From the NCBI RefSeq assembly GCF_003096415.1, contig NZ_QEKH01000020.1, positions 34,260 through 98,259 on the forward strand: a stretch of 64,000 nt of DNA, read 5' to 3'. Below, piece by piece: positions 1-64,000 of this stretch. The notes below the pieces were generated by a model. It saw only the letters and a list, made by a program, of their open reading frames with translations. It was not told the DNA's origin and did no database searches. A program made the translations under genes and the position numbers. This stretch comes from Victivallis vadensis (GTDB lineage: Bacteria; Verrucomicrobiota; Lentisphaeria; Victivallales; Victivallaceae). The stretch's first letter is position 1; the number at the start of each line of letters is the position of its first letter.

Positions 1-564
1 ACCGCGCTGCTGATGCTGGCGGTGAATCTGGTGTTCTTCTTTTTTCCGGCTTCCGGCCGGACGCGGGTCATCCTGCTATTCTGCAACGTGGCGGTATTCG
101 GAGTGCTGACCCACTGCTATTTGTCCTTGTCGCAGTTCAACGGCTGGCTCCGGGTGACGCCGCACTGGAAATTCTCCGTCGCGTCACTCGTCTTTCTGAT
201 TTCCGTATTGCTCTCCATCTGGAAAGGGCGGAATTTCTACTGCGGCAGCGTCTGCCCGTACGGCGGAGCGCAGGAGCTGGCGGCCCGGTTCGGCAAAAAA
301 CTTGGAGTCAAGACCTATCCGGCCACCTTCCGCGGCGGTCCTTACCTGCGCCGCCTGATCCTCGGGGCAACGGTGCTGGCCGCGATCTGCGGAGTCGCGA
401 TTCCGATCGTCGAACCCTTTTCCGCTTTCCTGCCCGGAACGGCGTGGTGGATTTTCGGCATGGCGGCGGGATTTCTGCTGGCTTCGGTATTTGTGCCGCG
501 GTTGTGGTGCCGCTGGTTCTGCGGCTGCGGGGCGCTGCTCGACTTTTTCCATAAAACCAAGTGA
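1..564 (+). CDS. Membrane 4Fe-4S protein, NapH/NosR-like C-terminal part (5' truncated by window)
   Basis: The reading frame is open from the first base, so the gene starts outside the window. The visible ~187 residues hold about four hydrophobic segments and two cysteine clusters, CGSVCPYG and WCRWFCGCG. These resemble the Fer4_5-type iron-sulfur motifs of NapH/NosR/RnfB-like membrane electron carriers (family knowledge). The protein probably passes electrons across or at the cytoplasmic membrane. It lies directly upstream of a membrane-anchored nitroreductase, and the two genes look like one operon. Whether an FMN-binding domain precedes the visible part cannot be seen. Confidence 0.75.
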   Translation, partial: TALLMLAVNLVFFFFPASGRTRVILLFCNVAVFGVLTHCYLSLSQFNGWLRVTPHWKFSVASLVFLISVLLSIWKGRNFYCGSVCPYGGAQELAARFGKKLGVKTYPATFRGGPYLRRLILGATVLAAICGVAIPIVEPFSAFLPGTAWWIFGMAAGFLLASVFVPRLWCRWFCGCGALLDFFHKTK

Positions 565-581
565 AGATACGGAGGAACCTT

Positions 582-1265
582 ATGAGCTATGAACGCATTG
601 TGATCCTGATCCTGCTGCTGCTTCTGGCAGCGGCGCTGTTCCGGCCGCAACCGGTTGTGACCGTTACCGCCCCGAAACCGGAAACCGTGCCGGAGGCCGC
701 TGCCTCCCCGGCGGAAACATCCGGCCTGCCGGACGTGCTGACGGTGATTCACCAGCGTAAAAGTGTACGCTCCTACACCGGTGAGCCGGTCGGTTTGCCC
801 GAACTGCGCGAACTGGTGCGGGCCGGATTCGCCGCCCCCACCGCCGGGAACGCCCGGCCGTGGGCCTTCGTGATCGTGACCGACCGCGCCAAACTCGACG
901 CGCTCGCCGATGCGATGCCGTATGGAAAGATGCTGAAGAAGGCTCCCGCCGCCATTGCGGTCTGCGGAGTCGAAAGCGCGTTCCGTTCCGGCGAATCCCG
1001 TGAGATGTGGGTGCAGGACTGTTCCGCCGCCACCGAAAACATCCTGCTGGCCGCCGAAGGGACCGGACTCGGAGCGGTGTGGCTGGGCGTCTATCCCTAT
1101 AAAGACCGTTCCGCCTCAATCAGCTCCATCCTGAAGCTGCCGGAAGGGATCGTGCCGTTCAGCCTGATTTCGGTCGGCCATCCCGCCGGGACGGAAAAAC
1201 CCAAACAGAAGTACGACCCCTCCCGGCTCTTTCTGCAGCAGTGGGGGATGCCGTTCCGGCCGTAA
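582..1265 (+). CDS. Nitroreductase family protein with N-terminal membrane anchor
   Basis: This 227-aa protein starts with a hydrophobic segment (about residues 4-19), then a proline-rich linker, then a nitroreductase fold. That fold is marked by RKSVRSYTGEPV, FAAPTAGNARPW (the FMN-binding region) and GTGLGAVWLGVYP. The family reduces nitro compounds, flavins or quinones with FMN. The ATG at 582 is preferred over the in-frame GTG at 561 because GGAGG at 571-575 has correct spacing only for 582. It begins 17 nt after the iron-sulfur membrane protein, which may supply electrons (inference). The substrate is unknown. Confidence 0.85.
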   Translation: MSYERIVILILLLLLAAALFRPQPVVTVTAPKPETVPEAAASPAETSGLPDVLTVIHQRKSVRSYTGEPVGLPELRELVRAGFAAPTAGNARPWAFVIVTDRAKLDALADAMPYGKMLKKAPAAIAVCGVESAFRSGESREMWVQDCSAATENILLAAEGTGLGAVWLGVYPYKDRSASISSILKLPEGIVPFSLISVGHPAGTEKPKQKYDPSRLFLQQWGMPFRP

Positions 1266-1271
1266 TGCGGT

Positions 1272-1300
1272 TTGCAAAACGGCAAACATCATGATATAAT
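1272..1300 (+). promoter_or_regulatory. Promoter, TTGCAA-17-TATAAT
   Basis: A -35 TTGCAA (1272-1277), a 17-nt spacer and a perfect -10 TATAAT (1295-1300) lie between the nitroreductase stop and the beta-helix gene. Both boxes and the spacing fit a primary-sigma promoter. Confidence 0.65.
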
Positions 1301-1371
1301 AAAAGTGTGACGGACCGGCCCACGGAAAGGAGCCGGCAACTTTGATTTATTCATTACGGAAAGAGATCGTC

Positions 1372-2742
1372 ATGCACCAGGAAAATGCCGCCGAATTCGG
1401 TTTCCTCCCCGGCGCCGCCCCGGGAAAAAACGTACGGGCCTTACAGGAGGCGCTCGACCGGACCGGGACCGTGCGCGTGACCACGCCCGGCGTCTACGAT
1501 CTTGACGGGACCGTGTTGATCGGCAGCGATACTGCGCTGGAGTGCGGCGCGGGCGTCTATTTCCGCCGGGCGGGTTCCTTCTGCCATCTGCTGCTGAACA
1601 AGGGCGCCCTCCGCCGGAGCTATGACCACGGGATCCGGATCTCCGGCCTGAAGGTGATCTGCAACGGCAACGATGTGCATTATACGGCGGAAATTCCCGG
1701 TTTGTGTTCGCATATTTCGTTTTTTTACGTGAAGGATCTGGTGATCCGGGATTTTGAATGCCTCGATCTGGAGAAGCGGGGATTCTGCATTCAGGTCTGC
1801 ACGTTTGAAAATATCCTGCTGGAAAACCTGCATATCGAGGGGTTCAAGGATGGCGTCCACCTCGGGCCGGGCCGCAGGTTCGCGATCCGTCACGGCGTGT
1901 TCCGCACCTACGACGACCCGATTGCGCTGAATGCCTACGATTATTCCAACTCCAATCCGCAGTTCGGCTGGATCGAGGACGGCGTGATCGAGGATTGCTA
2001 TGACCTCGACCAGCCGGCGACCACCGGCTTCTTCTGCCGGCTGCTCTCCGGGGCGTGGCGGGAGTGGTTCGCCGGAATGAAGGTTCGCAACTCCGATCTG
2101 GTCGCGCACGGCGGGCGGCTGTATTCGGTGAAGGGCGAACCGGATTTCACCGAGTATACCTCGCTGAACCCGCCGGAGCATGAGGACGGGATCGTCGCAG
2201 CCGACGGGATTCCGTGGCGCTTCGTGCAACAGGACGGGAGGCGCGACGCCTCCATCCGCAATGTGCATTTCCGGGATATCTTCCTGCGGAAGCGGCGGGA
2301 GCTGGCTTTCTGCATGCTGCTCGAATTCAACCAGTACGCCCGCAGCGTCTACCCCGGCGTGAAGGCCCCGGCGGTCGAAAACATCACTTTGGAAAACATC
2401 TCCGTGGAGGCCGGAGTGGAGTGGCTGCTGGAGAGCAACACGCCGTGCGGCAATATCCGCATCCTGAACTCCCGGCTGCCCGCCAGAGCGGTCCGGCTCT
2501 CCGAATCGCGCGAGGGGGAGCCTGACGGCAAGCGGACTTCGGTGCTGATCTCCGGCTGCGATTTTCCGGCCTCCGGCGGCACGCTGCTCGCCTGTTCCCG
2601 GAACCGGCGGGCGGCCCTGCAGGTCGCCGCATCGATGCCGGAGGAGAATTCCGCGGTGTTTGAACTCTCCGAAACGGTCGACCTGAAAAGCTGCGACATC
2701 CCGGTCCGCCGCACACCCGCCGGGATGATCGAACGCGTCTGA
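1372..2742 (+). CDS. Right-handed beta-helix protein (pectate lyase/GH28-like fold)
   Basis: This 456-aa protein starts AAEFGFLPGAAPGKNVRAL, like the FGA-x-GDG-x-xD opening of polygalacturonase-type beta-helix enzymes. Short coil repeats follow, rich in I-x-N/L-x-V and D/N-G steps, such as ENILLENLHIEGF and VENITLENISVEAG. No signal peptide is evident, so it may act in the cytoplasm on imported oligosaccharide. Catalytic aspartates cannot be assigned with certainty, so a lyase, glycosidase or isomerase-like role are all possible. A TTG at 1342 with AAAGGAG at 1326-1332 is an alternative start. I chose the ATG at 1372 with GGAAAGAG at 1358-1365. It has its own promoter. Confidence 0.7.
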   Translation: MHQENAAEFGFLPGAAPGKNVRALQEALDRTGTVRVTTPGVYDLDGTVLIGSDTALECGAGVYFRRAGSFCHLLLNKGALRRSYDHGIRISGLKVICNGNDVHYTAEIPGLCSHISFFYVKDLVIRDFECLDLEKRGFCIQVCTFENILLENLHIEGFKDGVHLGPGRRFAIRHGVFRTYDDPIALNAYDYSNSNPQFGWIEDGVIEDCYDLDQPATTGFFCRLLSGAWREWFAGMKVRNSDLVAHGGRLYSVKGEPDFTEYTSLNPPEHEDGIVAADGIPWRFVQQDGRRDASIRNVHFRDIFLRKRRELAFCMLLEFNQYARSVYPGVKAPAVENITLENISVEAGVEWLLESNTPCGNIRILNSRLPARAVRLSESREGEPDGKRTSVLISGCDFPASGGTLLACSRNRRAALQVAASMPEENSAVFELSETVDLKSCDIPVRRTPAGMIERV

Positions 2743-2783
2743 CCGCGCCGCCCCGCTTACCGGAAACGGGGAACGGCCGGCGG

Positions 2784-3362
2784 TTACTTTTTCGCGTCGA
2801 GGGCGGCGGCGGCCTCAATCAGCTTCTGCCAGACAGGGTCTTTCTCGCTGCCGGATTCCTTCATCAGAGTTTTGACGACTCCGGCCACCGTGGTGGGACC
2901 GAACTTTTTCAATGCCACATGTCCGTCGCAGAACGCAATCTGCACATCACCGCCTTCCTTGAGAGAGGTCTTTTCGATGATGAGCGGAATCACGGAAGGC
3001 TTGCGGATCTTATTCAATTCACCCACCGCATTGCCCAGATAGGCGTAGCTGGTGTTGGCTTCGGTCAGCTTGTCGCCGTTGGCGGCTTTGCTGACGTAAT
3101 CGTATGGGACGATCAGCAGCTTGTCGCTGGCGCCGTATGGCCGCAGTTCGGCCAGCCCGGCAGCTCCCGCCGCCGCCGGAAGACGGTTATTATGATCCCC
3201 CGCATACATGATCAGCATGGTCGCGAGCTGTTTCAGGTTGTTCGCGACCGCCTGTTCCTGCCCTTTGCGCTGCACCTTGCCCAGAATGCTCATCGGGCCG
3301 GCCGCCATCAGCGGCATGCAGGCGAATCCCATCAACGCGGTAAACAGCAAAATCCGTTTCAT
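2784..3362 (-). CDS. Small secreted pseudopilin-related protein (H-X9-DG type, no methylation helix)
   Basis: This 192-aa product has a clear signal peptide (MKRILLFTALMGFACMPLMAA). It then carries the conserved elements of Lentisphaerota/Planctomycete DUF1559-like pseudopilins: NNLKQLATMLIMYAGDHNNRLP and, near the end, IAFCDGHVALKK. Unlike the two other pseudopilins in the window it lacks the FTLIELL prepilin helix, so it is probably exported by Sec rather than assembled into a pseudopilus (inference). The ATG at 3362 follows GAAGGAGATG on the minus strand. It lies downstream of glgB with an 89-nt gap but is not obviously linked to glycogen metabolism. Function unknown. Confidence 0.7.
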   Translation of the reverse strand: MKRILLFTALMGFACMPLMAAGPMSILGKVQRKGQEQAVANNLKQLATMLIMYAGDHNNRLPAAAGAAGLAELRPYGASDKLLIVPYDYVSKAANGDKLTEANTSYAYLGNAVGELNKIRKPSVIPLIIEKTSLKEGGDVQIAFCDGHVALKKFGPTTVAGVVKTLMKESGSEKDPVWQKLIEAAAALDAKK

Positions 3363-3451
3363 CGTAACATCTCCTTCTCTTTTGCGATAACCGGAATGGT
3401 AAATAGTATACCGGCAGCTGCCTTGCAAAGCAAGCCTTCCGGTACAAAAAA

Positions 3452-5452
3452 CTAAATTCTTTTCAGGACCAGCGCGGTGCGGCTCGGCAGATAGAGCGTG
3501 ATGAAAGCGCCGCTCTGCCCCTGCCGCGACCAGTAACGCTGTTCCGGCGCGCGGCGGGAGAAGCCGCCGAATTCCGGCGCGTCGGAGTCCAATACCGTCT
3601 CAAATTCCCCGGGAAGCACCTCAAAGCCGTAGTCGAAGTAGGAGTTTTCCGGGTGGAAATTGAAGCAGAAATAACAGTCGTCCCGCTCGAAAATCAGCAC
3701 TTTGCCGCAGTCGTCGATCCGGACCGTCTGCACCCGGCGCCGGAAAAATTCCGGGTTGCGGTTCAGCACCTCCAGCATCGCGCGGTCGAAGTCCCGCAGG
3801 AAATGATACCGCAGGCCGGGTTCGTCCGCCAGCGACCACTGCCGCCGGGCGTGCTGCAGCGACCAGCCGTTGCCCTCGCGCGGGAAATCGATCCACTCCG
3901 GGTGGCCGAATTCGTTGCCCATGAAGTTCAGATAGCCGTGCCCGGCCGCTGCTGCGGTCGCCAGCCGGATCATCTTGTGCAGCGCGATTGCCCGGTCGAC
4001 CGCCAGATTCTGCGAACCGGCGTGCATCGCATCGTACATCGCCGCGTCTGCAAGCCGGAAGATCGCGGTCTTGCCGCCGACGATCGCCTGGTCGTGGGAT
4101 TCGACGTAGCTGATCGAGCGCTCGTCACGGCGGCGGTTGGTCAGCTCGTGGAACAAATAGAACATGTTCCAATCCTGGTCCGGCAGGTCGAAGAGCTTGA
4201 ACCACATATCCGTGACCCCCATCGCCATGCGGCAGTCAAAGCCGATGCCGCCGCCGGAAGCGGGCGCGGCCAGCCCCGGCATGCCGCTGACGTCCTCGGC
4301 CACGGTCAGCGCGTCGGGGCGCACCTCATGGATCACCCGGTTGGCCAGCGCCAGATAGGTCAGCGCGTCCTCGTCGACGTCGCCGCCGAAATAGTCGTCA
4401 TAGCCGGTGAACGTCTTTCCCAATCCGTGATGCAGATACATCATGCTGGTCACACCGTCGAAGCGAAAGCCGTCGACCCGGTATTCGTCCAGATAGAAGC
4501 GGCAGTTGGAGAGCAGGAAGTGCAGCACCTCCGGCTTCGCGTAGTTGAAGCACAGCGAATCCCAGCCGGAATGCTCGCCCCGGCTCCCCTCGTGGAAATA
4601 GGCGTAGCGGGTGCCGTCGAACTTCGCCAGCCCCTCGACCTCGTTCTTCACCGCGTGGGAGTGCACCAGGTCGATGATTACCCGGAGGCCGCAGCCGTGG
4701 GCGGCGTCCACCAGCGCCTTGAACTGATCCGGCGTGCCGAAACGGCTCGCGATCGCGAAGAAATTCGCAACGTGGTAGCCGAAGCTGCCGTAGTAGGGGT
4801 GTCCCATCACCGCCATCAGTTGGATGGTGTTGTAGCCGCTCGCGGCGATCTTCGGCAGGATTTTTTCGCGGTATTCGTCGAAGGAGCCGACCTTCGGCTC
4901 CTCCTGCGCCATGCCGACGTGGGATTCGTAGATCAACGGCGCGGCAGGCGTGGGCGGTGAAGCGTGCCGGAACACATACGGCTGCTCCGGCCGCCAGACG
5001 GTCGCAGCAAAAAGCCCCGTCTCCTTGTCCTGATCCACACAGCGCGCATAGGCGGGAATCCGGTCGCCCGAACCGCCCGGCCACTCCATGAACAGCAAAT
5101 AGTGCATCCCGTGCCGCACCGTTTCCGCCGGAAGCCGCAACTCCCAGACGCCGTGCTCCAGCCGGTTCAGCCGATACTCCGGCAGCTTGCGCCAATCCGA
5201 AAAATCGCCGAACAGCGTAATGCGCACGGCGTTGGGCGCCCATTCGCGGAACACCCATTCACCGTCGCGGAAATGCAGCCCGAAATACTCGTGGCCGGAG
5301 GCGAACTCCGCCAGCGTGGACTTCCCGCCGGTCAGCCGCTTCACGGTCGCGACGGCCCGGCGGCTCCGCTCCCGGAGTTTCTCCCGGAACGGGGCCAGCC
5401 AGGGATCGGAGTTCAGCGGCACAGGTTCATTGCCGAGAGGCAGAAACTTCAC
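3452..5452 (-). CDS. glgB: 1,4-alpha-glucan (glycogen) branching enzyme, GH13_8-like
   Basis: This 666-aa protein introduces alpha-1,6 branches into glycogen. A CBM48-type N-terminal domain (about 50-150; FREWAPNAVRITLFGDFSDW) precedes the GH13 barrel. The nucleophile motif is GFRFDGVTSMMYLHHG (Asp332) and the acid/base is in TVAEDVSGMPG (Glu386). The phrase FDGVTSMxYxHHG is typical of the eukaryote-like GH13_8 branch rather than classic E. coli-type GlgB. The start codon is GTG with an AAGGGGG ribosome site. It ends a minus-strand cluster in the order CBM48 protein, glgP, glgA, glgB, starting 20 nt after glgA ends, so co-transcription is likely. Confidence 0.93.
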   Translation of the reverse strand: MKFLPLGNEPVPLNSDPWLAPFREKLRERSRRAVATVKRLTGGKSTLAEFASGHEYFGLHFRDGEWVFREWAPNAVRITLFGDFSDWRKLPEYRLNRLEHGVWELRLPAETVRHGMHYLLFMEWPGGSGDRIPAYARCVDQDKETGLFAATVWRPEQPYVFRHASPPTPAAPLIYESHVGMAQEEPKVGSFDEYREKILPKIAASGYNTIQLMAVMGHPYYGSFGYHVANFFAIASRFGTPDQFKALVDAAHGCGLRVIIDLVHSHAVKNEVEGLAKFDGTRYAYFHEGSRGEHSGWDSLCFNYAKPEVLHFLLSNCRFYLDEYRVDGFRFDGVTSMMYLHHGLGKTFTGYDDYFGGDVDEDALTYLALANRVIHEVRPDALTVAEDVSGMPGLAAPASGGGIGFDCRMAMGVTDMWFKLFDLPDQDWNMFYLFHELTNRRRDERSISYVESHDQAIVGGKTAIFRLADAAMYDAMHAGSQNLAVDRAIALHKMIRLATAAAAGHGYLNFMGNEFGHPEWIDFPREGNGWSLQHARRQWSLADEPGLRYHFLRDFDRAMLEVLNRNPEFFRRRVQTVRIDDCGKVLIFERDDCYFCFNFHPENSYFDYGFEVLPGEFETVLDSDAPEFGGFSRRAPEQRYWSRQGQSGAFITLYLPSRTALVLKRI

Positions 5453-5472
5453 TGCACACCCCCTTCAGCGGT

Positions 5473-6993
5473 TCAATGCTGCACCAATGGGCGCGACAGC
5501 ATGGTTTCGTAGATTTTGATGTAGGCCTGCGCGGTCACGTCGTGATTGAAACGCTGTTTCGCTTCGCGCATCACGCGGGAAATCTCCTTTTCCTTCACGT
5601 TTTCCGGCTGGCGGAAGAAGCGCATCGCCTCATCCATGCCCCACATCAGCCCGCCGTCGTCGTAGTTCTCGAAGCGGAAGCCGTTGCCCGTATGGTCAAT
5701 CAGATTCAGGTGCTCGACGGTGTCATGCAGCCCGCCGGTGTCGTGGACGACCGGAAGACTGCCGTAATACTGGCTGGTCATCTGAGGCAGGCCGCAGGGC
5801 TCGAACAGCGACGGCATCAGGATGAAGTCCGACGCCGCGAACGCCAGGTGCGACAGCCCCTCGTCAAAGTCGCACACCGTGACCCGTTCGTAGAAATCAT
5901 GGAACGCGACGATGTCGCGGAACACTTTCTGAAAGCTGCCGTTTGCGACGATCGCGATCTGAAGCCCCGCATCCCAGTACTTATGCACGACATTGTACAT
6001 GATGTCCGACAGCAGCGAGCACCCCTTCTGAACCGGGTCCAGCCGGCTCGGCCAGAAGAACAGCGGCGCATTCTGGTCGACCTTGAGCCCGGTGCGCGCC
6101 TGAAACGCGATCTTGTTGACCTGCTTGGCATGGACATGGGTGTCGGCGTTGTATTTGATTTCCAGATACTGGTCGATCTCGGGATTGCAGTCCTCGTCGG
6201 GGGAGTTCAGGATGCCGGTCGCGCAGCCGGAATGGTACTTGTTGGCCATTTCCTGCCGGATGTTGGCGGGCACGAACGAATGCTGCCCGTCCACCACTTC
6301 ACGCAGGAAGGTCGGGCTGACCGTGTTGATGAAGTGCGCGGCGAAAATACCGCTGGCGAGCTGGTCCACCAGGTTGGTCGAACGGCTCTCCTCGTAGTTG
6401 TACGGGGGCCGTTCGAAGTAAAGGTTCTGCCAGAATGGAGCCGCGTCGATGCCGCGGTCCTCGATCGCGTCGAGCGTCGCCTTCTGGGTATGGATGTTGT
6501 GCACCGTAAACAGGCACGGAATCCCCATCCGGCGCGCGGCGGCGGGGATCAGTCCGGTCATCCAGTCGTTGCAGTGGATCAGATCCGGCTCCACCACCGG
6601 AATGATGTTGTTGATCACTTCGCGCTGGAAGGCCATCGCCTGCCGGAAGCTGTCGTCGGAATAGTTGCTGTACACCGCGTCGCGGTAGTAGAAAATTCGG
6701 TCCTCGGCCAGATGAATCCGGCTGTTGTGCAGATGGTTCATGTAGACTCGCAGCTCATCGCTGATCAGCTTGCCCACGTCGATATGGAACATGCGCCGGT
6801 AGTGAGGCAGCGCGACATGCACGTCGGCTCCCTGCCGGAACAGCGCACCGACCAGACTGGCGGAAACGTCCGCCAGTCCGCCCGCCTTGGCGCGCATGAT
6901 ATTCCCCATATTGCCCATGCCTTCCGGCAGGTAGGTGATTTCGGGGGTCACCACCAGAATCCTGGGTTTCGATCTTCCTGTCTTTTTGCGCAT
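5473..6993 (-). CDS. glgA: Glycogen synthase, GT5 family
   Basis: This 506-aa enzyme elongates alpha-1,4-glucan from a nucleotide-glucose donor. The N-terminal donor-binding motif is KAGGLADVSASL (K-x-G-G-L-A-D-V in the family). The second Rossmann domain has FWPSRLDPVQKGCSLL, MPSLFEPCGLPQMTSQYYGSLPVVHDTGGLHDTV and a C-terminal helix. Between the opening PEITYLP and KAGGLADV lies a short insertion (EGMGNMGNIMRA) not usual in bacterial GlgA. The ATG at 6993 has GAGG about 7 nt upstream. No glgC is in this window, so the ADP-glucose source lies elsewhere or the enzyme uses another donor. Confidence 0.92.
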   Translation of the reverse strand: MRKKTGRSKPRILVVTPEITYLPEGMGNMGNIMRAKAGGLADVSASLVGALFRQGADVHVALPHYRRMFHIDVGKLISDELRVYMNHLHNSRIHLAEDRIFYYRDAVYSNYSDDSFRQAMAFQREVINNIIPVVEPDLIHCNDWMTGLIPAAARRMGIPCLFTVHNIHTQKATLDAIEDRGIDAAPFWQNLYFERPPYNYEESRSTNLVDQLASGIFAAHFINTVSPTFLREVVDGQHSFVPANIRQEMANKYHSGCATGILNSPDEDCNPEIDQYLEIKYNADTHVHAKQVNKIAFQARTGLKVDQNAPLFFWPSRLDPVQKGCSLLSDIMYNVVHKYWDAGLQIAIVANGSFQKVFRDIVAFHDFYERVTVCDFDEGLSHLAFAASDFILMPSLFEPCGLPQMTSQYYGSLPVVHDTGGLHDTVEHLNLIDHTGNGFRFENYDDGGLMWGMDEAMRFFRQPENVKEKEISRVMREAKQRFNHDVTAQAYIKIYETMLSRPLVQH

Positions 6994-7049
6994 TGGTACG
7001 CCTCACTGGTAAATGGCGCCGGAACTCCTCTTCCGGCAAATCGTATTGC

Positions 7050-7079
7050 GGGGCGCCGGACTTTGAAATCCGGCGCCCC
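7050..7079 (-). other. Intercistronic GC-rich hairpin between glgP and glgA
   Basis: A perfect 11-bp stem, GGGGCGCCGGA (7050-7060) with TCCGGCGCCCC (7069-7079), has an 8-nt loop that can pair further (CTTTGAAA). No U-tract follows in the minus direction. It is therefore more likely an mRNA stabiliser or attenuator between glgP and glgA than a full terminator (inference). Confidence 0.6.
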
Positions 7080-7089
7080 CCCTGTCACA

Positions 7090-9639
7090 TCAGCGCGGCC
7101 AGCACATGAAGCCGGGGACGCTGTTGTCCCACTCGGTGCCGCCGGTCTTGATCCGGGCGGTCAGCCCGAAGCGGCCGGAGAAGGTGCATTCGATCTCGCA
7201 GCCGTACACGTAGTTGCCGTCGCCGAGGTCCTGTTTCATCGCCATCGGAACCGCGATGCTGGTCTGGATCTCATTGTGCGCGTTGACCGTGCCGTAATAG
7301 GCGTCGACCTCGACCTCCTCCGGTTTCAGCCCGGCCAGATGGACGCGGGTGGTCACCTGGAAGGTGTCGCCGACATGCACGTCCGAAAGCGGCCGGTCGA
7401 CCGTCGGCTGCTCGATATGGAGCAGATTGCCGTCGAAGTTCTTGACATACTCCTCCTTCTGGCGGACCAGACCCTTCGCGTATTCCGCGTTGTCCGCGGT
7501 CAGCTTCGCATAGGCTTCGGTCGCCGGAGCGTAGAACATGCGCTGGTAGTCCTCGACCATCCGGATGCTGGAGAACAGCCCGAGGCCGGTCGTGATCGAA
7601 GCCTTCATCCGCTTGATCCAGCGGGTCGGCAGTTCGCCGCCGCTGCGCTCGTAGAAGCACGGAATGATGTCATTCTCCAACAGGTTGAACAGCTCCTGGC
7701 ATTCGTAGTTGTCGCGGTCCTCGTCCTCGGTGTAGTAGTCGTTGCCCTCGATCGCCCAGCCGTTTTCGCCGTTGTAGGCTTCCGCCCACCAGCCGTCGAG
7801 GATGCTGCAGTTGATCACTCCGTTCACCGCAGCTTTCATGCCGGAGGTGCCGCTCGCCTCCTGCGGGCGGCGCGGGGTGTTGAGCCACACGTCGACGCCC
7901 TGCACCAGCGAACGGGCCATGCCGATGTCGTAGTTCTCGAGGAAGAGCAGCCGGTCCTGCACGTTTTCGCGCTGCGCGAACTGGATCAGCTCCTGGATCA
8001 GCCGCTTGCCGCCGTCGTCGGCGGGATGGGCCTTGCCGGCGAAGATGAACTGCACCGGATGATTCTTGTCCTTCAGCAGGGCGATCAGCCGCTGCGGATT
8101 GCGCAGCAGCAGCGTGCCGCGCTTGTAGGTCGCGAAGCGGCGGGCGAAACCGATGGTCAGGATGCCCGGGTCGAGCACGCTCTTGCGCTTGGTGACCACC
8201 TCCGGCGCGGCGCCGTCGGTCATGTAACGGAAGTTATTCTGCATCAGGCGGCGGGCGCGGCGCACCAGCGACTGGCGGCACAGCTCGTGAGCCATCCACA
8301 GTTCTTCGTCCGGCAACTCCCGGATGCCTTCTTTCAGCGCGTCCATTTTCGGGTTCGCGGCCCATTTCGGAGTCAGGTACTGCTCATAGAGGTCCCAGAT
8401 CCGGTGCGAAACCCACGACGCGATATGCACGCCGTTGGTGATATGCCTGATCGGAATTTCCGCGACCGAGCGTTGCGGCCACAGGTGCTTCCACATTTCG
8501 CGGGCGACTTCGCCGTGCAGTTTGCTGACGCCGTTGCTGTAGTTGGCCAGCCGCAGCCCGAAGACCGTCATCGACATCTCGGAAGCGTGGTCGCGGTCGT
8601 AGATCGGAATGCCCCAGCGGATCACGCGGTCCACGTCGAGGCGGGCCTCCGCCGCGAAAGTGTTCAGATAAGGACGCACCAGATTGATGTCGAAGACCTC
8701 GTTGCCCGCCGGCACCGGCGTATGGGTGGTGAAAACATTGGAACGCCATACGATTTCGAGCGCCACATCCGGTTCGTAGCCCGCGTCGTTGACCAGATGC
8801 GCGATGCGCGCCAGCGACAGGAAGCCGGCGTGCCCCTCGTTCATGTGGCAGACCGCCGGTTCGTATCCCATCGCGACCAGCGCCTTGAAGCCGCCGATTC
8901 CGAGCAGCAGCTCCTGGTGCAGCCGCATGCGCTTGTCGCCGCCGTAGAGCCGCCAGGTCACTTCGCGCAGGTCGGGCGGATTCTGGGGCAGCTCGGTGTC
9001 GAGCAACACCAGCGGGACGTTGCCGACCCACAGCACCCAGACCGCCGCGAAAAGCTCGCGGTCGATCAGGCGGATGCTGATGGTCACCGGCTTGCCGGAG
9101 GGATCGCAGCCGCGCACCACAGGCAGATTGTGGATTTCCGAAACCGGATAGTGTTCGATCTGCCAGCCGTTGCGGTCCAGCACCTGCCGGAAATATCCCT
9201 GCCGGTACAGCAACCCCACCGCCACCATCGGCAGCTTGAGGTCGGAGGCGGCTTTCAGGTGGTCGCCGGCCAGCACGCCGAGGCCGCCGGAAAAGATCCG
9301 GATGCTTTCATGGATGCCGAATTCCAGCGAGAAATAGGCCACCTTGCGCGCCGCGAGGTCGTCCTTCGCCGGAATCTGGCGCTCAAACTCCGCCTGTACG
9401 GCGTGGAGCTGCCGGATGTAAGTCGGATCGTGCGCCAGCTCCTCCAGGCGGGACTGCGGCACTTCGCGCAGGAAACGCTTGGCGTTGCCGGAAAGTTCGC
9501 GCCACAGGTTCGGATTGATGCGCATCAGCACCTCGATCGCCAGAGGATGCCAGCACCACCAGATGTTGTTGGAGAGTTCTTCGAGAAATTTGAGTTCTTT
9601 CGGCACGCGCGGCGCCACATTGTACAGCTGCAGTTCCAT
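7090..9639 (-). CDS. glgP: Alpha-glucan phosphorylase, GT35, short thermophile-like type
   Basis: This 849-aa protein releases glucose 1-phosphate from glycogen. The N-terminus (VPKELKFLEELSNNIWWCWHP) is the DUF3417 extension of the TIGR02094-type phosphorylases. The catalytic core contains HMNEGHAGFLSLARI, TTHTPVPAGNEVFDI and the PLP-lysine region EASGTSGMKAAVNGVINCS. The final ~120 residues (VQTSIAV-like strands) match the beta-rich tail of this subfamily. A start 31 codons further upstream exists, but the ATG at 9639 begins exactly at the conserved domain. Clustering with glgA and glgB supports a role in glycogen turnover. Confidence 0.93.
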   Translation of the reverse strand: MELQLYNVAPRVPKELKFLEELSNNIWWCWHPLAIEVLMRINPNLWRELSGNAKRFLREVPQSRLEELAHDPTYIRQLHAVQAEFERQIPAKDDLAARKVAYFSLEFGIHESIRIFSGGLGVLAGDHLKAASDLKLPMVAVGLLYRQGYFRQVLDRNGWQIEHYPVSEIHNLPVVRGCDPSGKPVTISIRLIDRELFAAVWVLWVGNVPLVLLDTELPQNPPDLREVTWRLYGGDKRMRLHQELLLGIGGFKALVAMGYEPAVCHMNEGHAGFLSLARIAHLVNDAGYEPDVALEIVWRSNVFTTHTPVPAGNEVFDINLVRPYLNTFAAEARLDVDRVIRWGIPIYDRDHASEMSMTVFGLRLANYSNGVSKLHGEVAREMWKHLWPQRSVAEIPIRHITNGVHIASWVSHRIWDLYEQYLTPKWAANPKMDALKEGIRELPDEELWMAHELCRQSLVRRARRLMQNNFRYMTDGAAPEVVTKRKSVLDPGILTIGFARRFATYKRGTLLLRNPQRLIALLKDKNHPVQFIFAGKAHPADDGGKRLIQELIQFAQRENVQDRLLFLENYDIGMARSLVQGVDVWLNTPRRPQEASGTSGMKAAVNGVINCSILDGWWAEAYNGENGWAIEGNDYYTEDEDRDNYECQELFNLLENDIIPCFYERSGGELPTRWIKRMKASITTGLGLFSSIRMVEDYQRMFYAPATEAYAKLTADNAEYAKGLVRQKEEYVKNFDGNLLHIEQPTVDRPLSDVHVGDTFQVTTRVHLAGLKPEEVEVDAYYGTVNAHNEIQTSIAVPMAMKQDLGDGNYVYGCEIECTFSGRFGLTARIKTGGTEWDNSVPGFMCWPR

Positions 9640-9823
9640 AGTTGTTCTGATCCTTCGCCGGAGCGAAAACACAGCGGACAACGCCGGAAAGAAACCGCAG
9701 AATACGCCGATGGCGCAGCCGACGTTTCCCAACCGGGCGTCCGGAGATTTTCAAACACCGTATGTTTCCCGGGGAATCCGGTCTTTTGCGGGACGGCGGA
9801 ATTGCCGCCCCGTCAAAACATGG

Positions 9824-10126
9824 TTATTTACTCTCGACCACCAGCACGCTGTTCAGCGTACCGAGATCGTTCGGAGCGAAATTGGGATTGTTCGAATCAA
9901 GCTTCCACTCGCCGTCCACCACGAACTTGTATTCGTAGGTGCCCGGCTCAAGCATCATCCGGCAGGAGTAGACGCCATTGCCCTCCTTGTCGAGCAGCGG
10001 ACGGTCGGGCGTCCAGTCATTGAAGGTGCCGGCGACGGCGACCTGTTTGCCGGGAGCGTCCTCCACGGTGAAGGTAATGCTGCGGCGCGGGGTGCGGGTA
10101 ACTTTGGCCATGCTCTTTTTCAACAT
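9824..10126 (-). CDS. Stand-alone CBM48/AMPK-type glycogen-binding domain protein
   Basis: The 100-aa protein is essentially one early-set carbohydrate-binding domain: TFTVEDAPGKQVAVAGTFNDWTPDRPLLD, then GVYSCRMMLEPGTYEYKFVVDGEW and LDSNNPNFAPNDLGTLNSVLVV. This matches the glycogen-binding domain of AMPK beta and isoamylase N-termini, with the conserved tryptophans and the GTYEYKFVVDG turn. It has no catalytic domain. As first gene of the glycogen cluster, it may anchor enzymes to the granule (inference). The ATG at 10126 is set by GGAGG 6-7 nt upstream. A similar lone domain is known in several phyla, so this is not unique. Confidence 0.88.
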   Translation of the reverse strand: MLKKSMAKVTRTPRRSITFTVEDAPGKQVAVAGTFNDWTPDRPLLDKEGNGVYSCRMMLEPGTYEYKFVVDGEWKLDSNNPNFAPNDLGTLNSVLVVESK

Positions 10127-10203
10127 AATTTTCCTCCAGATTCCTTAATTCAGGTTCCTTTTTTTGATCGCGCGGCCCCTCTTCCCGGGCCGTTTGTCCC
10201 AAC

Positions 10204-10222
10204 TGCCGGAATCCTTCCGGCA
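10204..10222 (-). other. Triloop hairpin in the leader of the glycogen operon
   Basis: TGCCGGAA (10204-10211) and TTCCGGCA (10215-10222) form a perfect 8-bp stem with the 3-nt loop TCC. It lies between the likely glycogen-operon promoter and its first gene, so it would sit in the mRNA leader. A second GC stem (GGCCC/GGGCC, around 10176-10193) is next to it. Confidence 0.5.
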
Positions 10223-10386
10223 TTATCCCAATCCGGCTGCCGTGTCTTTATCACGAAATCCGTATTGCGCACAGCAGTCAAATTGCTGAAAATCAAGACA
10301 GAGCGATGAATAGAAACGCCTCATTCCCGCGATGCGATTCCAATCCTGTACGCTTGTCTCCTCATTCCCCTTTCAATACAATATAT

Positions 10387-10415
10387 AATATAATCCGTAA
10401 ATTTCAACTTGTCAA
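10387..10415 (-). promoter_or_regulatory. Promoter for the glycogen operon, TTGACA-17-TATATT
   Basis: On the minus strand TTGACA (10410-10415), a 17-nt spacer and TATATT (10387-10392) make a near-consensus promoter inside an AT-rich stretch. Transcription from about 10380 would give a leader of roughly 250 nt before the CBM48 gene. Confidence 0.6.
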
Positions 10416-10611
10416 ATTTACTGCCGTCATTAAACTGTTAGCTTTCAATGAAAAAGTTACTGTGCGTCTCACGTCGGCCCGGCTTGGGCCGCGGCCGGAT
10501 TGACAAAGTCACATTGTCGAGCGCAATTCATTATGGATAAATCAGTTAATTCGTATGGGCGACACCATGTCCGATATCGGGAATGGGCAGGAGAAAATCA
10601 TGGGACCGCAC

Positions 10612-11036
10612 TCCAAATCGCGCGTGAGTTTTATATTCGGCTTTGCATTGCATCAAGAACAGGCCAGCTGCCCGGAGGGTAACAATTTTTGAGCACAATA
10701 ACAGGCCAGCTGCCCGGAGGGTAGTGAGCACCGGGCCTCCGGCCTGCGGATGGCTCCGAGGGACGTCGCGCACGTCCCCCGGACCCCCTCGCCGGCGGCG
10801 GAGGCCAATTCGGTTGCGGAGCACTTCCGCTCGCGGGCGCGGCTTCGCCGCTTACTTGTCCGCCTGCGGCGGCCAACCCCTTCAACGCCCGCGTTGCGGG
10901 CTACGCCAGGGGGGGCTTCGCTCACTACGTTCGGCTTCGTCGCTATCGTTCCTCGTTACTTGCTAAAGGCAAGTAATTCCCTCACATTCGTTCGCGGCGC
11001 TGACCGCGCTTATTGTGCGCCGCGTAAGCGGTTATG
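10612..11036. repeat. Long hairpin-rich intergenic repeat, copy A
   Basis: This non-coding block is homologous over most of its length to 56248-56704. It opens with two identical 24-nt direct repeats (10658-10681 and 10700-10723). A chain of small stem-loops follows: GGGACGT/ACGTCCC (10760-10778), GCGGC-TTC-GCCGC (10839-10851), CCGCC-TGC-GGCGG (10860-10872), GCCCGC-GTT-GCGGGC, TTACTTGC/GCAAGTAA and CCGC-GTAA-GCGG. Some stems differ between copies by paired changes. Several open frames cross it but none has a ribosome site or recognisable product. Function unknown; a mobile or structured non-coding element is likely. Confidence 0.85.
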
Positions 11037-11300
11037 GAGACCAACCAATGTTCGCATGTGCCAAGCGCCGCGCGCCCCCCGTAGGGGCATTGGCGTGCGC
11101 ACCCGGCAGCGGCACCTTGCCGCCGCGGCGCTTGCCGCGCTTATTGTGCGCCGTGTAAAAGGCGGCACGGCCTTATTATATACTGCCTGAAAGGCAATGT
11201 GGCCTTACTCATAGTCTTGGCGGCCGACCGATGCTTTGCATGTGCCCGCCGCCCCGGCAGCAGTGCCCTGCCGCTGTCGGGCGGCTTGATTTTGGCGTGA
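11037..11300. other. Hairpin-rich spacer downstream of repeat A
   Basis: No gene is supported here. It contains GCGGCA-CCT-TGCCGC (11109-11123), which read on the minus strand is the same AGG-triloop hairpin seen at 35722-35736 and 63498-63512. It also has TGCCT-GAA-AGGCA and a long imperfect GC stem (about 11247-11285). The gross composition matches the repeat block beside it. Confidence 0.55.
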
Positions 11301-11343
11301 ATCCGATGTAAATTATGCGGAACAGCTACGGAGGGAAAGAGCG

Positions 11344-12036
11344 GTGCGTATGAATCCACAGATACTGATGATCGAGGACGATGCCTCCATCCGCGACATG
11401 ACGAAAATGAACCTGAATATGAACGGGTTCCAGCAGGTGTACTGCGCTTCGGACGGCGAAGAGGGGCTGGCGATGGCCGCGCAGCTGGTGCCGGACCTGA
11501 TTCTGCTTGACGTGATGCTGCCGGGGATCGATGGCCTGACGGTCTGCCGGAATCTGAAGAACAATCCGGCTCTGGCGGATATTCCGGTGATCATGCTGAC
11601 GGCGAAAGGCGAAGAGAACGATGTGGTGCTCGGGCTGGAAATCGGCGCCGACGACTACATCACCAAGCCGTACAGCAGCAAGGTGCTGGCGGCGCGGATC
11701 GCGGTCCAGCTGCGGAAAAAGCGCAACGGGACGAAGGGAGGCCGGACGATTGTGCTCGGGGCTCTTTCCATCGACCTGGTCACGCACAGCGTGTCGCTGG
11801 ACGGCAGGCCGCTGACGCTGACGGCGGATGAGTTCAAGACGCTGGCGCTGCTGGCGGCCAATCCGGGACGGGTGTTCACCCGGAACCAGATCATCCGGGA
11901 GGTCAAGGGGGACAATTACCCGGTGACCGCGCGCGCGATTGACATGCACATGGTCAATCTGCGCCGGAAACTCGGAGAGTGGGCGGATCACATCGAAACG
12001 GTGCGGGGCGTCGGTTACCGGGCGGCCGGAGAATGA
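11344..12036 (+). CDS. OmpR/PhoB-family response regulator
   Basis: The ~230-aa protein has an N-terminal receiver domain (IEDDASIRD acidic pocket, phospho-acceptor Asp56 in LILLDVMLPG, conserved Lys in MLTAKG) and a C-terminal winged helix (TADEFKTLALLAANPGRVFTRNQI, then ETVRGVGYRA). It is a two-component transcription factor. The GTG at 11344 has GGAGG (11330-11334) at good spacing; the ATG at 11350 is the alternative. Its stop overlaps the histidine kinase start by 4 nt (ATGA), so the two are translationally coupled and almost certainly cognate. Confidence 0.93.
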   Translation: MRMNPQILMIEDDASIRDMTKMNLNMNGFQQVYCASDGEEGLAMAAQLVPDLILLDVMLPGIDGLTVCRNLKNNPALADIPVIMLTAKGEENDVVLGLEIGADDYITKPYSSKVLAARIAVQLRKKRNGTKGGRTIVLGALSIDLVTHSVSLDGRPLTLTADEFKTLALLAANPGRVFTRNQIIREVKGDNYPVTARAIDMHMVNLRRKLGEWADHIETVRGVGYRAAGE

Positions 12037-13817
12037 AGCTGATGGCGCGCAAGGATACGGTGCTGCTGTTCGTTCCCGCCATCATCGGGGTGATCATCAT
12101 TTTTTCGATTTTCCTGCTGGACATCCAGCTTGCGAATTTCAAGAAAGCCTACTTTCAGGAGATCGCGGAGGAGACGCGGCACAACAACGCCTTTCTGGTG
12201 CGCGCGTTCCGGGAGCTGCTGGAGACGAAGCAGCTCGACAAGATGCGCCGGATGCTCAGCGGCAACCACGGCCCGAATCCGATGATCGTGAAGATCATCG
12301 CCCGCGGCAAGGGGGCGATCATGGAGAGCGAGGGAGTGCCGGGTTACCTTTCCGAGCACATCCGCGAACCGGAAATCAAGAACATCTTCAAGGGAAACCG
12401 CGACGAGGACGTGGTGGTCAAATTCGACCGCACGCTGAATTCCTTCATGGTCTACCATTCGGTCCGGTTCCGGATCGGGGAGCAGGACTATGTGCTGGTG
12501 ATGGCCTCGAAATGCAACAGCATGACGCTGCTGATGCGGCAGACGCGGCGGGGAATCCTGATCCTGACCGCATTGGGAGTGCTGTCGACGCTGGCGCTGG
12601 TGACCTATTTCTGCTACTGGATCCGTTCGCCCCTGAACCGTCTGTTCGCAAGCATGTCGAAAATCGCGGCGGGTGAACTGGAATATCCCGTGTATGTCCC
12701 CCGGAGCGGCCTGATCCGGGAGATCGCGCTCTGTTTGCAGACCTTGACCGAACAGTTGAAAAAGCAGATCGTGTCGCTGCGGGACGACGCCAACGAACGC
12801 AAGGCGATCCTGAACTCCCTGACCGAAGCGGTGCTGCTGGTCGATGCCGCGGGAAAGATCGGACAGTGGAACCGGACCGCGTGCGAACTGTTCTTTCCCG
12901 GAACGAACCCGGAATGCGCCGCCCTTCCCGACTGTCCGGAGGAGTTGCGCGAGTGCATCCGTAAAACCGGCGAACACGGCGCATATTCCGGGGAACTGAT
13001 CCTCCGGCGCGGCGACCGGGAGTACCAACTGCTGGTCAACGCGGTTTCGTTTGTGCGGGATGAACAGCGTTTTTTCCTGATTTCGGCGACCGACCTCTCC
13101 GAGATCCGCAAGCTGGAGGCGTACCGCCGCGAGTTCATCGCGGCGATCTCCCACGAAATGAAAACGCCGCTGACCGGAATCGTCGGCGCGGTCGATGCGA
13201 TCAACAGCGGGGCGCTCGACCACGAAGAGTACAAAGTGCGTTGCATTGACACCCTGACGAAGCAGTCGGAGCGGCTGCATACGCTGCTTGTGAACTTTCT
13301 GACCCTGACTTCGCTGGAAAACACGCGCGGCAGGGCCGAAGATGATTTCCTGCCGGTCCGGCCGCTCGCAGTGGTGCGCAGCGCGATTGAAGTCTGCCGC
13401 CCGGTGGCGGAGGCGGCGGGGATTACGGTCGAAGCGGGGCCGTGCGTCTCCGCGGAGTTTCCGGGGGATGCGCTGCTGCTCCAGCAGGCGTTGAACAACC
13501 TGATCGCCAATGCGGTGCTGCACAGCGGCACGGAGCGGATCGAGGTTTCCGCCTCCGCCACGGAGGATGGCAGGATCGATTTCTGCGTGCGGGATTACGG
13601 CTGCGGCATTCCGGCGGAACATCAGGATCGGATCTTCAAGCGTTTCTACCGCGTTCCCTCCGGCAGCAGGAAGCAGCCGGGAAGCGGAATCGGGCTGGCA
13701 ATCGTGAAACATGTCGCGCTGTACCATCATGGTACGGTTTTCGTGCGCTCCGTACCGGGACAGGGTGCCGAGTTCCATATCGTGCTTCCGGCCGGAAATC
13801 CCGGTTTGCCGGGCTGA
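12033..13817 (+). CDS. Membrane sensor histidine kinase
   Basis: The 594-aa protein has an N-terminal membrane helix (VLLFVPAIIGVIIIFSIFLL), a ~130-residue extracytoplasmic sensor region and a second helix (GILILTALGVLSTLALVTYF). A HAMP segment, a PAS-like region, a HisKA box (ISHEMKTPLTG, phospho-His near residue 374) and an HATPase_c domain follow, with N (NNLIANAVLH), G1 (DYGCGI) and G2 (GSGIGLAIVKH) boxes. It autophosphorylates and signals to the preceding regulator. The ATG at 12033 overlaps the regulator stop. The stimulus is unknown. The layout is PhoR-like, but no phosphate genes adjoin it. Confidence 0.92.
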   Translation: MKLMARKDTVLLFVPAIIGVIIIFSIFLLDIQLANFKKAYFQEIAEETRHNNAFLVRAFRELLETKQLDKMRRMLSGNHGPNPMIVKIIARGKGAIMESEGVPGYLSEHIREPEIKNIFKGNRDEDVVVKFDRTLNSFMVYHSVRFRIGEQDYVLVMASKCNSMTLLMRQTRRGILILTALGVLSTLALVTYFCYWIRSPLNRLFASMSKIAAGELEYPVYVPRSGLIREIALCLQTLTEQLKKQIVSLRDDANERKAILNSLTEAVLLVDAAGKIGQWNRTACELFFPGTNPECAALPDCPEELRECIRKTGEHGAYSGELILRRGDREYQLLVNAVSFVRDEQRFFLISATDLSEIRKLEAYRREFIAAISHEMKTPLTGIVGAVDAINSGALDHEEYKVRCIDTLTKQSERLHTLLVNFLTLTSLENTRGRAEDDFLPVRPLAVVRSAIEVCRPVAEAAGITVEAGPCVSAEFPGDALLLQQALNNLIANAVLHSGTERIEVSASATEDGRIDFCVRDYGCGIPAEHQDRIFKRFYRVPSGSRKQPGSGIGLAIVKHVALYHHGTVFVRSVPGQGAEFHIVLPAGNPGLPG

Positions 13818-13947
13818 AATCATGTAGCGGGCAGGTTTCCCGGAATGGGATTCCATGTCGGAACCATGAAAATCAGGCTGCCGGCACGCTGGAACCCTAG
13901 CGCTTTTCCCGCAAACCTGCTGTTTTCTTTTCGCCTCCCGATATTTT

Positions 13948-13999
13948 TTGATAATTATTATCAATTTTAACTTGACATTCTCCTTCCTGAGGTTATTTT
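13948..13999 (+). promoter_or_regulatory. Fur-type operator and promoter upstream of rubrerythrin
   Basis: A perfect 17-nt palindrome TTGATAATTATTATCAA (13948-13964) contains the classic 7-1-7 Fur box TGATAATnATTATCA. It is followed at once by TTGACA (13972-13977), a 16-nt spacer and TATTTT (13994-13999). The operator thus sits just upstream of -35, where a Fur/PerR-family metalloregulator could control transcription. The PerR consensus (TTATAAT-n-ATTATAA) differs at the outer bases, so Fur fits better by sequence, PerR by target gene. Confidence 0.75.
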
Positions 14000-14063
14000 A
14001 AACGATGTCAACCCGAGATGCCGTATCAAACGGTAAACAACCAAAATCACAGGAGAATTGAAA

Positions 14064-14600
14064 ATGGCAGACCTCAAGAACAGCAAGACTGCAGCCAACC
14101 TCGCTTATGCGTTCGCCGGAGAATCTCAGGCCCGCAACAAATACACCTACTTTGCCTCCGTCGCCCGCAAGGAAGGGTATGAGCAGATCGCCGCGATCTT
14201 CGAGCAGACCGCGAACAACGAGAAGGAGCACGCGAAACTGTGGTTCAAGGAACTCGGCCTGCTCGGCGACACCGCCGCCAACCTCGTCGCGGCGGCCGCC
14301 GGCGAACATGAGGAGTGGACCGATATGTACAAGCGTTTCTCGGAAGAAGCTGCCGCCGAAGGTTTCGAGGCCCTCTCCCGCAACTTCGCCCGCGTCGCCG
14401 AGATCGAAAAGCGCCACGAAGAGCGCTACAAGAAGCTGCTCGCGAACATCCAGAGCGGCGAAGTCTTCGTCCGCAAGGATGAAAAGCGCTGGGAATGCCG
14501 CAACTGCGGTCACATCTTCGTCGGCGAAAAAGCTCCGGAAATCTGCCCGGTCTGCAAGCATCCGAAGGCCTACTTCGAAATCACCGCTGAAAACTTCTGA
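14064..14600 (+). CDS. rbr: Rubrerythrin
   Basis: The 178-aa protein reduces hydrogen peroxide in anaerobes. The N-terminal four-helix ferritin-like domain carries the di-iron ligands in [21 protein letters not shown] and [11 protein letters not shown]. The C-terminal rubredoxin-like domain has two CxxC pairs, CRNCGHIF and [11 protein letters not shown]. The ATG at 14064 has AGGAG at 14051-14055. It stands alone between its own Fur-boxed promoter and a strong terminator, a typical monocistronic oxidative-stress gene. It indicates an anaerobic or microaerophilic lifestyle. Confidence 0.96.
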
Positions 14601-14622
14601 GTTTCAGCAAACACGCGCTCGC

Positions 14623-14655
14623 AAACTCCTGTCCGAACCGGGCAGGAGTTTTTTA
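14623..14655 (+). terminator. Rho-independent terminator after rubrerythrin
   Basis: AAACTCCTGTCC and GGGCAGGAGTTT form a stem with one G-U pair and a GAACC loop, followed by a run of T. It begins 22 nt after the rubrerythrin stop codon. Confidence 0.85.
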
Positions 14656-14663
14656 TTGGAGAA

Positions 14664-15968
14664 TTATTCCGGGCGGGCGGTGAGCCCGAGGACGGCGGCC
14701 AGTTTGCGGTGCAGCTCTTCGGCGTTGTACTCTCCGGCGAAGGCTTCGGAACCGGTCCCGATCGCCAGCACCGGCGTCAGGGAGATCGTCGCAGCGCGGG
14801 TCAGCCACTCCACACCGGCGTGGCGGTCGCGCAGGTTCAGCACCCGGTCCAGCCACGAACGGAAATCGCGCGGGGCCGGTTTGGCCAGGATCACATCGTA
14901 GGCCCGCTCCAGCTCGCGCAGCTCCTCCGCGCCGGGAGCGAAAAGGTCGCCGGCTCCGGCCAGTTCCAACGCCTGCCGGAAAGTCATCGCGGAAGTGTTC
15001 AGCTTCGCCAGCATCGACGCCCGGGTCGTTCCGACCGGAAAGTCCGTGCCGATCTCCCGGCCGAGCTGGAGATCACCGACATCGTAGAGCGAAACGGCCA
15101 CCACCAGCGTATCCTCCGGGTGCTCCTTATAGAAAGCGACCGCCTCTCCCAGCACCCGGTCGAACATCCACAGCTCCCGGATCAGCGCGGCGGTATCGTT
15201 CGTCGCCGCCGCCAGCCGGATTTTCGAACAATCCACGACCAGAAACATTCCCCGCGCATCCTGCGGCCAGGACAAAGCCCGCGCCATGTAGTCCAGCAGG
15301 CCGGATTCATTGGAGTCCTTCGGCCGGTCCGCGGCAAACAGACGGCTCTCCAGCAGAGAATGGGTTGCAAACAGCCGACGGTCCGGCGCGGCCTCCCGCA
15401 CCTGCTTTCGGTTCTTGGCCAACGCGTAGCCGAGCTTCGCCATCGGCGCGTCCAACGGGTCCAGCGCCGGAGCCTGCGGCCGGTTCAGCGTACCGGCCAG
15501 CAGGTCGAAGTCGCAAAGCGGCAGCCAGTCGGCCAGTTTGTCCGGCTCCGGCAATTGGGATTCGTGGGCGAAAAACACGCCGCCGGTCCAGTCGTTCAGG
15601 GCGCCGTCGGTCACGAAACCGGTCCGGCGTCCCTGCAGCTTCGCCTGCGTCAGCAAAGAATCAAGCACTTCGTCCGAAACGGTCATGCCGAGCATCCGGT
15701 CCTGTCCGGTTCCGGTGGCCAGCGCATTCTTCGCGGCAAGGACCGGACGTTCAAAATCGCCGGGCAGCGGAAGCAGCGTGCCGGAAACCGGCATCGCCGC
15801 CGAATTGGACATGCCGGCATTCCGGAATCCCGCCTGGCGCGCCAGCTCCAGCTGCGCCTGATTCACCCCGTCGGTCAGGATCAGGATCACATTGCGCACG
15901 GAAGCATGGAGCGCCCCCGCCGGCAACAGCAGAAAAACCAGTACGAGTCCCGCGATGATCCGCCGCAT
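14664..15968 (-). CDS. Alkaline phosphatase-superfamily protein lacking catalytic residues
   Basis: The 434-aa secreted protein (signal peptide about residues 1-22) follows the alkaline phosphatase fold: VRNVILILTDG (first metal Asp kept), AAKNALATGTG, GFVTDGALNDWTGG and IGTGSEAFAGEYNAEELHRKLAAVLG. The nucleophile motif D-S-A of active enzymes is V76-L77-A78. The VEGSRIDWAxH region reads VVDCSKIRLAAAT, and the ADHETGG region reads VSLYDVGD. The serine nucleophile and most zinc ligands are therefore gone. It is probably a pseudoenzyme with a binding role (inference). It is transcribed toward the rubrerythrin terminator. A sulfatase or phosphoglycerate mutase-like chemistry looks less likely. 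Confidence 0.75.
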   Translation of the reverse strand: MRRIIAGLVLVFLLLPAGALHASVRNVILILTDGVNQAQLELARQAGFRNAGMSNSAAMPVSGTLLPLPGDFERPVLAAKNALATGTGQDRMLGMTVSDEVLDSLLTQAKLQGRRTGFVTDGALNDWTGGVFFAHESQLPEPDKLADWLPLCDFDLLAGTLNRPQAPALDPLDAPMAKLGYALAKNRKQVREAAPDRRLFATHSLLESRLFAADRPKDSNESGLLDYMARALSWPQDARGMFLVVDCSKIRLAAATNDTAALIRELWMFDRVLGEAVAFYKEHPEDTLVVAVSLYDVGDLQLGREIGTDFPVGTTRASMLAKLNTSAMTFRQALELAGAGDLFAPGAEELRELERAYDVILAKPAPRDFRSWLDRVLNLRDRHAGVEWLTRAATISLTPVLAIGTGSEAFAGEYNAEELHRKLAAVLGLTARPE

Positions 15969-15991
15969 GTTCCCGTTCTCCCGGCAGTGAA

Positions 15992-17812
15992 TTACTGTTC
16001 TTCCAGCTCGGAGGCGAGGCGGCCGCGCTGACGGCGGCGCTCCAGCTCCGTCAGGAAGAATTTGCGCAGGCGGATGTTCAGCGGCGTCACTTCCACGAGT
16101 TCATCGTCCTCGATGTATTCGAGCGCCTGCTCCAGCGACATCTTGCGCGCCGGCGCGATCTTCATATTGCGGTCGCTGCCCGCCGCGCGCATATTGGTCA
16201 GCTGCTTCGCGCGCTGCACGTTGACGACCAGGTCGCCTTCCTTGCAGTGCTCGCCGACGATCATGCCCTCATAGCAGTCCACGCCCGGCTCGATGAAAAA
16301 CTCGCCGCGCTGCTGCAGGCCGTCGATCGCAAACGGAATCGACTTGCCGTTGCCCATGCTGACCATCGTGCCGTTGGTGCGCGACGGAATCGCCCCCTTG
16401 AAGGGTTCGTAGTGGTCGAACAAATGCGACACGATCGCCTCGCCCTGGCTGGCGGTCAGCGCCTTGCTGCGCAGACCGATCAGGCCGCGAGTGGGAATGT
16501 AAAACTCCAGAAGCTGCCGCTGGCCGCGCGACTCCATCTGGATCAGTTCGCCGCGGCGCATGCCGACCATCTCGATGATCCGCCCCGCGAAATCGGCGGG
16601 CACGTCGACGCTGAGCCGTTCAATCGGCTCGTTCTTCACGCCGTCGATCTCCTTGCAGATCACCTGCGGCTTGGCGACCGCGAATTCGTAACCTTCGCGG
16701 CGCATCGTCTCAATCAGGATCGCGAGATGCAGCACGCCGCGGCCGGAGACCTTGAAGGCTTCGCCGTTCACGTCTTCGACCCGCAGCGCCACGTCGCGCT
16801 CGACCTCCTTGAAAAGGCGCTCGCGGAGCTGGCGGCTGCCGACGTACTTGCCTTCCCGCCCGAAAAACGGCGAGTCGTTGATCCGGAACAGCATCGAAAT
16901 GGTCGGCTCGTCGATCGCGATCACAGGCATAGCCTCCGGCTGCTCCGCGTCGCAGATGGTGTCGGAGATGTCGATGTCGGAGATGCCGACGATCGCGCAG
17001 AGGTCGCCGCACTCGACCACGCTGGTCTCCTTGCGGCCGATCCCCTCGAAGGTGAAAAGCTGCTTGACCTGCGCCGGTTCGGTCCGTCCGTCGCGCTTCA
17101 CGATCACCAGCGGCTTGCGGGTGTCGAGCGTGCCGCGGTAGACGCGGCCGATGCCGATCCGACCCACGAAGTTGGAATAGTCGAGCGTCGCGACCTGACA
17201 CTGCACCGGGCCGTCGACTTTCGGCGGAGCCGGAACAAATTCGATGATCGCATCCAGCAGCGGATAGATCGATTCGCGCGGATCGTCCAATTCCCGCACC
17301 GCCCAGCCGTCGCGGCCGGAGGCATAGAGCACCGGGAAGTCGAGCTGCTCGTCGGAGGCGTTCAATTCACAGAAGAGGTCGAACACCTTGTCGTGCACCG
17401 CGTCGGGCCGCGCGTCGGGCTTGTCGATCTTGTTGATCACCACCACCGGACGCAAATTGAGCTGCAGCGCCTTGTCCAGCACGAAGCGGGTCTGCGGCAT
17501 CGGCCCTTCCGCCGAATCGACCAGCAGGATCACGCCGTCGGCCAGCTTCAGCACCCGTTCGACCTGCCCGCCGAAGTCGCTGTGTCCGGGGGTGTCGATC
17601 ACGTTGATCTTGGTATTTTTATAGTTGATGCTGATATTCTTCGACAGAATGGTGATGCCGCGTTCGCGTTCGAGGTCGTTGTTGTCGAGAAAGCACTCCT
17701 GCACCACCTCGTTGTCGCGGAAGACCTTGGCCTGATGCAGGATCTGGTCCACAAGGGTGGTTTTGCCGTGGTCGACGTGCGCGATGATCGCGATGTTTCT
17801 GATTTCACTCAT
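15992..17812 (-). CDS. typA: Ribosome-associated translational GTPase TypA/BipA
   Basis: The 606-aa GTPase has G1 AHVDHGKTT, switch I ERERGITI, G3 DTPGHSDFGG, G4 NKIDKPDA and the SAEGPMPQTRFVL region typical of TypA. EF-G-like domains II, III and V follow, then a C-terminal domain with RGLIGLRSKALTASQGEA and ENMRAAGSD-like TNMRAAGSDRNMKI. It acts in ribosome assembly and stress adaptation. The length matches the family. The minus-strand promoter at 17857-17885 serves it alone or together with the downstream phosphatase-like gene, 23 nt away. Confidence 0.97.
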   Translation of the reverse strand: MSEIRNIAIIAHVDHGKTTLVDQILHQAKVFRDNEVVQECFLDNNDLERERGITILSKNISINYKNTKINVIDTPGHSDFGGQVERVLKLADGVILLVDSAEGPMPQTRFVLDKALQLNLRPVVVINKIDKPDARPDAVHDKVFDLFCELNASDEQLDFPVLYASGRDGWAVRELDDPRESIYPLLDAIIEFVPAPPKVDGPVQCQVATLDYSNFVGRIGIGRVYRGTLDTRKPLVIVKRDGRTEPAQVKQLFTFEGIGRKETSVVECGDLCAIVGISDIDISDTICDAEQPEAMPVIAIDEPTISMLFRINDSPFFGREGKYVGSRQLRERLFKEVERDVALRVEDVNGEAFKVSGRGVLHLAILIETMRREGYEFAVAKPQVICKEIDGVKNEPIERLSVDVPADFAGRIIEMVGMRRGELIQMESRGQRQLLEFYIPTRGLIGLRSKALTASQGEAIVSHLFDHYEPFKGAIPSRTNGTMVSMGNGKSIPFAIDGLQQRGEFFIEPGVDCYEGMIVGEHCKEGDLVVNVQRAKQLTNMRAAGSDRNMKIAPARKMSLEQALEYIEDDELVEVTPLNIRLRKFFLTELERRRQRGRLASELEEQ

Positions 17813-17856
17813 GATGTTCTTGCTTGTTCCGATGGGTTATAATGACAAATCTTATT

Positions 17857-17885
17857 AATATAGCACCGCGCACGGCTCATTGCAA
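17857..17885 (-). promoter_or_regulatory. Promoter for typA, TTGCAA-17-TATATT
   Basis: On the minus strand TTGCAA (17880-17885), a 17-nt spacer and TATATT (17857-17862) lie about 45 nt upstream of the typA start codon. The boxes are identical to those upstream of the glucuronokinase-like gene at 21370. Confidence 0.65.
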
Positions 17886-17909
17886 CAGGCCGAATCATGA
17901 TTTCCGCAC

Positions 17910-17938
17910 TTGCCAAACACCGGACGGGGGTGTATAGT
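17910..17938 (+). promoter_or_regulatory. Promoter for the class II aldolase gene, TTGCCA-17-TATAGT
   Basis: TTGCCA (17910-17915), a 17-nt spacer and TATAGT (17933-17938) lie 54 nt upstream of the ATG at 17992. It is divergent from, and only 25 bp away from, the typA promoter. Confidence 0.6.
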
Positions 17939-17991
17939 AAGCAATGGAATCAGGTGTAACCTATATCATCAATTTTCTACAGGGAACAGCT

Positions 17992-19287
17992 ATGACGAAA
18001 AACAAGTTCATCCATCCCAGCGACCAGATCGTCGCGTTCATGAAGCGCATCTACGATTACGGGATGACCACCACCAGCGGCGGCAACCTCTCGATCATGG
18101 ACAGCGACGGGAATATGTGGATCAGCCCCAGCGGCGTCGACAAAGGCACGCTGCGCCGCGAGGATATCATGTGCGTGAAGCCCGACGGCGCTATCGTCGG
18201 CCCCCACCGCCCGTCGGTCGAATACCCGTTCCACCGCGCCGTCTACAAGCTCCGTCCGGACGTGAAGGCGGTGCTGCACGCCCATCCCCCGGCGCTGGTC
18301 AGCTTCAGCGTCGCCGGCGTGACGCCGGACACCAGCGCGACCAGCACCTCCGCCGGAGTCTGCGGCAGCGTCGGTTTCGCGGGCTATGACGTTCCCGGCA
18401 GCGACGGCCTCGGCGAACTGGTCAGCGCCGAATTCGCCAAGGGGCACAATACCACGCTGCTGCGCAACCACGGCGCGTGCGTGGTGGGCAGGACGATGGA
18501 CGAGGCGTTCCGCCGCATCGAAACGCTCGACTTCTGCGCCCGGATGCTCGCCCACGCGGTGACCCTCGGCAAGCCGCAGTCGATTCCGGCGGATCAATTG
18601 GCCGACCTCTTCACCGACCGCAACAAGGAGTTTTCGGAGTTCACCCCGGAGTGCCCGAGCAGCGACGAACTCGAACAGCGCCGCAAAATGGCGCAAATGG
18701 CGCGCCGCTCCTACGACCAGTTCCTGTTCACCAGCGCCGACGGCACCATCGCGGTCCGGCTCGGCCCGGATTCCTTCCTGGTCACCCCGGCGGGCGCCGA
18801 CCGCGCCACCCTCGAACCGGCCGACATGGTGCTGGTCAAGGGCACGCGATATGAAGCCGGCAAGGCGCTGACCCCGACCGCGTGGTTCATCAAGGCGCTC
18901 TTCGACGCGCAGCCGGAGCTGAATGCGATGATCATTGCGAATCCGCCCTGCCTCGCGGCCTACGGCATCGCGAATGCCAAGTTCGATCCCCGGGTGATTC
19001 CCGAGAGCTACATCATGCTGCGCGAAATGCCGGAATTTCCGTTCACGGCGACCACGCAGGACACCGCGAACCTGCTCAAGACCCTGTCGCCGCGCTATCC
19101 GATCGTGCGCATCCGCCAGCAGGCGGTGATTTCGACCGGCAAGAGCGTGCTCGAAGCTTTCGACCGCCTCGAAGTGGCCGAATACAGCGCCAAGGCGACG
19201 CTGATGGCCGGTCCGCTCGGCGGCATGACGCCGATGAACGAGCAGGAAGTGGCCGACGTGGTCAAGGCGTTCAAGCTCCTGCCGTAA
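17992..19287 (+). CDS. Tandem class II aldolase/adducin-domain protein
   Basis: The 431-aa protein holds two class II aldolase domains. The first (about 5-215) is intact: TTTSGGNLSI, the metal-binding Glu in EYPFHRAVY, HAHPPALVSF and LLRNHGACV. The second (about 225-430) repeats the fold (FLVTPAGADRATLEPADMVLVK), but the HAHPP site reads IIANPPCLAAYG, so its zinc ligands are lost. Family members cleave or epimerise sugar phosphates such as fuculose 1-phosphate. Here the second half may be regulatory (inference). The ATG at 17992 has AGGGAA just upstream and replaces a longer frame starting at 17944. Confidence 0.85.
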   Translation: MTKNKFIHPSDQIVAFMKRIYDYGMTTTSGGNLSIMDSDGNMWISPSGVDKGTLRREDIMCVKPDGAIVGPHRPSVEYPFHRAVYKLRPDVKAVLHAHPPALVSFSVAGVTPDTSATSTSAGVCGSVGFAGYDVPGSDGLGELVSAEFAKGHNTTLLRNHGACVVGRTMDEAFRRIETLDFCARMLAHAVTLGKPQSIPADQLADLFTDRNKEFSEFTPECPSSDELEQRRKMAQMARRSYDQFLFTSADGTIAVRLGPDSFLVTPAGADRATLEPADMVLVKGTRYEAGKALTPTAWFIKALFDAQPELNAMIIANPPCLAAYGIANAKFDPRVIPESYIMLREMPEFPFTATTQDTANLLKTLSPRYPIVRIRQQAVISTGKSVLEAFDRLEVAEYSAKATLMAGPLGGMTPMNEQEVADVVKAFKLLP

Positions 19288-19304
19288 TGATCCGTTTTCC
19301 GATT

Positions 19305-19347
19305 CGGCAACTCTCCGGAACACGTTCCAGGAGAGTTGCCGTTTTTT
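19305..19347 (+). terminator. Rho-independent terminator after the aldolase gene
   Basis: CGGCAACTCTCC (19305-19316) pairs with GGAGAGTTGCCG (19330-19341) and is followed by six T residues. The perfect 12-bp stem makes this one of the clearest terminators in the window. Confidence 0.92.
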
Positions 19348-19388
19348 ACAGAGGGAAGAATATTGCACGGATAAACCACCGGAGCAAT

Positions 19389-19417
19389 TTGATTTTCAAT
19401 TAAAAATATTATATATT
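19389..19417 (+). promoter_or_regulatory. Promoter for the secreted protease gene, TTGATT-17-TATATT
   Basis: TTGATT (19389-19394), a 17-nt AT-rich spacer and TATATT (19412-19417) lie 64 nt upstream of the ATG at 19481. Confidence 0.6.
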
Positions 19418-19480
19418 ATCCCGGTATGCGACCGGGTTTATTTTTTCGGAACACACAATTCATTAAAACGGGGGAAAATC

Positions 19481-21301
19481 ATGTCCGGAATCCTGCTTCT
19501 GCTGCTCGCGTTTTCCATCGGGGGTTCGCTCTGCGCCGGCACACCGCCGGAAAACGGCGGCGATTCGCTGTTCAGCCAGCTCACCCGCGGCGAAACGAAC
19601 CCCGGCCGGCACGCGGCCAGGCGAAACGGCAATATGCTGATTATCCGCACGGATAAGGGCGCCGGCTCCGGCTTTATCGTCAACAAATGGAACCGCCCGG
19701 TCATCGTATCCAACGCTCACGTCTATCTGACCGGACGCAATCCGAGGGTTTTTGACGTCAACGACCGCGAATACGAAATCAAAGAGGTGATCGCCTCCAA
19801 AAGCCGCGATCTGGTTTTTCTGGTATTCGAGCCGTTCCCCGGCGAGACGGCGAAGCCGCTGGAAGTGGAGGAAGATGTCAGCGCCCTTGAGCCGGACACC
19901 CGGCTTACCGCTTACGGCAACAGCCTTGCCGGCAACGTCATCCGTCGCAGCGACGGGGTACTGCAGGCAGTCGGACCGCAGACCATTGAAACCACAGTGC
20001 CCTTCGTGACCGGCAACAGCGGCGGACCGCTGGTCACCACCGACGGCGGCAAGGTCGTGGGAGTCGCCACTTATATGATCCGGATCAGGGACGACTGGAC
20101 CAAACAGGGATCAGGCTTCGAACAGAAAAAATGGTGGAAGCCGGTAGTCCGCCGTTTCGCGACCCGGATCGACAATATCGACGTCTCCGATCTTGAACAG
20201 ATCGACATGCGGAAAATCGCAGAATGCGACCTGACCATGTGCGAACGGGCGCAGGAAGTGACGCGGCAACTGAAGGAAGCGAACAATTCTCAGGACTTCG
20301 CGGCAATCCTGTTCGGCAATCTTTCCCTGATCGCGGAAGGCAGGAGTTTTGCCTGGAACAGCTCTTATCTGAAAAAACAGTTCGCCGAAGACACGGAACT
20401 GTTCACCGCAATTACCGAACGGCTGGAACTTGGCGACCTGCTGGAACTGCTTGACCCGCTGGCCCTGCTCTACCAGAATGCGTCGGAAGTCACCTACGCC
20501 CGGATTCAGCCGGCCAAAACAAAATGTTTCTTCTGTTCCGGCTACGGTCAGATCACCAAACACGTTCCCCGTCCCGGCTACGATCCGAACAGCGGCGAAT
20601 CCAGCCTCATCACGAAAAAAATCCCCTGCGTCGTCTGCCAGCAGACCGGCAAGCGCGCCATTTCGCACCCCGGAACCATGATGCAGGCCCCGGAGGCAGT
20701 GATCCAGTCACTCGCGGACCGGGTTCAGCCTGTGCCGATCACGTTTCAGGGTTTCACGCTCGGCACAACCAACAAGGAGTTCTTTCAGTCCTATCCGTTC
20801 TACCGGAACACCCGGGCAATCCTGCTGCGCCGTCCCGTTCCGTTCGGCGAGGAGATCATTTACAGAGGCAACCACAAGGATCGCGACATAAAAGCGACCA
20901 GCCTGACTTTCATGTGCGGAAAACTTGTGGAAATACGCCTTTTCCTGAACCACGAAGGCGATGCCCCGGAAGAGCTGCTCAAGCAGTATATCTCCCTGCC
21001 GCTGCCGGACGGATATCCTCTGCAGGCCGGCGCCCGGTTCCTGAAAGACCCTCTCGATATTCCCTGCGACCGTTCCGGCAAGGCCGTGCTGGATATCAAA
21101 CGCGTTTCGGAAGATTCGCGGCAGTCGTTTTTCCGTAATGAAAGTCCCGTCCCGAGACATGGCGCCTTCCTCCCTTCCCAGCCGCAACCCGACAGCTTTA
21201 TGACCAATACCGTCATCTTGAGCTGCCGGCACAACCTGCCCCGGGCGATGCAGTTCCTCGACTACTCCCGGTTCCGGAGCATTCCGCAGCCCGGATGCTG
21301 A
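19481..21301 (+). CDS. Secreted trypsin-like serine protease with Cys-rich insert
   Basis: The 606-aa protein has a signal peptide (MSGILLLLLAFSIGGSLCA). A chymotrypsin-fold protease domain (about 45-200) follows with all three catalytic elements: His in VIVSNAHVYL, Asp in SKSRDLVFLVF and Ser in VTGNSGGPLV. A helical stretch then leads to a DnaJ-like zinc-binding pair, CFFCSGYGQ and CVVCQQTGK (about residues 347-390). A C-terminal ~200-residue region of unknown fold follows. There is no PDZ domain, unlike DegP/HtrA. It may process or chaperone exported proteins (inference). It has its own promoter and no obvious operon partner. Confidence 0.82.
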   Translation: MSGILLLLLAFSIGGSLCAGTPPENGGDSLFSQLTRGETNPGRHAARRNGNMLIIRTDKGAGSGFIVNKWNRPVIVSNAHVYLTGRNPRVFDVNDREYEIKEVIASKSRDLVFLVFEPFPGETAKPLEVEEDVSALEPDTRLTAYGNSLAGNVIRRSDGVLQAVGPQTIETTVPFVTGNSGGPLVTTDGGKVVGVATYMIRIRDDWTKQGSGFEQKKWWKPVVRRFATRIDNIDVSDLEQIDMRKIAECDLTMCERAQEVTRQLKEANNSQDFAAILFGNLSLIAEGRSFAWNSSYLKKQFAEDTELFTAITERLELGDLLELLDPLALLYQNASEVTYARIQPAKTKCFFCSGYGQITKHVPRPGYDPNSGESSLITKKIPCVVCQQTGKRAISHPGTMMQAPEAVIQSLADRVQPVPITFQGFTLGTTNKEFFQSYPFYRNTRAILLRRPVPFGEEIIYRGNHKDRDIKATSLTFMCGKLVEIRLFLNHEGDAPEELLKQYISLPLPDGYPLQAGARFLKDPLDIPCDRSGKAVLDIKRVSEDSRQSFFRNESPVPRHGAFLPSQPQPDSFMTNTVILSCRHNLPRAMQFLDYSRFRSIPQPGC

Positions 21302-21369
21302 CCGGGACCGCTTTTCCCGATGCCCGCCGCCCGGCAGTTCGTTTTTTCCGAATTGCCGGGCGGAGACGT

Positions 21370-21398
21370 TTGCAAAACACCGGCGGCAACGTTATATT
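21370..21398 (+). promoter_or_regulatory. Promoter for the glucuronokinase-galU operon, TTGCAA-17-TATATT
   Basis: TTGCAA (21370-21375), a 17-nt spacer and TATATT (21393-21398) lie 40 nt upstream of the ATG at 21439. Confidence 0.65.
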
Positions 21399-21438
21399 AC
21401 GTTGCATATTGTTGTAAAAGAGGAACTGTTTTCTTTCC

Positions 21439-22458
21439 ATGATCATAAAAACCGTAGCTTATCCGCGCGCCGCGCTGATCGGAAATCCTTCCGACGGCTA
21501 CAACGGCAAGACCATCGCATTCGTCTTTCGCAACTACTCCGCGGAGGTCCGGCTTTATGAAACGCCGGAGCTGGAACTGCTCCCGGCCAAACGCGACAAC
21601 AACGTGTTCGCGGACCTCGACGCGCTGACCAGCGACGTCGAACTCTACGGTTATTACGGCGGCATCCGGCTGCTCAAGGCCGCCGTGAAGAAATTCAACG
21701 AGTATTGTCACCGCCACGGGCTCAAGCTCGAAAAAAAGAATTTCACGATGCGCTACAGCAGCACGATTCCGAACCGGCTCGGACTGGCGGGATCGTCGGC
21801 GATCATCACCGCCGCGATGCGCGCGATGTGCGAATTTTACCACATCCGCCTTGCTCCGGCGATCCTCGCGAATATCGTGCTGTCGACCGAACGCGACGAG
21901 CTGGGGATTCCGGCGGGGCTTCAGGACCGGGTGGCGCAGGCCTACAACATCCCGGTCTACATGGATTTCGACGCCTCCTACATGAATGAGCACGGCATCG
22001 GCCGTTACGAGGCGATCGAGATTCCCGACGGGCTGAACCTCTATGTGGCCTACCGGACCGACCTTGCCGAAGGCTCCGAGGTGCTGCACAGCCGCCTCCG
22101 CGAGGAGTACGAAGCGCGCGTGCCGCACGTGGTCGCCGCGATGCGGGAGTGGGCGGAGCTGACCGAACAGGTCCGCGCCTGCCTCGGTTCGCGGGAGTTC
22201 GACCGGATCCCGGCGCTGCTTGACCGCAATTTCGACCTGCGCTGCGAAGTCTGTGCCAATGCGGTCAGCGAAAAGAACCGCCGCATGGTCGAACTTGCCC
22301 GTTCGGTCGGTGCGTCCGCCAAATTCACCGGTTCCGGCGGCGCGATCATCGGCACCTATGAAGACGAGAAGATGTTCCGCCGTCTCGCCGACGTGCTGCG
22401 CAACGAGCGGATCGACGTGATCAAGCCGGAAATCGTCACTTCGGGAGAGATCCGATGA
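21439..22458 (+). CDS. GHMP kinase, glucuronokinase-like
   Basis: The 339-aa protein opens with PRAALIGNPSDGYNGKTIAF, very close to the GNPSD-x-Y-x-G-x-T-I start of plant-type glucuronokinases. It contains the GHMP ATP loop IPNRLGLAGSSAIITAAMRA and the C-terminal KFTGSGGAIIGTY. Such enzymes phosphorylate the anomeric carbon of glucuronate or a related sugar. Its stop overlaps the galU start by 4 nt (ATGA), so kinase and nucleotidylyltransferase are coupled. That suggests salvage of a free sugar (acid) to its UDP form (inference). A galacturonokinase or other sugar-1-kinase is equally possible from sequence alone. Confidence 0.8.
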   Translation: MIIKTVAYPRAALIGNPSDGYNGKTIAFVFRNYSAEVRLYETPELELLPAKRDNNVFADLDALTSDVELYGYYGGIRLLKAAVKKFNEYCHRHGLKLEKKNFTMRYSSTIPNRLGLAGSSAIITAAMRAMCEFYHIRLAPAILANIVLSTERDELGIPAGLQDRVAQAYNIPVYMDFDASYMNEHGIGRYEAIEIPDGLNLYVAYRTDLAEGSEVLHSRLREEYEARVPHVVAAMREWAELTEQVRACLGSREFDRIPALLDRNFDLRCEVCANAVSEKNRRMVELARSVGASAKFTGSGGAIIGTYEDEKMFRRLADVLRNERIDVIKPEIVTSGEIR

Positions 22459-23378
22459 AGCCCGTGCGCAAAGCCGTATTGCCCGCCGCCGGATTCGGCA
22501 CCCGGTTCCTGCCTTTCACCCGCGCGGTCCCCAAGGAGATGATCCCGCTGGTGGACAAGCCGGTGATCCAGTACGTGGTCGAAGAGGCCGCCGCCGCCGG
22601 AATCGAGGAGATCCTGATCATCACCAGCTCCGGTAAAAACGCGATTCAGGACCATTTCAACCCGGTTCCGGACCTGGAAGCGCGTCTCGCCGCCAACGGC
22701 AAACAGCAGTTGCTCGACGAACTGCGTGCGATCGATTCGCTGGCCGACATCCACTACATCTACCAGCAGCAGCTCAACGGGCTTGGCGACGCGGTACTGC
22801 GTGCAAAGTCCTTCGTCGGCGACGAGCCTTTTGCGGTGCTGCTGGCCGACACGGTGCTGTCGAGCACGACCGACCGGACCGTCACCGGGCAGCTGATCGA
22901 CGCCTACGAGCGTTTCGGAGCACCGGTCACCGCGGTCGAACCGGTACCGATGGAACTGGTCGGCCGCTACGGAGTCATCCGGGCGGACGAGTTCGAACCG
23001 GGATTGTTCAAAGTGGAGGACTTCATCGAAAAGCCCTCCGTCGAAGAGGCGCCGAGCAATTACGCGGTCGCCTCCCGCTACCTCTTCACGCCGGATATTT
23101 TCGAGGCGCTGAAGGAGACTCCCCGCGGCAAGGGGAACGAAATCCAGCTGACCGATGCGATGCGCCGGCTGGTCGCAACGCGCGAGATGTACGCGCGCCG
23201 GATCGAAGGAAACCGTTACGATCTGGGCAACAAACTCGGTTTTCTGGAGGGCACGGTTGAATTCGGGCTGCGCCGTCCGGAGTTCCGCGAACGCTTCGCC
23301 GCCTTCCTGCGCGACAAGCTCAACCAACTGGAGGCGCAAAACCAATGCGGCGCCCCGCAAAACCACAGAAAAGAGTAG
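22455..23378 (+). CDS. galU: UTP-glucose-1-phosphate uridylyltransferase family
   Basis: This 307-aa protein has the nucleotide-binding start KAVLPAAGFGTRFLPFTRAVPKEMIPLVDKPVIQYVVEE and the GalU markers LLADTVL, VEPVPMELVGRYGVI, VEDFIEKPS and NRYDLGNKLGFLEG. It makes UDP-glucose from glucose 1-phosphate and UTP. Because it is translationally coupled to a sugar-1-kinase, its physiological substrate could be another sugar 1-phosphate. The length is normal for GalU. The start overlaps the kinase stop and the end overlaps the helicase start. Confidence 0.92.
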   Translation: MKPVRKAVLPAAGFGTRFLPFTRAVPKEMIPLVDKPVIQYVVEEAAAAGIEEILIITSSGKNAIQDHFNPVPDLEARLAANGKQQLLDELRAIDSLADIHYIYQQQLNGLGDAVLRAKSFVGDEPFAVLLADTVLSSTTDRTVTGQLIDAYERFGAPVTAVEPVPMELVGRYGVIRADEFEPGLFKVEDFIEKPSVEEAPSNYAVASRYLFTPDIFEALKETPRGKGNEIQLTDAMRRLVATREMYARRIEGNRYDLGNKLGFLEGTVEFGLRRPEFRERFAAFLRDKLNQLEAQNQCGAPQNHRKE

Positions 23379-24973
23379 TTACCGTGTTCAGTTCATTGAA
23401 AAAAACATTGAAGGGCCTGCTCGGGCTCAAGGATCACACCGTCATCGTCACAATCGAGCCGAAGGAGAAATCCGCCGGCTCCTCCAGACGCTCCGAAAAG
23501 AGCGAGAAAAAAAGCAAAGCCAAGGAGCGCGAACGCGCCCCGCGCCGCGACAAGGCCCCCGCCGAGGGCAGGCCGGAACGCGAAGCCCGGCCAAAGCAGG
23601 AGCGCCCCCGCAAAAGCGAGCGCCGCGAACGCCCGCAGGAGTCCGCCCCCGCCGTCCCGGCCCCGAAGCCGGAACGCCCCGCCGCGCTGAAGGAGGTTCC
23701 GCCCGCCGAAGGCAAGACCCGTTTCCTCGACCTGCCGCTGCATGAAGACGTGCAGTTCGGCATCCAGCACGCCGGTTTCGAGTACTGCACCCCGATCCAG
23801 GCGCTGACGCTGCCCGCGCTGCTGGAAGGGCGCGACCTCGCCGGCAAGGCGCAGACCGGAACCGGCAAGACCGCCGCCTTTCTGCTGGCGGTATTCACCC
23901 GGCTGCTGAATCATCCGCTCGAAGAGCGCAAGCCCGGCTGCCCGCGCGCGCTGGTCCTGGCCCCCACCCGTGAGCTCGCGATGCAGATTCAGAAGGATGC
24001 CGAAGTGCTGGAAATCTTCACCGGCCTCACCAGCGTCGTGGTGTTCGGCGGCATGGACCATGAGAAGCAGCGCCGCAGCCTCGAACAGCCGGTCGACCTG
24101 GTGATCGGCACTCCGGGGCGGATCATCGACTATTCGCGCGGCGGCAGCCTGAAGCTCTCCAAAGTCGAGGTGCTGGTGATCGACGAGGCGGACCGGATGC
24201 TCGACATGGGCTTCATCCCGGATGTGAAGCGGATCGTGTCGCAACTGCCCAGAAAGGGCGAACGCCAGACGCTGCTCTTCTCCGCGACGCTCGAGGACCA
24301 CATCCTGCGGCTCGCCTCCGGCTGGCTGGCGGAACCGGTGATCGTCGAAAGCGAACCGGAAAAGATGGTCAGCGAAAACATCGAGCAGACCTTCTACTCC
24401 GTGCTGCGCGACGAAAAGCTCGCGCTGCTGCTGTATATCCTGCGCACCGAACCCTACGACCGGGTGCTGATCTTCGGCAACCGCAAGGATGTGAACCTGC
24501 GGCTGCAGTACGATCTGGCGCGCTTCGGCTACGAAGTGCCGGTGCTCTCCGGCGACATTCCGCAGGAGAAGCGGATCAAGGTTCTGGAACGGTTCCGGGC
24601 GGGCACCGAGAAGATCGTGATCGCCACCGACGTCGCCGCGCGCGGCATCCACGTCGATGACGTGTCGCTGGTGATCAACTACGACCTGCCGGAGCGCGCC
24701 GAAGATTACGTGCACCGGATCGGCCGTACCGGCCGCGCCGGGCACAACGGCAAATCGATCAGCTTCCTGTGCGAATACGGCGCCTACTATCTGCCGGACA
24801 TCGAAAAGCTGCTCGACGTGCAGTTCCACAGCACCCAGCCGACCGAAGATATGCTGAAAATGCCGGAGCCGGTTCCGGGCGCGAAACTGCCGAAGCGGGA
24901 AGCCGACCGGCATTCTTCGGGAAGCCGCGGCCGCGGCGACTCCCGCCGCCGTCCCCCCATGCGCCGCCGCTGA
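23345..24973 (+). CDS. DEAD-box ATP-dependent RNA helicase, RhlE-like
   Basis: The 542-aa protein has a ~125-residue, highly charged Lys/Arg/Glu/Pro-rich N-terminal tail. The helicase core follows with Q motif (FEYCTPIQ), I (AQTGTGKT), Ia (APTRELAMQ), II (DEADRMLDMGF), III (SAT), V (ATDVAARGIHVDDV) and VI (HRIGRTGRAG). A short basic tail ends RGRGDSRRRPPMRRR. It remodels RNA in ribosome assembly or decay. The ATG at 23345 overlaps galU by 34 nt and has GGAGG at 23330-23334. A GTG at 23384 is the alternative. Confidence 0.93.
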   Translation: MRRPAKPQKRVVTVFSSLKKTLKGLLGLKDHTVIVTIEPKEKSAGSSRRSEKSEKKSKAKERERAPRRDKAPAEGRPEREARPKQERPRKSERRERPQESAPAVPAPKPERPAALKEVPPAEGKTRFLDLPLHEDVQFGIQHAGFEYCTPIQALTLPALLEGRDLAGKAQTGTGKTAAFLLAVFTRLLNHPLEERKPGCPRALVLAPTRELAMQIQKDAEVLEIFTGLTSVVVFGGMDHEKQRRSLEQPVDLVIGTPGRIIDYSRGGSLKLSKVEVLVIDEADRMLDMGFIPDVKRIVSQLPRKGERQTLLFSATLEDHILRLASGWLAEPVIVESEPEKMVSENIEQTFYSVLRDEKLALLLYILRTEPYDRVLIFGNRKDVNLRLQYDLARFGYEVPVLSGDIPQEKRIKVLERFRAGTEKIVIATDVAARGIHVDDVSLVINYDLPERAEDYVHRIGRTGRAGHNGKSISFLCEYGAYYLPDIEKLLDVQFHSTQPTEDMLKMPEPVPGAKLPKREADRHSSGSRGRGDSRRRPPMRRR

Positions 24974-24980
24974 TTTTCCA

Positions 24981-25012
24981 TAAAGAAAAACCGGTTCCGC
25001 AAAGAACCGGTT
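24981..25012 (-). terminator. Terminator downstream of tRNA-Gly (minus strand)
   Basis: AACCGGTTC (24989-24997) and GAACCGGTT (25004-25012) form a perfect 9-bp stem. Read on the minus strand it is followed by a T-rich run (TTTTTCTTTA). It therefore terminates the tRNA transcript, and possibly also slows the converging helicase transcript. Confidence 0.75.
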
Positions 25013-25059
25013 AAGATCGGGATCATCGAAGATGAGTTTCGGAAAAAAGACAAAAAAAA

Positions 25060-25133
25060 TGGAGCGGGTGACCGGAGTCGAACCGGCGTCGCCAGCTTGG
25101 GAAGCTGGAGCATAACCGTTTTGCTACACCCGC
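25060..25133 (-). tRNA. tRNA-Gly, anticodon CCC
   Basis: The minus strand folds into a standard 74-nt cloverleaf with encoded CCA. The acceptor is GCGGGTG paired with CACCCGC, the discriminator is U, and the anticodon stem CCAGC/GCTGG encloses loop TTCCCAA (anticodon CCC). The T arm has GCCGGTTCGACTCCGGT. It reads the glycine codon GGG. A promoter on the same strand lies at 25152-25179. Confidence 0.97.
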
Positions 25134-25151
25134 ATCCAGAGGATGATATAG

Positions 25152-25179
25152 AATATAGCGCAAACCGGCCGGATTTCAA
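25152..25179 (-). promoter_or_regulatory. Promoter for tRNA-Gly, TTGAAA-16-TATATT
   Basis: On the minus strand TTGAAA (25174-25179), a 16-nt spacer and TATATT (25152-25157) end about 18 nt upstream of the mature tRNA 5' end. Confidence 0.6.
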
Positions 25180-25209
25180 GCAGAAAAATCACAAACGGGA
25201 GTATAAATC

Positions 25210-25701
25210 ATGAAAAATTCGATGTTTTGCGCCGCAATCGCGGCGGGAAGTCTGGTTCTGTCCGCCTGCACCGACACCAAATCCGTCCGCCGCGACTTTG
25301 AAAAACCGGACGCCAGCATCCGCGCCGTCGACCAGACTGAAGCCGTCGAATATCCGGAAGTCACCGGTTTCTACGTCCCGGAGCGGCTTCCGGCGGAAGA
25401 CCTTGAAGTCCCCCAGCTTTACGCCGACCTGATCCTGACCATGAAAAATCCCAGGCTGCCCAGCAACAGCCGCGAGAAGTATGAAACCATCAAAAAACTG
25501 CTGAAAAAGGTGGATTATACCTTCACACGCGAAACCAAGACGCTGAACGAGCTTTTCTACTACGGCGACGCGATCATCGACTCGCCGGCGGCGGTCGACC
25601 GGACCATCACTTTCAATTACCAGTACAACAATCACTACGTGCGGCTGATCTTCTACACCTACGGAATTTTCGTGACCGGCGTGGAAATCATCGAAAAATA
25701 A
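25210..25701 (+). CDS. Putative lipoprotein of unknown function
   Basis: The 163-aa protein begins with a signal peptide ending in the lipobox LSAC (Cys19), so it is probably lipid-anchored. The mature part has a charged helical middle (REKYETIKKLLKKVDYTF) and a beta-rich end (NYQYNNHYVRLIFYTYGIFVTGVEII). I recognise no family. The ATG at 25210 has GGGAG upstream. Its stop overlaps the start of the TadA fusion by one base (TAATG), so the two genes are co-transcribed, but a functional link is not evident. Confidence 0.7.
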   Translation: MKNSMFCAAIAAGSLVLSACTDTKSVRRDFEKPDASIRAVDQTEAVEYPEVTGFYVPERLPAEDLEVPQLYADLILTMKNPRLPSNSREKYETIKKLLKKVDYTFTRETKTLNELFYYGDAIIDSPAAVDRTITFNYQYNNHYVRLIFYTYGIFVTGVEIIEK

Positions 25702-27005
25702 TGAACGACTCCGATCCTGCCTTCATGCGCCTCGCCCTCGACGAGGCGCGCAATGCCGCCGCAGCCGGAGAAGTTCCGGTCGGAGCGGTAGCCGTCCGGG
25801 ACGGCCGGGTGCTGGCGACCGCCCGGAACCGGGTGGAAGAACGCCATTCCGCCGTCAGCCATGCCGAAATCGAACTGCTGCACGCCGTCGAAGCCGTCAC
25901 CGGCGACTGGCGCATGGATGAAATCACTTTCTACATCACCAAGGAGCCCTGCCCGATGTGCGCGGGCGCGCTGGTCAACGCCCGCGCCGGGCGGATCGTT
26001 TTCGGACTGGCCGATCCCCGCATGGGCGGCTGCGGCTCCGCTCTCGACATCACCGGGCATCCCGGCGTACTCTGGCATCCGGAGGTGGAGGGAGGCGTGC
26101 TGGCCGAAGAGGCGCAGCGGATCATCCGGGAGTTCTTCCGCAACTCCCGCGAAGCCAAGAAGGTCCGCCCCGGCGATATCCGCAGGCAGAACTTCCAGAG
26201 CGCCGCCTATATCGAAAAATTCAACCCGCTGATGCTTGAAACCTTCGGCATGACCTTCGACCACTGGTTCAAGCTGCATGTGTGGGACCGGCGCTATGAG
26301 AGCTTCGCGATCTTCGACGGCGCCCGGATGCTCGCCCATGCCGGACTTTTCGCACTCACGCTGTCGGTCGAAGGCCGCCCGCTCCCGGCGATCCAGCTCA
26401 ACGGGGTGGCGACCACCGCTTCCCACCGGGGCCGGGGCCTCTCCCGGCGGATCATCGGGCGAATCCTCGAAGAACACGCCGGCACGCCCGCTTTCCTGTT
26501 CGCCAACGATTCCGTGCTGGAGTTTTATCCCCGGTTCGGCTTCCGCCGGGCGGAGGATTTCCTGCCGGTCGCGGAGGAGCGGCTTCTCCCCTGCCCCGCC
26601 GCCCGCCGGATCACGCCGGACGAAGCGCGTCCGCTGCTGGAAAAACGCTGCCAGTTCTCCCGCGTCTTCGACGCTGCAGACGGGCTGCCGATCCACCTCT
26701 TCCATCTCTACGGCGAATGCCGCGACCACATCTGGCAGCTCTCCGGCGAAACCGCCGCCGTCGCGATTCAGGAAGGGAGCACGCTCCGGCTCCTCGATGT
26801 ATTCGGCTCCCGTCCCACCGAATGGAGCGAAGTGCGCACCCGGCTCCCCTTCAGCGGAATCGAGCGCATCGAATTCGGATTCACGCCCGACTTCCTCAAA
26901 GTCGATTTCCACTGGGAGAGACGTCCTGAAAGCCGCAACCTTTTCCTGCGCGGTGATTTCGGGCTGCCGGAACAATTCTGTTTCCCGGCACTGCTGGAAA
27001 CCTGA
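25701..27005 (+). CDS. tadA: tRNA adenosine-34 deaminase fused to a GNAT-like acetyltransferase
   Basis: The 434-aa protein has a full TadA deaminase at residues 1-155: catalytic zinc motif HAE (54-56) and PCPMC (83-87), plus an inosine-34 deaminase-type C-terminal helix. A second ~270-residue domain follows with GNAT signs (LNGVATTASHRGRGLSRRIIGRILEEH, the acetyl-CoA loop) and YPRFGFRRAEDF. That part resembles Eis-type N-acetyltransferases in layout. TadA alone is ~150-160 aa, so this is a true fusion in one frame. TadA makes inosine at the wobble position of tRNA-Arg. The role of the acetyltransferase is unknown. The 3' end is duplicated as a broken copy at 32380-32535. Confidence 0.88.
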   Translation: MNDSDPAFMRLALDEARNAAAAGEVPVGAVAVRDGRVLATARNRVEERHSAVSHAEIELLHAVEAVTGDWRMDEITFYITKEPCPMCAGALVNARAGRIVFGLADPRMGGCGSALDITGHPGVLWHPEVEGGVLAEEAQRIIREFFRNSREAKKVRPGDIRRQNFQSAAYIEKFNPLMLETFGMTFDHWFKLHVWDRRYESFAIFDGARMLAHAGLFALTLSVEGRPLPAIQLNGVATTASHRGRGLSRRIIGRILEEHAGTPAFLFANDSVLEFYPRFGFRRAEDFLPVAEERLLPCPAARRITPDEARPLLEKRCQFSRVFDAADGLPIHLFHLYGECRDHIWQLSGETAAVAIQEGSTLRLLDVFGSRPTEWSEVRTRLPFSGIERIEFGFTPDFLKVDFHWERRPESRNLFLRGDFGLPEQFCFPALLET

Positions 27006-27069
27006 TACGATTTTCGTTTCAGAAGCAGGGGCCCGTCACCTATCCCGGATTTCAGGAGTCGGAACAGAA

Positions 27070-27088
27070 CCGGTCGAATTCCGACCGG
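27070..27088. other. Hairpin between convergent genes
   Basis: CCGGTCG (27070-27076) and CGACCGG (27082-27088) form a 7-bp stem with loop AATTC between the convergent tadA-fusion and hydrolase genes. A second palindrome, CTCACGGCCGTGAG, follows. No clear T-tract is present, so the terminator function is tentative. Confidence 0.4.
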
Positions 27089-27097
27089 CTTCCGGTC

Positions 27098-30000
27098 TCA
27101 CGGCCGTGAGAGGTGGTAGATCATCGTCGCACCTTCGGGACGATGGGTCTCCACCGGGAAGCTGATTCCCGCCCTCCCCGGTTCGCATTTCACCGGAGCG
27201 AGTACGGAACCGTCCGCCGCAAGTGCCTCGACGCGCCACCCGTCGTTCGGGGCGACCGCCAGCGTCACATCGGCCCGGCCGCGGGCGACCAGCATCGGGA
27301 TTTTGCCGTCCTTGAGCAGCAGCTTCCGGGCCGGAGTCTGATACTGCTCTTCCGAGGCGAGAGCGTCCGTCAGGTGGAACAGCAGCAGATCGCGGCTTTC
27401 CGCCAGCGGTTTCCCGTCAAGCGAGTGAACCGATACCGTGGCGAAGTCATTGGCATTCTTCACATCCAGGAAGCGCCCCCGCGCATTGCCGTTGTGAAAG
27501 GTCAGCACTTCCGATTTCGGCGTCACGACCCGCAAACTCACCTTGGCCGGCTCCAATTCGATCTCGCCGGTCAAGCTCGTGACGGAAGCCTTCTTCCGGA
27601 AACGCTCCGCTGCTTTCCGGAACTCCGGCGGCAGCCCGTCGATCCAGTCCGGCCGGGAGGTATCCACTTTGTGAACCTGCTCCGACTTGCTGTCGGCGGC
27701 GACCGACCCGATCCGGCCGATCAAGCCGAGCTGGGAAAACTCCGGCGGAAATTCCTCGCCGTACCGTTCCGAATTCCAGGTATAGGCCAGCGGCACATTC
27801 GACGCCGCCGCGACGTCGCCGCGCACGAAGAGGAACCAGATGATCCGTTCTGTCAGCAGCGAAATCGGTTCGCGCAGGGTGGAGAACGCACCGGGAGCCT
27901 TCGGAGAGAAAATGTTCTCCCGCCGGAATTCATAGCAGAAGCGGTAAAGTCCGTCCCAGTCCTGAAGCGCGGAGTAGGCGCCGGCCACCGCCCCCATCTC
28001 GCTGCGGTAGCGGTTCGGGTAGCAGTAGTTGATCTCCGTGACGATCAGCGGTTTCCCGGGAATCCGGAGCGGCATCGATTCGCGCATCGCCGCCGCGTAT
28101 TTCGCAATGTCGGCGTTCTGATGAAAGGCGACCGGCGCCTGCCAGTTGTTCATCGGAAAAGTCGGGTGATCGTGGTAGATGTGGGCGTCCAGCAGCGGCA
28201 GCATATCCCGGAAGGGCTGCAGCGAGGGCGAAGCGTTGTTGTTCAGGTTCGTGAGGATCGCCTTGACGCCAAGTTCTTCACGCAGGAAGCGGCTCTCTTC
28301 CTCCATAACCGCGCGCTGGCGTTCCGCGAGAAAGCGGTAGAAGGTTTCTCCGCGCTCCGCCGCGAGCTTTTCGGAATAGATTCCATTTTCCCGCAGCCAC
28401 GCCGCATACCGCTCCGCAACCAGCGACAGGAGTTCCGGAAACATATTCCAGACCGCGTAAAGCGGAGCCTCGTTGTCAAGATTGAGCGCAAAGAACGCCG
28501 GATCTTCCGCCATGCTCATGCCGGTATAAGGATTCTTGAGCGTGAACACCCGGCGGGCGTATTCCTTCCAGTTTTCCAAAGCGGAATCTGAGAAGAAATG
28601 AAGCACCTTGCGGTAATGGTTCTTATTCGAACTCCGGCATTCCGCGATGTTGTCGCCGGGGCGGATCGGGCGGGACGCACAGACATCGGTGGTGATGTAC
28701 ATGCCCTTCTCGCGCAGCTTGGCGTAGAAATACTGGAAACGATCGAGCGTCTCCGGATTGAAATGAAGCGAATCATCCTTCGACCAGTCCATGATGAACA
28801 TCTCGAACTGATGGAAACGAACCGAGTTGTATCCCTCCATGGCAAGACGCTCCACCAAGATGTCCGCCTCCTCGTGCGTCGGCGCCACCAGCCGCTGGCA
28901 GATATTGGTGCCGAAAAAGCGAATCCGCTGTTCCGGCGCGTTCTCGAAAGCGAAGTGCCCGTCAGGCCGGATCACGACATGCCCGAATTTTCCGGCCGGC
29001 ACATGATTCCGGCCGGAAAAGTCCATGGGCGATCCCTGCAGGTAACGAAGCGGCATATCATATTTCTTCCACTCCTTCCCCTCCGAAATCACGATCGGCT
29101 TTCCAGCCGTTCTGCCGGGGCGCAGGTTGGCGAACGAAGCGGCGGCAACCATCCAGACCCCCTTTCCCGGTAAAAACTCCAGCCGTGCGACCGGCTTCTC
29201 GTCCAGCCGGAAAGCGGAAGCGAAAAGACCGACTTTGCCGCTGCCGTTCTCGCCCGTCCAGGCGATCGGGCCGTTGGGAAGGTCAAGCATCGGCCGCCAC
29301 CAGTTTCCGCAGTCAACTCCGGCGCGCACCGGAATTTCCTGCCGGGCGCCATCCTTATAAGTAACGGCGATCACGCCGACCGGCTCGCCGCCCTGCGGCA
29401 CCCACGCCGCCGCGTGAAGCAGATACAAATACCGGTGCAGTTCCGCGCCCTCCAGCTCGACTGCGCCCGCTGCCGGGAAGGTGCGGTGATTCGAACGAAC
29501 CACACAGCTTCTGCCGCCGTTCTGCTCCGGATCAGCCACCTTGAAACGGATTCCGGAAAAGGCCACGTCGCCGGGCTGCATGCAGCTGAGATCCTGTTTC
29601 GGCCCCTGGTCAGTCCAGCCGCCGCGACCGTCATCGGCGGTATCGTCGCAAAGTCCCATGTTCGCAGCCGCTCCGAGCGGAATCGGCATACTGCGGAGCG
29701 GTTCGGTTTCGATTTCAAACTCCAGTTCAGCCCTGCGGCCGTCTTCCGAGAGTTCCGCAAGCAGATGGACGGAGTAGTACGGTTCCTTGCTCCAAACCCG
29801 CTGATCGTTGACTCTCACCCGGAAGCTGCCGCGGAATGTGAAGAGCAGATCACCGGCCACGATCGAGAGCGACTTCTCCCTGAGGTGACGCAATGTCCCG
29901 AAGATGCGGCCGTTTGATTTCTCCCCGGTCAGGGCGACCGGTTTTCCGCTGATCTCCAGTTCCGCGGGGATCGAGACCGGCAGTTTGATCTCCATGCTGG

Positions 30001-30316
30001 CGGAGTCGTTTTTCTCGTCAAAAGCAGCCTCTCCCCGGTAACGCCAGCGGTTGCCGGAGAGTTTTTTGAGCGAAGCATTCAGCGAGACATTCTGCTTCGG
30101 CGACAGAGAAACCTTCCCGGCGATTGAGATGGTGTCGCCGTTCCACTTCGGCTGCGGCTGCTTCAGGTCGATCCCCTTCCAGGAGGAGGAATCACGCCAT
30201 TCCATCTGCAAGGCGTCGTTGAGGACGAGACGTCCCTTTCCGGAAAGCGTTGCCGGTTCTCCGGCGGCGGCGCCAAGAATGGAAAAGGAAAGAACAGAGA
30301 GGAGAAATCTTTTCAT
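27098..30316 (-). CDS. Large secreted glycoside hydrolase-like protein (clan GH-A type barrel)
   Basis: The 1072-aa protein has a signal peptide (MKRFLLSVLSFSILGAAAGE). About 400 residues of beta-rich N-terminal domains precede a TIM-barrel region. Signs of a retaining clan-A hydrolase are IRFFGTNICQRL at the barrel start, the NE-type acid/base in ALNLDNEAPLY and the candidate nucleophile in LIVTEINYCY. The C-terminal ~200 residues are again beta-rich. It probably cleaves a polysaccharide outside the cytoplasm. The family number cannot be fixed by eye. The ATG at 30316 has GGAA 6 nt upstream. It follows a pseudopilin gene on the same strand with a 22-nt gap. Confidence 0.75.
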   Translation of the reverse strand: MKRFLLSVLSFSILGAAAGEPATLSGKGRLVLNDALQMEWRDSSSWKGIDLKQPQPKWNGDTISIAGKVSLSPKQNVSLNASLKKLSGNRWRYRGEAAFDEKNDSASMEIKLPVSIPAELEISGKPVALTGEKSNGRIFGTLRHLREKSLSIVAGDLLFTFRGSFRVRVNDQRVWSKEPYYSVHLLAELSEDGRRAELEFEIETEPLRSMPIPLGAAANMGLCDDTADDGRGGWTDQGPKQDLSCMQPGDVAFSGIRFKVADPEQNGGRSCVVRSNHRTFPAAGAVELEGAELHRYLYLLHAAAWVPQGGEPVGVIAVTYKDGARQEIPVRAGVDCGNWWRPMLDLPNGPIAWTGENGSGKVGLFASAFRLDEKPVARLEFLPGKGVWMVAAASFANLRPGRTAGKPIVISEGKEWKKYDMPLRYLQGSPMDFSGRNHVPAGKFGHVVIRPDGHFAFENAPEQRIRFFGTNICQRLVAPTHEEADILVERLAMEGYNSVRFHQFEMFIMDWSKDDSLHFNPETLDRFQYFYAKLREKGMYITTDVCASRPIRPGDNIAECRSSNKNHYRKVLHFFSDSALENWKEYARRVFTLKNPYTGMSMAEDPAFFALNLDNEAPLYAVWNMFPELLSLVAERYAAWLRENGIYSEKLAAERGETFYRFLAERQRAVMEEESRFLREELGVKAILTNLNNNASPSLQPFRDMLPLLDAHIYHDHPTFPMNNWQAPVAFHQNADIAKYAAAMRESMPLRIPGKPLIVTEINYCYPNRYRSEMGAVAGAYSALQDWDGLYRFCYEFRRENIFSPKAPGAFSTLREPISLLTERIIWFLFVRGDVAAASNVPLAYTWNSERYGEEFPPEFSQLGLIGRIGSVAADSKSEQVHKVDTSRPDWIDGLPPEFRKAAERFRKKASVTSLTGEIELEPAKVSLRVVTPKSEVLTFHNGNARGRFLDVKNANDFATVSVHSLDGKPLAESRDLLLFHLTDALASEEQYQTPARKLLLKDGKIPMLVARGRADVTLAVAPNDGWRVEALAADGSVLAPVKCEPGRAGISFPVETHRPEGATMIYHLSRP

Positions 30317-30338
30317 AAACATTTCCGTTCGTTACAGA

Positions 30339-31037
30339 TCAATGAAGTTCAATGAATTGGCCGGAGGCGTCGTCGATGTATCTGGGAACACCGGATTTCT
30401 CATGGAGTTCCTGCGGGGAGCGCGCATCCACATGCCCATCCAGCAAGAGAACGTTGGCTCGACCGCTGTGGGCGGGAGTGATACCGCTGGACTTGGAAAT
30501 CCGAAAACAGGGCAGGGTGCTGCCCTGCTCGCGGGAATCGGCGATGATTATGATGTCGGAGGTCCGGCCGGTCGTATCCGGCAGATAGCCGTTGGCGGTC
30601 TGTTTCACCGAGGAAATCCGCCCGACTTTCGGACAGGCGGCTTCATTCCAGTAACCGGTAACGAGGTGCGGATTGAAAGCATAGGTATAGGAGAAATAGA
30701 ACCAGCTGTTGGAGTCGCTATAGCCGGAGTGGAGAGGGCAGCGGAGGATCGCCGTCCCTTTCTGGGACTGGGCGATCGTGGAATAAGTGGCGAGCGCCTT
30801 TCCCCAACGCAAGGCCGCCGTGTCGTTGGTAGCCCCCGGTGCCGGATAATAGCCGTCATAGGTATCGGCGTACATCGCCAGATAAAGCCCGACCTGCTTG
30901 AGATTGCCCGTACAGGCAATTGCCCGCGCCTTGGCCCGCGCCTGATTCAGGGCCGGCAGCAGCATTCCTGCCAGAATGGCAATAATCGCGATAACGACCA
31001 GAAGCTCAATCAGCGTGAACCGACGAATCCATTTCAT
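30339..31037 (-). CDS. Type II pseudopilin-like protein (prepilin N-terminal helix, H-X9-DG C-terminus)
   Basis: The 232-aa protein opens with a short basic leader and [18 protein letters not shown], the prepilin peptidase recognition and methylation helix. [24 protein letters not shown] follows, then an Asp/Tyr-rich globular part, with [13 protein letters not shown] near the end. Large families of these proteins occur in Lentisphaerota and Planctomycetes and are thought to form pseudopilus-like surface structures. The ATG at 31037 is fixed by AAGGAGG 7 nt upstream. The gene leads an operon with the large secreted hydrolase, suggesting a joint role in polysaccharide binding or degradation (inference). 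Confidence 0.88.
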
Positions 31038-31110
31038 TTCCGTCCCTCCTTGCATTTGTAAAACAGATTTTTCAAGGTATTATATATCAACTCCGAACCT
31101 TGTTGTTATA

Positions 31111-31139
31111 AATATAATAAAAAAAAGACGGAAAGTCAA
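31111..31139 (-). promoter_or_regulatory. Promoter for the pseudopilin-hydrolase operon, TTGACT-17-TATATT
   Basis: On the minus strand TTGACT (31134-31139), a 17-nt T-rich spacer and TATATT (31111-31116) lie about 70 nt upstream of the pseudopilin start. The divergent AraC-type gene starts 21 nt beyond the -35 box, so the two could be cross-regulated. Confidence 0.6.
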
Positions 31140-31159
31140 TTACCGTCAAAAGAGAAAAC

Positions 31160-32065
31160 ATGAGGAAAACCGACAAAAAACATGAGGATTTCTGCCAGGC
31201 GGCATCAGGAAAACACGAGATGCAGTGGTCAAAAAAGGCCGAGTATCAGACTCGGCGGCGGGAAACCTGGATGATCCCTGTCAGCGGAGCGTTTCCGTTC
31301 TATCCCTACTGCATGGAAGAGGAGGTCAGGCTCCGGGACTACTGGTTCATGGAAAATTTCACCCGGTTCTGGCTGGCGATCATCGCGTTGGAGGGGGATA
31401 TTCTGTTTCACTTCGGCAACAAGGATATCCGGCTTTCGGCGGGGGAGATTCTGTTCATTCCGAAAAATACCGGCTACTCTTTTGAAAACGGCGAATCTGA
31501 ATCCTCGCATAAAGTGGTCCTTGAAGTGATCGGGCAGAATCTGAATTCAGATCTGGAAACCCTCGGCCTGAACCGCCTGATCTCGGTTCGAAGCGATCGG
31601 TGCGAAGTGCTGGCAGATCAGATTCGCGCAATCGGCGACCTGATTCATCTGCAACAGCCCTCCGCAGTTCCGGAACTGCTCGGCCGAACCTACCGCATAC
31701 TGGTGGAGTTCTCTGATCTCCTGCCGGAGAAAAAACGTACCAACAACCTTCTGCTGCGAGCGCAGATGCTTCTGGAGAGCAACTTCGAAACCCGGCTGAC
31801 ATTGCCCCAGCTCGCCAGAAAGCTGAACAGCCGTGAAGAGAAGATCAACCGGTTGTTCAAGGAAAAACTCGGCATCACGCCGATGCGGTATCGGATCGAA
31901 AAGAAGATGGAACGGGCCCGCCATTTGCTTGTCGTCACTTCACTGACCATTAAAGAGATATCTTTCCAGCTCGGATACTGCGATCCTTTCTATTTTTCAA
32001 GCGAATTCCGGCGCATCACGGGATTTTCCCCGTCGCAGGTGCGCAACTGCAAGGAATTGCTGTAG
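31160..32065 (+). CDS. AraC-family transcriptional regulator
   Basis: The 301-aa protein has an N-terminal cupin-like sensor (RFWLAIIALEGDILFHFGNKDIRLSAGEILFIPKNTGYSF). The C-terminal double helix-turn-helix reads RLTLPQLARKLNSREEKINRLFKEKLGITPMRYR, then TIKEISFQLGYCDPFYFSSEFRRITGFSPSQVR. It is divergent from the pseudopilin/hydrolase operon and likely controls it in response to a sugar (inference). The ATG at 31160 lacks a strong ribosome site; an in-frame ATG at 31220 is the alternative. Confidence 0.88.
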   Translation: MRKTDKKHEDFCQAASGKHEMQWSKKAEYQTRRRETWMIPVSGAFPFYPYCMEEEVRLRDYWFMENFTRFWLAIIALEGDILFHFGNKDIRLSAGEILFIPKNTGYSFENGESESSHKVVLEVIGQNLNSDLETLGLNRLISVRSDRCEVLADQIRAIGDLIHLQQPSAVPELLGRTYRILVEFSDLLPEKKRTNNLLLRAQMLLESNFETRLTLPQLARKLNSREEKINRLFKEKLGITPMRYRIEKKMERARHLLVVTSLTIKEISFQLGYCDPFYFSSEFRRITGFSPSQVRNCKELL

Positions 32066-32379
32066 AATCGGTTGTCAACTCCGGCGCCGGAGCCATGCAG
32101 CGTCAGGAGATCAGCAGCCTTCCTCCTGGGAAACTTCAAGGAGAGTATCGAACAATCCGGATCGTGCGCAACTGCACCGCCTCCAGAGCAGGCCAAAGAA
32201 AATTCAGGACGATTCAACGAACAGCAGAAGACGGCGGTGTCCGCCTTCCCGGAGTTATTCGACCGGAAATCGGAAACGCAAGAGCAGGTCGCCGTTTTCA
32301 TCGCCTTCTCCAGCTCCGGCGTGTCGCCGGGGCATCGGCGCAATGCTTTGACACCTTTGAAAATCGAACGGCAGACCGG
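32066..32379. other. Non-coding spacer upstream of the tadA-fusion fragment
   Basis: This roughly 310-nt stretch has open frames in several phases, but none has a ribosome site or recognisable protein. It precedes a clear gene fragment and may hold further decayed DNA. Confidence 0.4.
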
Positions 32380-32535
32380 ATCGAGCGCATCGAATTCGGT
32401 TTCATCCCCGACTTCCTCATGGTCGATTTCCACTGGGAGAAACGTCCTGAAAGCCGCAACCTTTTCCTGCCGGCGATTTCGGGCTGCCGGAAAAATTCTG
32501 CTTTCCGGCGCTGCTGGAAACCTGACGCAATTTTC
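32380..32535 (+). pseudogene. Broken duplicate of the 3' end of the TadA-acetyltransferase gene
   Basis: This segment aligns base for base with 26859-27015, the last ~47 codons and stop of the tadA fusion. Identity is about 90 percent by eye, for example the shared GATTTCCACTGGGAGA and TTTCGGGCTGCCGGAA. One base is missing near 32469, breaking the frame, and nothing recognisable of the rest of the gene is attached. It is a partial duplication left about 5.5 kb from its parent, in the same orientation. Confidence 0.85.
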
Positions 32536-32558
32536 CGGAAAAATTCCGGCCGGAGGGA

Positions 32559-32589
32559 TTGACATTCTTCCATCCGTATGCCATACTAT
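32559..32589 (+). promoter_or_regulatory. Promoter region for the LacI-type regulator
   Basis: TTGACA (32559-32564) is followed after 19 nt by TACTAT (32584-32589), or after 17 nt by CATACT. The palindrome GTATG-C-CATAC (32576-32586) overlaps the -10 and could be an autoregulatory site. Confidence 0.45.
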
Positions 32590-32635
32590 AAAAAAGATGA
32601 AACGTTAGGTTTGCAATCGCGGGAGCAATTGACCG

Positions 32636-33721
32636 ATGAGTACGGAAACCGGCCGGCGGCCGATCACGCTGAAAATGATTTCAGAGAAAGCGGGCTGTTC
32701 GATCTCTTCAGTTTCAACGGTCCTGAACAACTCCCGAGGCAATTCCGTGGTCGGCGACAAAACCCGCAGACATATCCTTGCGATCGCCAACGAGCTCGGT
32801 TACCGGCCGAATTTCGCGAGCCGCAGCCTCAAAACCCGCCGTTCGCGCACCGTCGGAGTCTACGTGCAGCCGCAGTTGTGGCGCAGCCTCGGCAACAACT
32901 ATGAACGGCAGATTTTCAAAGGGATCGAGGAGGCCGCTTTCGAGCGTAACTACGATATTCTGGTGCTGAACCTGAGCAGCCGGGCCCTGCCGCAGGTCTG
33001 CGAGGCCCGGCTGGGCGAAGGGCGGATCGACGGGCTGCTGCTGCTGCACGCCGACCGGGAGGCGGAGTGGATCGACCGTCTCTGCGACGCCAGCGACTGC
33101 GTGGTCGCGGTGGACTGCTGCTTCGACAGCAACCGGTTGAGCCGGATTCTGTTCGACAACGACGCCGCCATCCGGCTGGCGGTCTCCCATCTGGCGCAGC
33201 TCGGGCATCGGAGGATCGGTTTCGCCGGGGTCTGCACCCGCGACGCGCTCGAAGAAGCGCCCGACCGGGAGGCACCGTTCCGCGCCGCAACCGCCGAATT
33301 CGGGCTGGACCGCGCCCCCGAACTGATCTTCAACATCGACAACTGCCATCCGCCCATCCCGCCGGAGGGGCAGCGCTGCCAGCTGGAAGGCATTCAGGCG
33401 CTGCACTATTTCCGTTCGCTCCCCGAACCGCCCACTGCGGTCGTCGCCTACAATTCGCTCGCGGGGCTTTCACTGATGCGGGAAGCCATCGCCACCGGCC
33501 TGCGCGTCCCGCAGGACCTCAGCATCATCGGCGTAGACGACCATGAATTGATCCATTTCTTCCAGCCGATGCTGACCGTGATCGACCACCCGCTGCAGGA
33601 GATGGGCCGGGCCGGCGCCCAACTGCTGATCGACCTGATCGAAGACCGCGAAACCTCACCGGCCGTTCGCGTCTTCGCCCCGGCCCTGCTGCCCGGCTCC
33701 AGCTGCCGTTCCCTCCCGTAA
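32636..33721 (+). CDS. LacI-family transcriptional regulator
   Basis: The 361-aa protein has the LacI headpiece ITLKMISEKAGCSISSVSTVLNNSRGNSVVGDKTRRHI and hinge region ANELGYRPNFASRSLKTRRSRTVGVY. A periplasmic-binding-protein-like sensor follows (HLAQLGHRRIGFAGV, PTAVVAYNSLAGLSLMREAIATGLRVPQDLSIIGVDD). It presumably senses a sugar. A LacI-type CCGG-centred operator precedes the GH38 alpha-mannosidase gene at 41210-41227 and is a plausible target (inference). The ATG at 32636 has GGGAG about 10 nt upstream. Confidence 0.92.
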   Translation: MSTETGRRPITLKMISEKAGCSISSVSTVLNNSRGNSVVGDKTRRHILAIANELGYRPNFASRSLKTRRSRTVGVYVQPQLWRSLGNNYERQIFKGIEEAAFERNYDILVLNLSSRALPQVCEARLGEGRIDGLLLLHADREAEWIDRLCDASDCVVAVDCCFDSNRLSRILFDNDAAIRLAVSHLAQLGHRRIGFAGVCTRDALEEAPDREAPFRAATAEFGLDRAPELIFNIDNCHPPIPPEGQRCQLEGIQALHYFRSLPEPPTAVVAYNSLAGLSLMREAIATGLRVPQDLSIIGVDDHELIHFFQPMLTVIDHPLQEMGRAGAQLLIDLIEDRETSPAVRVFAPALLPGSSCRSLP

Positions 33722-33775
33722 GCCGCTCCCCTCCCCCGCATCTGTCAAAAAAACGGAAAAAAATTGGTTCCGCTA

Positions 33776-33804
33776 TTGCATTATACTGTATCATACGGTA
33801 TAAT
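33776..33804 (+). promoter_or_regulatory. Promoter with a 25-bp near-perfect palindromic operator
   Basis: TTGCAT (33776-33781), a 17-nt spacer and a perfect TATAAT (33799-33804) form a strong promoter. Almost the whole spacer and -10 is a palindrome: ATTATACTGTAT (33780-33791), a central C, and ATACGGTATAAT (33793-33804), with one mismatched pair. A repressor bound there would block RNA polymerase. The next gene encodes a GntR/LacI-type regulator, so autoregulation is likely. Confidence 0.75.
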
Positions 33805-33840
33805 ATAAACAAAAGGAAACCAATCATCAAGGATACCGGT

Positions 33841-34908
33841 ATGATCCAGCCCCGTTTGAAATCCGACGAACTGTACCCGCGTCTCTGGAACGAATTGCAG
33901 CATTACGCGCCCGGCGAACAATTCATGTCGATCCGGCAGATCATGCGGAAATTCGAGGTCAGCCAACTGGTCGTGGACCGCACACTGTCGCGCCTGCGCG
34001 AGGAGGAGTTCCTGACCGCGGAAGGCGGACGCGGCCTGTTCGTTTCGGAGAAGATCAGCCGCTTCACCGCCGATACCCCTGAAACCGTGCTCTGCGCCGT
34101 GCCGCGCTGGCACTCCCACGATGTCATGGAGATGCTGAATGCGTTCCGGGAGCTCCAGCCGGAATTTCCCCGGCAGCGGCTGCTCGGGTACGAGTTCGAC
34201 TTCGCCCGTCCTCTGCCCGACGTGCTTCCATTGCTCGAAGAGAACGTCAAAGGCATCCTGCTGCACCCGGCGGGAGACGAGTTCGACGCAGCCGAAGCCG
34301 AAGCGTTCAACCGGCTCCGCGGCGGCATCCCGGCGGTGATGTTCGGCCGCAACTGCCTGAGCAGCCGCCTCCCCTCGGCCAGTTTGGACGACACCTTCGC
34401 CGGCAGCCTGGCCGCGCGCCAGTTGCACCGGAACGGCCACCGCAAACTGGCCGTGCTGCTTTCGGAACCGCACAACTGCGCCACACTCGACCGTGTCAAG
34501 GGGGTCGAAGACTATGCGGAACTGAACGAACTGGAACTGGAAGTGATCGACTGCGGCGTCCGCAGCGGCGAATTCGCGCCCGGCAAAACCTACGACCACA
34601 TGTTTGAACGCCTGCAGAGGAAGTTCGACTTCACCGGCATCGTCGGCGTGGCCAGCAATTCGCTTTCCGGTCTGCTGAATGCGTGCCACAACCGCAATAT
34701 CGGAATTCCCGGCGAATTGAGCGTGGTCACCATCGGCAGCATCGGCCTGACCCGGACCTTCGCGCCGCCGGTCGATACCGTGGAAACCGACCTGCCGGGG
34801 CAGATCAAAGCGGCACTCGAACTGCTCGCCTCCGGCAATCCCGGAAACATCTCCCTGAAAACCAACCTGATCGAACAAGGCTCCGTACGCAAACTCAACA
34901 CCAAATAA
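33841..34908 (+). CDS. GntR-headed regulator with LacI-type sensor domain (AraR-like architecture)
   Basis: The 355-aa protein has a winged-helix N-terminus ([40 protein letters not shown]) of the GntR kind. A periplasmic-binding-protein-like sensor follows ([54 protein letters not shown]). This domain order is that of B. subtilis AraR. It should bind a palindrome, and one overlaps its own promoter. The ATG at 33841 has AAGGA 8 nt upstream. It is followed 14 nt later by a pseudopilin gene, so both may be one operon. Confidence 0.87.
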
Positions 34909-34922
34909 CAATGGAGGAAATG

Positions 34923-35669
34923 ATGCGGAAACATCAAACGGCACCTGAACTTCCCACCGGCTTCAGCCGGCAGTCACGCAGTCAATTCACATTGATTGAA
35001 TTGCTGATTGTAATTGCTGTTATCGCGATCCTCGCAAGCATGCTGCTGCCGGCGCTGAACAAGGCCCGCGGCAAGGCGCAGACCGCCTCCTGTTCCAACA
35101 ACCTCAAGCAATTCGGAATCGCCCACAGCCTGTACGCTGACTCCTACGACGGCGTGCTCTGCCCGGAAATCCTGCAGCCGGGGGACATCATCTGGGTCAC
35201 CCAGTTCACCAACCTGATCGGCCGCGAGAAAAGCGCCCGGCTATTCCACTGTCCGGCATCCGATGAAACCAACGCAACGCTGTTGAGCACTTACTATTCC
35301 AAACCGCCGTTCGATCCGGACGCCCGCCTCAGCTATGCACAGAACTACCGGCTTTCCACCTGGCGCACCTACTCCCCGGCGCGCAAAATCACCCAGTACA
35401 AATATCCGTCCAGAACCGCCGCCAATTTCGACGCCCCCACTCCCAAATGCAAGGAGAAACTCGTCGCATTGCACTATGGAATCCTCTACACACCCGCCGA
35501 AATTTCAGGAGAAGGCTATTACGGCACGGTGCAGTACGGCCATGACGGCGGCATGAACATGCTGCTGCTCGACGGCCATGTCAATTTCTATCCGCGCAGC
35601 ACCATGCTCCGCGCCCGCGCCGAGCGCTCCAAAAAGCTGTGGCTCTGCTGGACGATCAATGACAGATAA
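34923..35669 (+). CDS. Type II pseudopilin-like protein (prepilin N-terminal helix, H-X9-DG C-terminus)
   Basis: The 248-aa protein has a 24-residue leader, then [44 protein letters not shown], written here as the prepilin helix plus the conserved NLKQ turn. The C-terminal region contains [20 protein letters not shown]. The ATG at 34923 is chosen because GGAGG (34913-34917) is correctly spaced; ATGs at 34911 and 34920 are too close to it. It lies in an apparent operon with the preceding regulator and upstream of a secreted hydrolase. The role is probably surface display or export linked to polysaccharide use. Confidence 0.87.
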
Positions 35670-35690
35670 CCGGGACTTTGCCTCCGGCGG

Positions 35691-35955
35691 CCGGGGGCGC
35701 TTCGCCCCCCGGTCCCCCAGACCGGCAAGGTGCCGGCGCCGTGTACGGTTTCGAGATTTTTGCGTAGCAAAAATCTCGAAACCGGGGGTATCAATAATGG
35801 GTCGGAGTAGCTCTATCGGCGGCACCTGCCACCGGGTGCTACCCGGTCGGGTTACAAGGACGAAGCGCCTTGTCCACCGGAGGTAACTTGTGCGCGTAGC
35901 GCACAAGGTCTGCCGCCCGGTAGGGCAGGCAGACCCGCCTGCCGCGAAAGCGGCA
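35691..35955. repeat. Intergenic array of eight small hairpins
   Basis: No gene fits in 35670-36047. The stretch is a near-continuous chain of stem-loops: GGGGGCG-CTT-CGCCCCC (35693-35709), CCGGCA-AGG-TGCCGG (35722-35736) and a perfect 18-bp stem with loop GTA (35746-35784). These are followed by ACCGGGT-GCT-ACCCGGT (35831-35847), ACAAGG/CCTTGT (35854-35873), CTTGTGCGC-GTA-GCGCACAAG (35887-35907), GCCC-GGTA-GGGC (35915-35926) and GCCGC-GAAA-GCGGC (35941-35954). Most have 3-nt loops. The AGG-loop hairpin plus its flank recurs at 63498-63524. Confidence 0.85.
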
Positions 35956-36047
35956 TGGCTTCCACGGAACTTTAAAAACCGCCCCGAAGAATGGGGTATC
36001 CACTCCAATCGGGAAAAATATGAAATGCAACCATTAAGGAATATAAA

Positions 36048-38105
36048 ATGAGCAAACCGTGCACTCTCCTCCTGGCCGCCTTGCTGAACCTCGCCGCCGC
36101 GACGGCGGCCGAAATCTGGCAGGAGGCGGAAGATTTCACCGCCTCCAACTGGCCGCACCGCTCCATCTACCTGCAGAAAAACGGCGGCGGCGCTTCCGGC
36201 GGGCTGATCCTCGAACTGTTCACCGCCAAAAAGCCGGCCGGAGCCGATCACTATTACGCCTCATACGAAATTGAGATCCCCGCCGACGGCAGATACGCCC
36301 TCTGGGCGGCGGTCTCCAATCCCGCTTCCGGCTGGGCTTCCCCGATCGCGATCGCGGTGGACGGCAAGGTAGTCTGGGACGATCCGGCGGCGATGAAATG
36401 GAAAAGCGGCGCATTCGGCGCTCCGGCTCCCAAAGCGGTGCTCGGCTGGATCAATCCCGGCTCGGTCGAACTGAAGTCCGGCAAACACCGGATCGACTTC
36501 CGGGTCACGCGGCCCCGCCGCGATTCCAACTCCTACAGTTGTTTCTTCGACGGCTTCCTGCTGACCACCAGCCGGACAGTCAGGCCGCGGGCGAATTACC
36601 GCATCTCCAACCTGCAACCGGAATGGAAGAAACTTCTTGCGCAATCCGGGGACTTCCGTTCGCTGCAATTCGCCACGGAGCAGAAGCTGGTGCGCGCCCT
36701 GATGAAGGAGAAGGCCCCGGTCGAGGGCGTTTCCGATGAAAACGCGGCGATGGCCCTGAAGAAACTGCTGGCCCGCCCCCTGCCTGCGCCGATGCCGAAA
36801 GGAAGCATCCACCGGATCGGAGTCCACGGCATGGAAATCCCGCTGGTCCGCAAGGGATTCCAGGATGATAAAACCGGCAGAGCCTTCGAACTGCTCGCCC
36901 GCGCCGGAGTCGATACGCTGCGCACCGCCGAACTCTGCTGGCACCGCCTCGGCAAGGATGCCCCCGCGAGCTTCGACTTCGGGAACATCGACTATCAGGT
37001 GGAACAGGCGGGCAAATACGGGATGAATTTCATGTTCACCATCGGCTACCCCGCCGCAAAATTCAACAAGCACCCGTTCCATCTCTCCACCTTCAAGCCG
37101 GAACATGAGGCGCTGTTCCGCGAATACCTGCGCCTGATCCTGCCCCGCTACGACCGCTTCGCCCAGTATTGGGAGTACGCCAACGAAGTGGATGCGCCGA
37201 AAGTCTGGTGGCGCGACGCCACGCCGCAGGACTACGTCCGCGACTGCCGCATCCTGCGCGAGGAGATGGATAGACTCGGCATCAGAACTCCCGTGCTCGG
37301 CATCTCCGCGACCTATTCGCGCAGCGCCGCGCGCGACAAAAACGGCGAGGGCCAGGAGTTCACCCGCCGCTGCCTGGCCGCCGGGCTGGAGCGGTACATC
37401 GACGGCTATTCGCTGCACTACACCTGGCAGATGAAAGAACAGGATTTCGTGAAGTTTTTCCGCGAACTCTCGCCCGGCACGATCAGCAACAAACTCGTGA
37501 ACAGCGAAGAGAGCGCCTTCAGCCATCCGTCGGACGTCATCAAGCTGATGGCGCGCGACCTCTATCTGCACGGATTTGAAAGCGTCTACTGCTACCTCGC
37601 CCGCGACCGGATGGAGGGGGCCAGCCTGAACCGTTCCGGCTTCTTCGACATCGACTGGCGCCCGAAGCTGCGGCTGCTGAGCCTCGCGGCGGCGGCGGAC
37701 GCGATGAAAACCCGCGACCTCGTCCGCATGGCCGAACCCGCCGAAGACGTGGAAGCCTATCTGCTGCAGAACAACCCGGCCGCTCCCGCCGGCACTCCGA
37801 AATACGCTGTCATCCTCTGGAAAAACGGCGCGGCCGAGGCGATGAATCCCGACTTCACCCCCGGCCCGACTCTCGAACCCGCCACGGTACATTTCCGCGA
37901 CGGCAAGGTAGTCAAAGCCGTGGACTGGCTGCTCGATGAAGTTCCTTTCACCACAGCTTCACCGCAATTCGAAATCACCGAACGCCCCCTCGTCGTCTAC
38001 TGCGACGAGCTGCCCTCATGGCCTGAAGTCACGCGCGGCGAATGGCTCAAAAAACACCGCGCCGGCACCGTAGCCGCTTCCGAAGCCGTCGTCCCCGCCA
38101 ACTAG
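36048..38105 (+). CDS. Secreted glycoside hydrolase-like protein with N-terminal carbohydrate-binding-like domain
   Basis: The 685-aa protein has a signal peptide (MSKPCTLLLAALLNLAAATAA). A jelly-roll-like domain (about 22-175; IWQEAEDFTASNWP opening, as in CBM6/35-type modules) precedes a TIM barrel (about 245-600). The barrel shows ARAGVDTLRTAELCWHRLG, an acid/base NE in YWEYANEVDAPKVWW and a candidate nucleophile Glu in LVNSEESAFSHP, consistent with GH39- or GH5-like clan-A hydrolases. The ATG at 36048 has AAGGA upstream. It lies next to the mannosidase gene, pointing to a shared mannose-containing glycan (inference). Confidence 0.78.
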   Translation: MSKPCTLLLAALLNLAAATAAEIWQEAEDFTASNWPHRSIYLQKNGGGASGGLILELFTAKKPAGADHYYASYEIEIPADGRYALWAAVSNPASGWASPIAIAVDGKVVWDDPAAMKWKSGAFGAPAPKAVLGWINPGSVELKSGKHRIDFRVTRPRRDSNSYSCFFDGFLLTTSRTVRPRANYRISNLQPEWKKLLAQSGDFRSLQFATEQKLVRALMKEKAPVEGVSDENAAMALKKLLARPLPAPMPKGSIHRIGVHGMEIPLVRKGFQDDKTGRAFELLARAGVDTLRTAELCWHRLGKDAPASFDFGNIDYQVEQAGKYGMNFMFTIGYPAAKFNKHPFHLSTFKPEHEALFREYLRLILPRYDRFAQYWEYANEVDAPKVWWRDATPQDYVRDCRILREEMDRLGIRTPVLGISATYSRSAARDKNGEGQEFTRRCLAAGLERYIDGYSLHYTWQMKEQDFVKFFRELSPGTISNKLVNSEESAFSHPSDVIKLMARDLYLHGFESVYCYLARDRMEGASLNRSGFFDIDWRPKLRLLSLAAAADAMKTRDLVRMAEPAEDVEAYLLQNNPAAPAGTPKYAVILWKNGAAEAMNPDFTPGPTLEPATVHFRDGKVVKAVDWLLDEVPFTTASPQFEITERPLVVYCDELPSWPEVTRGEWLKKHRAGTVAASEAVVPAN

Positions 38106-38120
38106 CCCCCCTGCGGGAGG

Positions 38121-41186
<3,066 letters not shown>

Positions 41187-41209
41187 ATGCTGGCTCCTGA
41201 TTATTTATA

Positions 41210-41267
41210 AATACAACCGGTTGCATTATTGATGCTTAAAAGATAGCCGTTTCCCGGACGAATGCAA
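41210..41267 (-). promoter_or_regulatory. Promoter and LacI-type operator of the GH38 gene
   Basis: On the minus strand TTGCAT (41262-41267), a 16-nt spacer and TATCTT (41240-41245) precede AATGCAACCGGTTGTATT (41210-41227). That 18-bp palindrome has one mismatched pair and the central CCGG typical of LacI-family operators. It lies near +10 to +30, a classic repressor position. Confidence 0.7.
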
Positions 41268-41285
41268 GGGCGGCTGTCAATTTTT

Positions 41286-42848
41286 TCAGAGAAAAGCCGA
41301 ATCGGAAGGCCGGAAAAGTGATCCGGGCGCCGCCAGCAGCTCCGCCGCCCGGTTGGTCAGCACCGTATCGATTCCATGGGCAACAGCTTCGGCCGCAGCC
41401 GGATAGTCGTCGGCGAAGAACAGATTGCATCGGATGCCCGCCCGGTGGGCGCGCGTGACATCCTCCGGTTGGAAACTGGCGTAGAACTGCAGATAGCGGC
41501 AGCCATACCGGATCGCATTGTCGACCAGACGGGCGGAATCATGCTGTTCGGCCATACAGGAACGCGACACCTCCGGAACATGCCGGATCGCCGCTTCCAG
41601 CACATCCGCCTCCCCGCCTACATAAGCGCGGCCCAACAGATTGCGGCGGGAAAGCTCCCGGCCGACCATCCGGAGCAAAACTCCATCGGGACCGGGCGTT
41701 TTCAGGTGAATATTCAGGCCGACACGGCCGCCGGATATATCCAGCACCTCCTCCAGCCGGGGAATCCGGATTCCCTTCCAACGTTCCCCATAGACGGCCC
41801 CAAGGTCAATCCGCCGTATTTCCTCCCAGGTCAGCTCCTCCACCCGGTGCGGCACTCCGGCCACGCGGGCAAGGTCGGGATCATGCGAAACCACCGGCAC
41901 CAGATCCGCACTCAAAAACAGGTCGAACTCGATTTCGTGCGCTCCGACCGCAATCGCTGCGGCGAATGCCGGCAAAGTATTCTCCGGCATTGCCGCGCTG
42001 AGTCCCCGATGGGCGCAGAGGCGCGCGCCCTCCTCAAGAACATTCTCCGGCCGGTAGAATGCCCAACGCCGATGGGCTTCGATCAACTGCCGGTGTTCGA
42101 CTTCGGGGCGGCCGAAGGAAGCCGGTTTCCGGAACTTCCGGGCCGGATTGAATTCCGTGATCAATACGGCGGGCATCCCTCCGGCAACCGCCGCCAGCTC
42201 CCCCGACGGAGAGACCAGCAACGAGTTCCCGGCCCGCTCCGGCGAATTTTCAACCGAATAAGAACTGCGGATCAGCCATGCTCCCGAATCCAGGGCGCGG
42301 GCTGCCGCCAGAAGACGGATTCTGCCCGCACTTTCGGCGCGCTGATAACTCGGGCACAGGATCAGATCCGCCCCACGCCGGGCCAGCGCCGTGAAATACT
42401 CCGGGAAGTACTGGTCGAAACAGATCGCGGCGGCAATTTTCAAGCCGTTGAATTCCAGCAGCTCAATCTTTTCCCCCGGCACCAATCCCAATTCCGTTTC
42501 GGCGTCAGTGAGGTGCATCTTATCAATGCCGCCGACGGTCTGCCCGTCGGAGCCGATCAGGATCAGGCGGTTCCGAAGCCGTCCGGCTCCGTCGGCGACA
42601 ACCACTCCGGCGGCAACCGCGCAACCGGAATTCCGGGCAAATTCCGTAAGCCGCCCGATAAATGCCCCCCCTTCTCCGGCGGCGAACTCCCGCAACGCCG
42701 CCGCTTCTTCAATGCCGGTGACATTTGAATACTCCGGGAGCACGACCAGATCGCATCCGGAATCTTCAAGCAGACAAAGCTGTTCGGTTTCCCATGCAAT
42801 CGTTTCGGCGGCGGCAAGATAAGGCGGCTGCAAAATTGCGACTTTCAT
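41286..42848 (-). CDS. Fusion of a nitrilase-family amidohydrolase and a glycerophosphodiester phosphodiesterase
   Basis: The 520-aa protein joins two complete enzymes. Residues 1-260 are a carbon-nitrogen hydrolase with the triad Glu39 (VLPEYS), Lys110 (GIDKMHL) and Cys143 (AICFDQYFPE). Residues 275-510 are a GDPD domain with His280-Arg281 (LCAHRG), PENTLPAF, the metal pair in HEIEFDLF and His322 in VVSHDPDL. Nitrilase relatives cleave amides or carbamoyl groups, and GDPDs release glycerol 3-phosphate from glycerophosphodiesters. Acting together they could process one ligand with both bonds (inference). The ATG at 42848 has GGGAG upstream and cuts off a 21-codon upstream extension. Confidence 0.88.
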   Translation of the reverse strand: MKVAILQPPYLAAAETIAWETEQLCLLEDSGCDLVVLPEYSNVTGIEEAAALREFAAGEGGAFIGRLTEFARNSGCAVAAGVVVADGAGRLRNRLILIGSDGQTVGGIDKMHLTDAETELGLVPGEKIELLEFNGLKIAAAICFDQYFPEYFTALARRGADLILCPSYQRAESAGRIRLLAAARALDSGAWLIRSSYSVENSPERAGNSLLVSPSGELAAVAGGMPAVLITEFNPARKFRKPASFGRPEVEHRQLIEAHRRWAFYRPENVLEEGARLCAHRGLSAAMPENTLPAFAAAIAVGAHEIEFDLFLSADLVPVVSHDPDLARVAGVPHRVEELTWEEIRRIDLGAVYGERWKGIRIPRLEEVLDISGGRVGLNIHLKTPGPDGVLLRMVGRELSRRNLLGRAYVGGEADVLEAAIRHVPEVSRSCMAEQHDSARLVDNAIRYGCRYLQFYASFQPEDVTRAHRAGIRCNLFFADDYPAAAEAVAHGIDTVLTNRAAELLAAPGSLFRPSDSAFL

Positions 42849-42948
42849 ATCAACTCCCAGACAGGTTGTAAAAAACGGCTTATTAAGGACAGGAAACAAT
42901 GCGGAATCCAAGCGTCGGAAAGACCGGCATTTCTTGCTCCCTCCGGCA

Positions 42949-43770
42949 TTACAGCCGCGCCGAGGTTTTCCAATTGCGCTGGCGGGCGGCTTCGTAGAGC
43001 AGGATCGTGGTCGCGGTCGCGACGTTCAGCGAGTCGATTTTGCCCAGCATCGGAATGCGCACCGGCAGGTCGGAGTGCTCCATCCACAGCTCGGTCAGCC
43101 CGGTCTGTTCGGTTCCGACCACGATCGCCACCGCCTGTGTCATGTCCACGTCGGTGTAAATCTGATCGGTGTGCGGCGTCGCGGCCAGCGTCCTGATGTT
43201 GTTCTTTTTCAGCCAGTCGTAGGCCTCCTGGTTTTCCGCTTCGGCCAGCGGAACCGAAAACAGCGCGCCGGTGCTCGCCCGGATCACGTTGGGATTGTAG
43301 ATGTCGGTGCATTTGTTGCAGATGATGAAACCGTCCACTCCGGCGGCGTCCGCGCTGCGCAGCATCGAACCGAGGTTGCCCGGCTTCTCCACCGCCTCCG
43401 CCACCAGATAAAGGCCGTTCGGGCGAACCGGCATTTCGGCCAGCGTGTGACGCTTCATTTTCGCAATCGCAATCAGCCCCTCCGGGCGTTCGCGATAGGC
43501 CATCTTCTCCAGCAGGAACGGCGCGACCTGACACACCTTCACCCCTTCGGAAGCAAATGTTTCCAGCAGCGGGAACTCATTCTGCCCCAGGAAATGTTCC
43601 GGGGCAAAAAAAACTTCGACGATCTCCATGCCGTATTCACGGGCGCGGGTCAATTCCCGATACCCCTCCAGCACGGTCAGCTGCTCCTTTTCACGCGGCC
43701 GCCGGTCGCGGAGCTTGATCACATGTTTGACCGAATCATTCTGCGTACTGGTGATTTTCACGAATTCCAT
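42949..43770 (-). CDS. TrmH/SpoU-family RNA 2'-O-methyltransferase
   Basis: The 273-aa protein has an N-terminal substrate-binding region (STQNDSVKHVIKLRDRRPREKEQLTVLEG, like RlmB-type proteins). The SPOUT knot is marked by KPGNLGSMLRSADAAGVDGFI, VVGTEQTGLTELW and RIPMLGKIDSLNVATATTILLYEA. It methylates a ribose in rRNA or tRNA using S-adenosylmethionine. The exact target cannot be read from sequence. The gene is on the same strand as its neighbours but is separated from each by 70-100 nt. Confidence 0.92.
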   Translation of the reverse strand: MEFVKITSTQNDSVKHVIKLRDRRPREKEQLTVLEGYRELTRAREYGMEIVEVFFAPEHFLGQNEFPLLETFASEGVKVCQVAPFLLEKMAYRERPEGLIAIAKMKRHTLAEMPVRPNGLYLVAEAVEKPGNLGSMLRSADAAGVDGFIICNKCTDIYNPNVIRASTGALFSVPLAEAENQEAYDWLKKNNIRTLAATPHTDQIYTDVDMTQAVAIVVGTEQTGLTELWMEHSDLPVRIPMLGKIDSLNVATATTILLYEAARQRNWKTSARL

Positions 43771-43842
43771 AGGTTCCGCCTGCTGTTTTACTGTTATTTG
43801 TCACCCTATTAAAATAGCACGCCGCAACCGGAAAATCCAACC

Positions 43843-44730
43843 TTATCCGAACGAATACAGCAGGATCGCCCCGACCATCATCAACGTGGCGATTCCGCGC
43901 CGGAGCCAGACATCGCCCCCTTTGGGCGTTTCCAGATTCCGCACCCCCATTCGCAGCAGCAGCAAGGTCAGCAGGATCGACAGCGGCCCCCGCGCCGCCA
44001 TGATCACGTTGCCGAACACCGGCCCGACCATCGCATAACAGCCGTACAGAAACAGCTGTTTGAAAAACCATGCCCCGGCATACGGCGCCGCCGGTTTCAG
44101 TTCGGCCGGCTTCATGCGCCGCAGGAAAAAAGCGGGCAGCAGCACGATTCCGATTACAAAATTGATCATGCAGACCGCCAGCAATGCCCGGTGCCACAGC
44201 GTCGGGGCCGCAATCCCGTCGATCATGAATTTGATCGAAAGGTCGGAAAGGCAGTAGAATCCGAGCGCACCGAATACGAAGCCCATCCCCCGGAAATTGA
44301 ACCTGCCGTTCTGATAGTTCATCACCATCGCCGACGCGGCCGCCAGCACAATGCCGCCGACCTGAAGCCAGTTGTAGCGTTCCAGCCCGATCGAGGCCGA
44401 CACAATCGCCAGCACCACCACCCGCAGCCCGAGCAGCGATGAAAGCCGCGACGGCGCAATGCTTTTTTCCGCCTGAAAGAACATCACCTCGCCGCCGGTC
44501 GTGCCGAGCGCCGTTCCGGCAAGCGGCAGCAGCCAGTGCCAGCTTCCCCAGAAACCCGGCTGCCACGCCAGCGCCAGCAGCGGAATACTGAACAACGCAA
44601 TCAGCAATTGCGCCAGAACCATCAGCCCGACCGCGTTCCCGCCCCTTTTCATGTAGATCCGCGAACAGATATATCCGCCCGACTGAAACAGCGCCGCCGT
44701 CAAACCGGTACATACCCCAAGCAGTATCAT
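43843..44730 (-). CDS. EamA/DMT-superfamily membrane transporter
   Basis: The 295-aa protein has about ten hydrophobic helices in two repeats, each starting like the EamA fold (GVCTGLTAALFQSGGYICSRIYM and AYAGAWFFKQLFLYGCYAMVGPV). It probably exports or exchanges a small metabolite. The substrate is unknown. A strong ribosome site, GAGGAGGAGG, precedes the ATG at 44730. Confidence 0.82.
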   Translation of the reverse strand: MILLGVCTGLTAALFQSGGYICSRIYMKRGGNAVGLMVLAQLLIALFSIPLLALAWQPGFWGSWHWLLPLAGTALGTTGGEVMFFQAEKSIAPSRLSSLLGLRVVVLAIVSASIGLERYNWLQVGGIVLAAASAMVMNYQNGRFNFRGMGFVFGALGFYCLSDLSIKFMIDGIAAPTLWHRALLAVCMINFVIGIVLLPAFFLRRMKPAELKPAAPYAGAWFFKQLFLYGCYAMVGPVFGNVIMAARGPLSILLTLLLLRMGVRNLETPKGGDVWLRRGIATLMMVGAILLYSFG

Positions 44731-44863
44731 TCGTACCTCCTCCTCATTCCTGTCAAATTCTACCTCTGTTCCCTATAATATAACGGGAAAGGAGCAGTTT
44801 GCCAGCCGGAACTTATAACTAACGGTACAGCAAGGCGATGCAAAAATGCCGGATGCCGGATCC

Positions 44864-45976
44864 TCAATCGATTTCGAGGAAGGTTTCCACTTCGGTCAGG
44901 CAGCGGCCCGCTCCGCCGGGTTCGACGAACATCAGGTCTTCGAGCCGGATGCCGCCCCATTCCGGATAATACAGCCCCGGCTCGACCGTCACGATTTCGC
45001 CGCCGCGCAACGGAACGCGGTTGCGCGGACTCAACCGGGGCGCTTCGTGAATATCCAGCCCGACCCCGTGACCGAGACCGTGGAAAAAGCCGAAATCCGC
45101 TTCTCCGCTTCGACCGGTATGGAATCCGGCCCGCTCCATCGAACGCGCCGCCGCATTGTGGATTTCCGCCGGATCGGCTCCAACCTTGACCAGCGACTTG
45201 CCCAGTTCGCGCGCCGCCAGCACCGCGTCGAACGCCTTCTTCACCAGATCGGACGCCTTCCCCTTGACCACGGTGCGGGTCAGGTCGCCCCAGTAGCCGG
45301 TCGCCGCCGAACGCGGGAAAATATCCATCACGATCGGCCAGTTCGCCGGCAACGGCCCCGAACCGGTGTTGTGGGGCTGCGCCCCCTGCGCGCCGCCGGC
45401 GCAGATGGTGCCGGTCGGCTCCATGCCGAGCCGGACCATCGCAATATCGATTTCACTGCGCAGCATCTCGCTGGTCAGGATTCCGCCCCGCCATTCGATC
45501 AGGCCTTCGGAGGTGATCCGGCTCTCGCGGAGCACATCGAAAGCGCGACGGACTCCGGCTTCCGCCGCGCGCTGACTTTCGACCACCTTTTCCACCTCCT
45601 GCGCCGACTTGAATTCGCGCTCCGGGAAATAGGTGCCGTCCGCCGCCCTGACCGCCAGCCCCGCCTCGCGCAGCCGGTCCGCCCACAGAAGCGGAAACTC
45701 CGGCGGCACCAGAAAGCCCTGCACCCGCAGCCGGGCGGCGAGATTCTTCAGCATATCGATCCGGTCCGGTCCGCCGAACTCCGCTTCGGTGTGGACGGTC
45801 ACGCCGGGGCGCGCCTGCTTCACCGCGCGGCTGAACTCCAGGGGCGAACAGATCACCCCGGCGTCGCCGTTCGCTTCGAACCAGATGAATTCGTCCGGCG
45901 TGGAAAATCCCGCCGCATAGCGCATATCCGGCGAACTCTCGCCGGAAGCGATGATCAAACGTGCGATTTTGCTCAT
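44864..45976 (-). CDS. M24-family aminopeptidase (Xaa-Pro peptidase-like)
   Basis: The 370-aa protein has an N-terminal creatinase-like domain (about 1-135) and a pita-bread M24 domain. Metal ligands are visible in MDIFPRSAATGYWGDLTRT, FHGLGHGVGLDIHEAP, TVEPGLYYPEWGGIRLEDL and a terminal Glu region. Such enzymes remove N-terminal residues next to proline or cleave Xaa-Pro dipeptides. The start has AGGGA 8 nt upstream. Confidence 0.9.
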   Translation of the reverse strand: MSKIARLIIASGESSPDMRYAAGFSTPDEFIWFEANGDAGVICSPLEFSRAVKQARPGVTVHTEAEFGGPDRIDMLKNLAARLRVQGFLVPPEFPLLWADRLREAGLAVRAADGTYFPEREFKSAQEVEKVVESQRAAEAGVRRAFDVLRESRITSEGLIEWRGGILTSEMLRSEIDIAMVRLGMEPTGTICAGGAQGAQPHNTGSGPLPANWPIVMDIFPRSAATGYWGDLTRTVVKGKASDLVKKAFDAVLAARELGKSLVKVGADPAEIHNAAARSMERAGFHTGRSGEADFGFFHGLGHGVGLDIHEAPRLSPRNRVPLRGGEIVTVEPGLYYPEWGGIRLEDLMFVEPGGAGRCLTEVETFLEID

Positions 45977-46090
45977 TTCAGTATCCCTTTTATTTGAAAA
46001 AAAGCCGTTGAAGGGTAATATTGTAAATCGGCATACGCTTTAAAATAATGCATCCGGCTTTCGGATTCAATCATACAACCAGGATTTTTT

Positions 46091-46732
46091 ATGAGAGCAG
46101 AGTTCATTCTTCTTCCGGTCGCCGCCTATCTGATCGGTGCGATTCCATTCGGCTTCCTGATCGGCAAACTCAACGGAGTGGACATCCGCAAGGTCGGCTC
46201 CGGCAACATCGGCGCGACCAATGTGACCCGTTCCGTCGGCAAAACCGCCGGAAAAATCTGCTTCGGCTGCGATTTTCTGAAAGGGCTGCTCCCGGTATTG
46301 CTGACCGGACTCTTTCTGCCGCAATACCCCTGGCTGACGCTGGCGGTCGGCCTCGCGACACTGCTCGGACACATCTTCCCGGTCTACCTGAAATTCAAGG
46401 GGGGCAAAGGCGTGGCCACCGCGGCGGGCGTCGCAATGGCGATGGCGCCCTGGCCGCTGCTGATCGGGCTGGCCGTCTGGGCGGGCACGTTTCTGGCCAC
46501 CCGCTACGTGTCTCTCGCCAGCATCGTCGCGGCGGCGGTGGTGCCGGTGCTGGCGGTGATCTTCCGTCTCTGCGGCGTCGGCAATCCGGTTTCGACCAGC
46601 TGGATCACCATCGGTTTCCTGACTCTGATCGCATTGCTGGCGATCCTGCGCCACATCGGCAACATCGCCCGGCTGCTGAACGGCACCGAAAACCGCTTTG
46701 AAAAGAAAAAAGCCCAATCCGAGGAGAAATAA
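46091..46732 (+). CDS. plsY: Acyl-phosphate:glycerol-3-phosphate acyltransferase PlsY
   Basis: The 213-aa integral membrane enzyme carries the three conserved PlsY motifs: VGSGNIGATNVTR, GHIFPVYLKFKGGKGVATAAG and, in the last third, ASIVAAAVVPVLAV. It adds the first acyl chain to glycerol 3-phosphate. Its end is followed 4 nt later by gpsA, which makes glycerol 3-phosphate, so the two steps are encoded together. Confidence 0.95.
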   Translation: MRAEFILLPVAAYLIGAIPFGFLIGKLNGVDIRKVGSGNIGATNVTRSVGKTAGKICFGCDFLKGLLPVLLTGLFLPQYPWLTLAVGLATLLGHIFPVYLKFKGGKGVATAAGVAMAMAPWPLLIGLAVWAGTFLATRYVSLASIVAAAVVPVLAVIFRLCGVGNPVSTSWITIGFLTLIALLAILRHIGNIARLLNGTENRFEKKKAQSEEK

Positions 46733-46736
46733 TTCC

Positions 46737-47729
46737 ATGCGCATCACCGTACTCAGCGACGGCGGCTGGGGGACCGCCCTGGCGATGAACCAGGTGTCCA
46801 ACGGCCACGACGTGACGATCTGGGGACCGTTTCCGGACTACCTTGACGAAATGCGCCGCACCCGCCGCAATCCCCGTTTTCTCGCGGGTGTCGAGCTTCC
46901 GGCCGGACTGCGCTTCGAAGCGGATATGGGCAAAGCGGTCGAGGGGCGCGACATGCTGATTCTCGCCACGCCGACCCAGTATCTGCGCGGTGTGCTCGCG
47001 AAGCTCGCTCCGGTATTCGACCGGGAGCGCCATGTGCTGGTCGACGTCGCCAAGGGAATCGAAATCGATTCCTGGCTCCGGATCAGTGAAATGGTCGAAT
47101 CCGTGCTCGGTGAAACCCGCTATGTGGTCCTTTCCGGTCCCAGCCATGCCGAGGAAGTCTCCCGCCGGGTTCCGACCGCGGTGGTGGCCGCGTCGGCCGA
47201 TCTCGCGCTGGCCGAACTGGTCCAGCAGAGCTTCATCAACGACAATTTCCGGGTCTACACCGGCACCGACGTGGTCGGGGTGGAACTCGGCGGCGCACTG
47301 AAAAACGTGATGGCGATCGCGGCGGGCATCATCGACGGCATGAAGCTCGGCGACAACCCCAAGGCGGCACTGATGACGCGCGGCATCTCCGAAATGGGCC
47401 GTCTCGGCGAATTGCTCGGCGGCAAGGCACAGACCTTTTCCGGGTTGAGCGGCATCGGCGACCTGATCGTAACCTGCACCAGCGGGCACAGCCGCAACCG
47501 CCACGTCGGCGAAGAGCTTGGGCGCGGCAAAAAACTGCCGGAAATCCTCGCATCGATGGGGATGGTCGTCGCCGAGGGGGTCACCACCGCCAAGGGAGCG
47601 CATGCGCTTGCGCGGCGGGTCGGGGCCGAAACTCCGATCATCGACGAGATTTACGCAGTCCTCCACGAAGGGCGCAACGTCCCGGATGCGATCCGCAACC
47701 TGATGAGCCGCAGCGCCAAACCGGAGTAA
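46737..47729 (+). CDS. gpsA: NAD(P)-dependent glycerol-3-phosphate dehydrogenase
   Basis: The 330-aa enzyme makes glycerol 3-phosphate from dihydroxyacetone phosphate. The N-terminal nucleotide motif is ITVLSDGGWGTALA, in place of the usual G-x-G-x-W-G; the first glycine is Ser and the next residue Asp. The rest is canonical: VDVAKGIE, LSGPSHAEEV, GGALKNVMAIAAGIIDGMKLGDNPKAALMTRG (catalytic Lys) and GIGDLIVTC. The ATG at 46737 with GAGGAG upstream is preferred over a longer frame from 46698. It forms an operon with plsY. Confidence 0.94.
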   Translation: MRITVLSDGGWGTALAMNQVSNGHDVTIWGPFPDYLDEMRRTRRNPRFLAGVELPAGLRFEADMGKAVEGRDMLILATPTQYLRGVLAKLAPVFDRERHVLVDVAKGIEIDSWLRISEMVESVLGETRYVVLSGPSHAEEVSRRVPTAVVAASADLALAELVQQSFINDNFRVYTGTDVVGVELGGALKNVMAIAAGIIDGMKLGDNPKAALMTRGISEMGRLGELLGGKAQTFSGLSGIGDLIVTCTSGHSRNRHVGEELGRGKKLPEILASMGMVVAEGVTTAKGAHALARRVGAETPIIDEIYAVLHEGRNVPDAIRNLMSRSAKPE

Positions 47730-47732
47730 GCA

Positions 47733-49637
47733 ATGCCGAAAATCCTGCTGTCCCTGCTGACTTTCCTGACATTTGCGGCAGCCTGTCCGGCAGCGGCGCA
47801 ACTTGAACTTCCGGGGCGCACTCCGATTTTCACCGAACCGAACCATCGTTCCAAACTGGTCGGCGTGACCGGACAACCGCTGCGGGTGGAAGAAATCGGC
47901 ACGCGAACCACCCTGGTCTCCATTCATCCGCTGGCCCGCTATCACCGTTTCACCGAAGTGAGATTGCCGGACGGCAAGACCGGCTTCGTCGATCCCAAGA
48001 TCACCCTGACCGAACGCGGCACCCTCCATTCCGGAAACGCCGTCGAATGGTGGCGTTACTGTCTGCTGCCGCTTTTCATGGCGGCGCTGGGCGCGACCGC
48101 ATTCTCCCTCTGGAAAAAACGGGACGTGGAAGATCGCCTCCGCTGGCTGAAGCTCGCCCTGATCCCGGTCTTCCTGCGCCAGTTATTGCTGTTGCTGCTG
48201 GTCAATCAAGCCCAGAACCTGATCACTTCGCCTGCCGACGAAGGCGGTTATTATTCCAACCTGACCAGTTTTCTCGCGTGGGATTTTTCCGTGCCGTGGC
48301 ACTTCACGGTCGGCACCAGCATCTTTTATTTGCCTTTCGAGCTGTTCTCCGGGACACGAGAACTGATCGACATCTTCATTCCGGTCTCATGGGTGGAGGG
48401 ATTCATCATCTCGCCCTGTTCGCTCTTCCTCGGCTTTCTGATCGCCCGGAAACTGACCGGAAGCGTGAAGATCGCCTTTGGCGCTATGCTCACGTGGGCG
48501 GTGCTGCCCTTCATCTACCACCATCTGCCGGAATTCGAGCCGCGTTATTTCTCCTCCTTTTTCGCGGAACCGAGCTGGGCGTTCACCTACCGCCACTACA
48601 TCAACCTGATCGCCTGCGGCTTCTCCGCGATGAGCGACACGCCGTCCACCATGCTGATGCTGCTGGTGATGGTGCTGCTGCTCTACCGCCGGGCGACGTG
48701 GCATAATGTGGCGCTGGCGTCTTTCCTGTACGCGTTCGGCTGCATGTTCCGAATCAACAACATCATCTTCGCCCCTGCGCTTGCGGTGATGCTGTGGTGT
48801 TACCGGCCGGAGTATCTGGATACGCCGCGCCGCCTTTTGCGGAACGGGCTTGTCGGCCTGGCCGCGTTCCTGATCGGTTTTATGCCCCAGTTTCTGGTGA
48901 ACTGGCACTTCTTCGACAGTCCGCTGCGCTTCTCCTACACCAACTACGCCCACGGCGCGCATACCTATATCCACTGGATGTTCGTGGAGCTGACCAGCGC
49001 GTTTTACGGCACCACCAATCAGGTGATCTGGATTCCCGCGCTGCTTTCACTCTTTTTCATGCGGGACCGGAAATTGCGGATCACCCTGACCTGGTGGGCG
49101 GTGCCGATCATTCTGTTCTTCTTCGGTTACAGCCACGGCACCGATGACCCGATCCGCTTCATCCTGACCAGCTATCCGGCGTTCTTCATCGCGATTGCGG
49201 CATGCGGCATCTGGAAAAACGTGGAACGCCGCGACCTGCCTTTCCTGCTGCTGATTGCACTGGGCTGGTATCTGACCATCCCCAACCCCACCACCGCGAA
49301 TTACAGCTTTTATCTGGAACAGCCGCTGCATCTGATCATGCGCAACTGCGATTTCGTATGGTTCGACATCGGCGGATTTCTCTGCATCGTCACCGGAGTA
49401 GCCGTGCTCACGTGGCGGAACCGGCAGACCGGAGTTTTCCTCGCGCTGGTCAATCTGCTCTATTTGCTGGGCAACGCCTACATTCTGGCGCTGATGCTGG
49501 TCGCCGCGCTGCTCCGGGCGATATTCGACACAGCGGTGATGCTGACCCCGGGACTCCGCCGACAAGCCCCGCTTCCTCCAGGCAACGATGGGACTCCCCC
49601 CGCGCCCCCAAGCCGGCCCCTGCACGCGGAACGATAA
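47733..49637 (+). CDS. Multi-pass membrane glycosyltransferase-like protein with N-terminal SH3-like domain
   Basis: The 634-aa protein has a signal peptide (MPKILLSLLTFLTFAAACPAAA). A bacterial SH3-like domain (about 25-95) follows: GRTPIFTEPNHRSKLVGV, then EVRLPDGKTGFVDPK. About eleven membrane helices make up the rest. The loop after the second helix (ADEGGYYSNL) contains the Asp-Glu typical of GT-C/PMT-like dolichyl-phosphate sugar transferases. It may transfer a lipid-linked sugar on the outer side of the membrane (inference). The gene begins 3 nt after gpsA, suggesting one transcript, although the functions differ. Confidence 0.6.
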   Translation: MPKILLSLLTFLTFAAACPAAAQLELPGRTPIFTEPNHRSKLVGVTGQPLRVEEIGTRTTLVSIHPLARYHRFTEVRLPDGKTGFVDPKITLTERGTLHSGNAVEWWRYCLLPLFMAALGATAFSLWKKRDVEDRLRWLKLALIPVFLRQLLLLLLVNQAQNLITSPADEGGYYSNLTSFLAWDFSVPWHFTVGTSIFYLPFELFSGTRELIDIFIPVSWVEGFIISPCSLFLGFLIARKLTGSVKIAFGAMLTWAVLPFIYHHLPEFEPRYFSSFFAEPSWAFTYRHYINLIACGFSAMSDTPSTMLMLLVMVLLLYRRATWHNVALASFLYAFGCMFRINNIIFAPALAVMLWCYRPEYLDTPRRLLRNGLVGLAAFLIGFMPQFLVNWHFFDSPLRFSYTNYAHGAHTYIHWMFVELTSAFYGTTNQVIWIPALLSLFFMRDRKLRITLTWWAVPIILFFFGYSHGTDDPIRFILTSYPAFFIAIAACGIWKNVERRDLPFLLLIALGWYLTIPNPTTANYSFYLEQPLHLIMRNCDFVWFDIGGFLCIVTGVAVLTWRNRQTGVFLALVNLLYLLGNAYILALMLVAALLRAIFDTAVMLTPGLRRQAPLPPGNDGTPPAPPSRPLHAER

Positions 49638-49679
49638 GCACCGCAGGAACAGAATTGCAAAACGCATCCACTCCGCACA

Positions 49680-50474
49680 TCAGTGGCCGACGTGGAGCGC
49701 CAGCAGGATGCCGACCAGCAGAAGCACGCTTTCGGTGATCGCTCCGGCCAGCGTGATCCAATTGGCGGTGACGCCGCCGAATTCATGCAGGAAGTAGCGG
49801 CGGAAACCGGTGGCGATGAAATAGACCGCCGCTCCCGCAGCGATGATTCCGACCGGAAACGCCAGCATCAAAAGCACGTAGATCACCGCGGCCGCGATGC
49901 CGATCTTCTTATGGTTCTCCTCGGAAATCGCCAGAAACGGCTTCCCGGACTCGGAATCCGGCAGCATCGCCAGCGTCCCCTGCACCGTGAAAGCGCCGAC
50001 CAGAATCACCACCAGCCAGAGCTTCGCGCCGTAAAAACACAACAGGAAGAAAAACAGCGCCTTCAGCAGCTCAAACACCGCCAGCAGCACCGTCAGCTGA
50101 GGCGAATCGGTCTGCACAAGCTCCGGATTCAACGCGCCCAGCGACTCGCGGAACGGCACCCGGCGGAATTTCAGCAGCAGCAGCGAAAGCAGCAGTCCGA
50201 CGCCCCGCCCCGAATCCTTCAGATCGAGGAACGCGGTCGCCAGCAGCGCGAAAATGATCCCGCCCGCAATCCGGTTGAACACCGCCGAGCAGAATGCCGC
50301 GACCAGCACCAGCACCACCCCGATCGCCAATCCGAGCAGCGGGAAACCGATCAAGCGCGAAAACTGGTCGCAGCCCCGCCTGCGGTACTCCTCAAGGCCG
50401 GACGGCAGCGGAAAATCGATCAGCATCTCCCAGGCCGCCAAAGTGCCCCGTACCCATTTATCGACTCTAACCAC
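49680..50474 (-). CDS. CobS-like membrane protein lacking the usual active-site loop
   Basis: The 264-aa protein has 6-7 membrane helices. Its N-terminus (MLIDFPLPSGLEEYRR, LIGFPLLGLAIGVVLVL), LDLKDSGRGVGLLLSLLLLKF and C-terminal HEFGGVTANWITLAGAITE resemble adenosylcobinamide-GDP ribazoletransferase (CobS). The G-x-H-x-D-G-L-A-D-x-x-D-G loop that normally precedes MKDSRxG is missing, and T-G-D is T-A-N. It may have lost or changed activity. The start is GTG and overlaps the acyltransferase stop by 8 nt. Position in a lipid operon favours a phospholipid-related role over cobalamin synthesis (inference). Confidence 0.5.
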   Translation of the reverse strand: MVRVDKWVRGTLAAWEMLIDFPLPSGLEEYRRRGCDQFSRLIGFPLLGLAIGVVLVLVAAFCSAVFNRIAGGIIFALLATAFLDLKDSGRGVGLLLSLLLLKFRRVPFRESLGALNPELVQTDSPQLTVLLAVFELLKALFFFLLCFYGAKLWLVVILVGAFTVQGTLAMLPDSESGKPFLAISEENHKKIGIAAAVIYVLLMLAFPVGIIAAGAAVYFIATGFRRYFLHEFGGVTANWITLAGAITESVLLLVGILLALHVGH

Positions 50475-51234
50475 GGTTCATGATCCTCCAATATTCCTCT
50501 TCCATGAAATCGTGCACCCGGTTCGCCAGATGCTTGCGGTCCTCGCCCGGCTCCGGCCGGATCACCGGCAGTACATGCACATCCGCCCGGATCTCCTTCA
50601 ACCCCAGAATCCACCAGATATGCGGCAGCAGCGTGTAGTCGCCATGCCACGACAGCGGCCCGCCGTTGCCGTCGGCGGGAGTCGACTCAAAAAAAAGCAG
50701 TGTCGGCTGGATCGGCAGCCCCTGCTCCGCCGCCGCTTCGAACGGTGTGGATTTGAAAGGCAGCAGCCCATGCTTGCCGTCCGTGCTGGTTCCCTCGGCA
50801 TAGACCAGCATCGGGATGCCGTGGCGCATGGTTTCGACCATCTCCTCGGCGGTCGCTCTGGACTTCTGCCGGGAACGCCGGTCGATCCAGACCGGGCGGC
50901 TCAGGCCGACCATCCAGCCGAGGAACGGCCAGCGCCTGATTTCGATCTTCGGCGCAAACCGGATCTTGAACACCGAACCGTGCGTCACCACATCCAGATA
51001 TCCCTGGTGGTTGCCGATGATCAACCCTCCGCCGAACAGGTCGGGATCGCCGTGAACGGTGACTTTGAGATTGATGATCCGATTGGCCATTCTGGCCCAC
51101 ACCCGAGTCCAATACGAAGCACGCCTGACCGCCTTCCAGCTGTTTCCCCAGATAATCAGACGCACCCAGACCGACAAGCCTGTAAAACAGATCGCCAGCA
51201 GCAAAAGCCGCCATACAGCACGGATCCTGCTCAT
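50467..51234 (-). CDS. olsA: 1-acyl-glycerol-3-phosphate acyltransferase family (OlsA/PlsC-like)
   Basis: The 255-aa protein has an N-terminal membrane helix and the PlsC motifs NHQGYLD (H-x4-D) and YAEGTSTDG (EGT). It uses an acyl donor to acylate a lysolipid. The gene immediately upstream encodes an OlsB-like N-acyltransferase. The pair matches the two-step ornithine-lipid pathway, in which OlsB makes lyso-ornithine lipid and OlsA adds the second chain (pathway knowledge). A general PlsC is the alternative. Confidence 0.75.
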   Translation of the reverse strand: MSRIRAVWRLLLLAICFTGLSVWVRLIIWGNSWKAVRRASYWTRVWARMANRIINLKVTVHGDPDLFGGGLIIGNHQGYLDVVTHGSVFKIRFAPKIEIRRWPFLGWMVGLSRPVWIDRRSRQKSRATAEEMVETMRHGIPMLVYAEGTSTDGKHGLLPFKSTPFEAAAEQGLPIQPTLLFFESTPADGNGGPLSWHGDYTLLPHIWWILGLKEIRADVHVLPVIRPEPGEDRKHLANRVHDFMEEEYWRIMNRG

Positions 51235-51262
51235 TCCCGCTCACTCTCCCGCTCTCTACACT

Positions 51263-52042
51263 CTACACATTGAAATGTCTCGCATAACGCTCCGGCACCG
51301 ATTCGAAATCGAACCACACCGGGAAATCGATGGAACCGAACTCCCGGTCGAGAGCCGGAACTCCGCAAAATTTCGCACCGATTCTCAAATATCCCTTGAA
51401 CAGCGGCGGAAGCGCCTTCACCGGTTCCGCCAGCTCCGGTACGCCCCCTTCCGGCAACGGCAACTCGAATCCGGGGCGCGGCACCGCCGAAATCTCCCGG
51501 CAGATCCGCCCTTCCCGCTCCAGCCAATGATAAAGCCCCCAGCCGATTGCCGCATCCGTATGCTCCAAACTGACGCAGCCGAGCATGTACCGGAATCCGC
51601 AGCGGCGGCGGTATTCGGCGATCCCCGCCCAGAGCAGCGCAACCGCCGCCCCCGAACGGTACTCCGGGGCCACGCAGGAGCGCCCCACCTCAAACACCTG
51701 CCGCATCAGCTCGTGCAGACCTCCGAACCGATATTCACGCTCGGAATAGAATCCGATCCCTGCCGCCGCCACCGTCCCGGCCTGCATCCGGTAAGTGCCG
51801 ATCACCCGATCCGCCGCACGGTCGACCACCAGCAGATGCCGGCAATATTCATCATATTCATCGCGATCCAGTCCGATGCCGGGAAGTCCGGGCATCCTGC
51901 CCTGTTCGATTTTGAAGACCTGATACCGCAGCCGCATCGCCGCTTCGATTTCGCGACGGTTTTCCGCGATCTTGATCAGGAACCGCCTGTTTTCAACCAA
52001 TGCCGGAGAGCAGTTCTCCGCTTCTTCCAACTGAATCTGCAT
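51263..52042 (-). CDS. olsB: OlsB-like N-acyltransferase (lyso-ornithine lipid synthesis)
   Basis: The 259-aa protein belongs to the GNAT-like family of OlsB (PF13444 type). Signs are AMRLRYQVFKIEQGRM, YDEYCRHLLVVD, VIGTYRMQ, VFEVGRSCVAPEYRSGAAVALLWAGIAEY and LGCVSLEH. It would attach a 3-hydroxyacyl chain to the alpha-amino group of ornithine or another amino acid. It precedes the OlsA/PlsC-like gene by 28 nt in the same operon. The ATG at 52042 has AGGAGGAGG upstream. The amino-acid substrate is not proven; related enzymes use glycine or lysine. Confidence 0.8.
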   Translation of the reverse strand: MQIQLEEAENCSPALVENRRFLIKIAENRREIEAAMRLRYQVFKIEQGRMPGLPGIGLDRDEYDEYCRHLLVVDRAADRVIGTYRMQAGTVAAAGIGFYSEREYRFGGLHELMRQVFEVGRSCVAPEYRSGAAVALLWAGIAEYRRRCGFRYMLGCVSLEHTDAAIGWGLYHWLEREGRICREISAVPRPGFELPLPEGGVPELAEPVKALPPLFKGYLRIGAKFCGVPALDREFGSIDFPVWFDFESVPERYARHFNV

Positions 52043-52164
52043 CGCTCCGCCTCCTCCTGCCGGAAATCACAATTCACACTCCCGAAACCGGCAACGGACT
52101 CCACTCCGCATTCCGATTCCGCCTCCGCTTCATCAAACGCAACGCAATTTCGTTCCTATGTTTA

Positions 52165-52192
52165 ATGATAGCACAAGCTCCGCGTTTTACAA
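52165..52192 (-). promoter_or_regulatory. Promoter for the olsB operon, TTGTAA-16-TATCAT
   Basis: On the minus strand TTGTAA (52187-52192), a 16-nt spacer and TATCAT (52165-52170) give a leader of about 115 nt before olsB. Confidence 0.5.
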
Positions 52193-52223
52193 GATTTTAT
52201 CCGCTCAAAGTTGCTCAAAACCC

Positions 52224-52252
52224 TTGAGTTTATCCCATTCCGGCAGTATATT
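52224..52252 (+). promoter_or_regulatory. Promoter for the Na/Pi cotransporter gene, TTGAGT-17-TATATT
   Basis: TTGAGT (52224-52229), a 17-nt spacer and TATATT (52247-52252) lie 77 nt upstream of the ATG at 52330, divergent from the olsB promoter. Confidence 0.55.
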
Positions 52253-52329
52253 CAGCAAATGGCAGAGCGGAAATCCGGAAACGCATCCGGCTTTCCCCGC
52301 AATACAAACCGAAAAACAGGAAGAAATCT

Positions 52330-54783
52330 ATGCGCTTACTCGCCCCGGCCCGCACCATCGGGCTGTCGTTGCTGCTGACGCTCACCGTGCTGTTTCTCTT
52401 CGGCTGTTCCGACGAACAGAGCCGTACCGTCGACCGGATCAAAATCATCTCCGGGAATGAACAATGCGCCCTGCCCGGACACGATTTCAAACAGGAACTC
52501 AAGATCGAACTCCTCGGCCCCAAAGTTCCCGGCCTGCTCGGCGGACAAGGCAGCCGCGCCCCGGTCGCGGACGTGCCGGTTCATTTCGTGCCGGTGGACG
52601 GTTCCGACCTGACCGTGACCCCGGCCACGGCGGTCAGTGACGCGGGCGGCGCCGTCACGGTAAAAGTCGCCGCCGGCAAACAGACCGGCGACCAGTATCT
52701 CGACATCATCCCCGGAGGTTTTGAAAAGAAGGCGATCCGGCTGCGTTTCATCACCGGCATGGAATTGAAAGGCGAGGGACGCGAGTACAAAGCCTCCGGC
52801 ATCAGTACCGAACCGGTCGGCGTGAAACTGGTCGGAGCGGACGGGAAACCGGCCGCGGATATTCCGGTTCGGTTCCAGCTCCTTTCCACCGCGGAAGGGA
52901 CCAGAACTACCGCCGCCGTCGACAGCCCGGTCGTGCTGACCGACGCCGACGGCGTCGCCGAAACCAGAATCAAGCTCGGCGACAAGACCGGCAGCTACCA
53001 GATCGGCATCGAAATCATGGCCCCGGACAAGGGTTTCCTCGTCAGCAGCAAACCTGTGAAAATCTTCGGTTTCAACCTGGTCGGCGTGGTGGTCAGCGTA
53101 CTCGGCGGGCTCAGCCTTTTCGTCTTCGGCATGAAGCTGATGGGCGACGGCATCCAGAAGATCGCCGGGGAAAACATGAAAAAACTGCTGCAGTTCTTCG
53201 CCCGGAACGGCATCGTCGCGGTGCTGGCCGGCACCCTGGTCACGGCGGTGATCCAGTCCTCCAGCGCGACCACCGTGATGGTGATCGGCTTCATCAACGC
53301 CGGATTGCTGTCGCTGGTCCAGTCGATCGGCATCATCTTCGGCGCGAACATCGGCACGACGGTGACCGCGCAGATCATCTCCTTCAATCTTTCCGGGCTG
53401 GCGCTGCCGGCGATCACGATCGGCTTTCTGATCACCCTTTCGAGCCGGCGGGTCATTTCCGGCTGGGGCGAAACCATCCTCGGCTTCGGTCTGCTCTTCT
53501 TCGGCATGACCATGATGAGCGACGAACTCAAGGTGCTGGGCGAATTCGGCAGTTTCCGCGAGGCTTTCAACTATTTCGACTGCTCGCCGGTGAATGGTTG
53601 GATGCCGTTTCTCGCGGTGCTCGGAGCGATGGGCATCGGCGTCGTCGCAACGGTGCTGATCCAGTCAAGTTCGGCGGCGATGGGCATCGTGCTTGCGCTG
53701 GCAGGCTCCGGTCTGATCAATTTCTACACGGCGGTTCCCTTGCTGGTCGGCACCAACATCGGCACGACCATCACCGCGATGCTGGCCGCAATCGCCGCGA
53801 ACCGCGTCGCGAAGCAGGCGGCGCTGGCGCACACGCTTTTCAACGTATTCGGAGCGCTGCTGATGCTGCTTTTGTTCTACGTGCCGTACGGCCCCGAACG
53901 GATTCCGGTCTTCCTTTATTTCATCAACGAAATCACCCCCGGCAACGCGTTCGCGGCGGTGCCGCAGAATCTCGAACGGCATATCGCGATGGCGCACACT
54001 TTCTTCAACATCGCGGTGGTCGTGGTGCTACTGCCGTTCATCAGGCAGTTCGCGATGCTCTGCAACTGGATTCTGCCGATTCCGAACAACGCCCCGGTGA
54101 AGATCACCATGCTCGAACCGAACCTGCTCTCCGCCCCGTCGATCGCGCTCAAGCAGACCATCCGGGCAATCAAGGTCATGGTCGAGGATTCCTGGCGGAT
54201 GGTCGACACGGCGGTCAACAAGCACTTCCTCGCCTCCAGCGTGGATGAAAAGAAGTTCGAAGCGCTGGCCAAGGCCGAGGAACGCATCGACAAGATGCAG
54301 GCCGAAGTCACCGCCTATCTGGTGCAGCTGACCCGCCACCAGCTGACCGAACCGCAGTCGGAACTGGTTCCCTTGCTGATGCACTGCACCAACGACGCCG
54401 AACGGATCGCCGACCATACCGAAATCATCCTCCAGTTGACCGAACGGCTGACCAAAACCGACAAGAAGATTTCCGAAGCGGGGCGCAAAGACCTCAAAAA
54501 GATGTGGGAAGTCCTGAACGACCAGCAGAAAAACGTGATCGCCGCCCTCGGCAGCGACAACCCGGAAACCCTGAAATTCGCGCTGAAGGACCAGCGCAAG
54601 ATCAGCAAAATGGCCGATAAATTCGAGTCCAACCACATCGACCGCCTGCGCAAGGGCAACTGCCTGATGGCCAACGGCATCATCTTCATCGAAATGCTCG
54701 GAGAACTTGAGAAAATCGGCGCCCACCTCGAAAATATCGCGGAACGCACGCCGGAAATTCAGAAACATTATATCGAGCTGTAA
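52330..54783 (+). CDS. Na/Pi cotransporter family protein with lipoprotein signal, Ig-like domains and PhoU-like tail
   Basis: The 817-aa protein begins with a lipoprotein signal (lipobox LFGC, Cys26). Two Ig-like (Big-1 type) domains follow (about 50-235; each ends with D-A-x-G-x-A and a beta edge such as VSDAGGAVTVKVAAG and LTDADGVAETRIKLG). The NptA/PhoU-type transporter has the duplicated signature AVIQSSSATTVMVIGF and VLIQSSSAAMGIVLAL, with GTNIGTT/GANIGTT. A cytoplasmic helical PhoU-like domain (about 610-815) ends it. It should couple Na+ to phosphate or another anion. The lipid-anchored Ig front end is unusual. The ATG has AGGAAG upstream. Fumarase genes follow 14 nt later. Confidence 0.85.
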   Translation: MRLLAPARTIGLSLLLTLTVLFLFGCSDEQSRTVDRIKIISGNEQCALPGHDFKQELKIELLGPKVPGLLGGQGSRAPVADVPVHFVPVDGSDLTVTPATAVSDAGGAVTVKVAAGKQTGDQYLDIIPGGFEKKAIRLRFITGMELKGEGREYKASGISTEPVGVKLVGADGKPAADIPVRFQLLSTAEGTRTTAAVDSPVVLTDADGVAETRIKLGDKTGSYQIGIEIMAPDKGFLVSSKPVKIFGFNLVGVVVSVLGGLSLFVFGMKLMGDGIQKIAGENMKKLLQFFARNGIVAVLAGTLVTAVIQSSSATTVMVIGFINAGLLSLVQSIGIIFGANIGTTVTAQIISFNLSGLALPAITIGFLITLSSRRVISGWGETILGFGLLFFGMTMMSDELKVLGEFGSFREAFNYFDCSPVNGWMPFLAVLGAMGIGVVATVLIQSSSAAMGIVLALAGSGLINFYTAVPLLVGTNIGTTITAMLAAIAANRVAKQAALAHTLFNVFGALLMLLLFYVPYGPERIPVFLYFINEITPGNAFAAVPQNLERHIAMAHTFFNIAVVVVLLPFIRQFAMLCNWILPIPNNAPVKITMLEPNLLSAPSIALKQTIRAIKVMVEDSWRMVDTAVNKHFLASSVDEKKFEALAKAEERIDKMQAEVTAYLVQLTRHQLTEPQSELVPLLMHCTNDAERIADHTEIILQLTERLTKTDKKISEAGRKDLKKMWEVLNDQQKNVIAALGSDNPETLKFALKDQRKISKMADKFESNHIDRLRKGNCLMANGIIFIEMLGELEKIGAHLENIAERTPEIQKHYIEL

Positions 54784-54797
54784 ACGGGGAAAACACC

Positions 54798-55652
54798 ATG
54801 AAAGCAATACGCGTGATCGAATTCGAGCGGATCGCCTCCGCTGTCGCGGACCTCTGCGGCAAGGCGGCATGCGACCTGCCTCCCGACGTACTGGCCGGAC
54901 TGCGAAACTCCGGCGAAACGGAGCAGAGTGAACTGGGCCGGGATTTTTTCCGCCAGTATCTTGAAAACGCCCGCATTGCCGCCTCCGACCGGATGCCGCT
55001 CTGCCAGGACACCGGGTTCGCGGTCTACTTCGTCGAACTCGGCGACCAGGTGCGGCTCGACCGCGGCACGATCTACGAAGCAATCGAGGAAGGGACCCGC
55101 CGCGGCTACAAGGACCATTACCTGCGTAAATCGATCGTTTCGGATCCGCTTTTCGACCGCAGGAACACCTTCGACAACACCCCGGCGGTGATCCACCTGA
55201 CCCTCGTGGAGGGCGAAAGCGTGAAAATCCTGCTGGCTCCCAAGGGCGGCGGCTCGGAGAATATGAGCGCGGTCAAAATGCTCAAGCCCTCCGACGGCCG
55301 CAGGGGAGTGGTGGATTTCGTGGTCGAAACCGTCCGCAACGCCGGCGGCAACCCCTGTCCGCCCACCGTGGTCGGCGTCGGTATCGGCGGCACTTTTGAA
55401 AAGGCCGCCTATCTCGCCAAGCATGCGCTGCTGCGTCCCCTCGGCTCCCCGAATCCCGATCCGCGCTACGCGGAGCTTGAAGCGGAAATCCTGCAGAAGA
55501 TCAATGCCACCGGCGTCGGTCCCCAGGGCCTCGGCGGCGATATCACCAGTCTTGCGGTGCACATCGAATTCCATCCCTGCCACCTCGCCAGCATGCCGGT
55601 GGCGCTGAATTTGAACTGCCATGCGGCGCGCCATGCGGAGGTGACACTATGA
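54798..55652 (+). CDS. Class I fumarate hydratase (or tartrate dehydratase) alpha subunit
   Basis: The 284-aa protein is the iron-sulfur subunit of a two-subunit class I hydro-lyase. Candidate cluster cysteines lie in PLCQDTGFAVYF (Cys69), GGNPCPPTVVGVGIGG and LNLNCHAARH. KGGGSENMS and VGPQGLGGDITSLAVHIE are family hallmarks. It interconverts fumarate and malate, or the tartrate equivalents. It overlaps the beta-subunit gene by 4 nt (ATGA). A 4Fe-4S hydro-lyase fits the anaerobic picture given by rubrerythrin. Confidence 0.92.
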   Translation: MKAIRVIEFERIASAVADLCGKAACDLPPDVLAGLRNSGETEQSELGRDFFRQYLENARIAASDRMPLCQDTGFAVYFVELGDQVRLDRGTIYEAIEEGTRRGYKDHYLRKSIVSDPLFDRRNTFDNTPAVIHLTLVEGESVKILLAPKGGGSENMSAVKMLKPSDGRRGVVDFVVETVRNAGGNPCPPTVVGVGIGGTFEKAAYLAKHALLRPLGSPNPDPRYAELEAEILQKINATGVGPQGLGGDITSLAVHIEFHPCHLASMPVALNLNCHAARHAEVTL

Positions 55653-56182
55653 AAGAAGCGTTGAAGCTCACTTCGCCATTTTCCGAAGCCGCCGCCCGCT
55701 CGCTGAAGGCGGGCGACCGCGTGTTGTTCACCGGCGTGATCTGGACCGGCCGGGACGCCGCCCACAAGCGGCTCGTGGCCCTGCTCGACGAAGGCAAGCC
55801 GCTGCCGGTGGAGCTGCGCGACCAGCTGATCTATTTCGTCGGCCCCTGCCCCGCCCCTCCCGGCCACCCGATCGGCAGCGCCGGACCGACCACCAGCGGC
55901 CGCATGGATGCGTACAGCCCCCGGCTGATCGCCGATTGCGGACTGCGCGGCATGATCGGCAAGGGGAACCGTTCCGCCGCCGTAATCGACGCGATGAAGC
56001 AGTACGGCGCCATCTATTTCGCGGCGACCGGCGGCGCCGGCGCACTGATCGCCCGGTGCATCAGGAAGTGCGAAATCATCGCCTTTCCCGATCTCGGCCC
56101 CGAAGCGATTCACCGGCTCGAAGTCGAAAACTTCCCTCTCGTCGTCGCGATCGACTCCCTCGGCAACAACCTCTATCACTGA
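55649..56182 (+). CDS. Class I fumarate hydratase (or tartrate dehydratase) beta subunit
   Basis: The 177-aa protein has the swivelling beta domain motifs VLFTGVIWTGRDAAHKRL, GPCPAPPGHPIGSAGPTTSGRMD, GMIGKGNRS and AIYFAATGGAGALIARCI. It completes the active site of the alpha subunit. The start overlaps the alpha stop. No terminator is evident before repeat copy B begins about 65 nt downstream. Confidence 0.93.
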   Translation: MKEALKLTSPFSEAAARSLKAGDRVLFTGVIWTGRDAAHKRLVALLDEGKPLPVELRDQLIYFVGPCPAPPGHPIGSAGPTTSGRMDAYSPRLIADCGLRGMIGKGNRSAAVIDAMKQYGAIYFAATGGAGALIARCIRKCEIIAFPDLGPEAIHRLEVENFPLVVAIDSLGNNLYH

Positions 56183-56247
56183 CATCCGCCGGAAGGCTTG
56201 TTCCTGCGACGCGAAGTGTCTTTGGAGTGCGGAGATTTATCTCCGCT

Positions 56248-56704
56248 TTCAAATCGCACGCGAGTTTTATTTTTGACTTTGCATTGCATTAAGAACAGGC
56301 GTGGTGCCCGGAGGGACTGCTTTGCTTGAGCGCAAGAACAGGTAAGGTGCCCGGAGGGTAGTAAGCACAGGATTGGCGGCCTGCGGATGGCTCCGGAGGG
56401 CCTTTAAAAAAGGCTGCCCGCCTTGCGGCGTGCTCGGCAGCGCCGTCCGGACCTCCCCGTCCGGATTTGAACTCACGCAGACTTGCGAAGCACTTCCGCT
56501 CGCGAGCGCGGCTTCGCCGCTTACTTGCCGGGCTGCGCCCGTCAACCCCTTCACCGCCCGCGTTGCGGGCTACGCCAGGGGGGGCTTCGCTCACTACGTT
56601 CGGCTTCGTCACTATCGTTCCTCGTTACTTGCCGAAGGCAAGTAATTCCCTCACATTCGTTCGCGGCGCTGACCGCGCTTGTTGTGCGCCACGTAAGTGG
56701 TTAT
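56248..56704. repeat. Long hairpin-rich intergenic repeat, copy B
   Basis: This block is homologous to 10612-11036 in the same orientation and order. It has two 24-nt units (56294-56317 and 56337-56360) matching AACAGG, five variable bases, then TGCCCGGAGGG. It also has GCGGC-TTC-GCCGC (56508-56520), CGGGC-TGC-GCCCG, GCCCGC-GTT-GCGGGC, TTACTTGCC-GAA-GGCAAGTAA and CCAC-GTAA-GTGG. The middle part (56400-56480) diverges from copy A. No gene is supported within 56183-56934. A further partial unit of the last hairpin appears near 56719-56735. Confidence 0.85.
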
Positions 56705-56838
56705 ACAGCCTTATTTGTGCGCCGCGTAAATGGTTATGCTGGCCGCCCGCTCCTTTGACGTGCCGGTCGCCGCCCGCGCAGGCAGTCATACAGGCTGGAA
56801 AAATTTACGGTGAAGCTGAAAATTCCGGGAAACGGCTA

Positions 56839-56901
56839 TTGATTTTTCGGGAAAACCGTCTATATTGGTTAGATTAGCCCGAGTATTGCATAATACCCGG
56901 G
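56839..56901 (+). promoter_or_regulatory. Promoter and palindrome upstream of grpE
   Basis: TTGATT (56839-56844), a 16-nt spacer and TATATT (56861-56866) form the promoter. A palindrome follows in the leader: CCCGAGTATT (56878-56887), GCAT, AATACCCGGG (56892-56901), with one mismatched pair. It is not the CIRCE element of HrcA, so another repressor or an RNA hairpin may control this chaperone operon. Confidence 0.6.
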
Positions 56902-56934
56902 ACATCAGTTTATTAATTAAGGAGTTTTTACATA

Positions 56935-57552
56935 ATGTCACGCAAACATCACCATTCGGAAACAGAACATCCGGGTTCGGAAGATCAGCTTGAACAGAAT
57001 GAAACGGTTGAACCCCAGGAGCCGGTTCCGGCGGAAGAGGTTCAGGCGGAATCCATCCCGAGCGAAATCGATACGCTGAAAAAAGAGGTCGACGATCTCA
57101 AGGAAAAGCTGATCTACCTGCAGGCGGACTATCAGAATTACCGCAAGCGGGTCGCCAAGGATGTTTCGGATGCGCGGGTTTACGGCACCGCCAATGCGCT
57201 GTCGCCGTTCCTGACCGTGTTCGACTATCTGAATATGGCCAAAACCGCTTCGGAAAAATCCGACAACATCGAGTCGATCCGGCAGGGATTGAATATGATC
57301 ATCGCCGAATTCTACAAGGCATTCGATGAACTGAATGTGAAAAAACTGGATTCGGTCGGCGCGAAGTTCAATCCCGAACTGCACGAGGCCGTCGCCCGCG
57401 AAGCCTCCGACACCATCCCCGAGGGGCAGATTCTCAAGGAGTGGTCGGGCGGCTTCAAAATGGGCGACAAACTGCTGCGCGCCGCCCGGGTAGTGGTTTC
57501 CTCCGGCCCCGCGGCCGAAGCGGAGACCGCAGAGGCGAAGAAGGAGGAATAA
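56935..57552 (+). CDS. grpE: GrpE nucleotide exchange factor
   Basis: The 205-aa protein has an acidic N-terminal tail and a long coiled coil (IDTLKKEVDDLKEKLIYLQADYQNYRKRV). The beta-rich head has GAKFNPELHEAVARE, GQILKEWSGGFKMGDKLLRAARVVVS. It exchanges ADP for ATP on DnaK. The ATG has AAGGAG 10 nt upstream. It is followed 6 nt later by dnaJ; dnaK itself is not in the window. Confidence 0.97.
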   Translation: MSRKHHHSETEHPGSEDQLEQNETVEPQEPVPAEEVQAESIPSEIDTLKKEVDDLKEKLIYLQADYQNYRKRVAKDVSDARVYGTANALSPFLTVFDYLNMAKTASEKSDNIESIRQGLNMIIAEFYKAFDELNVKKLDSVGAKFNPELHEAVAREASDTIPEGQILKEWSGGFKMGDKLLRAARVVVSSGPAAEAETAEAKKEE

Positions 57553-57558
57553 GCATTC

Positions 57559-58716
57559 ATGGCACAGGATTATTACCAGATTCTCGGAGTGGAGCGCGGA
57601 GCCTCCGCCGATGAAATTAAGAAAGCATACCGCAAACTTGCGATCAAATACCATCCGGACAAGAATCCGGGCAACAAGGAAGCCGAGGAGAAATTCAAGG
57701 AAGTTTCGGCCGCCTATGAAACCCTGAGCGATCCGGACAAAAAACGGCAGTACGACCAGTTCGGCCACGACGCCTACACTTCGCGCGGCGGAGCGGGCGG
57801 CGGCGCCGCGGATTTCCGCCATGCCCAGGATATTTTCAGCCAGTTCTTCGGCGGCGGCGGCGGAGGTTTCTCCTTCGAGGACCTGTTCGGCGGCGGAGGC
57901 CACGGCCGTTCCTACAACGGCCCGGTTGACGGCAACGACCTGCGTTACGACCTTGAAATCAGTTTTGAGGACGCGATGTACGGTGCCGACAAGAAAATCA
58001 CGCTTCCGCAGATGGTGGACTGCCCCGACTGCTCGGGGTCCGGCTGTGAGCCGGGCACCGGCAAAAAGACCTGTTCCACCTGCGGCGGAACCGGCCAGCA
58101 GACCATTTCGCAGGGATTTTTCAGCGTCCGGCAGCCCTGCCGCACCTGCGGCGGAACCGGCCAGATCATCGAGAAGCCCTGCAGGAAGTGCCGCGGCCGC
58201 GGCCAGGTTCGCGTGGAAAAATCGTTCCAGCTGCATATCCAGCCCGGAGTCGACACCGGCTCGCGGCTGCGGGTTCCGGGCAAGGGTGAAGCGGGTCAGC
58301 GCGGCGGCCAGCCGGGTGACCTGTACGTATTCATCACGGTCCGGCCGAACGAAATTTTCCAGCGTAACGGCAACGACCTGATGTGTGAAGTGCCGATTCC
58401 GTTCACTGCGGCGGTGCTCGGCGGCGTCGTCGAGGTGCCGACCATCACCGGCAAGGCCAAGATGCGCGTGCCCGCCGGAACCCAGAGCGGTACCGTGCTG
58501 CGGCTCAAGGGCAAAGGCGTACCGTCGCTTCGCGGCGGCGCGCGGGGCGACCTGCATATCCGCGTCGTCGTCGAAACTCCGGTCGCATTGAGTAAGGAGC
58601 AACTGGAAACGCTGACGAAATTCAGCGATTCCCTGACCGATAAAAACCAGCCGCGCCAGAAATCCTACGCGGAACGTGCCAGACAGTTCATGCGGGAAGA
58701 TCAGGCGCAGTCATAA
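57559..58716 (+). CDS. dnaJ: Chaperone DnaJ
   Basis: The 385-aa type I J-protein has the J domain ([24 protein letters not shown] at about 35), a Gly-rich linker and four zinc-binding CxxCxGxG repeats ([32 protein letters not shown]). A C-terminal substrate-binding domain follows. It activates DnaK ATPase. The position after grpE is typical. Confidence 0.98.
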
Positions 58717-58729
58717 TACGAGGTGAATC

Positions 58730-59191
58730 ATGCCGCGACAGACTCCGGCGGATCCGGTACTCGCCACCAATAAAAAGGCGTTTCACAACTATCATATCAT
58801 CGAACGTTTCGAAGCCGGCGTCGAACTGGTCGGAACCGAGGTGAAAAGCTGTCGCGACCGCGCGATCGTGATGAACGAGGGTTATGTGACCATCAACAAC
58901 GGCCAGGCATGGCTGCTCAATGTTCATATCGCGGTCTACGGCTTCGGCAACCGCTTCAACCACGTCGCGACCCAGAAGCGGCGGCTGCTGCTGCACCACA
59001 ACGAGATTCTGAAGCTCGCCCAGTGGCTCGGCCAGAAGGGCGGCACCATCGTCCCGTTGAAGTTCTACCTGAAAAAAGGACTGGTCAAGGTGGAGATCGC
59101 GTACTGTCAGGGCAAAACCCACGGCGACCAGCGCGAAACCCTGCGCCGCCGCCAGTCCGACCTGGAGATGCGCCGCGCGGTCAAACGCTGA
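58730..59191 (+). CDS. smpB: SsrA-binding protein SmpB
   Basis: The 153-aa protein has the tmRNA-binding beta barrel marks NKKAFHNYHIIERFEAGVELVGTEVKS, NVHIAVYG, RRLLLHHNEI and KFYLKKGLVKVEIAYCQGKTHGD. A basic tail follows. It is needed for trans-translation. No tmRNA gene is seen adjacent. It closes the grpE-dnaJ-smpB operon before a strong terminator. Confidence 0.97.
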   Translation: MPRQTPADPVLATNKKAFHNYHIIERFEAGVELVGTEVKSCRDRAIVMNEGYVTINNGQAWLLNVHIAVYGFGNRFNHVATQKRRLLLHHNEILKLAQWLGQKGGTIVPLKFYLKKGLVKVEIAYCQGKTHGDQRETLRRRQSDLEMRRAVKR

Positions 59192-59206
59192 CGCCGCCAT
59201 GCGAAA

Positions 59207-59243
59207 AGCGGCAGGCGAATTTCATCGCCTGCCGCTCTTTTTT
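59207..59243 (+). terminator. Rho-independent terminator after smpB
   Basis: AGCGGCAGGCGA (59207-59218) pairs with TCGCCTGCCGCT (59225-59236), a perfect 12-bp stem, followed by a T run. Read on the minus strand the stem is followed by TTTTCGC, so it may also end the converging holin-like gene. Confidence 0.92.
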
Positions 59244-59249
59244 CCGGAT

Positions 59250-59681
59250 TCAACGGTGATACGTCCGACAAACCCGGATCAATCCGACATCGGTTTCCTC
59301 CCGCAGCACCGGATGTCCGGGGCCGTCACAGCCTCCGGCGACGACCGCCAGAATCGCAGTGAACAGCAGCACACCGATCCTGCCGAACAGCTTCGCCAGC
59401 GCTTTGCAGCGGCTGATCACCGCCGCATCCAGAATCGCCATGATGCCGCGCGCCGAATATCCGGCCAACGCGATTGCAGCGGTACGCAGGTTGTCGGACT
59501 GTACATATTCGCGGCACAGCCAGTGCACCAGCAAGCCGGCGAATACCGCAATCAGGATTTCGGCCGTTCCGATTCTCAGGTTGTACGGTTCGCCGCGTTT
59601 TTTGCCCACCAGCGTGCGGATGAAGCCGCCGAAGCCGCCCAGCAATATCACCATCCCCAATTCCCTGATCATCTGTTTCAT
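59250..59681 (-). CDS. Holin-like small membrane protein, candidate retron-associated effector
   Basis: The 143-aa protein has about four hydrophobic segments (MVILLGGFGGFIRTLVG, ILIAVFAGLLVHWLC, TAAIALAGYSARGIMAIL, IGVLLFTAILAVVAGG) and a charged C-terminal tail. The layout, with a G-F-x-G/R-x-L-x-G first helix and ALAGYSARGIMAILDA, resembles phage holin families of the lambda/phage_holin_3 type. Such proteins permeabilise the inner membrane. The ATG at 59681 is fixed by AAAGGAG. It is transcribed divergently from the retron RNA, sharing a 115-bp promoter region. No other phage gene is near, so it is not a prophage remnant by context. The effector role is inference. Confidence 0.65.
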   Translation of the reverse strand: MKQMIRELGMVILLGGFGGFIRTLVGKKRGEPYNLRIGTAEILIAVFAGLLVHWLCREYVQSDNLRTAAIALAGYSARGIMAILDAAVISRCKALAKLFGRIGVLLFTAILAVVAGGCDGPGHPVLREETDVGLIRVCRTYHR

Positions 59682-59712
59682 GAAAACTCCTTTCCCGTTA
59701 AAATGATTTCGC

Positions 59713-59740
59713 TCGTACTCATAAGTACGAAATTTGTCAA
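59713..59740 (-). promoter_or_regulatory. Palindrome and -35 box upstream of the holin-like gene
   Basis: The inverted repeat TCGTACT (59713-59719), CATA, AGTACGA (59724-59730) lies beside TTGACA on the minus strand (59735-59740), whose 17-nt-spaced -10 would be TACGAG (59712-59717). The palindrome would overlap this promoter, as a repressor site does. An alternative minus-strand promoter is TTGCGA (59801-59806) with TATACT (59778-59783). Confidence 0.5.
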
Positions 59741-59749
59741 TCTGCGGGA

Positions 59750-59777
59750 TTGCAAAAGATAAAAGATGTACTATTAT
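59750..59777 (+). promoter_or_regulatory. Promoter for the retron RNA and reverse transcriptase, TTGCAA-16-TATTAT
   Basis: TTGCAA (59750-59755), a 16-nt spacer and TATTAT (59772-59777) predict a start near 59784, about 12 nt before the a1 arm. The -10 lies in the perfect palindrome TACTATTATAGTA (59769-59781), which can serve both strands. Confidence 0.6.
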
Positions 59778-59795
59778 AGTATAAAAGGGTTGTTT

Positions 59796-60079
59796 GACAG
59801 TCGCAATGATTTTTCCAGAATGCGGGTCTTCCTTCGGAAGACAGGGGCGGCGAGTCGCCGTCTTCGGACGATACTTCCGGTATCGGTGCTCATCTTCACC
59901 TGCCGGCAGGCGTTCTTTGCGGCCCTGCGGTCCGGGCCGGAGCGGCGTGTAACGCCACGCTGCGCGTAGTTTAAACACGCCTGTTTCCGTCCCGGCGCCG
60001 CATCATCCGCAAAGCTCCGCTTTCCGGCGGTGCGAATCTTTCGCAGAATCGTTTTCAGTGGAAAATCATTGCGGCTGTC
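59796..60079 (+). ncRNA. Retron msr-msd RNA flanked by a1/a2 inverted repeats
   Basis: The first 20 nt (59796-59815, starting GACAGTCGCAATG) pair with the last 20 (60060-60079, ending CATTGCGGCTGTC). The duplex has 18 Watson-Crick and 2 G-U pairs. This is the expected a1/a2 arrangement of a retron RNA, placed directly upstream of a retron-type reverse transcriptase. Between the arms are hairpins typical of msr: GTCTTCC-TTC-GGAAGAC (59826-59842), CGGCG-AGT-CGCCG (59848-59860) and CGATAC/GTATCG (59869-59885). Next comes a longer stem system, GGCGTT (59909-59914) with AACGCC (59951-59956) enclosing CGGCCC/GGGCCG, then TGCGAA-TCT-TTCGCA (60031-60045). The msr/msd boundary and branching G cannot be fixed by eye. 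Confidence 0.85.
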
Positions 60080-60107
60080 TTTTTGAAAAACAGGAGGGGG
60101 ATGGAAG

Positions 60108-61073
60108 ATGGATGCGGAAGAAACAGCCTCCGGATTGCCGGAGCTGCCGGACGTCGAAGCGTTGTCGGAACTGCTGCAGATCGCCCCGAAATGGCTTTAC
60201 CGGATTTCGAACCACACGCCCCGCTTCTACCGGGTCTATGCGATTCCGAAAAGGAACGGAAAATTCCGGATCATCGAAGCTCCCCGCCCGCTCCTGAAAC
60301 GGCTTCAGCGCCGGATTCTCACCTCACTGCTCAATCCGGTGGAAGCCAGCCCTTACGCGACCGCGTTCGAACGCGGCAGGAGCATTGCGGACAACGCCCG
60401 TTTCCACCTGAACCAACCGGTCGTGCTCAAGCTCGACATTCGGAATTTCTTTCCTTCGCTGAAATCACCGCCGGTCTACCGGCTCTTTTTTGAGCTCGGT
60501 CATCCGCCGCCGGTGGCGGCGCTGCTCACGCGGCTCTGCTGCCTGTGCGGCCACCTGCCGCAGGGGGCGCCGACCAGTCCCCGGCTGGCAAACCTGCTGC
60601 TGCGTCCGGCCGATTACCGGATCGCGGCGTGGATCGGCCGCCGTCCGATCCAGTTTACCCGCTATGCGGACGACATCACGCTCTCCGGGGATTTCGGCCC
60701 CGAACATATCGCCGAAGCGATTCAGGTCTGCCGGCACGAACTGGGCAGGCTCGGCCTGCGCCTGAACCGCGGCAAAATCCGGATCGAACGGCGCTGCCGC
60801 CGCCAGACCGTGACCGGGCTGACCGTCAACGAGACACTCCACGCGCCGCGCCAAATGATCCGGAAGCTGCGGCAGGAAATGTTCTATATCCGCAAGTACG
60901 GCTGGGAAGATCGCCCGGAATCCGAACTGCACCGCCTGATCGGCATCGCCAACTTCATCCGGGATGTCGATCCCGGCGACGCCGCCTGCACCGCCCATCT
61001 GGAAAAGCTGCACGCGATCCTCTGGAACCGGCGCCAAAAGCAATTGAGTGAGCAATTCCGCCGCGGCCTGTAA
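60108..61073 (+). CDS. ret: Retron-type reverse transcriptase
   Basis: The 321-aa protein has the seven-motif RT core: YAIPKRNGKFRIIEAPR, VVLKLDIRNFFPSL, HLPQGAPTSPRLANL (150-164), the catalytic FTRYADDITLSG (YADD 186-189) and LRLNRGKIRI. It also has the two retron-specific marks: NAxxH as NARFH (96-100) in region X, and VTG (235-237) in VTGLTVNETL of region Y. The length is normal for retron RTs. It would reverse-transcribe the adjacent RNA into msDNA. The ATG at 60108 has AGGAGGGGG (60092-60100) 7 nt upstream, 28 nt after the a2 arm. No gene follows on the same strand, so there is no downstream effector. There are no maturase, HNH or DGR features. Confidence 0.93.
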   Translation: MDAEETASGLPELPDVEALSELLQIAPKWLYRISNHTPRFYRVYAIPKRNGKFRIIEAPRPLLKRLQRRILTSLLNPVEASPYATAFERGRSIADNARFHLNQPVVLKLDIRNFFPSLKSPPVYRLFFELGHPPPVAALLTRLCCLCGHLPQGAPTSPRLANLLLRPADYRIAAWIGRRPIQFTRYADDITLSGDFGPEHIAEAIQVCRHELGRLGLRLNRGKIRIERRCRRQTVTGLTVNETLHAPRQMIRKLRQEMFYIRKYGWEDRPESELHRLIGIANFIRDVDPGDAACTAHLEKLHAILWNRRQKQLSEQFRRGL

Positions 61074-61148
61074 CCGTTTCTCCCCGGGAAGCCGGCGGCC
61101 CGGCTCGAAAAGCGCCGGGTTGTCGAAGAGGCTTTCAGGAAAAACGTA

Positions 61149-62495
61149 TTACAGCATAATCGACCCGCCGGAGGCCAGCAGCTCCCGGATTCTGCGGCAA
61201 TCGGTCTTCGTAAAATCCGCACCATGCTCCAGCGCCTGCGTCGCGGCGACTCCGGCGGCCTCGCCGCACTGGTTCAGGTTGACCATCACCCGGACCGCGC
61301 CGAATGCGTCGCGGTCCGCATCCAGCATCCGTCCCGCCGCGATCAGGTTGCGCATCCCCTCCGGCATCAGGCTGCCCAGCGTAAACCGGTAGAAAGGCAG
61401 AACCTCCCCTTCGGGCAGCCAGCGCGACCGGCAGACCGGCTTTCCTCCCCGATACGTGACCGCCTCGCCGTTCAGCCTGCGGAACGAGATGCTGTCGTCG
61501 CCGTCGCTGTGAATATCCACCGGATAAGTTCCGTTACCGATCGCATCGGGGAAAGCCGTCCCCGCCAGCATCTCCTCCCCCTTCAGCCGGGCGCGCGACT
61601 CGATGTGCAGCCCCTCGCGGATGCCGACCGCCGACGGAAGCGCCTGAAGCGACACCCGGTTCGGCCGGCACTCATTGCGGATCATTTCGAGGATCGCGCG
61701 CAGCTGCCGCCGGGAGTCGAGTTCGGCGCGGGTCGTCGCGTCGGCCTCCTCAGGGTCGTAATGCAGGACCCGGGTGCCGGCCAGCATATAACAGGAGCTG
61801 TTCGGAACCTCCATTCCCCACCAGTAGCCGCACGGCAGTTCCGGATACTTGTCCCGGAACTTTTCGACCATCGCGGTCAGGTTGAAGTCGCCGAGCGTCT
61901 TCCACCCCTCGAAACGCGCGCAGCTGGTCGGCGGCTGGAACCGTTCCGGGCGGCGCATCGCACACCCGGCGGCGCGGCAGAGCACGCCGTCGCCTGAAGC
62001 GTCGATGAATGCTCCGGCCCGGATCGCGAAGCGCCCTGCGTTGTTTTCCGCAATCACCGCCTCCACCTCGCCGGGCGCGCGCATCACCGCGCGGGAAAAC
62101 GAGGTCTGTAAAAACAGCCGGATATTCGGATGCTCCTCCACCAGCGCATCCAGTTCCAGCGTCAGCAATTCGCTGTTCAGCCGGATGTTGAACTCCGCCG
62201 GAGTGCGGAAGTTGCCGATGCCGCCGCACCGCTCCAGCCGCTCCATCATCTCGAACGTCAGCCCGCCGATCACCTGCCGCGTCCCGGTCGCGTCGAACAC
62301 CGAGTGCCACATGCTGACCAACCCGCAACTGGCGGTGCCCCCCAGCCGGTTCTGCTTCTCCACCAGAATCACCCGGGCGCCGAGCCGGGCGGCGCGGACC
62401 GCCGCGAATACGCCGGTGCAACTGCCGCCGATCACGCAGACATCCGCCTCCGCCGCGACCTTCACCTGCTCCGCCGGAATCAGGATCGTTTCCAT
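61149..62495 (-). CDS. FAD-dependent oxidoreductase (FAD_oxidored family)
   Basis: The 448-aa protein begins with an FAD-binding Rossmann motif (VCVIGGSCTGVFAAVRAARLGARVILVEKQNRLGG). It continues with AGAFIDASGDGVLCRAAGC, then RVSLQALPSAVGIREGLHIE and a terminal VNLNQCGEAAGVAATQAL. Such PF12831-type proteins are abundant in Lentisphaerota and Planctomycetes and oxidise unknown, often carbohydrate-linked substrates. No signal peptide is seen. It is divergent from the PocR-AraC regulator, which may control it. GGAAGG precedes the ATG. Confidence 0.87.
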   Translation of the reverse strand: METILIPAEQVKVAAEADVCVIGGSCTGVFAAVRAARLGARVILVEKQNRLGGTASCGLVSMWHSVFDATGTRQVIGGLTFEMMERLERCGGIGNFRTPAEFNIRLNSELLTLELDALVEEHPNIRLFLQTSFSRAVMRAPGEVEAVIAENNAGRFAIRAGAFIDASGDGVLCRAAGCAMRRPERFQPPTSCARFEGWKTLGDFNLTAMVEKFRDKYPELPCGYWWGMEVPNSSCYMLAGTRVLHYDPEEADATTRAELDSRRQLRAILEMIRNECRPNRVSLQALPSAVGIREGLHIESRARLKGEEMLAGTAFPDAIGNGTYPVDIHSDGDDSISFRRLNGEAVTYRGGKPVCRSRWLPEGEVLPFYRFTLGSLMPEGMRNLIAAGRMLDADRDAFGAVRVMVNLNQCGEAAGVAATQALEHGADFTKTDCRRIRELLASGGSIML

Positions 62496-62615
62496 CTTAT
62501 GACCTTCCTTTCGTTTGGTTCTGCGGTAATTATACCGGAAACCCGCTGGAAAAGATAGGAAACTCCTGCTATCTTATTGTAAACAGATGCTTTTTACAAC
62601 AGAACTATACCAATC

Positions 62616-63437
62616 ATGCAGGAAATCGAAGCAATTCTGGACAATCTCGCCGACCTGACCGGTCTGATGGTGATCTGGAAGGAGGCAAACGGCTCCGGCT
62701 GCGGTTTCTCCGCCCGGCACACCTTCCACCTCTGCGGCTTCTGCAACGCGGTAAAGAGCAGCCCGGAACTCCTGCAGCGCTGTTCCCGGAACGACTCCCA
62801 GCTGCTCGCCCGCGAGGCCGGACAGCGTCGCGCTCCCTTCCTGCACCGCTGCCACGCCGGAGCAACCGAGCTGGTGATTCCGCTCTTTGAAAACGGCCGC
62901 TGCCGCGAACTGCTGCTGGCGGGCGTCTTCCGTTCCGCGGAGTCGAACTGCCCTTACCCGGAACAGGAGGCGGCCTTTACCGCCCTCCCCTGCCGGAACG
63001 CCGATACTCTGCGGACCGTCGAACGGCTGCTGGCGTCGCTCGTCCCGCTTCTCCGGGAACGGCGCGACCGCGCCCGGCTCGCCGAAGCCGGACGCACGGT
63101 CAGGGACGCCCGCATCGCCGCCGTCCTGGCGGCGCTCCGCGGCAATCCCGGCGAAAAATTCACCGCCGCCGCTTTCGCCCGCCGCTCAAACCTGAGCGAA
63201 TCGCGTTTCATCCACCTGTTCAAGCAGGAAACCGGCCTCTCCTTTTCGGATTGCCTCCGGCGCGAACGGCTGCGCGAAGCCCGGCGGCTGCTCACGGAAA
63301 CCGACCTGCCGCTGTCGCAGATCGCCCTCGCCTGCGGTTTTCACGACCAGAGCCACCTCGGCAACGCCTTCCGGCAGGAAACCGGCCTCACTCCCCGCGC
63401 CTTCCGCCGCCGCTTCGGCCGCGAAAAAAATTTCTGA
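62616..63437 (+). CDS. AraC-family regulator with N-terminal PocR-type sensor domain
   Basis: The 273-aa protein has an N-terminal PocR-like ligand/metal-binding domain (about 5-150) with CGFCNAVKSSPELLQRC and HRCHAGATELVIPLFENGR. A C-terminal AraC double helix-turn-helix follows: KFTAAAFARRSNLSESRFIHLFKQETGLSFSDCLR, then PLSQIALACGFHDQSHLGNAFRQETGLTPRAFRRRF. It likely senses a small organic ligand and regulates the divergent FAD oxidoreductase gene 120 nt away (inference). The ribosome site is weak. Confidence 0.9.
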   Translation: MQEIEAILDNLADLTGLMVIWKEANGSGCGFSARHTFHLCGFCNAVKSSPELLQRCSRNDSQLLAREAGQRRAPFLHRCHAGATELVIPLFENGRCRELLLAGVFRSAESNCPYPEQEAAFTALPCRNADTLRTVERLLASLVPLLRERRDRARLAEAGRTVRDARIAAVLAALRGNPGEKFTAAAFARRSNLSESRFIHLFKQETGLSFSDCLRRERLREARRLLTETDLPLSQIALACGFHDQSHLGNAFRQETGLTPRAFRRRFGREKNF

Positions 63438-63454
63438 ACGAAAATCCGGGATTT

Positions 63455-63556
63455 CGCTGCTGCCGCAGCGACCAGCGCTTTCGCCGCTGGACCACGACCG
63501 GCAAGGTGCCGGTGCCATATACGGAATTGCTTTTCGCAACACGAAAAACAATTCCG
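63455..63556. repeat. Intergenic hairpin cluster sharing a module with 35722-35784
   Basis: The stretch holds CGCTGC-TGCC-GCAGCG (63455-63470), CCAGCG/CGCTGG (63472-63490) and CCGGCA-AGG-TGCCGG (63498-63512). A 10-nt linker and a longer stem, CGGAATTG..TTTTCG with CGAAAA..CAATTCCG (63522-63556, one mismatch, loop CAACA), follow. The AGG hairpin and linker match 35722-35748 almost exactly, while the long stem has a different sequence but the same position. The remaining 63557-63680 is AT-rich with no gene seen. Confidence 0.75.
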
Positions 63557-63683
63557 AAAACAACAGTATATTTGAATGTTTCCATGAACGTCTCTTATTT
63601 ACCGCCAATATTAAAAATGATTTATATTAATATCTTAATTTGGTAGCTGAATAAATATATTTTAAATAAATTTTTTCCGACTA

Positions 63684-63712
63684 TTGTCTTTCTGGATTTT
63701 TTATGGTATAAT
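63684..63712 (+). promoter_or_regulatory. Promoter, TTGTCT-17-TATAAT (extended TGG)
   Basis: TTGTCT (63684-63689), a 17-nt spacer and a perfect TATAAT (63707-63712) precede the last gene. The leader of about 70 nt contains CTGTTGT-GCG-ACGACAG (one mismatch) and a CCC/GTTTC..GAAAC/GGG stem that may cover the ribosome site. Confidence 0.65.
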
Positions 63713-63781
63713 TAGATCCTGTTGTGCGACGACAGTTGGCGCAGCCGCCCCGGTTTCCAATTTGAAAAGCGAAACGGGAGA

Positions 63782-63800
63782 TGTTAAATTGAATTTAACA
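63782..63800 (+). promoter_or_regulatory. Perfect palindrome over the predicted start codon
   Basis: TGTTAAATTGAATTTAACA is a 9-1-9 perfect palindrome centred on the G of the predicted TTG start (63789-63791). It may be an operator or an RNA hairpin masking initiation. Confidence 0.55.
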
Positions 63801-64000
63801 CGAAGAGCGCGGTGTTGGGCCATCGGCTTGACGATGGCGGCGGGGAGCCTGATGGGGTATGGAGCGGAACAACTGAACTTTCGTTCGTCGCCGATGACGG
63901 CGGGTAAGGCTTCGCTGAGCGAAAACGGCTATATCGTGAGCCGGGAGCTGGGCGGAGCCAATTTTTCGCCCGAATTGCGGTATCCGGTGCAGTTAATCTA
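63789..64000 (+). CDS. Secreted protein of unknown function (3' truncated by window)
   Basis: From a TTG at 63789 the frame stays open to the window end (~70 codons). It encodes a signal peptide (LTRRARCWAIGLTMAAGSLMGYGAE) followed by QLNFRSSPMTAGKASLSENGYI. GGGAG at 63776-63780 is 8 nt upstream. An ATG at 63834 inside the signal sequence is a weaker start with no ribosome site. The visible mature part is too short for a family call; it reads like the beginning of a large beta-rich exported protein. A strong promoter precedes it. Confidence 0.6.
   Translation, partial: MNLTRRARCWAIGLTMAAGSLMGYGAEQLNFRSSPMTAGKASLSENGYIVSRELGGANFSPELRYPVQLI

Follow-up and report, generated by a model that had tools for sequence, protein, structure and literature searches.

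A retron branch related to type III-A, without nearby PRTase or winged-helix genes, in Victivallis vadensis and its order

Closest described retrons

Retrons are usually described as a reverse transcriptase (RT), a template RNA and a toxic effector, and their division into types is reportedly that of Mestre et al. 2020. The retron described here lies in a 64,000-nt stretch of Victivallis vadensis DNA (the window). Its closest described systems are the type III-A retrons, which combine a PRTase, a winged-helix protein, a non-coding RNA and an RT (type names follow PADLOC labels and PMC12548924). The RT_III-A profile is the best one for the window RT, whose branch adjoins theirs in the RT tree; their RNA, like that of the window, lies directly upstream of the RT, and an msr-like hairpin with GAGTC at its tip occurs in 8 of 22 PRTase-bearing loci. 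In contrast, the window's branch has no nearby PRTase or winged-helix gene. Its RNAs also tend to be longer, with six independent spans of 268-353 nt against a type III-A median of 229.5 nt (Mann-Whitney p 0.03), the latter an approximate value taken from the 14 of 22 PRTase-bearing loci with arms of at least 12 pairs, in which the RT starts are unsure.

Retron-Eco1 (Ec86) is the nearest solved structure to the model of the window RT (30% identity, TM 0.77-0.79), and its RNA is shorter than that of the window, with a span of 159 nt in three loci that we take to be Ec86-like (L099-L101). Unlike the window retron, it was solved with a linked effector, as the title of 7v9x indicates. The second-best RT profile of the window is the Ec107-like one, which represents Retron-Eco5 (Ec107). 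To our knowledge, this retron has no known effector. Passages of a 2019 review describe Ec107 as intergenic and with no evident mobile element, in which it resembles the window; its RT carries YCDD where the window has YADD (PMC6868368). The likeness between the two is one of profile and description. Retron-Sda1 likewise has a type III-A1 RNA without the usual PRTase, but differs in the HipA/DUF3037 gene that replaces the PRTase beside it, according to passages of PMC12548924. Retron-Bth1, as presented there, shares with the window the absence of an apparent effector yet makes RT-DNA; unlike ours, it has a group II intron within its RT (PMC12548924). Neither of these two is described, in the accessible part of that text, as a branch-wide loss in Lentisphaeria (PMC12548924).

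Retrons without an apparent linked effector are already known, and the novelty of the present case is moderate. The original prediction had singled out the absence of a co-oriented effector gene as the unusual point; the absence itself held up and extends to all eight branch members of known context, but a cassette of msr-msd and RT is not new as a layout and was called 'standard' in the relevant passage of the 2019 review (PMC6868368). The same prediction spoke of a complete retron, which is too strong for a type III-A relative that lacks the PRTase and winged-helix proteins of that type, and we class it as an effector-less variant akin to the type III-A retrons. Our literature search, with most subscription papers outside its scope, found no title on this Lentisphaeria branch among those listed.

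Template RNA and its kinship

All RNA features lie on the forward strand of the window. The arms a1 (59796..59815) and a2 (60060..60079) form 20 consecutive pairs (18 Watson-Crick and 2 G-U) and close a span of 284 nt upstream of the RT, exactly as had been predicted; the same search in 100 dinucleotide-preserving shuffles of this stretch gave at most 11 arm pairs. The folding energy of positions 59790-60085 is -152 kcal/mol (z -9.5), which none of 200 shuffles equalled. A sigma-70-like promoter candidate (TTGCAA and TATTAT at a spacing of 16; 59750..59777, forward strand) precedes the RNA as a consensus match only, and the region holds four promoter-like sites on both strands against a mean of 0.4 in shuffles.

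Directly after a1 stands CAGA (59816..59819) with a candidate priming guanosine at 59818. CAGA is a named variant of the retron priming site in passages of PMC6868368, and AG follows a1 in all eight branch RNAs, the row of one relative (G015) sitting in another register in one alignment. Downstream, the predicted fold contains msr stem-loop 1 (59826..59842, 7 pairs), for which a helix appears at this place in 8/8 folds; msr stem-loop 2 (59844..59864), GCGGCGAGTCGC, which covaries, carries GAGTC at its tip and is likely to be the hairpin recognised by the RT; and stem-loop 3 (59869..59885, 7 pairs), absent from some relatives. A long msd hairpin of 50 predicted pairs (59900..60030) would provide most of the RT-DNA template, and a short predicted hairpin before a2 (60031..60045) would sit near the RT-DNA 5' end. 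The short hairpin is also terminator-like and could reduce transcriptional read-through towards the RT gene; three terminator-like sites were found in the region against 2.3 expected.

At gathering thresholds, Rfam gave no match in the RNA and RT region. A match to Methylosinus-1 (RF03108) at 59927-60142 (18 bits against a cut-off of 145.1, E 0.058), lying in another register, was taken as chance. This match is full-length though weak, and a Methylosinus RT (P0096) is a 41% homolog of the window RT.

The same RNA plan recurs in seven relatives of the same order, which have arms of 12 to 21 consecutive pairs directly 5' of the RT and arm-to-arm spans of 268 to 353 nt. Shuffles matched a locus's own arms in 1/100 and 3/100 cases for two relatives (L181 and L017) and in 0/100 for the window and the other five. 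The arm sequences differ between members: own arms, having been picked for pairing, pair at 100% of inner positions, whereas swapped arms pair at 60% across all swaps and at 55% in the 50 swaps without the three near-copies. Loss of a1/a2 pairing among the relatives was looked for and not found, and the predicted folding with a1 paired to a2 is supported by arms that stay complementary. The a1/a2 stem, stem-loops 1 and 2 and the long hairpin appear in all eight predicted folds, including that of the window, with 24 to 50 pairs in the long hairpin; the short hairpin before a2 is clear in six folds, weak in G015 and absent in G332. Stem-loop 2 is paired in 72/72 cells, and both sides have changed in 3/9 pairs, which 7/500 shuffles reach. 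Its covariation score was reached by no shuffle, and its further pair types were no better than shuffles (239/500 as high). Because the msd parts cannot be aligned with one another, the RNAalifold consensus of the whole RNAs is limited to 19 pairs.

A covariance model of 63 positions built from the eight branch loci matched 7 of 137 genomes of the order, each time just upstream of a branch RT. Under stricter filters it missed G015, one of its own source sequences, and the only other match in the window's genome was weak (21.4 bits, E 0.4). Over 62 chosen sources (679,503 bases), the top eight matches were its own source loci, and the next four, weak at 16.6-22 bits, lay on the coding strand upstream of III-A-like RT genes, three of them in loci that carry a PRTase (L037, L030 and L098). 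Since these weak hairpin matches are correctly placed upstream of III-A-like RTs, the window RNA is likely III-A-related, as its RT is.

The hairpin with a GAGTC tip flanked by six or more pairs occurred in 4/8 solo loci (the branch members of known context), 8/22 PRTase-bearing loci and 2/59 other RT loci, and in 0 to 0.3% of shuffled sequences. Both of these other loci, L021 and L025, belong to the III-A portion of the RT tree. Its exact GCGGCGA-TCGC form is found in seven of the eight solo loci and in none of the 22 PRTase-bearing ones. The GAGTC-tip hairpin marks III-A-like loci and may serve as a signature for III-A RNA searches across phyla. Instances upstream of an RT, from several phyla, are L018, L021, L025, L027, L028, L029, L030, L037, L096 and L098.

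Reverse transcriptase, neighbours and distribution

The RT gene (60108..61073, forward strand) begins with ATG and encodes a type III-A-like retron RT of 321 aa. The motifs that had been predicted were confirmed at their residues: Y186-A-D-D189, N96-A-x-x-H100 and V235-T-G237. Across 19 aligned homologs, A97, H100, Y186, A187, D188, D189, T236 and G237 are invariant, and N96 and V235 nearly so. Within the branch, YADD is present in 8/8 RTs, the window's included, with no internal stop in any; NAxxH is kept in seven (HAxxH in G015) and VTG in six (ITG in RUG12838, VNG in G007). Changes in these motifs are also seen in validated retrons, according to passages of PMC6868368.

The top PADLOC model for the window RT was RT_III-A (PDLC02942, 315.7 bits), followed by RT_Ec107-like (284.3 bits). 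PDLC02942 was also the top model for all five other branch RTs scanned; branch scores of 283-316 bits lie below those of two PRTase-bearing loci (459 and 401 bits). By its best PADLOC profile, the window RT is assigned to the III-A family; it is 32 to 39% identical to PRTase-bearing RTs among the best 80 of 575 loci. The NCBIfam model retron_St85_RT scored 216.8, under its cut-off of 235. Furthermore, an AlphaFold2 model (mean pLDDT 92.2) was compared with the PDB by Foldseek; retron RTs, Ec86 first, fill the top 18 of the 50 matches listed, and enzymes of group II introns, DGRs and DRTs rank lower. Profiles and predicted fold together support a grouping with retron RTs and not with group II, DGR or Abi RTs; kinship with the latter had been looked for and was not found. 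The retron identity put forward in the original prediction is supported by these profiles, the predicted fold and the RNA plan kept in relatives.

In a 97-row RT tree, which took in retron-like RTs only and leaves the distinction from other RT classes to profiles and fold, the window and all seven relatives of known context fall in one 35-row branch beside type III-A (SH-aLRT 99). Eight of these rows have a known and 27 an unknown context. Branch support is SH-aLRT only, the outgroup does not form one side of any branch, and three of the 22 PRTase-bearing loci are not included. None of the eight members of known context has a III-A PRTase or winged-helix gene near the RT. By comparison, 22 of the 60 RT loci compared (the eight solo loci included) carry a co-oriented, upstream PRTase-like gene whose start lies some 1.26-1.56 kb before the RT frame, and in three tested ones PADLOC identified PRTase_III-A, with WH_III-A for their small neighbours. 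The adjoining RT branch contains seven PRTase-bearing rows, four PRTase-less rows and 19 of unknown context. In it, L021, L022 and L024, from other phyla, are III-A-like RTs without a PRTase (the flank of L025 is too short to judge), and therefore effector loss or replacement recurs, which speaks against a single clean story. In L022 (Microscilla), a 505-aa RT ORF is followed by another ORF, presumably AbiEii-like by its looks.

Genome-wide, an alignment search for the PRTase gave no match in five of the eight solo genomes and short pieces in three (E 8e-4 to 7e-3), and full-length matches in 3/3 control genomes. Two PADLOC WH_III-A models, the only ones used, yielded one partial match in the eight genomes (G332, E 0.002); together they found 3/3 controls, each model missing some. 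Control genomes give comparable matches as their second hits, and these weak partial matches are therefore read as unrelated. As completeness is highest for the window's genome (99.5%) and G007 (99%) and 78-90% for the other six, the absence is firmest in the first two. The absence of a recognised linked effector is real, and there is no convincing III-A effector in the genome as far as searched.

Around the window retron, SmpB (58730..59191, forward strand) lies upstream and co-oriented, followed by a LydA-type holin-like ORF (59250..59681, reverse strand; Pfam PF16083, 36.9 bits), and an FAD-dependent oxidoreductase (61149..62495, reverse strand) lies downstream of the RT. The only co-oriented neighbours are SmpB and, beyond the oxidoreductase, an AraC regulator. 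DnaJ and SmpB stand together in 9/9 genomes of the genus, and the RT, holin-like and FAD proteins had no match at the SmpB loci of the eight other genus genomes, within flanks of about 1.5 kb. We rejected the holin-like ORF as a membrane effector: it has no match in the eight other genus genomes (E up to 1e-5), a second copy (L198) sits at another place in the same genome, which has just one RT match, and none of the genes beside the other solo retrons resembles it. The second copy adjoins an ORF that, on a tentative reading, looks like a patatin.

A small Cys-rich ORF of about 75 aa stands directly upstream of the RNA, co-oriented with the RT, in four of the eight solo loci (L178:6631-6861, L179:10031-10258, L185:5842-6069 and L186:8880-9098), three of them near-copies. 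As a partner it was likewise rejected, with no match in the window's genome at E 1e-4 and an occurrence in 10/61 genomes, eight of them without a branch RT. Some families of neighbouring genes accompany it repeatedly in genomes that have no such retron, and its position beside the retrons is therefore tentatively treated as island co-residence.

The branch RT occurs in 2/9 genomes of the genus (the window's and G007) and 8/137 of the order, a sparse occurrence that makes the retron accessory. Among 387 genomes drawn from the phylum, the six RT matches at E 1e-55 all belonged to the order, and a GTDB species scan placed two of its best 80 of 575 loci in this branch (L017 and L019). A plasmid DNA search with the locus gave no match, and a phage protein search gave 47 records, all below 60% identity. 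The near-copies L178, L179 and L185 (genomes G016, G007 and G175) come from three genera of one family, with RTs 83-88% identical and dN/dS of 0.10-0.14. The trio shares the upstream Cys-rich ORF, which suggests that this stretch may have moved between genera, possibly recently.

Possible mode of action and alternatives

The reading we prefer, and regard as rather probable, is that of a III-A-related retron branch whose eight context-known members lack the PRTase and winged-helix genes and whose predicted msDNA probably works by way of a host partner encoded at another locus. The RNA would fold with a1 paired to a2, the complementarity being present in the sequence and the fold predicted. By analogy with characterised retrons, the RT would likely recognise one of the msr stem-loops (stem-loop 2 is a candidate), prime from the 2'-OH of G59818 and copy the long msd hairpin; in Ec86 and Ec73, region Y of the RT binds to a stem of the msr, according to passages of PMC6868368. 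Production of msDNA by the window retron is accordingly a prediction of this analysis, and a role in phage defence, called plausible in the original prediction, stays conjectural. The RT-msDNA complex might then sense foreign nucleic-acid proteins or serve as a decoy for them. The weakest step is the output: as neither a recognised toxin beside the retron nor, in the genome, a convincing III-A effector came to light, it would likely run through a host protein encoded elsewhere. A bolder version, which we hold tentatively and consider somewhat doubtful, is that a branch within one order shed its toxin for good and became an RNA and RT device, its msDNA complex rewired to a core host protein.

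Several other explanations have to be weighed. The RT-msDNA complex may itself be the effector and act without a partner protein, for example by titrating phage SSB or recombination proteins. No gene besides the RT is common to all eight loci, and RT and ncRNA defence systems such as DRT2 make an antiviral product from the ncRNA (passages of PMC12039810 and PMC11100668). However, defence by tested retrons is said, in part of PMC8989520, to need the accessory protein too, and the predicted fold is nearest to retron RTs, not DRT enzymes; we consider this explanation unlikely. A linked effector of unrecognised type may also stand beside the retrons, since genes of unknown function adjoin several of them. 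Decay offers another route: an ancestral III-A retron could have lost its effector while RT and RNA persist without function. Effector genes are indeed missing here while many sister retrons keep them, seven of the eight other genus genomes have no RT match, and three of the eight members depart from the motifs of region X or Y. Nevertheless, YADD is intact with no internal stop in 8/8, the arms and stem-loop 2 stay paired while their sequence changes, and a single ancient loss would require long neutral survival. A relic is quite improbable, as the RT coding sequences of the related trio, with dN/dS of 0.10 to 0.14, show purifying selection.

Least probable, and in our view very unlikely, is an orphan antitoxin or anti-addiction module in which the solo RT-msDNA neutralises PRTase toxins of invading intact III-A retrons. 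Retron toxin neutralisation is usually specific, and the window RT, although III-A-like together with (weakly) its RNA, is just 32 to 39% identical to PRTase-bearing RTs among the best 80 of 575 loci. Moreover, no convincing III-A effector was found in the eight host genomes. Full operons do neutralise toxic accessory proteins in Eco4, Eco9 and Sen2, but those of Eco1 and Eco6 are not toxic, as passages of PMC8989520 report.

In summary, the preferred reading leaves an RT and an RNA that are kept under selection without a recognised effector, so that what RT-DNA does alone becomes directly testable. The 1.3-kb cassette, with its eight natural variants, provides a test case for retron function without a toxin. 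If the toxin was indeed shed and the complex rewired to a host protein, retron function would no longer require a dedicated effector.
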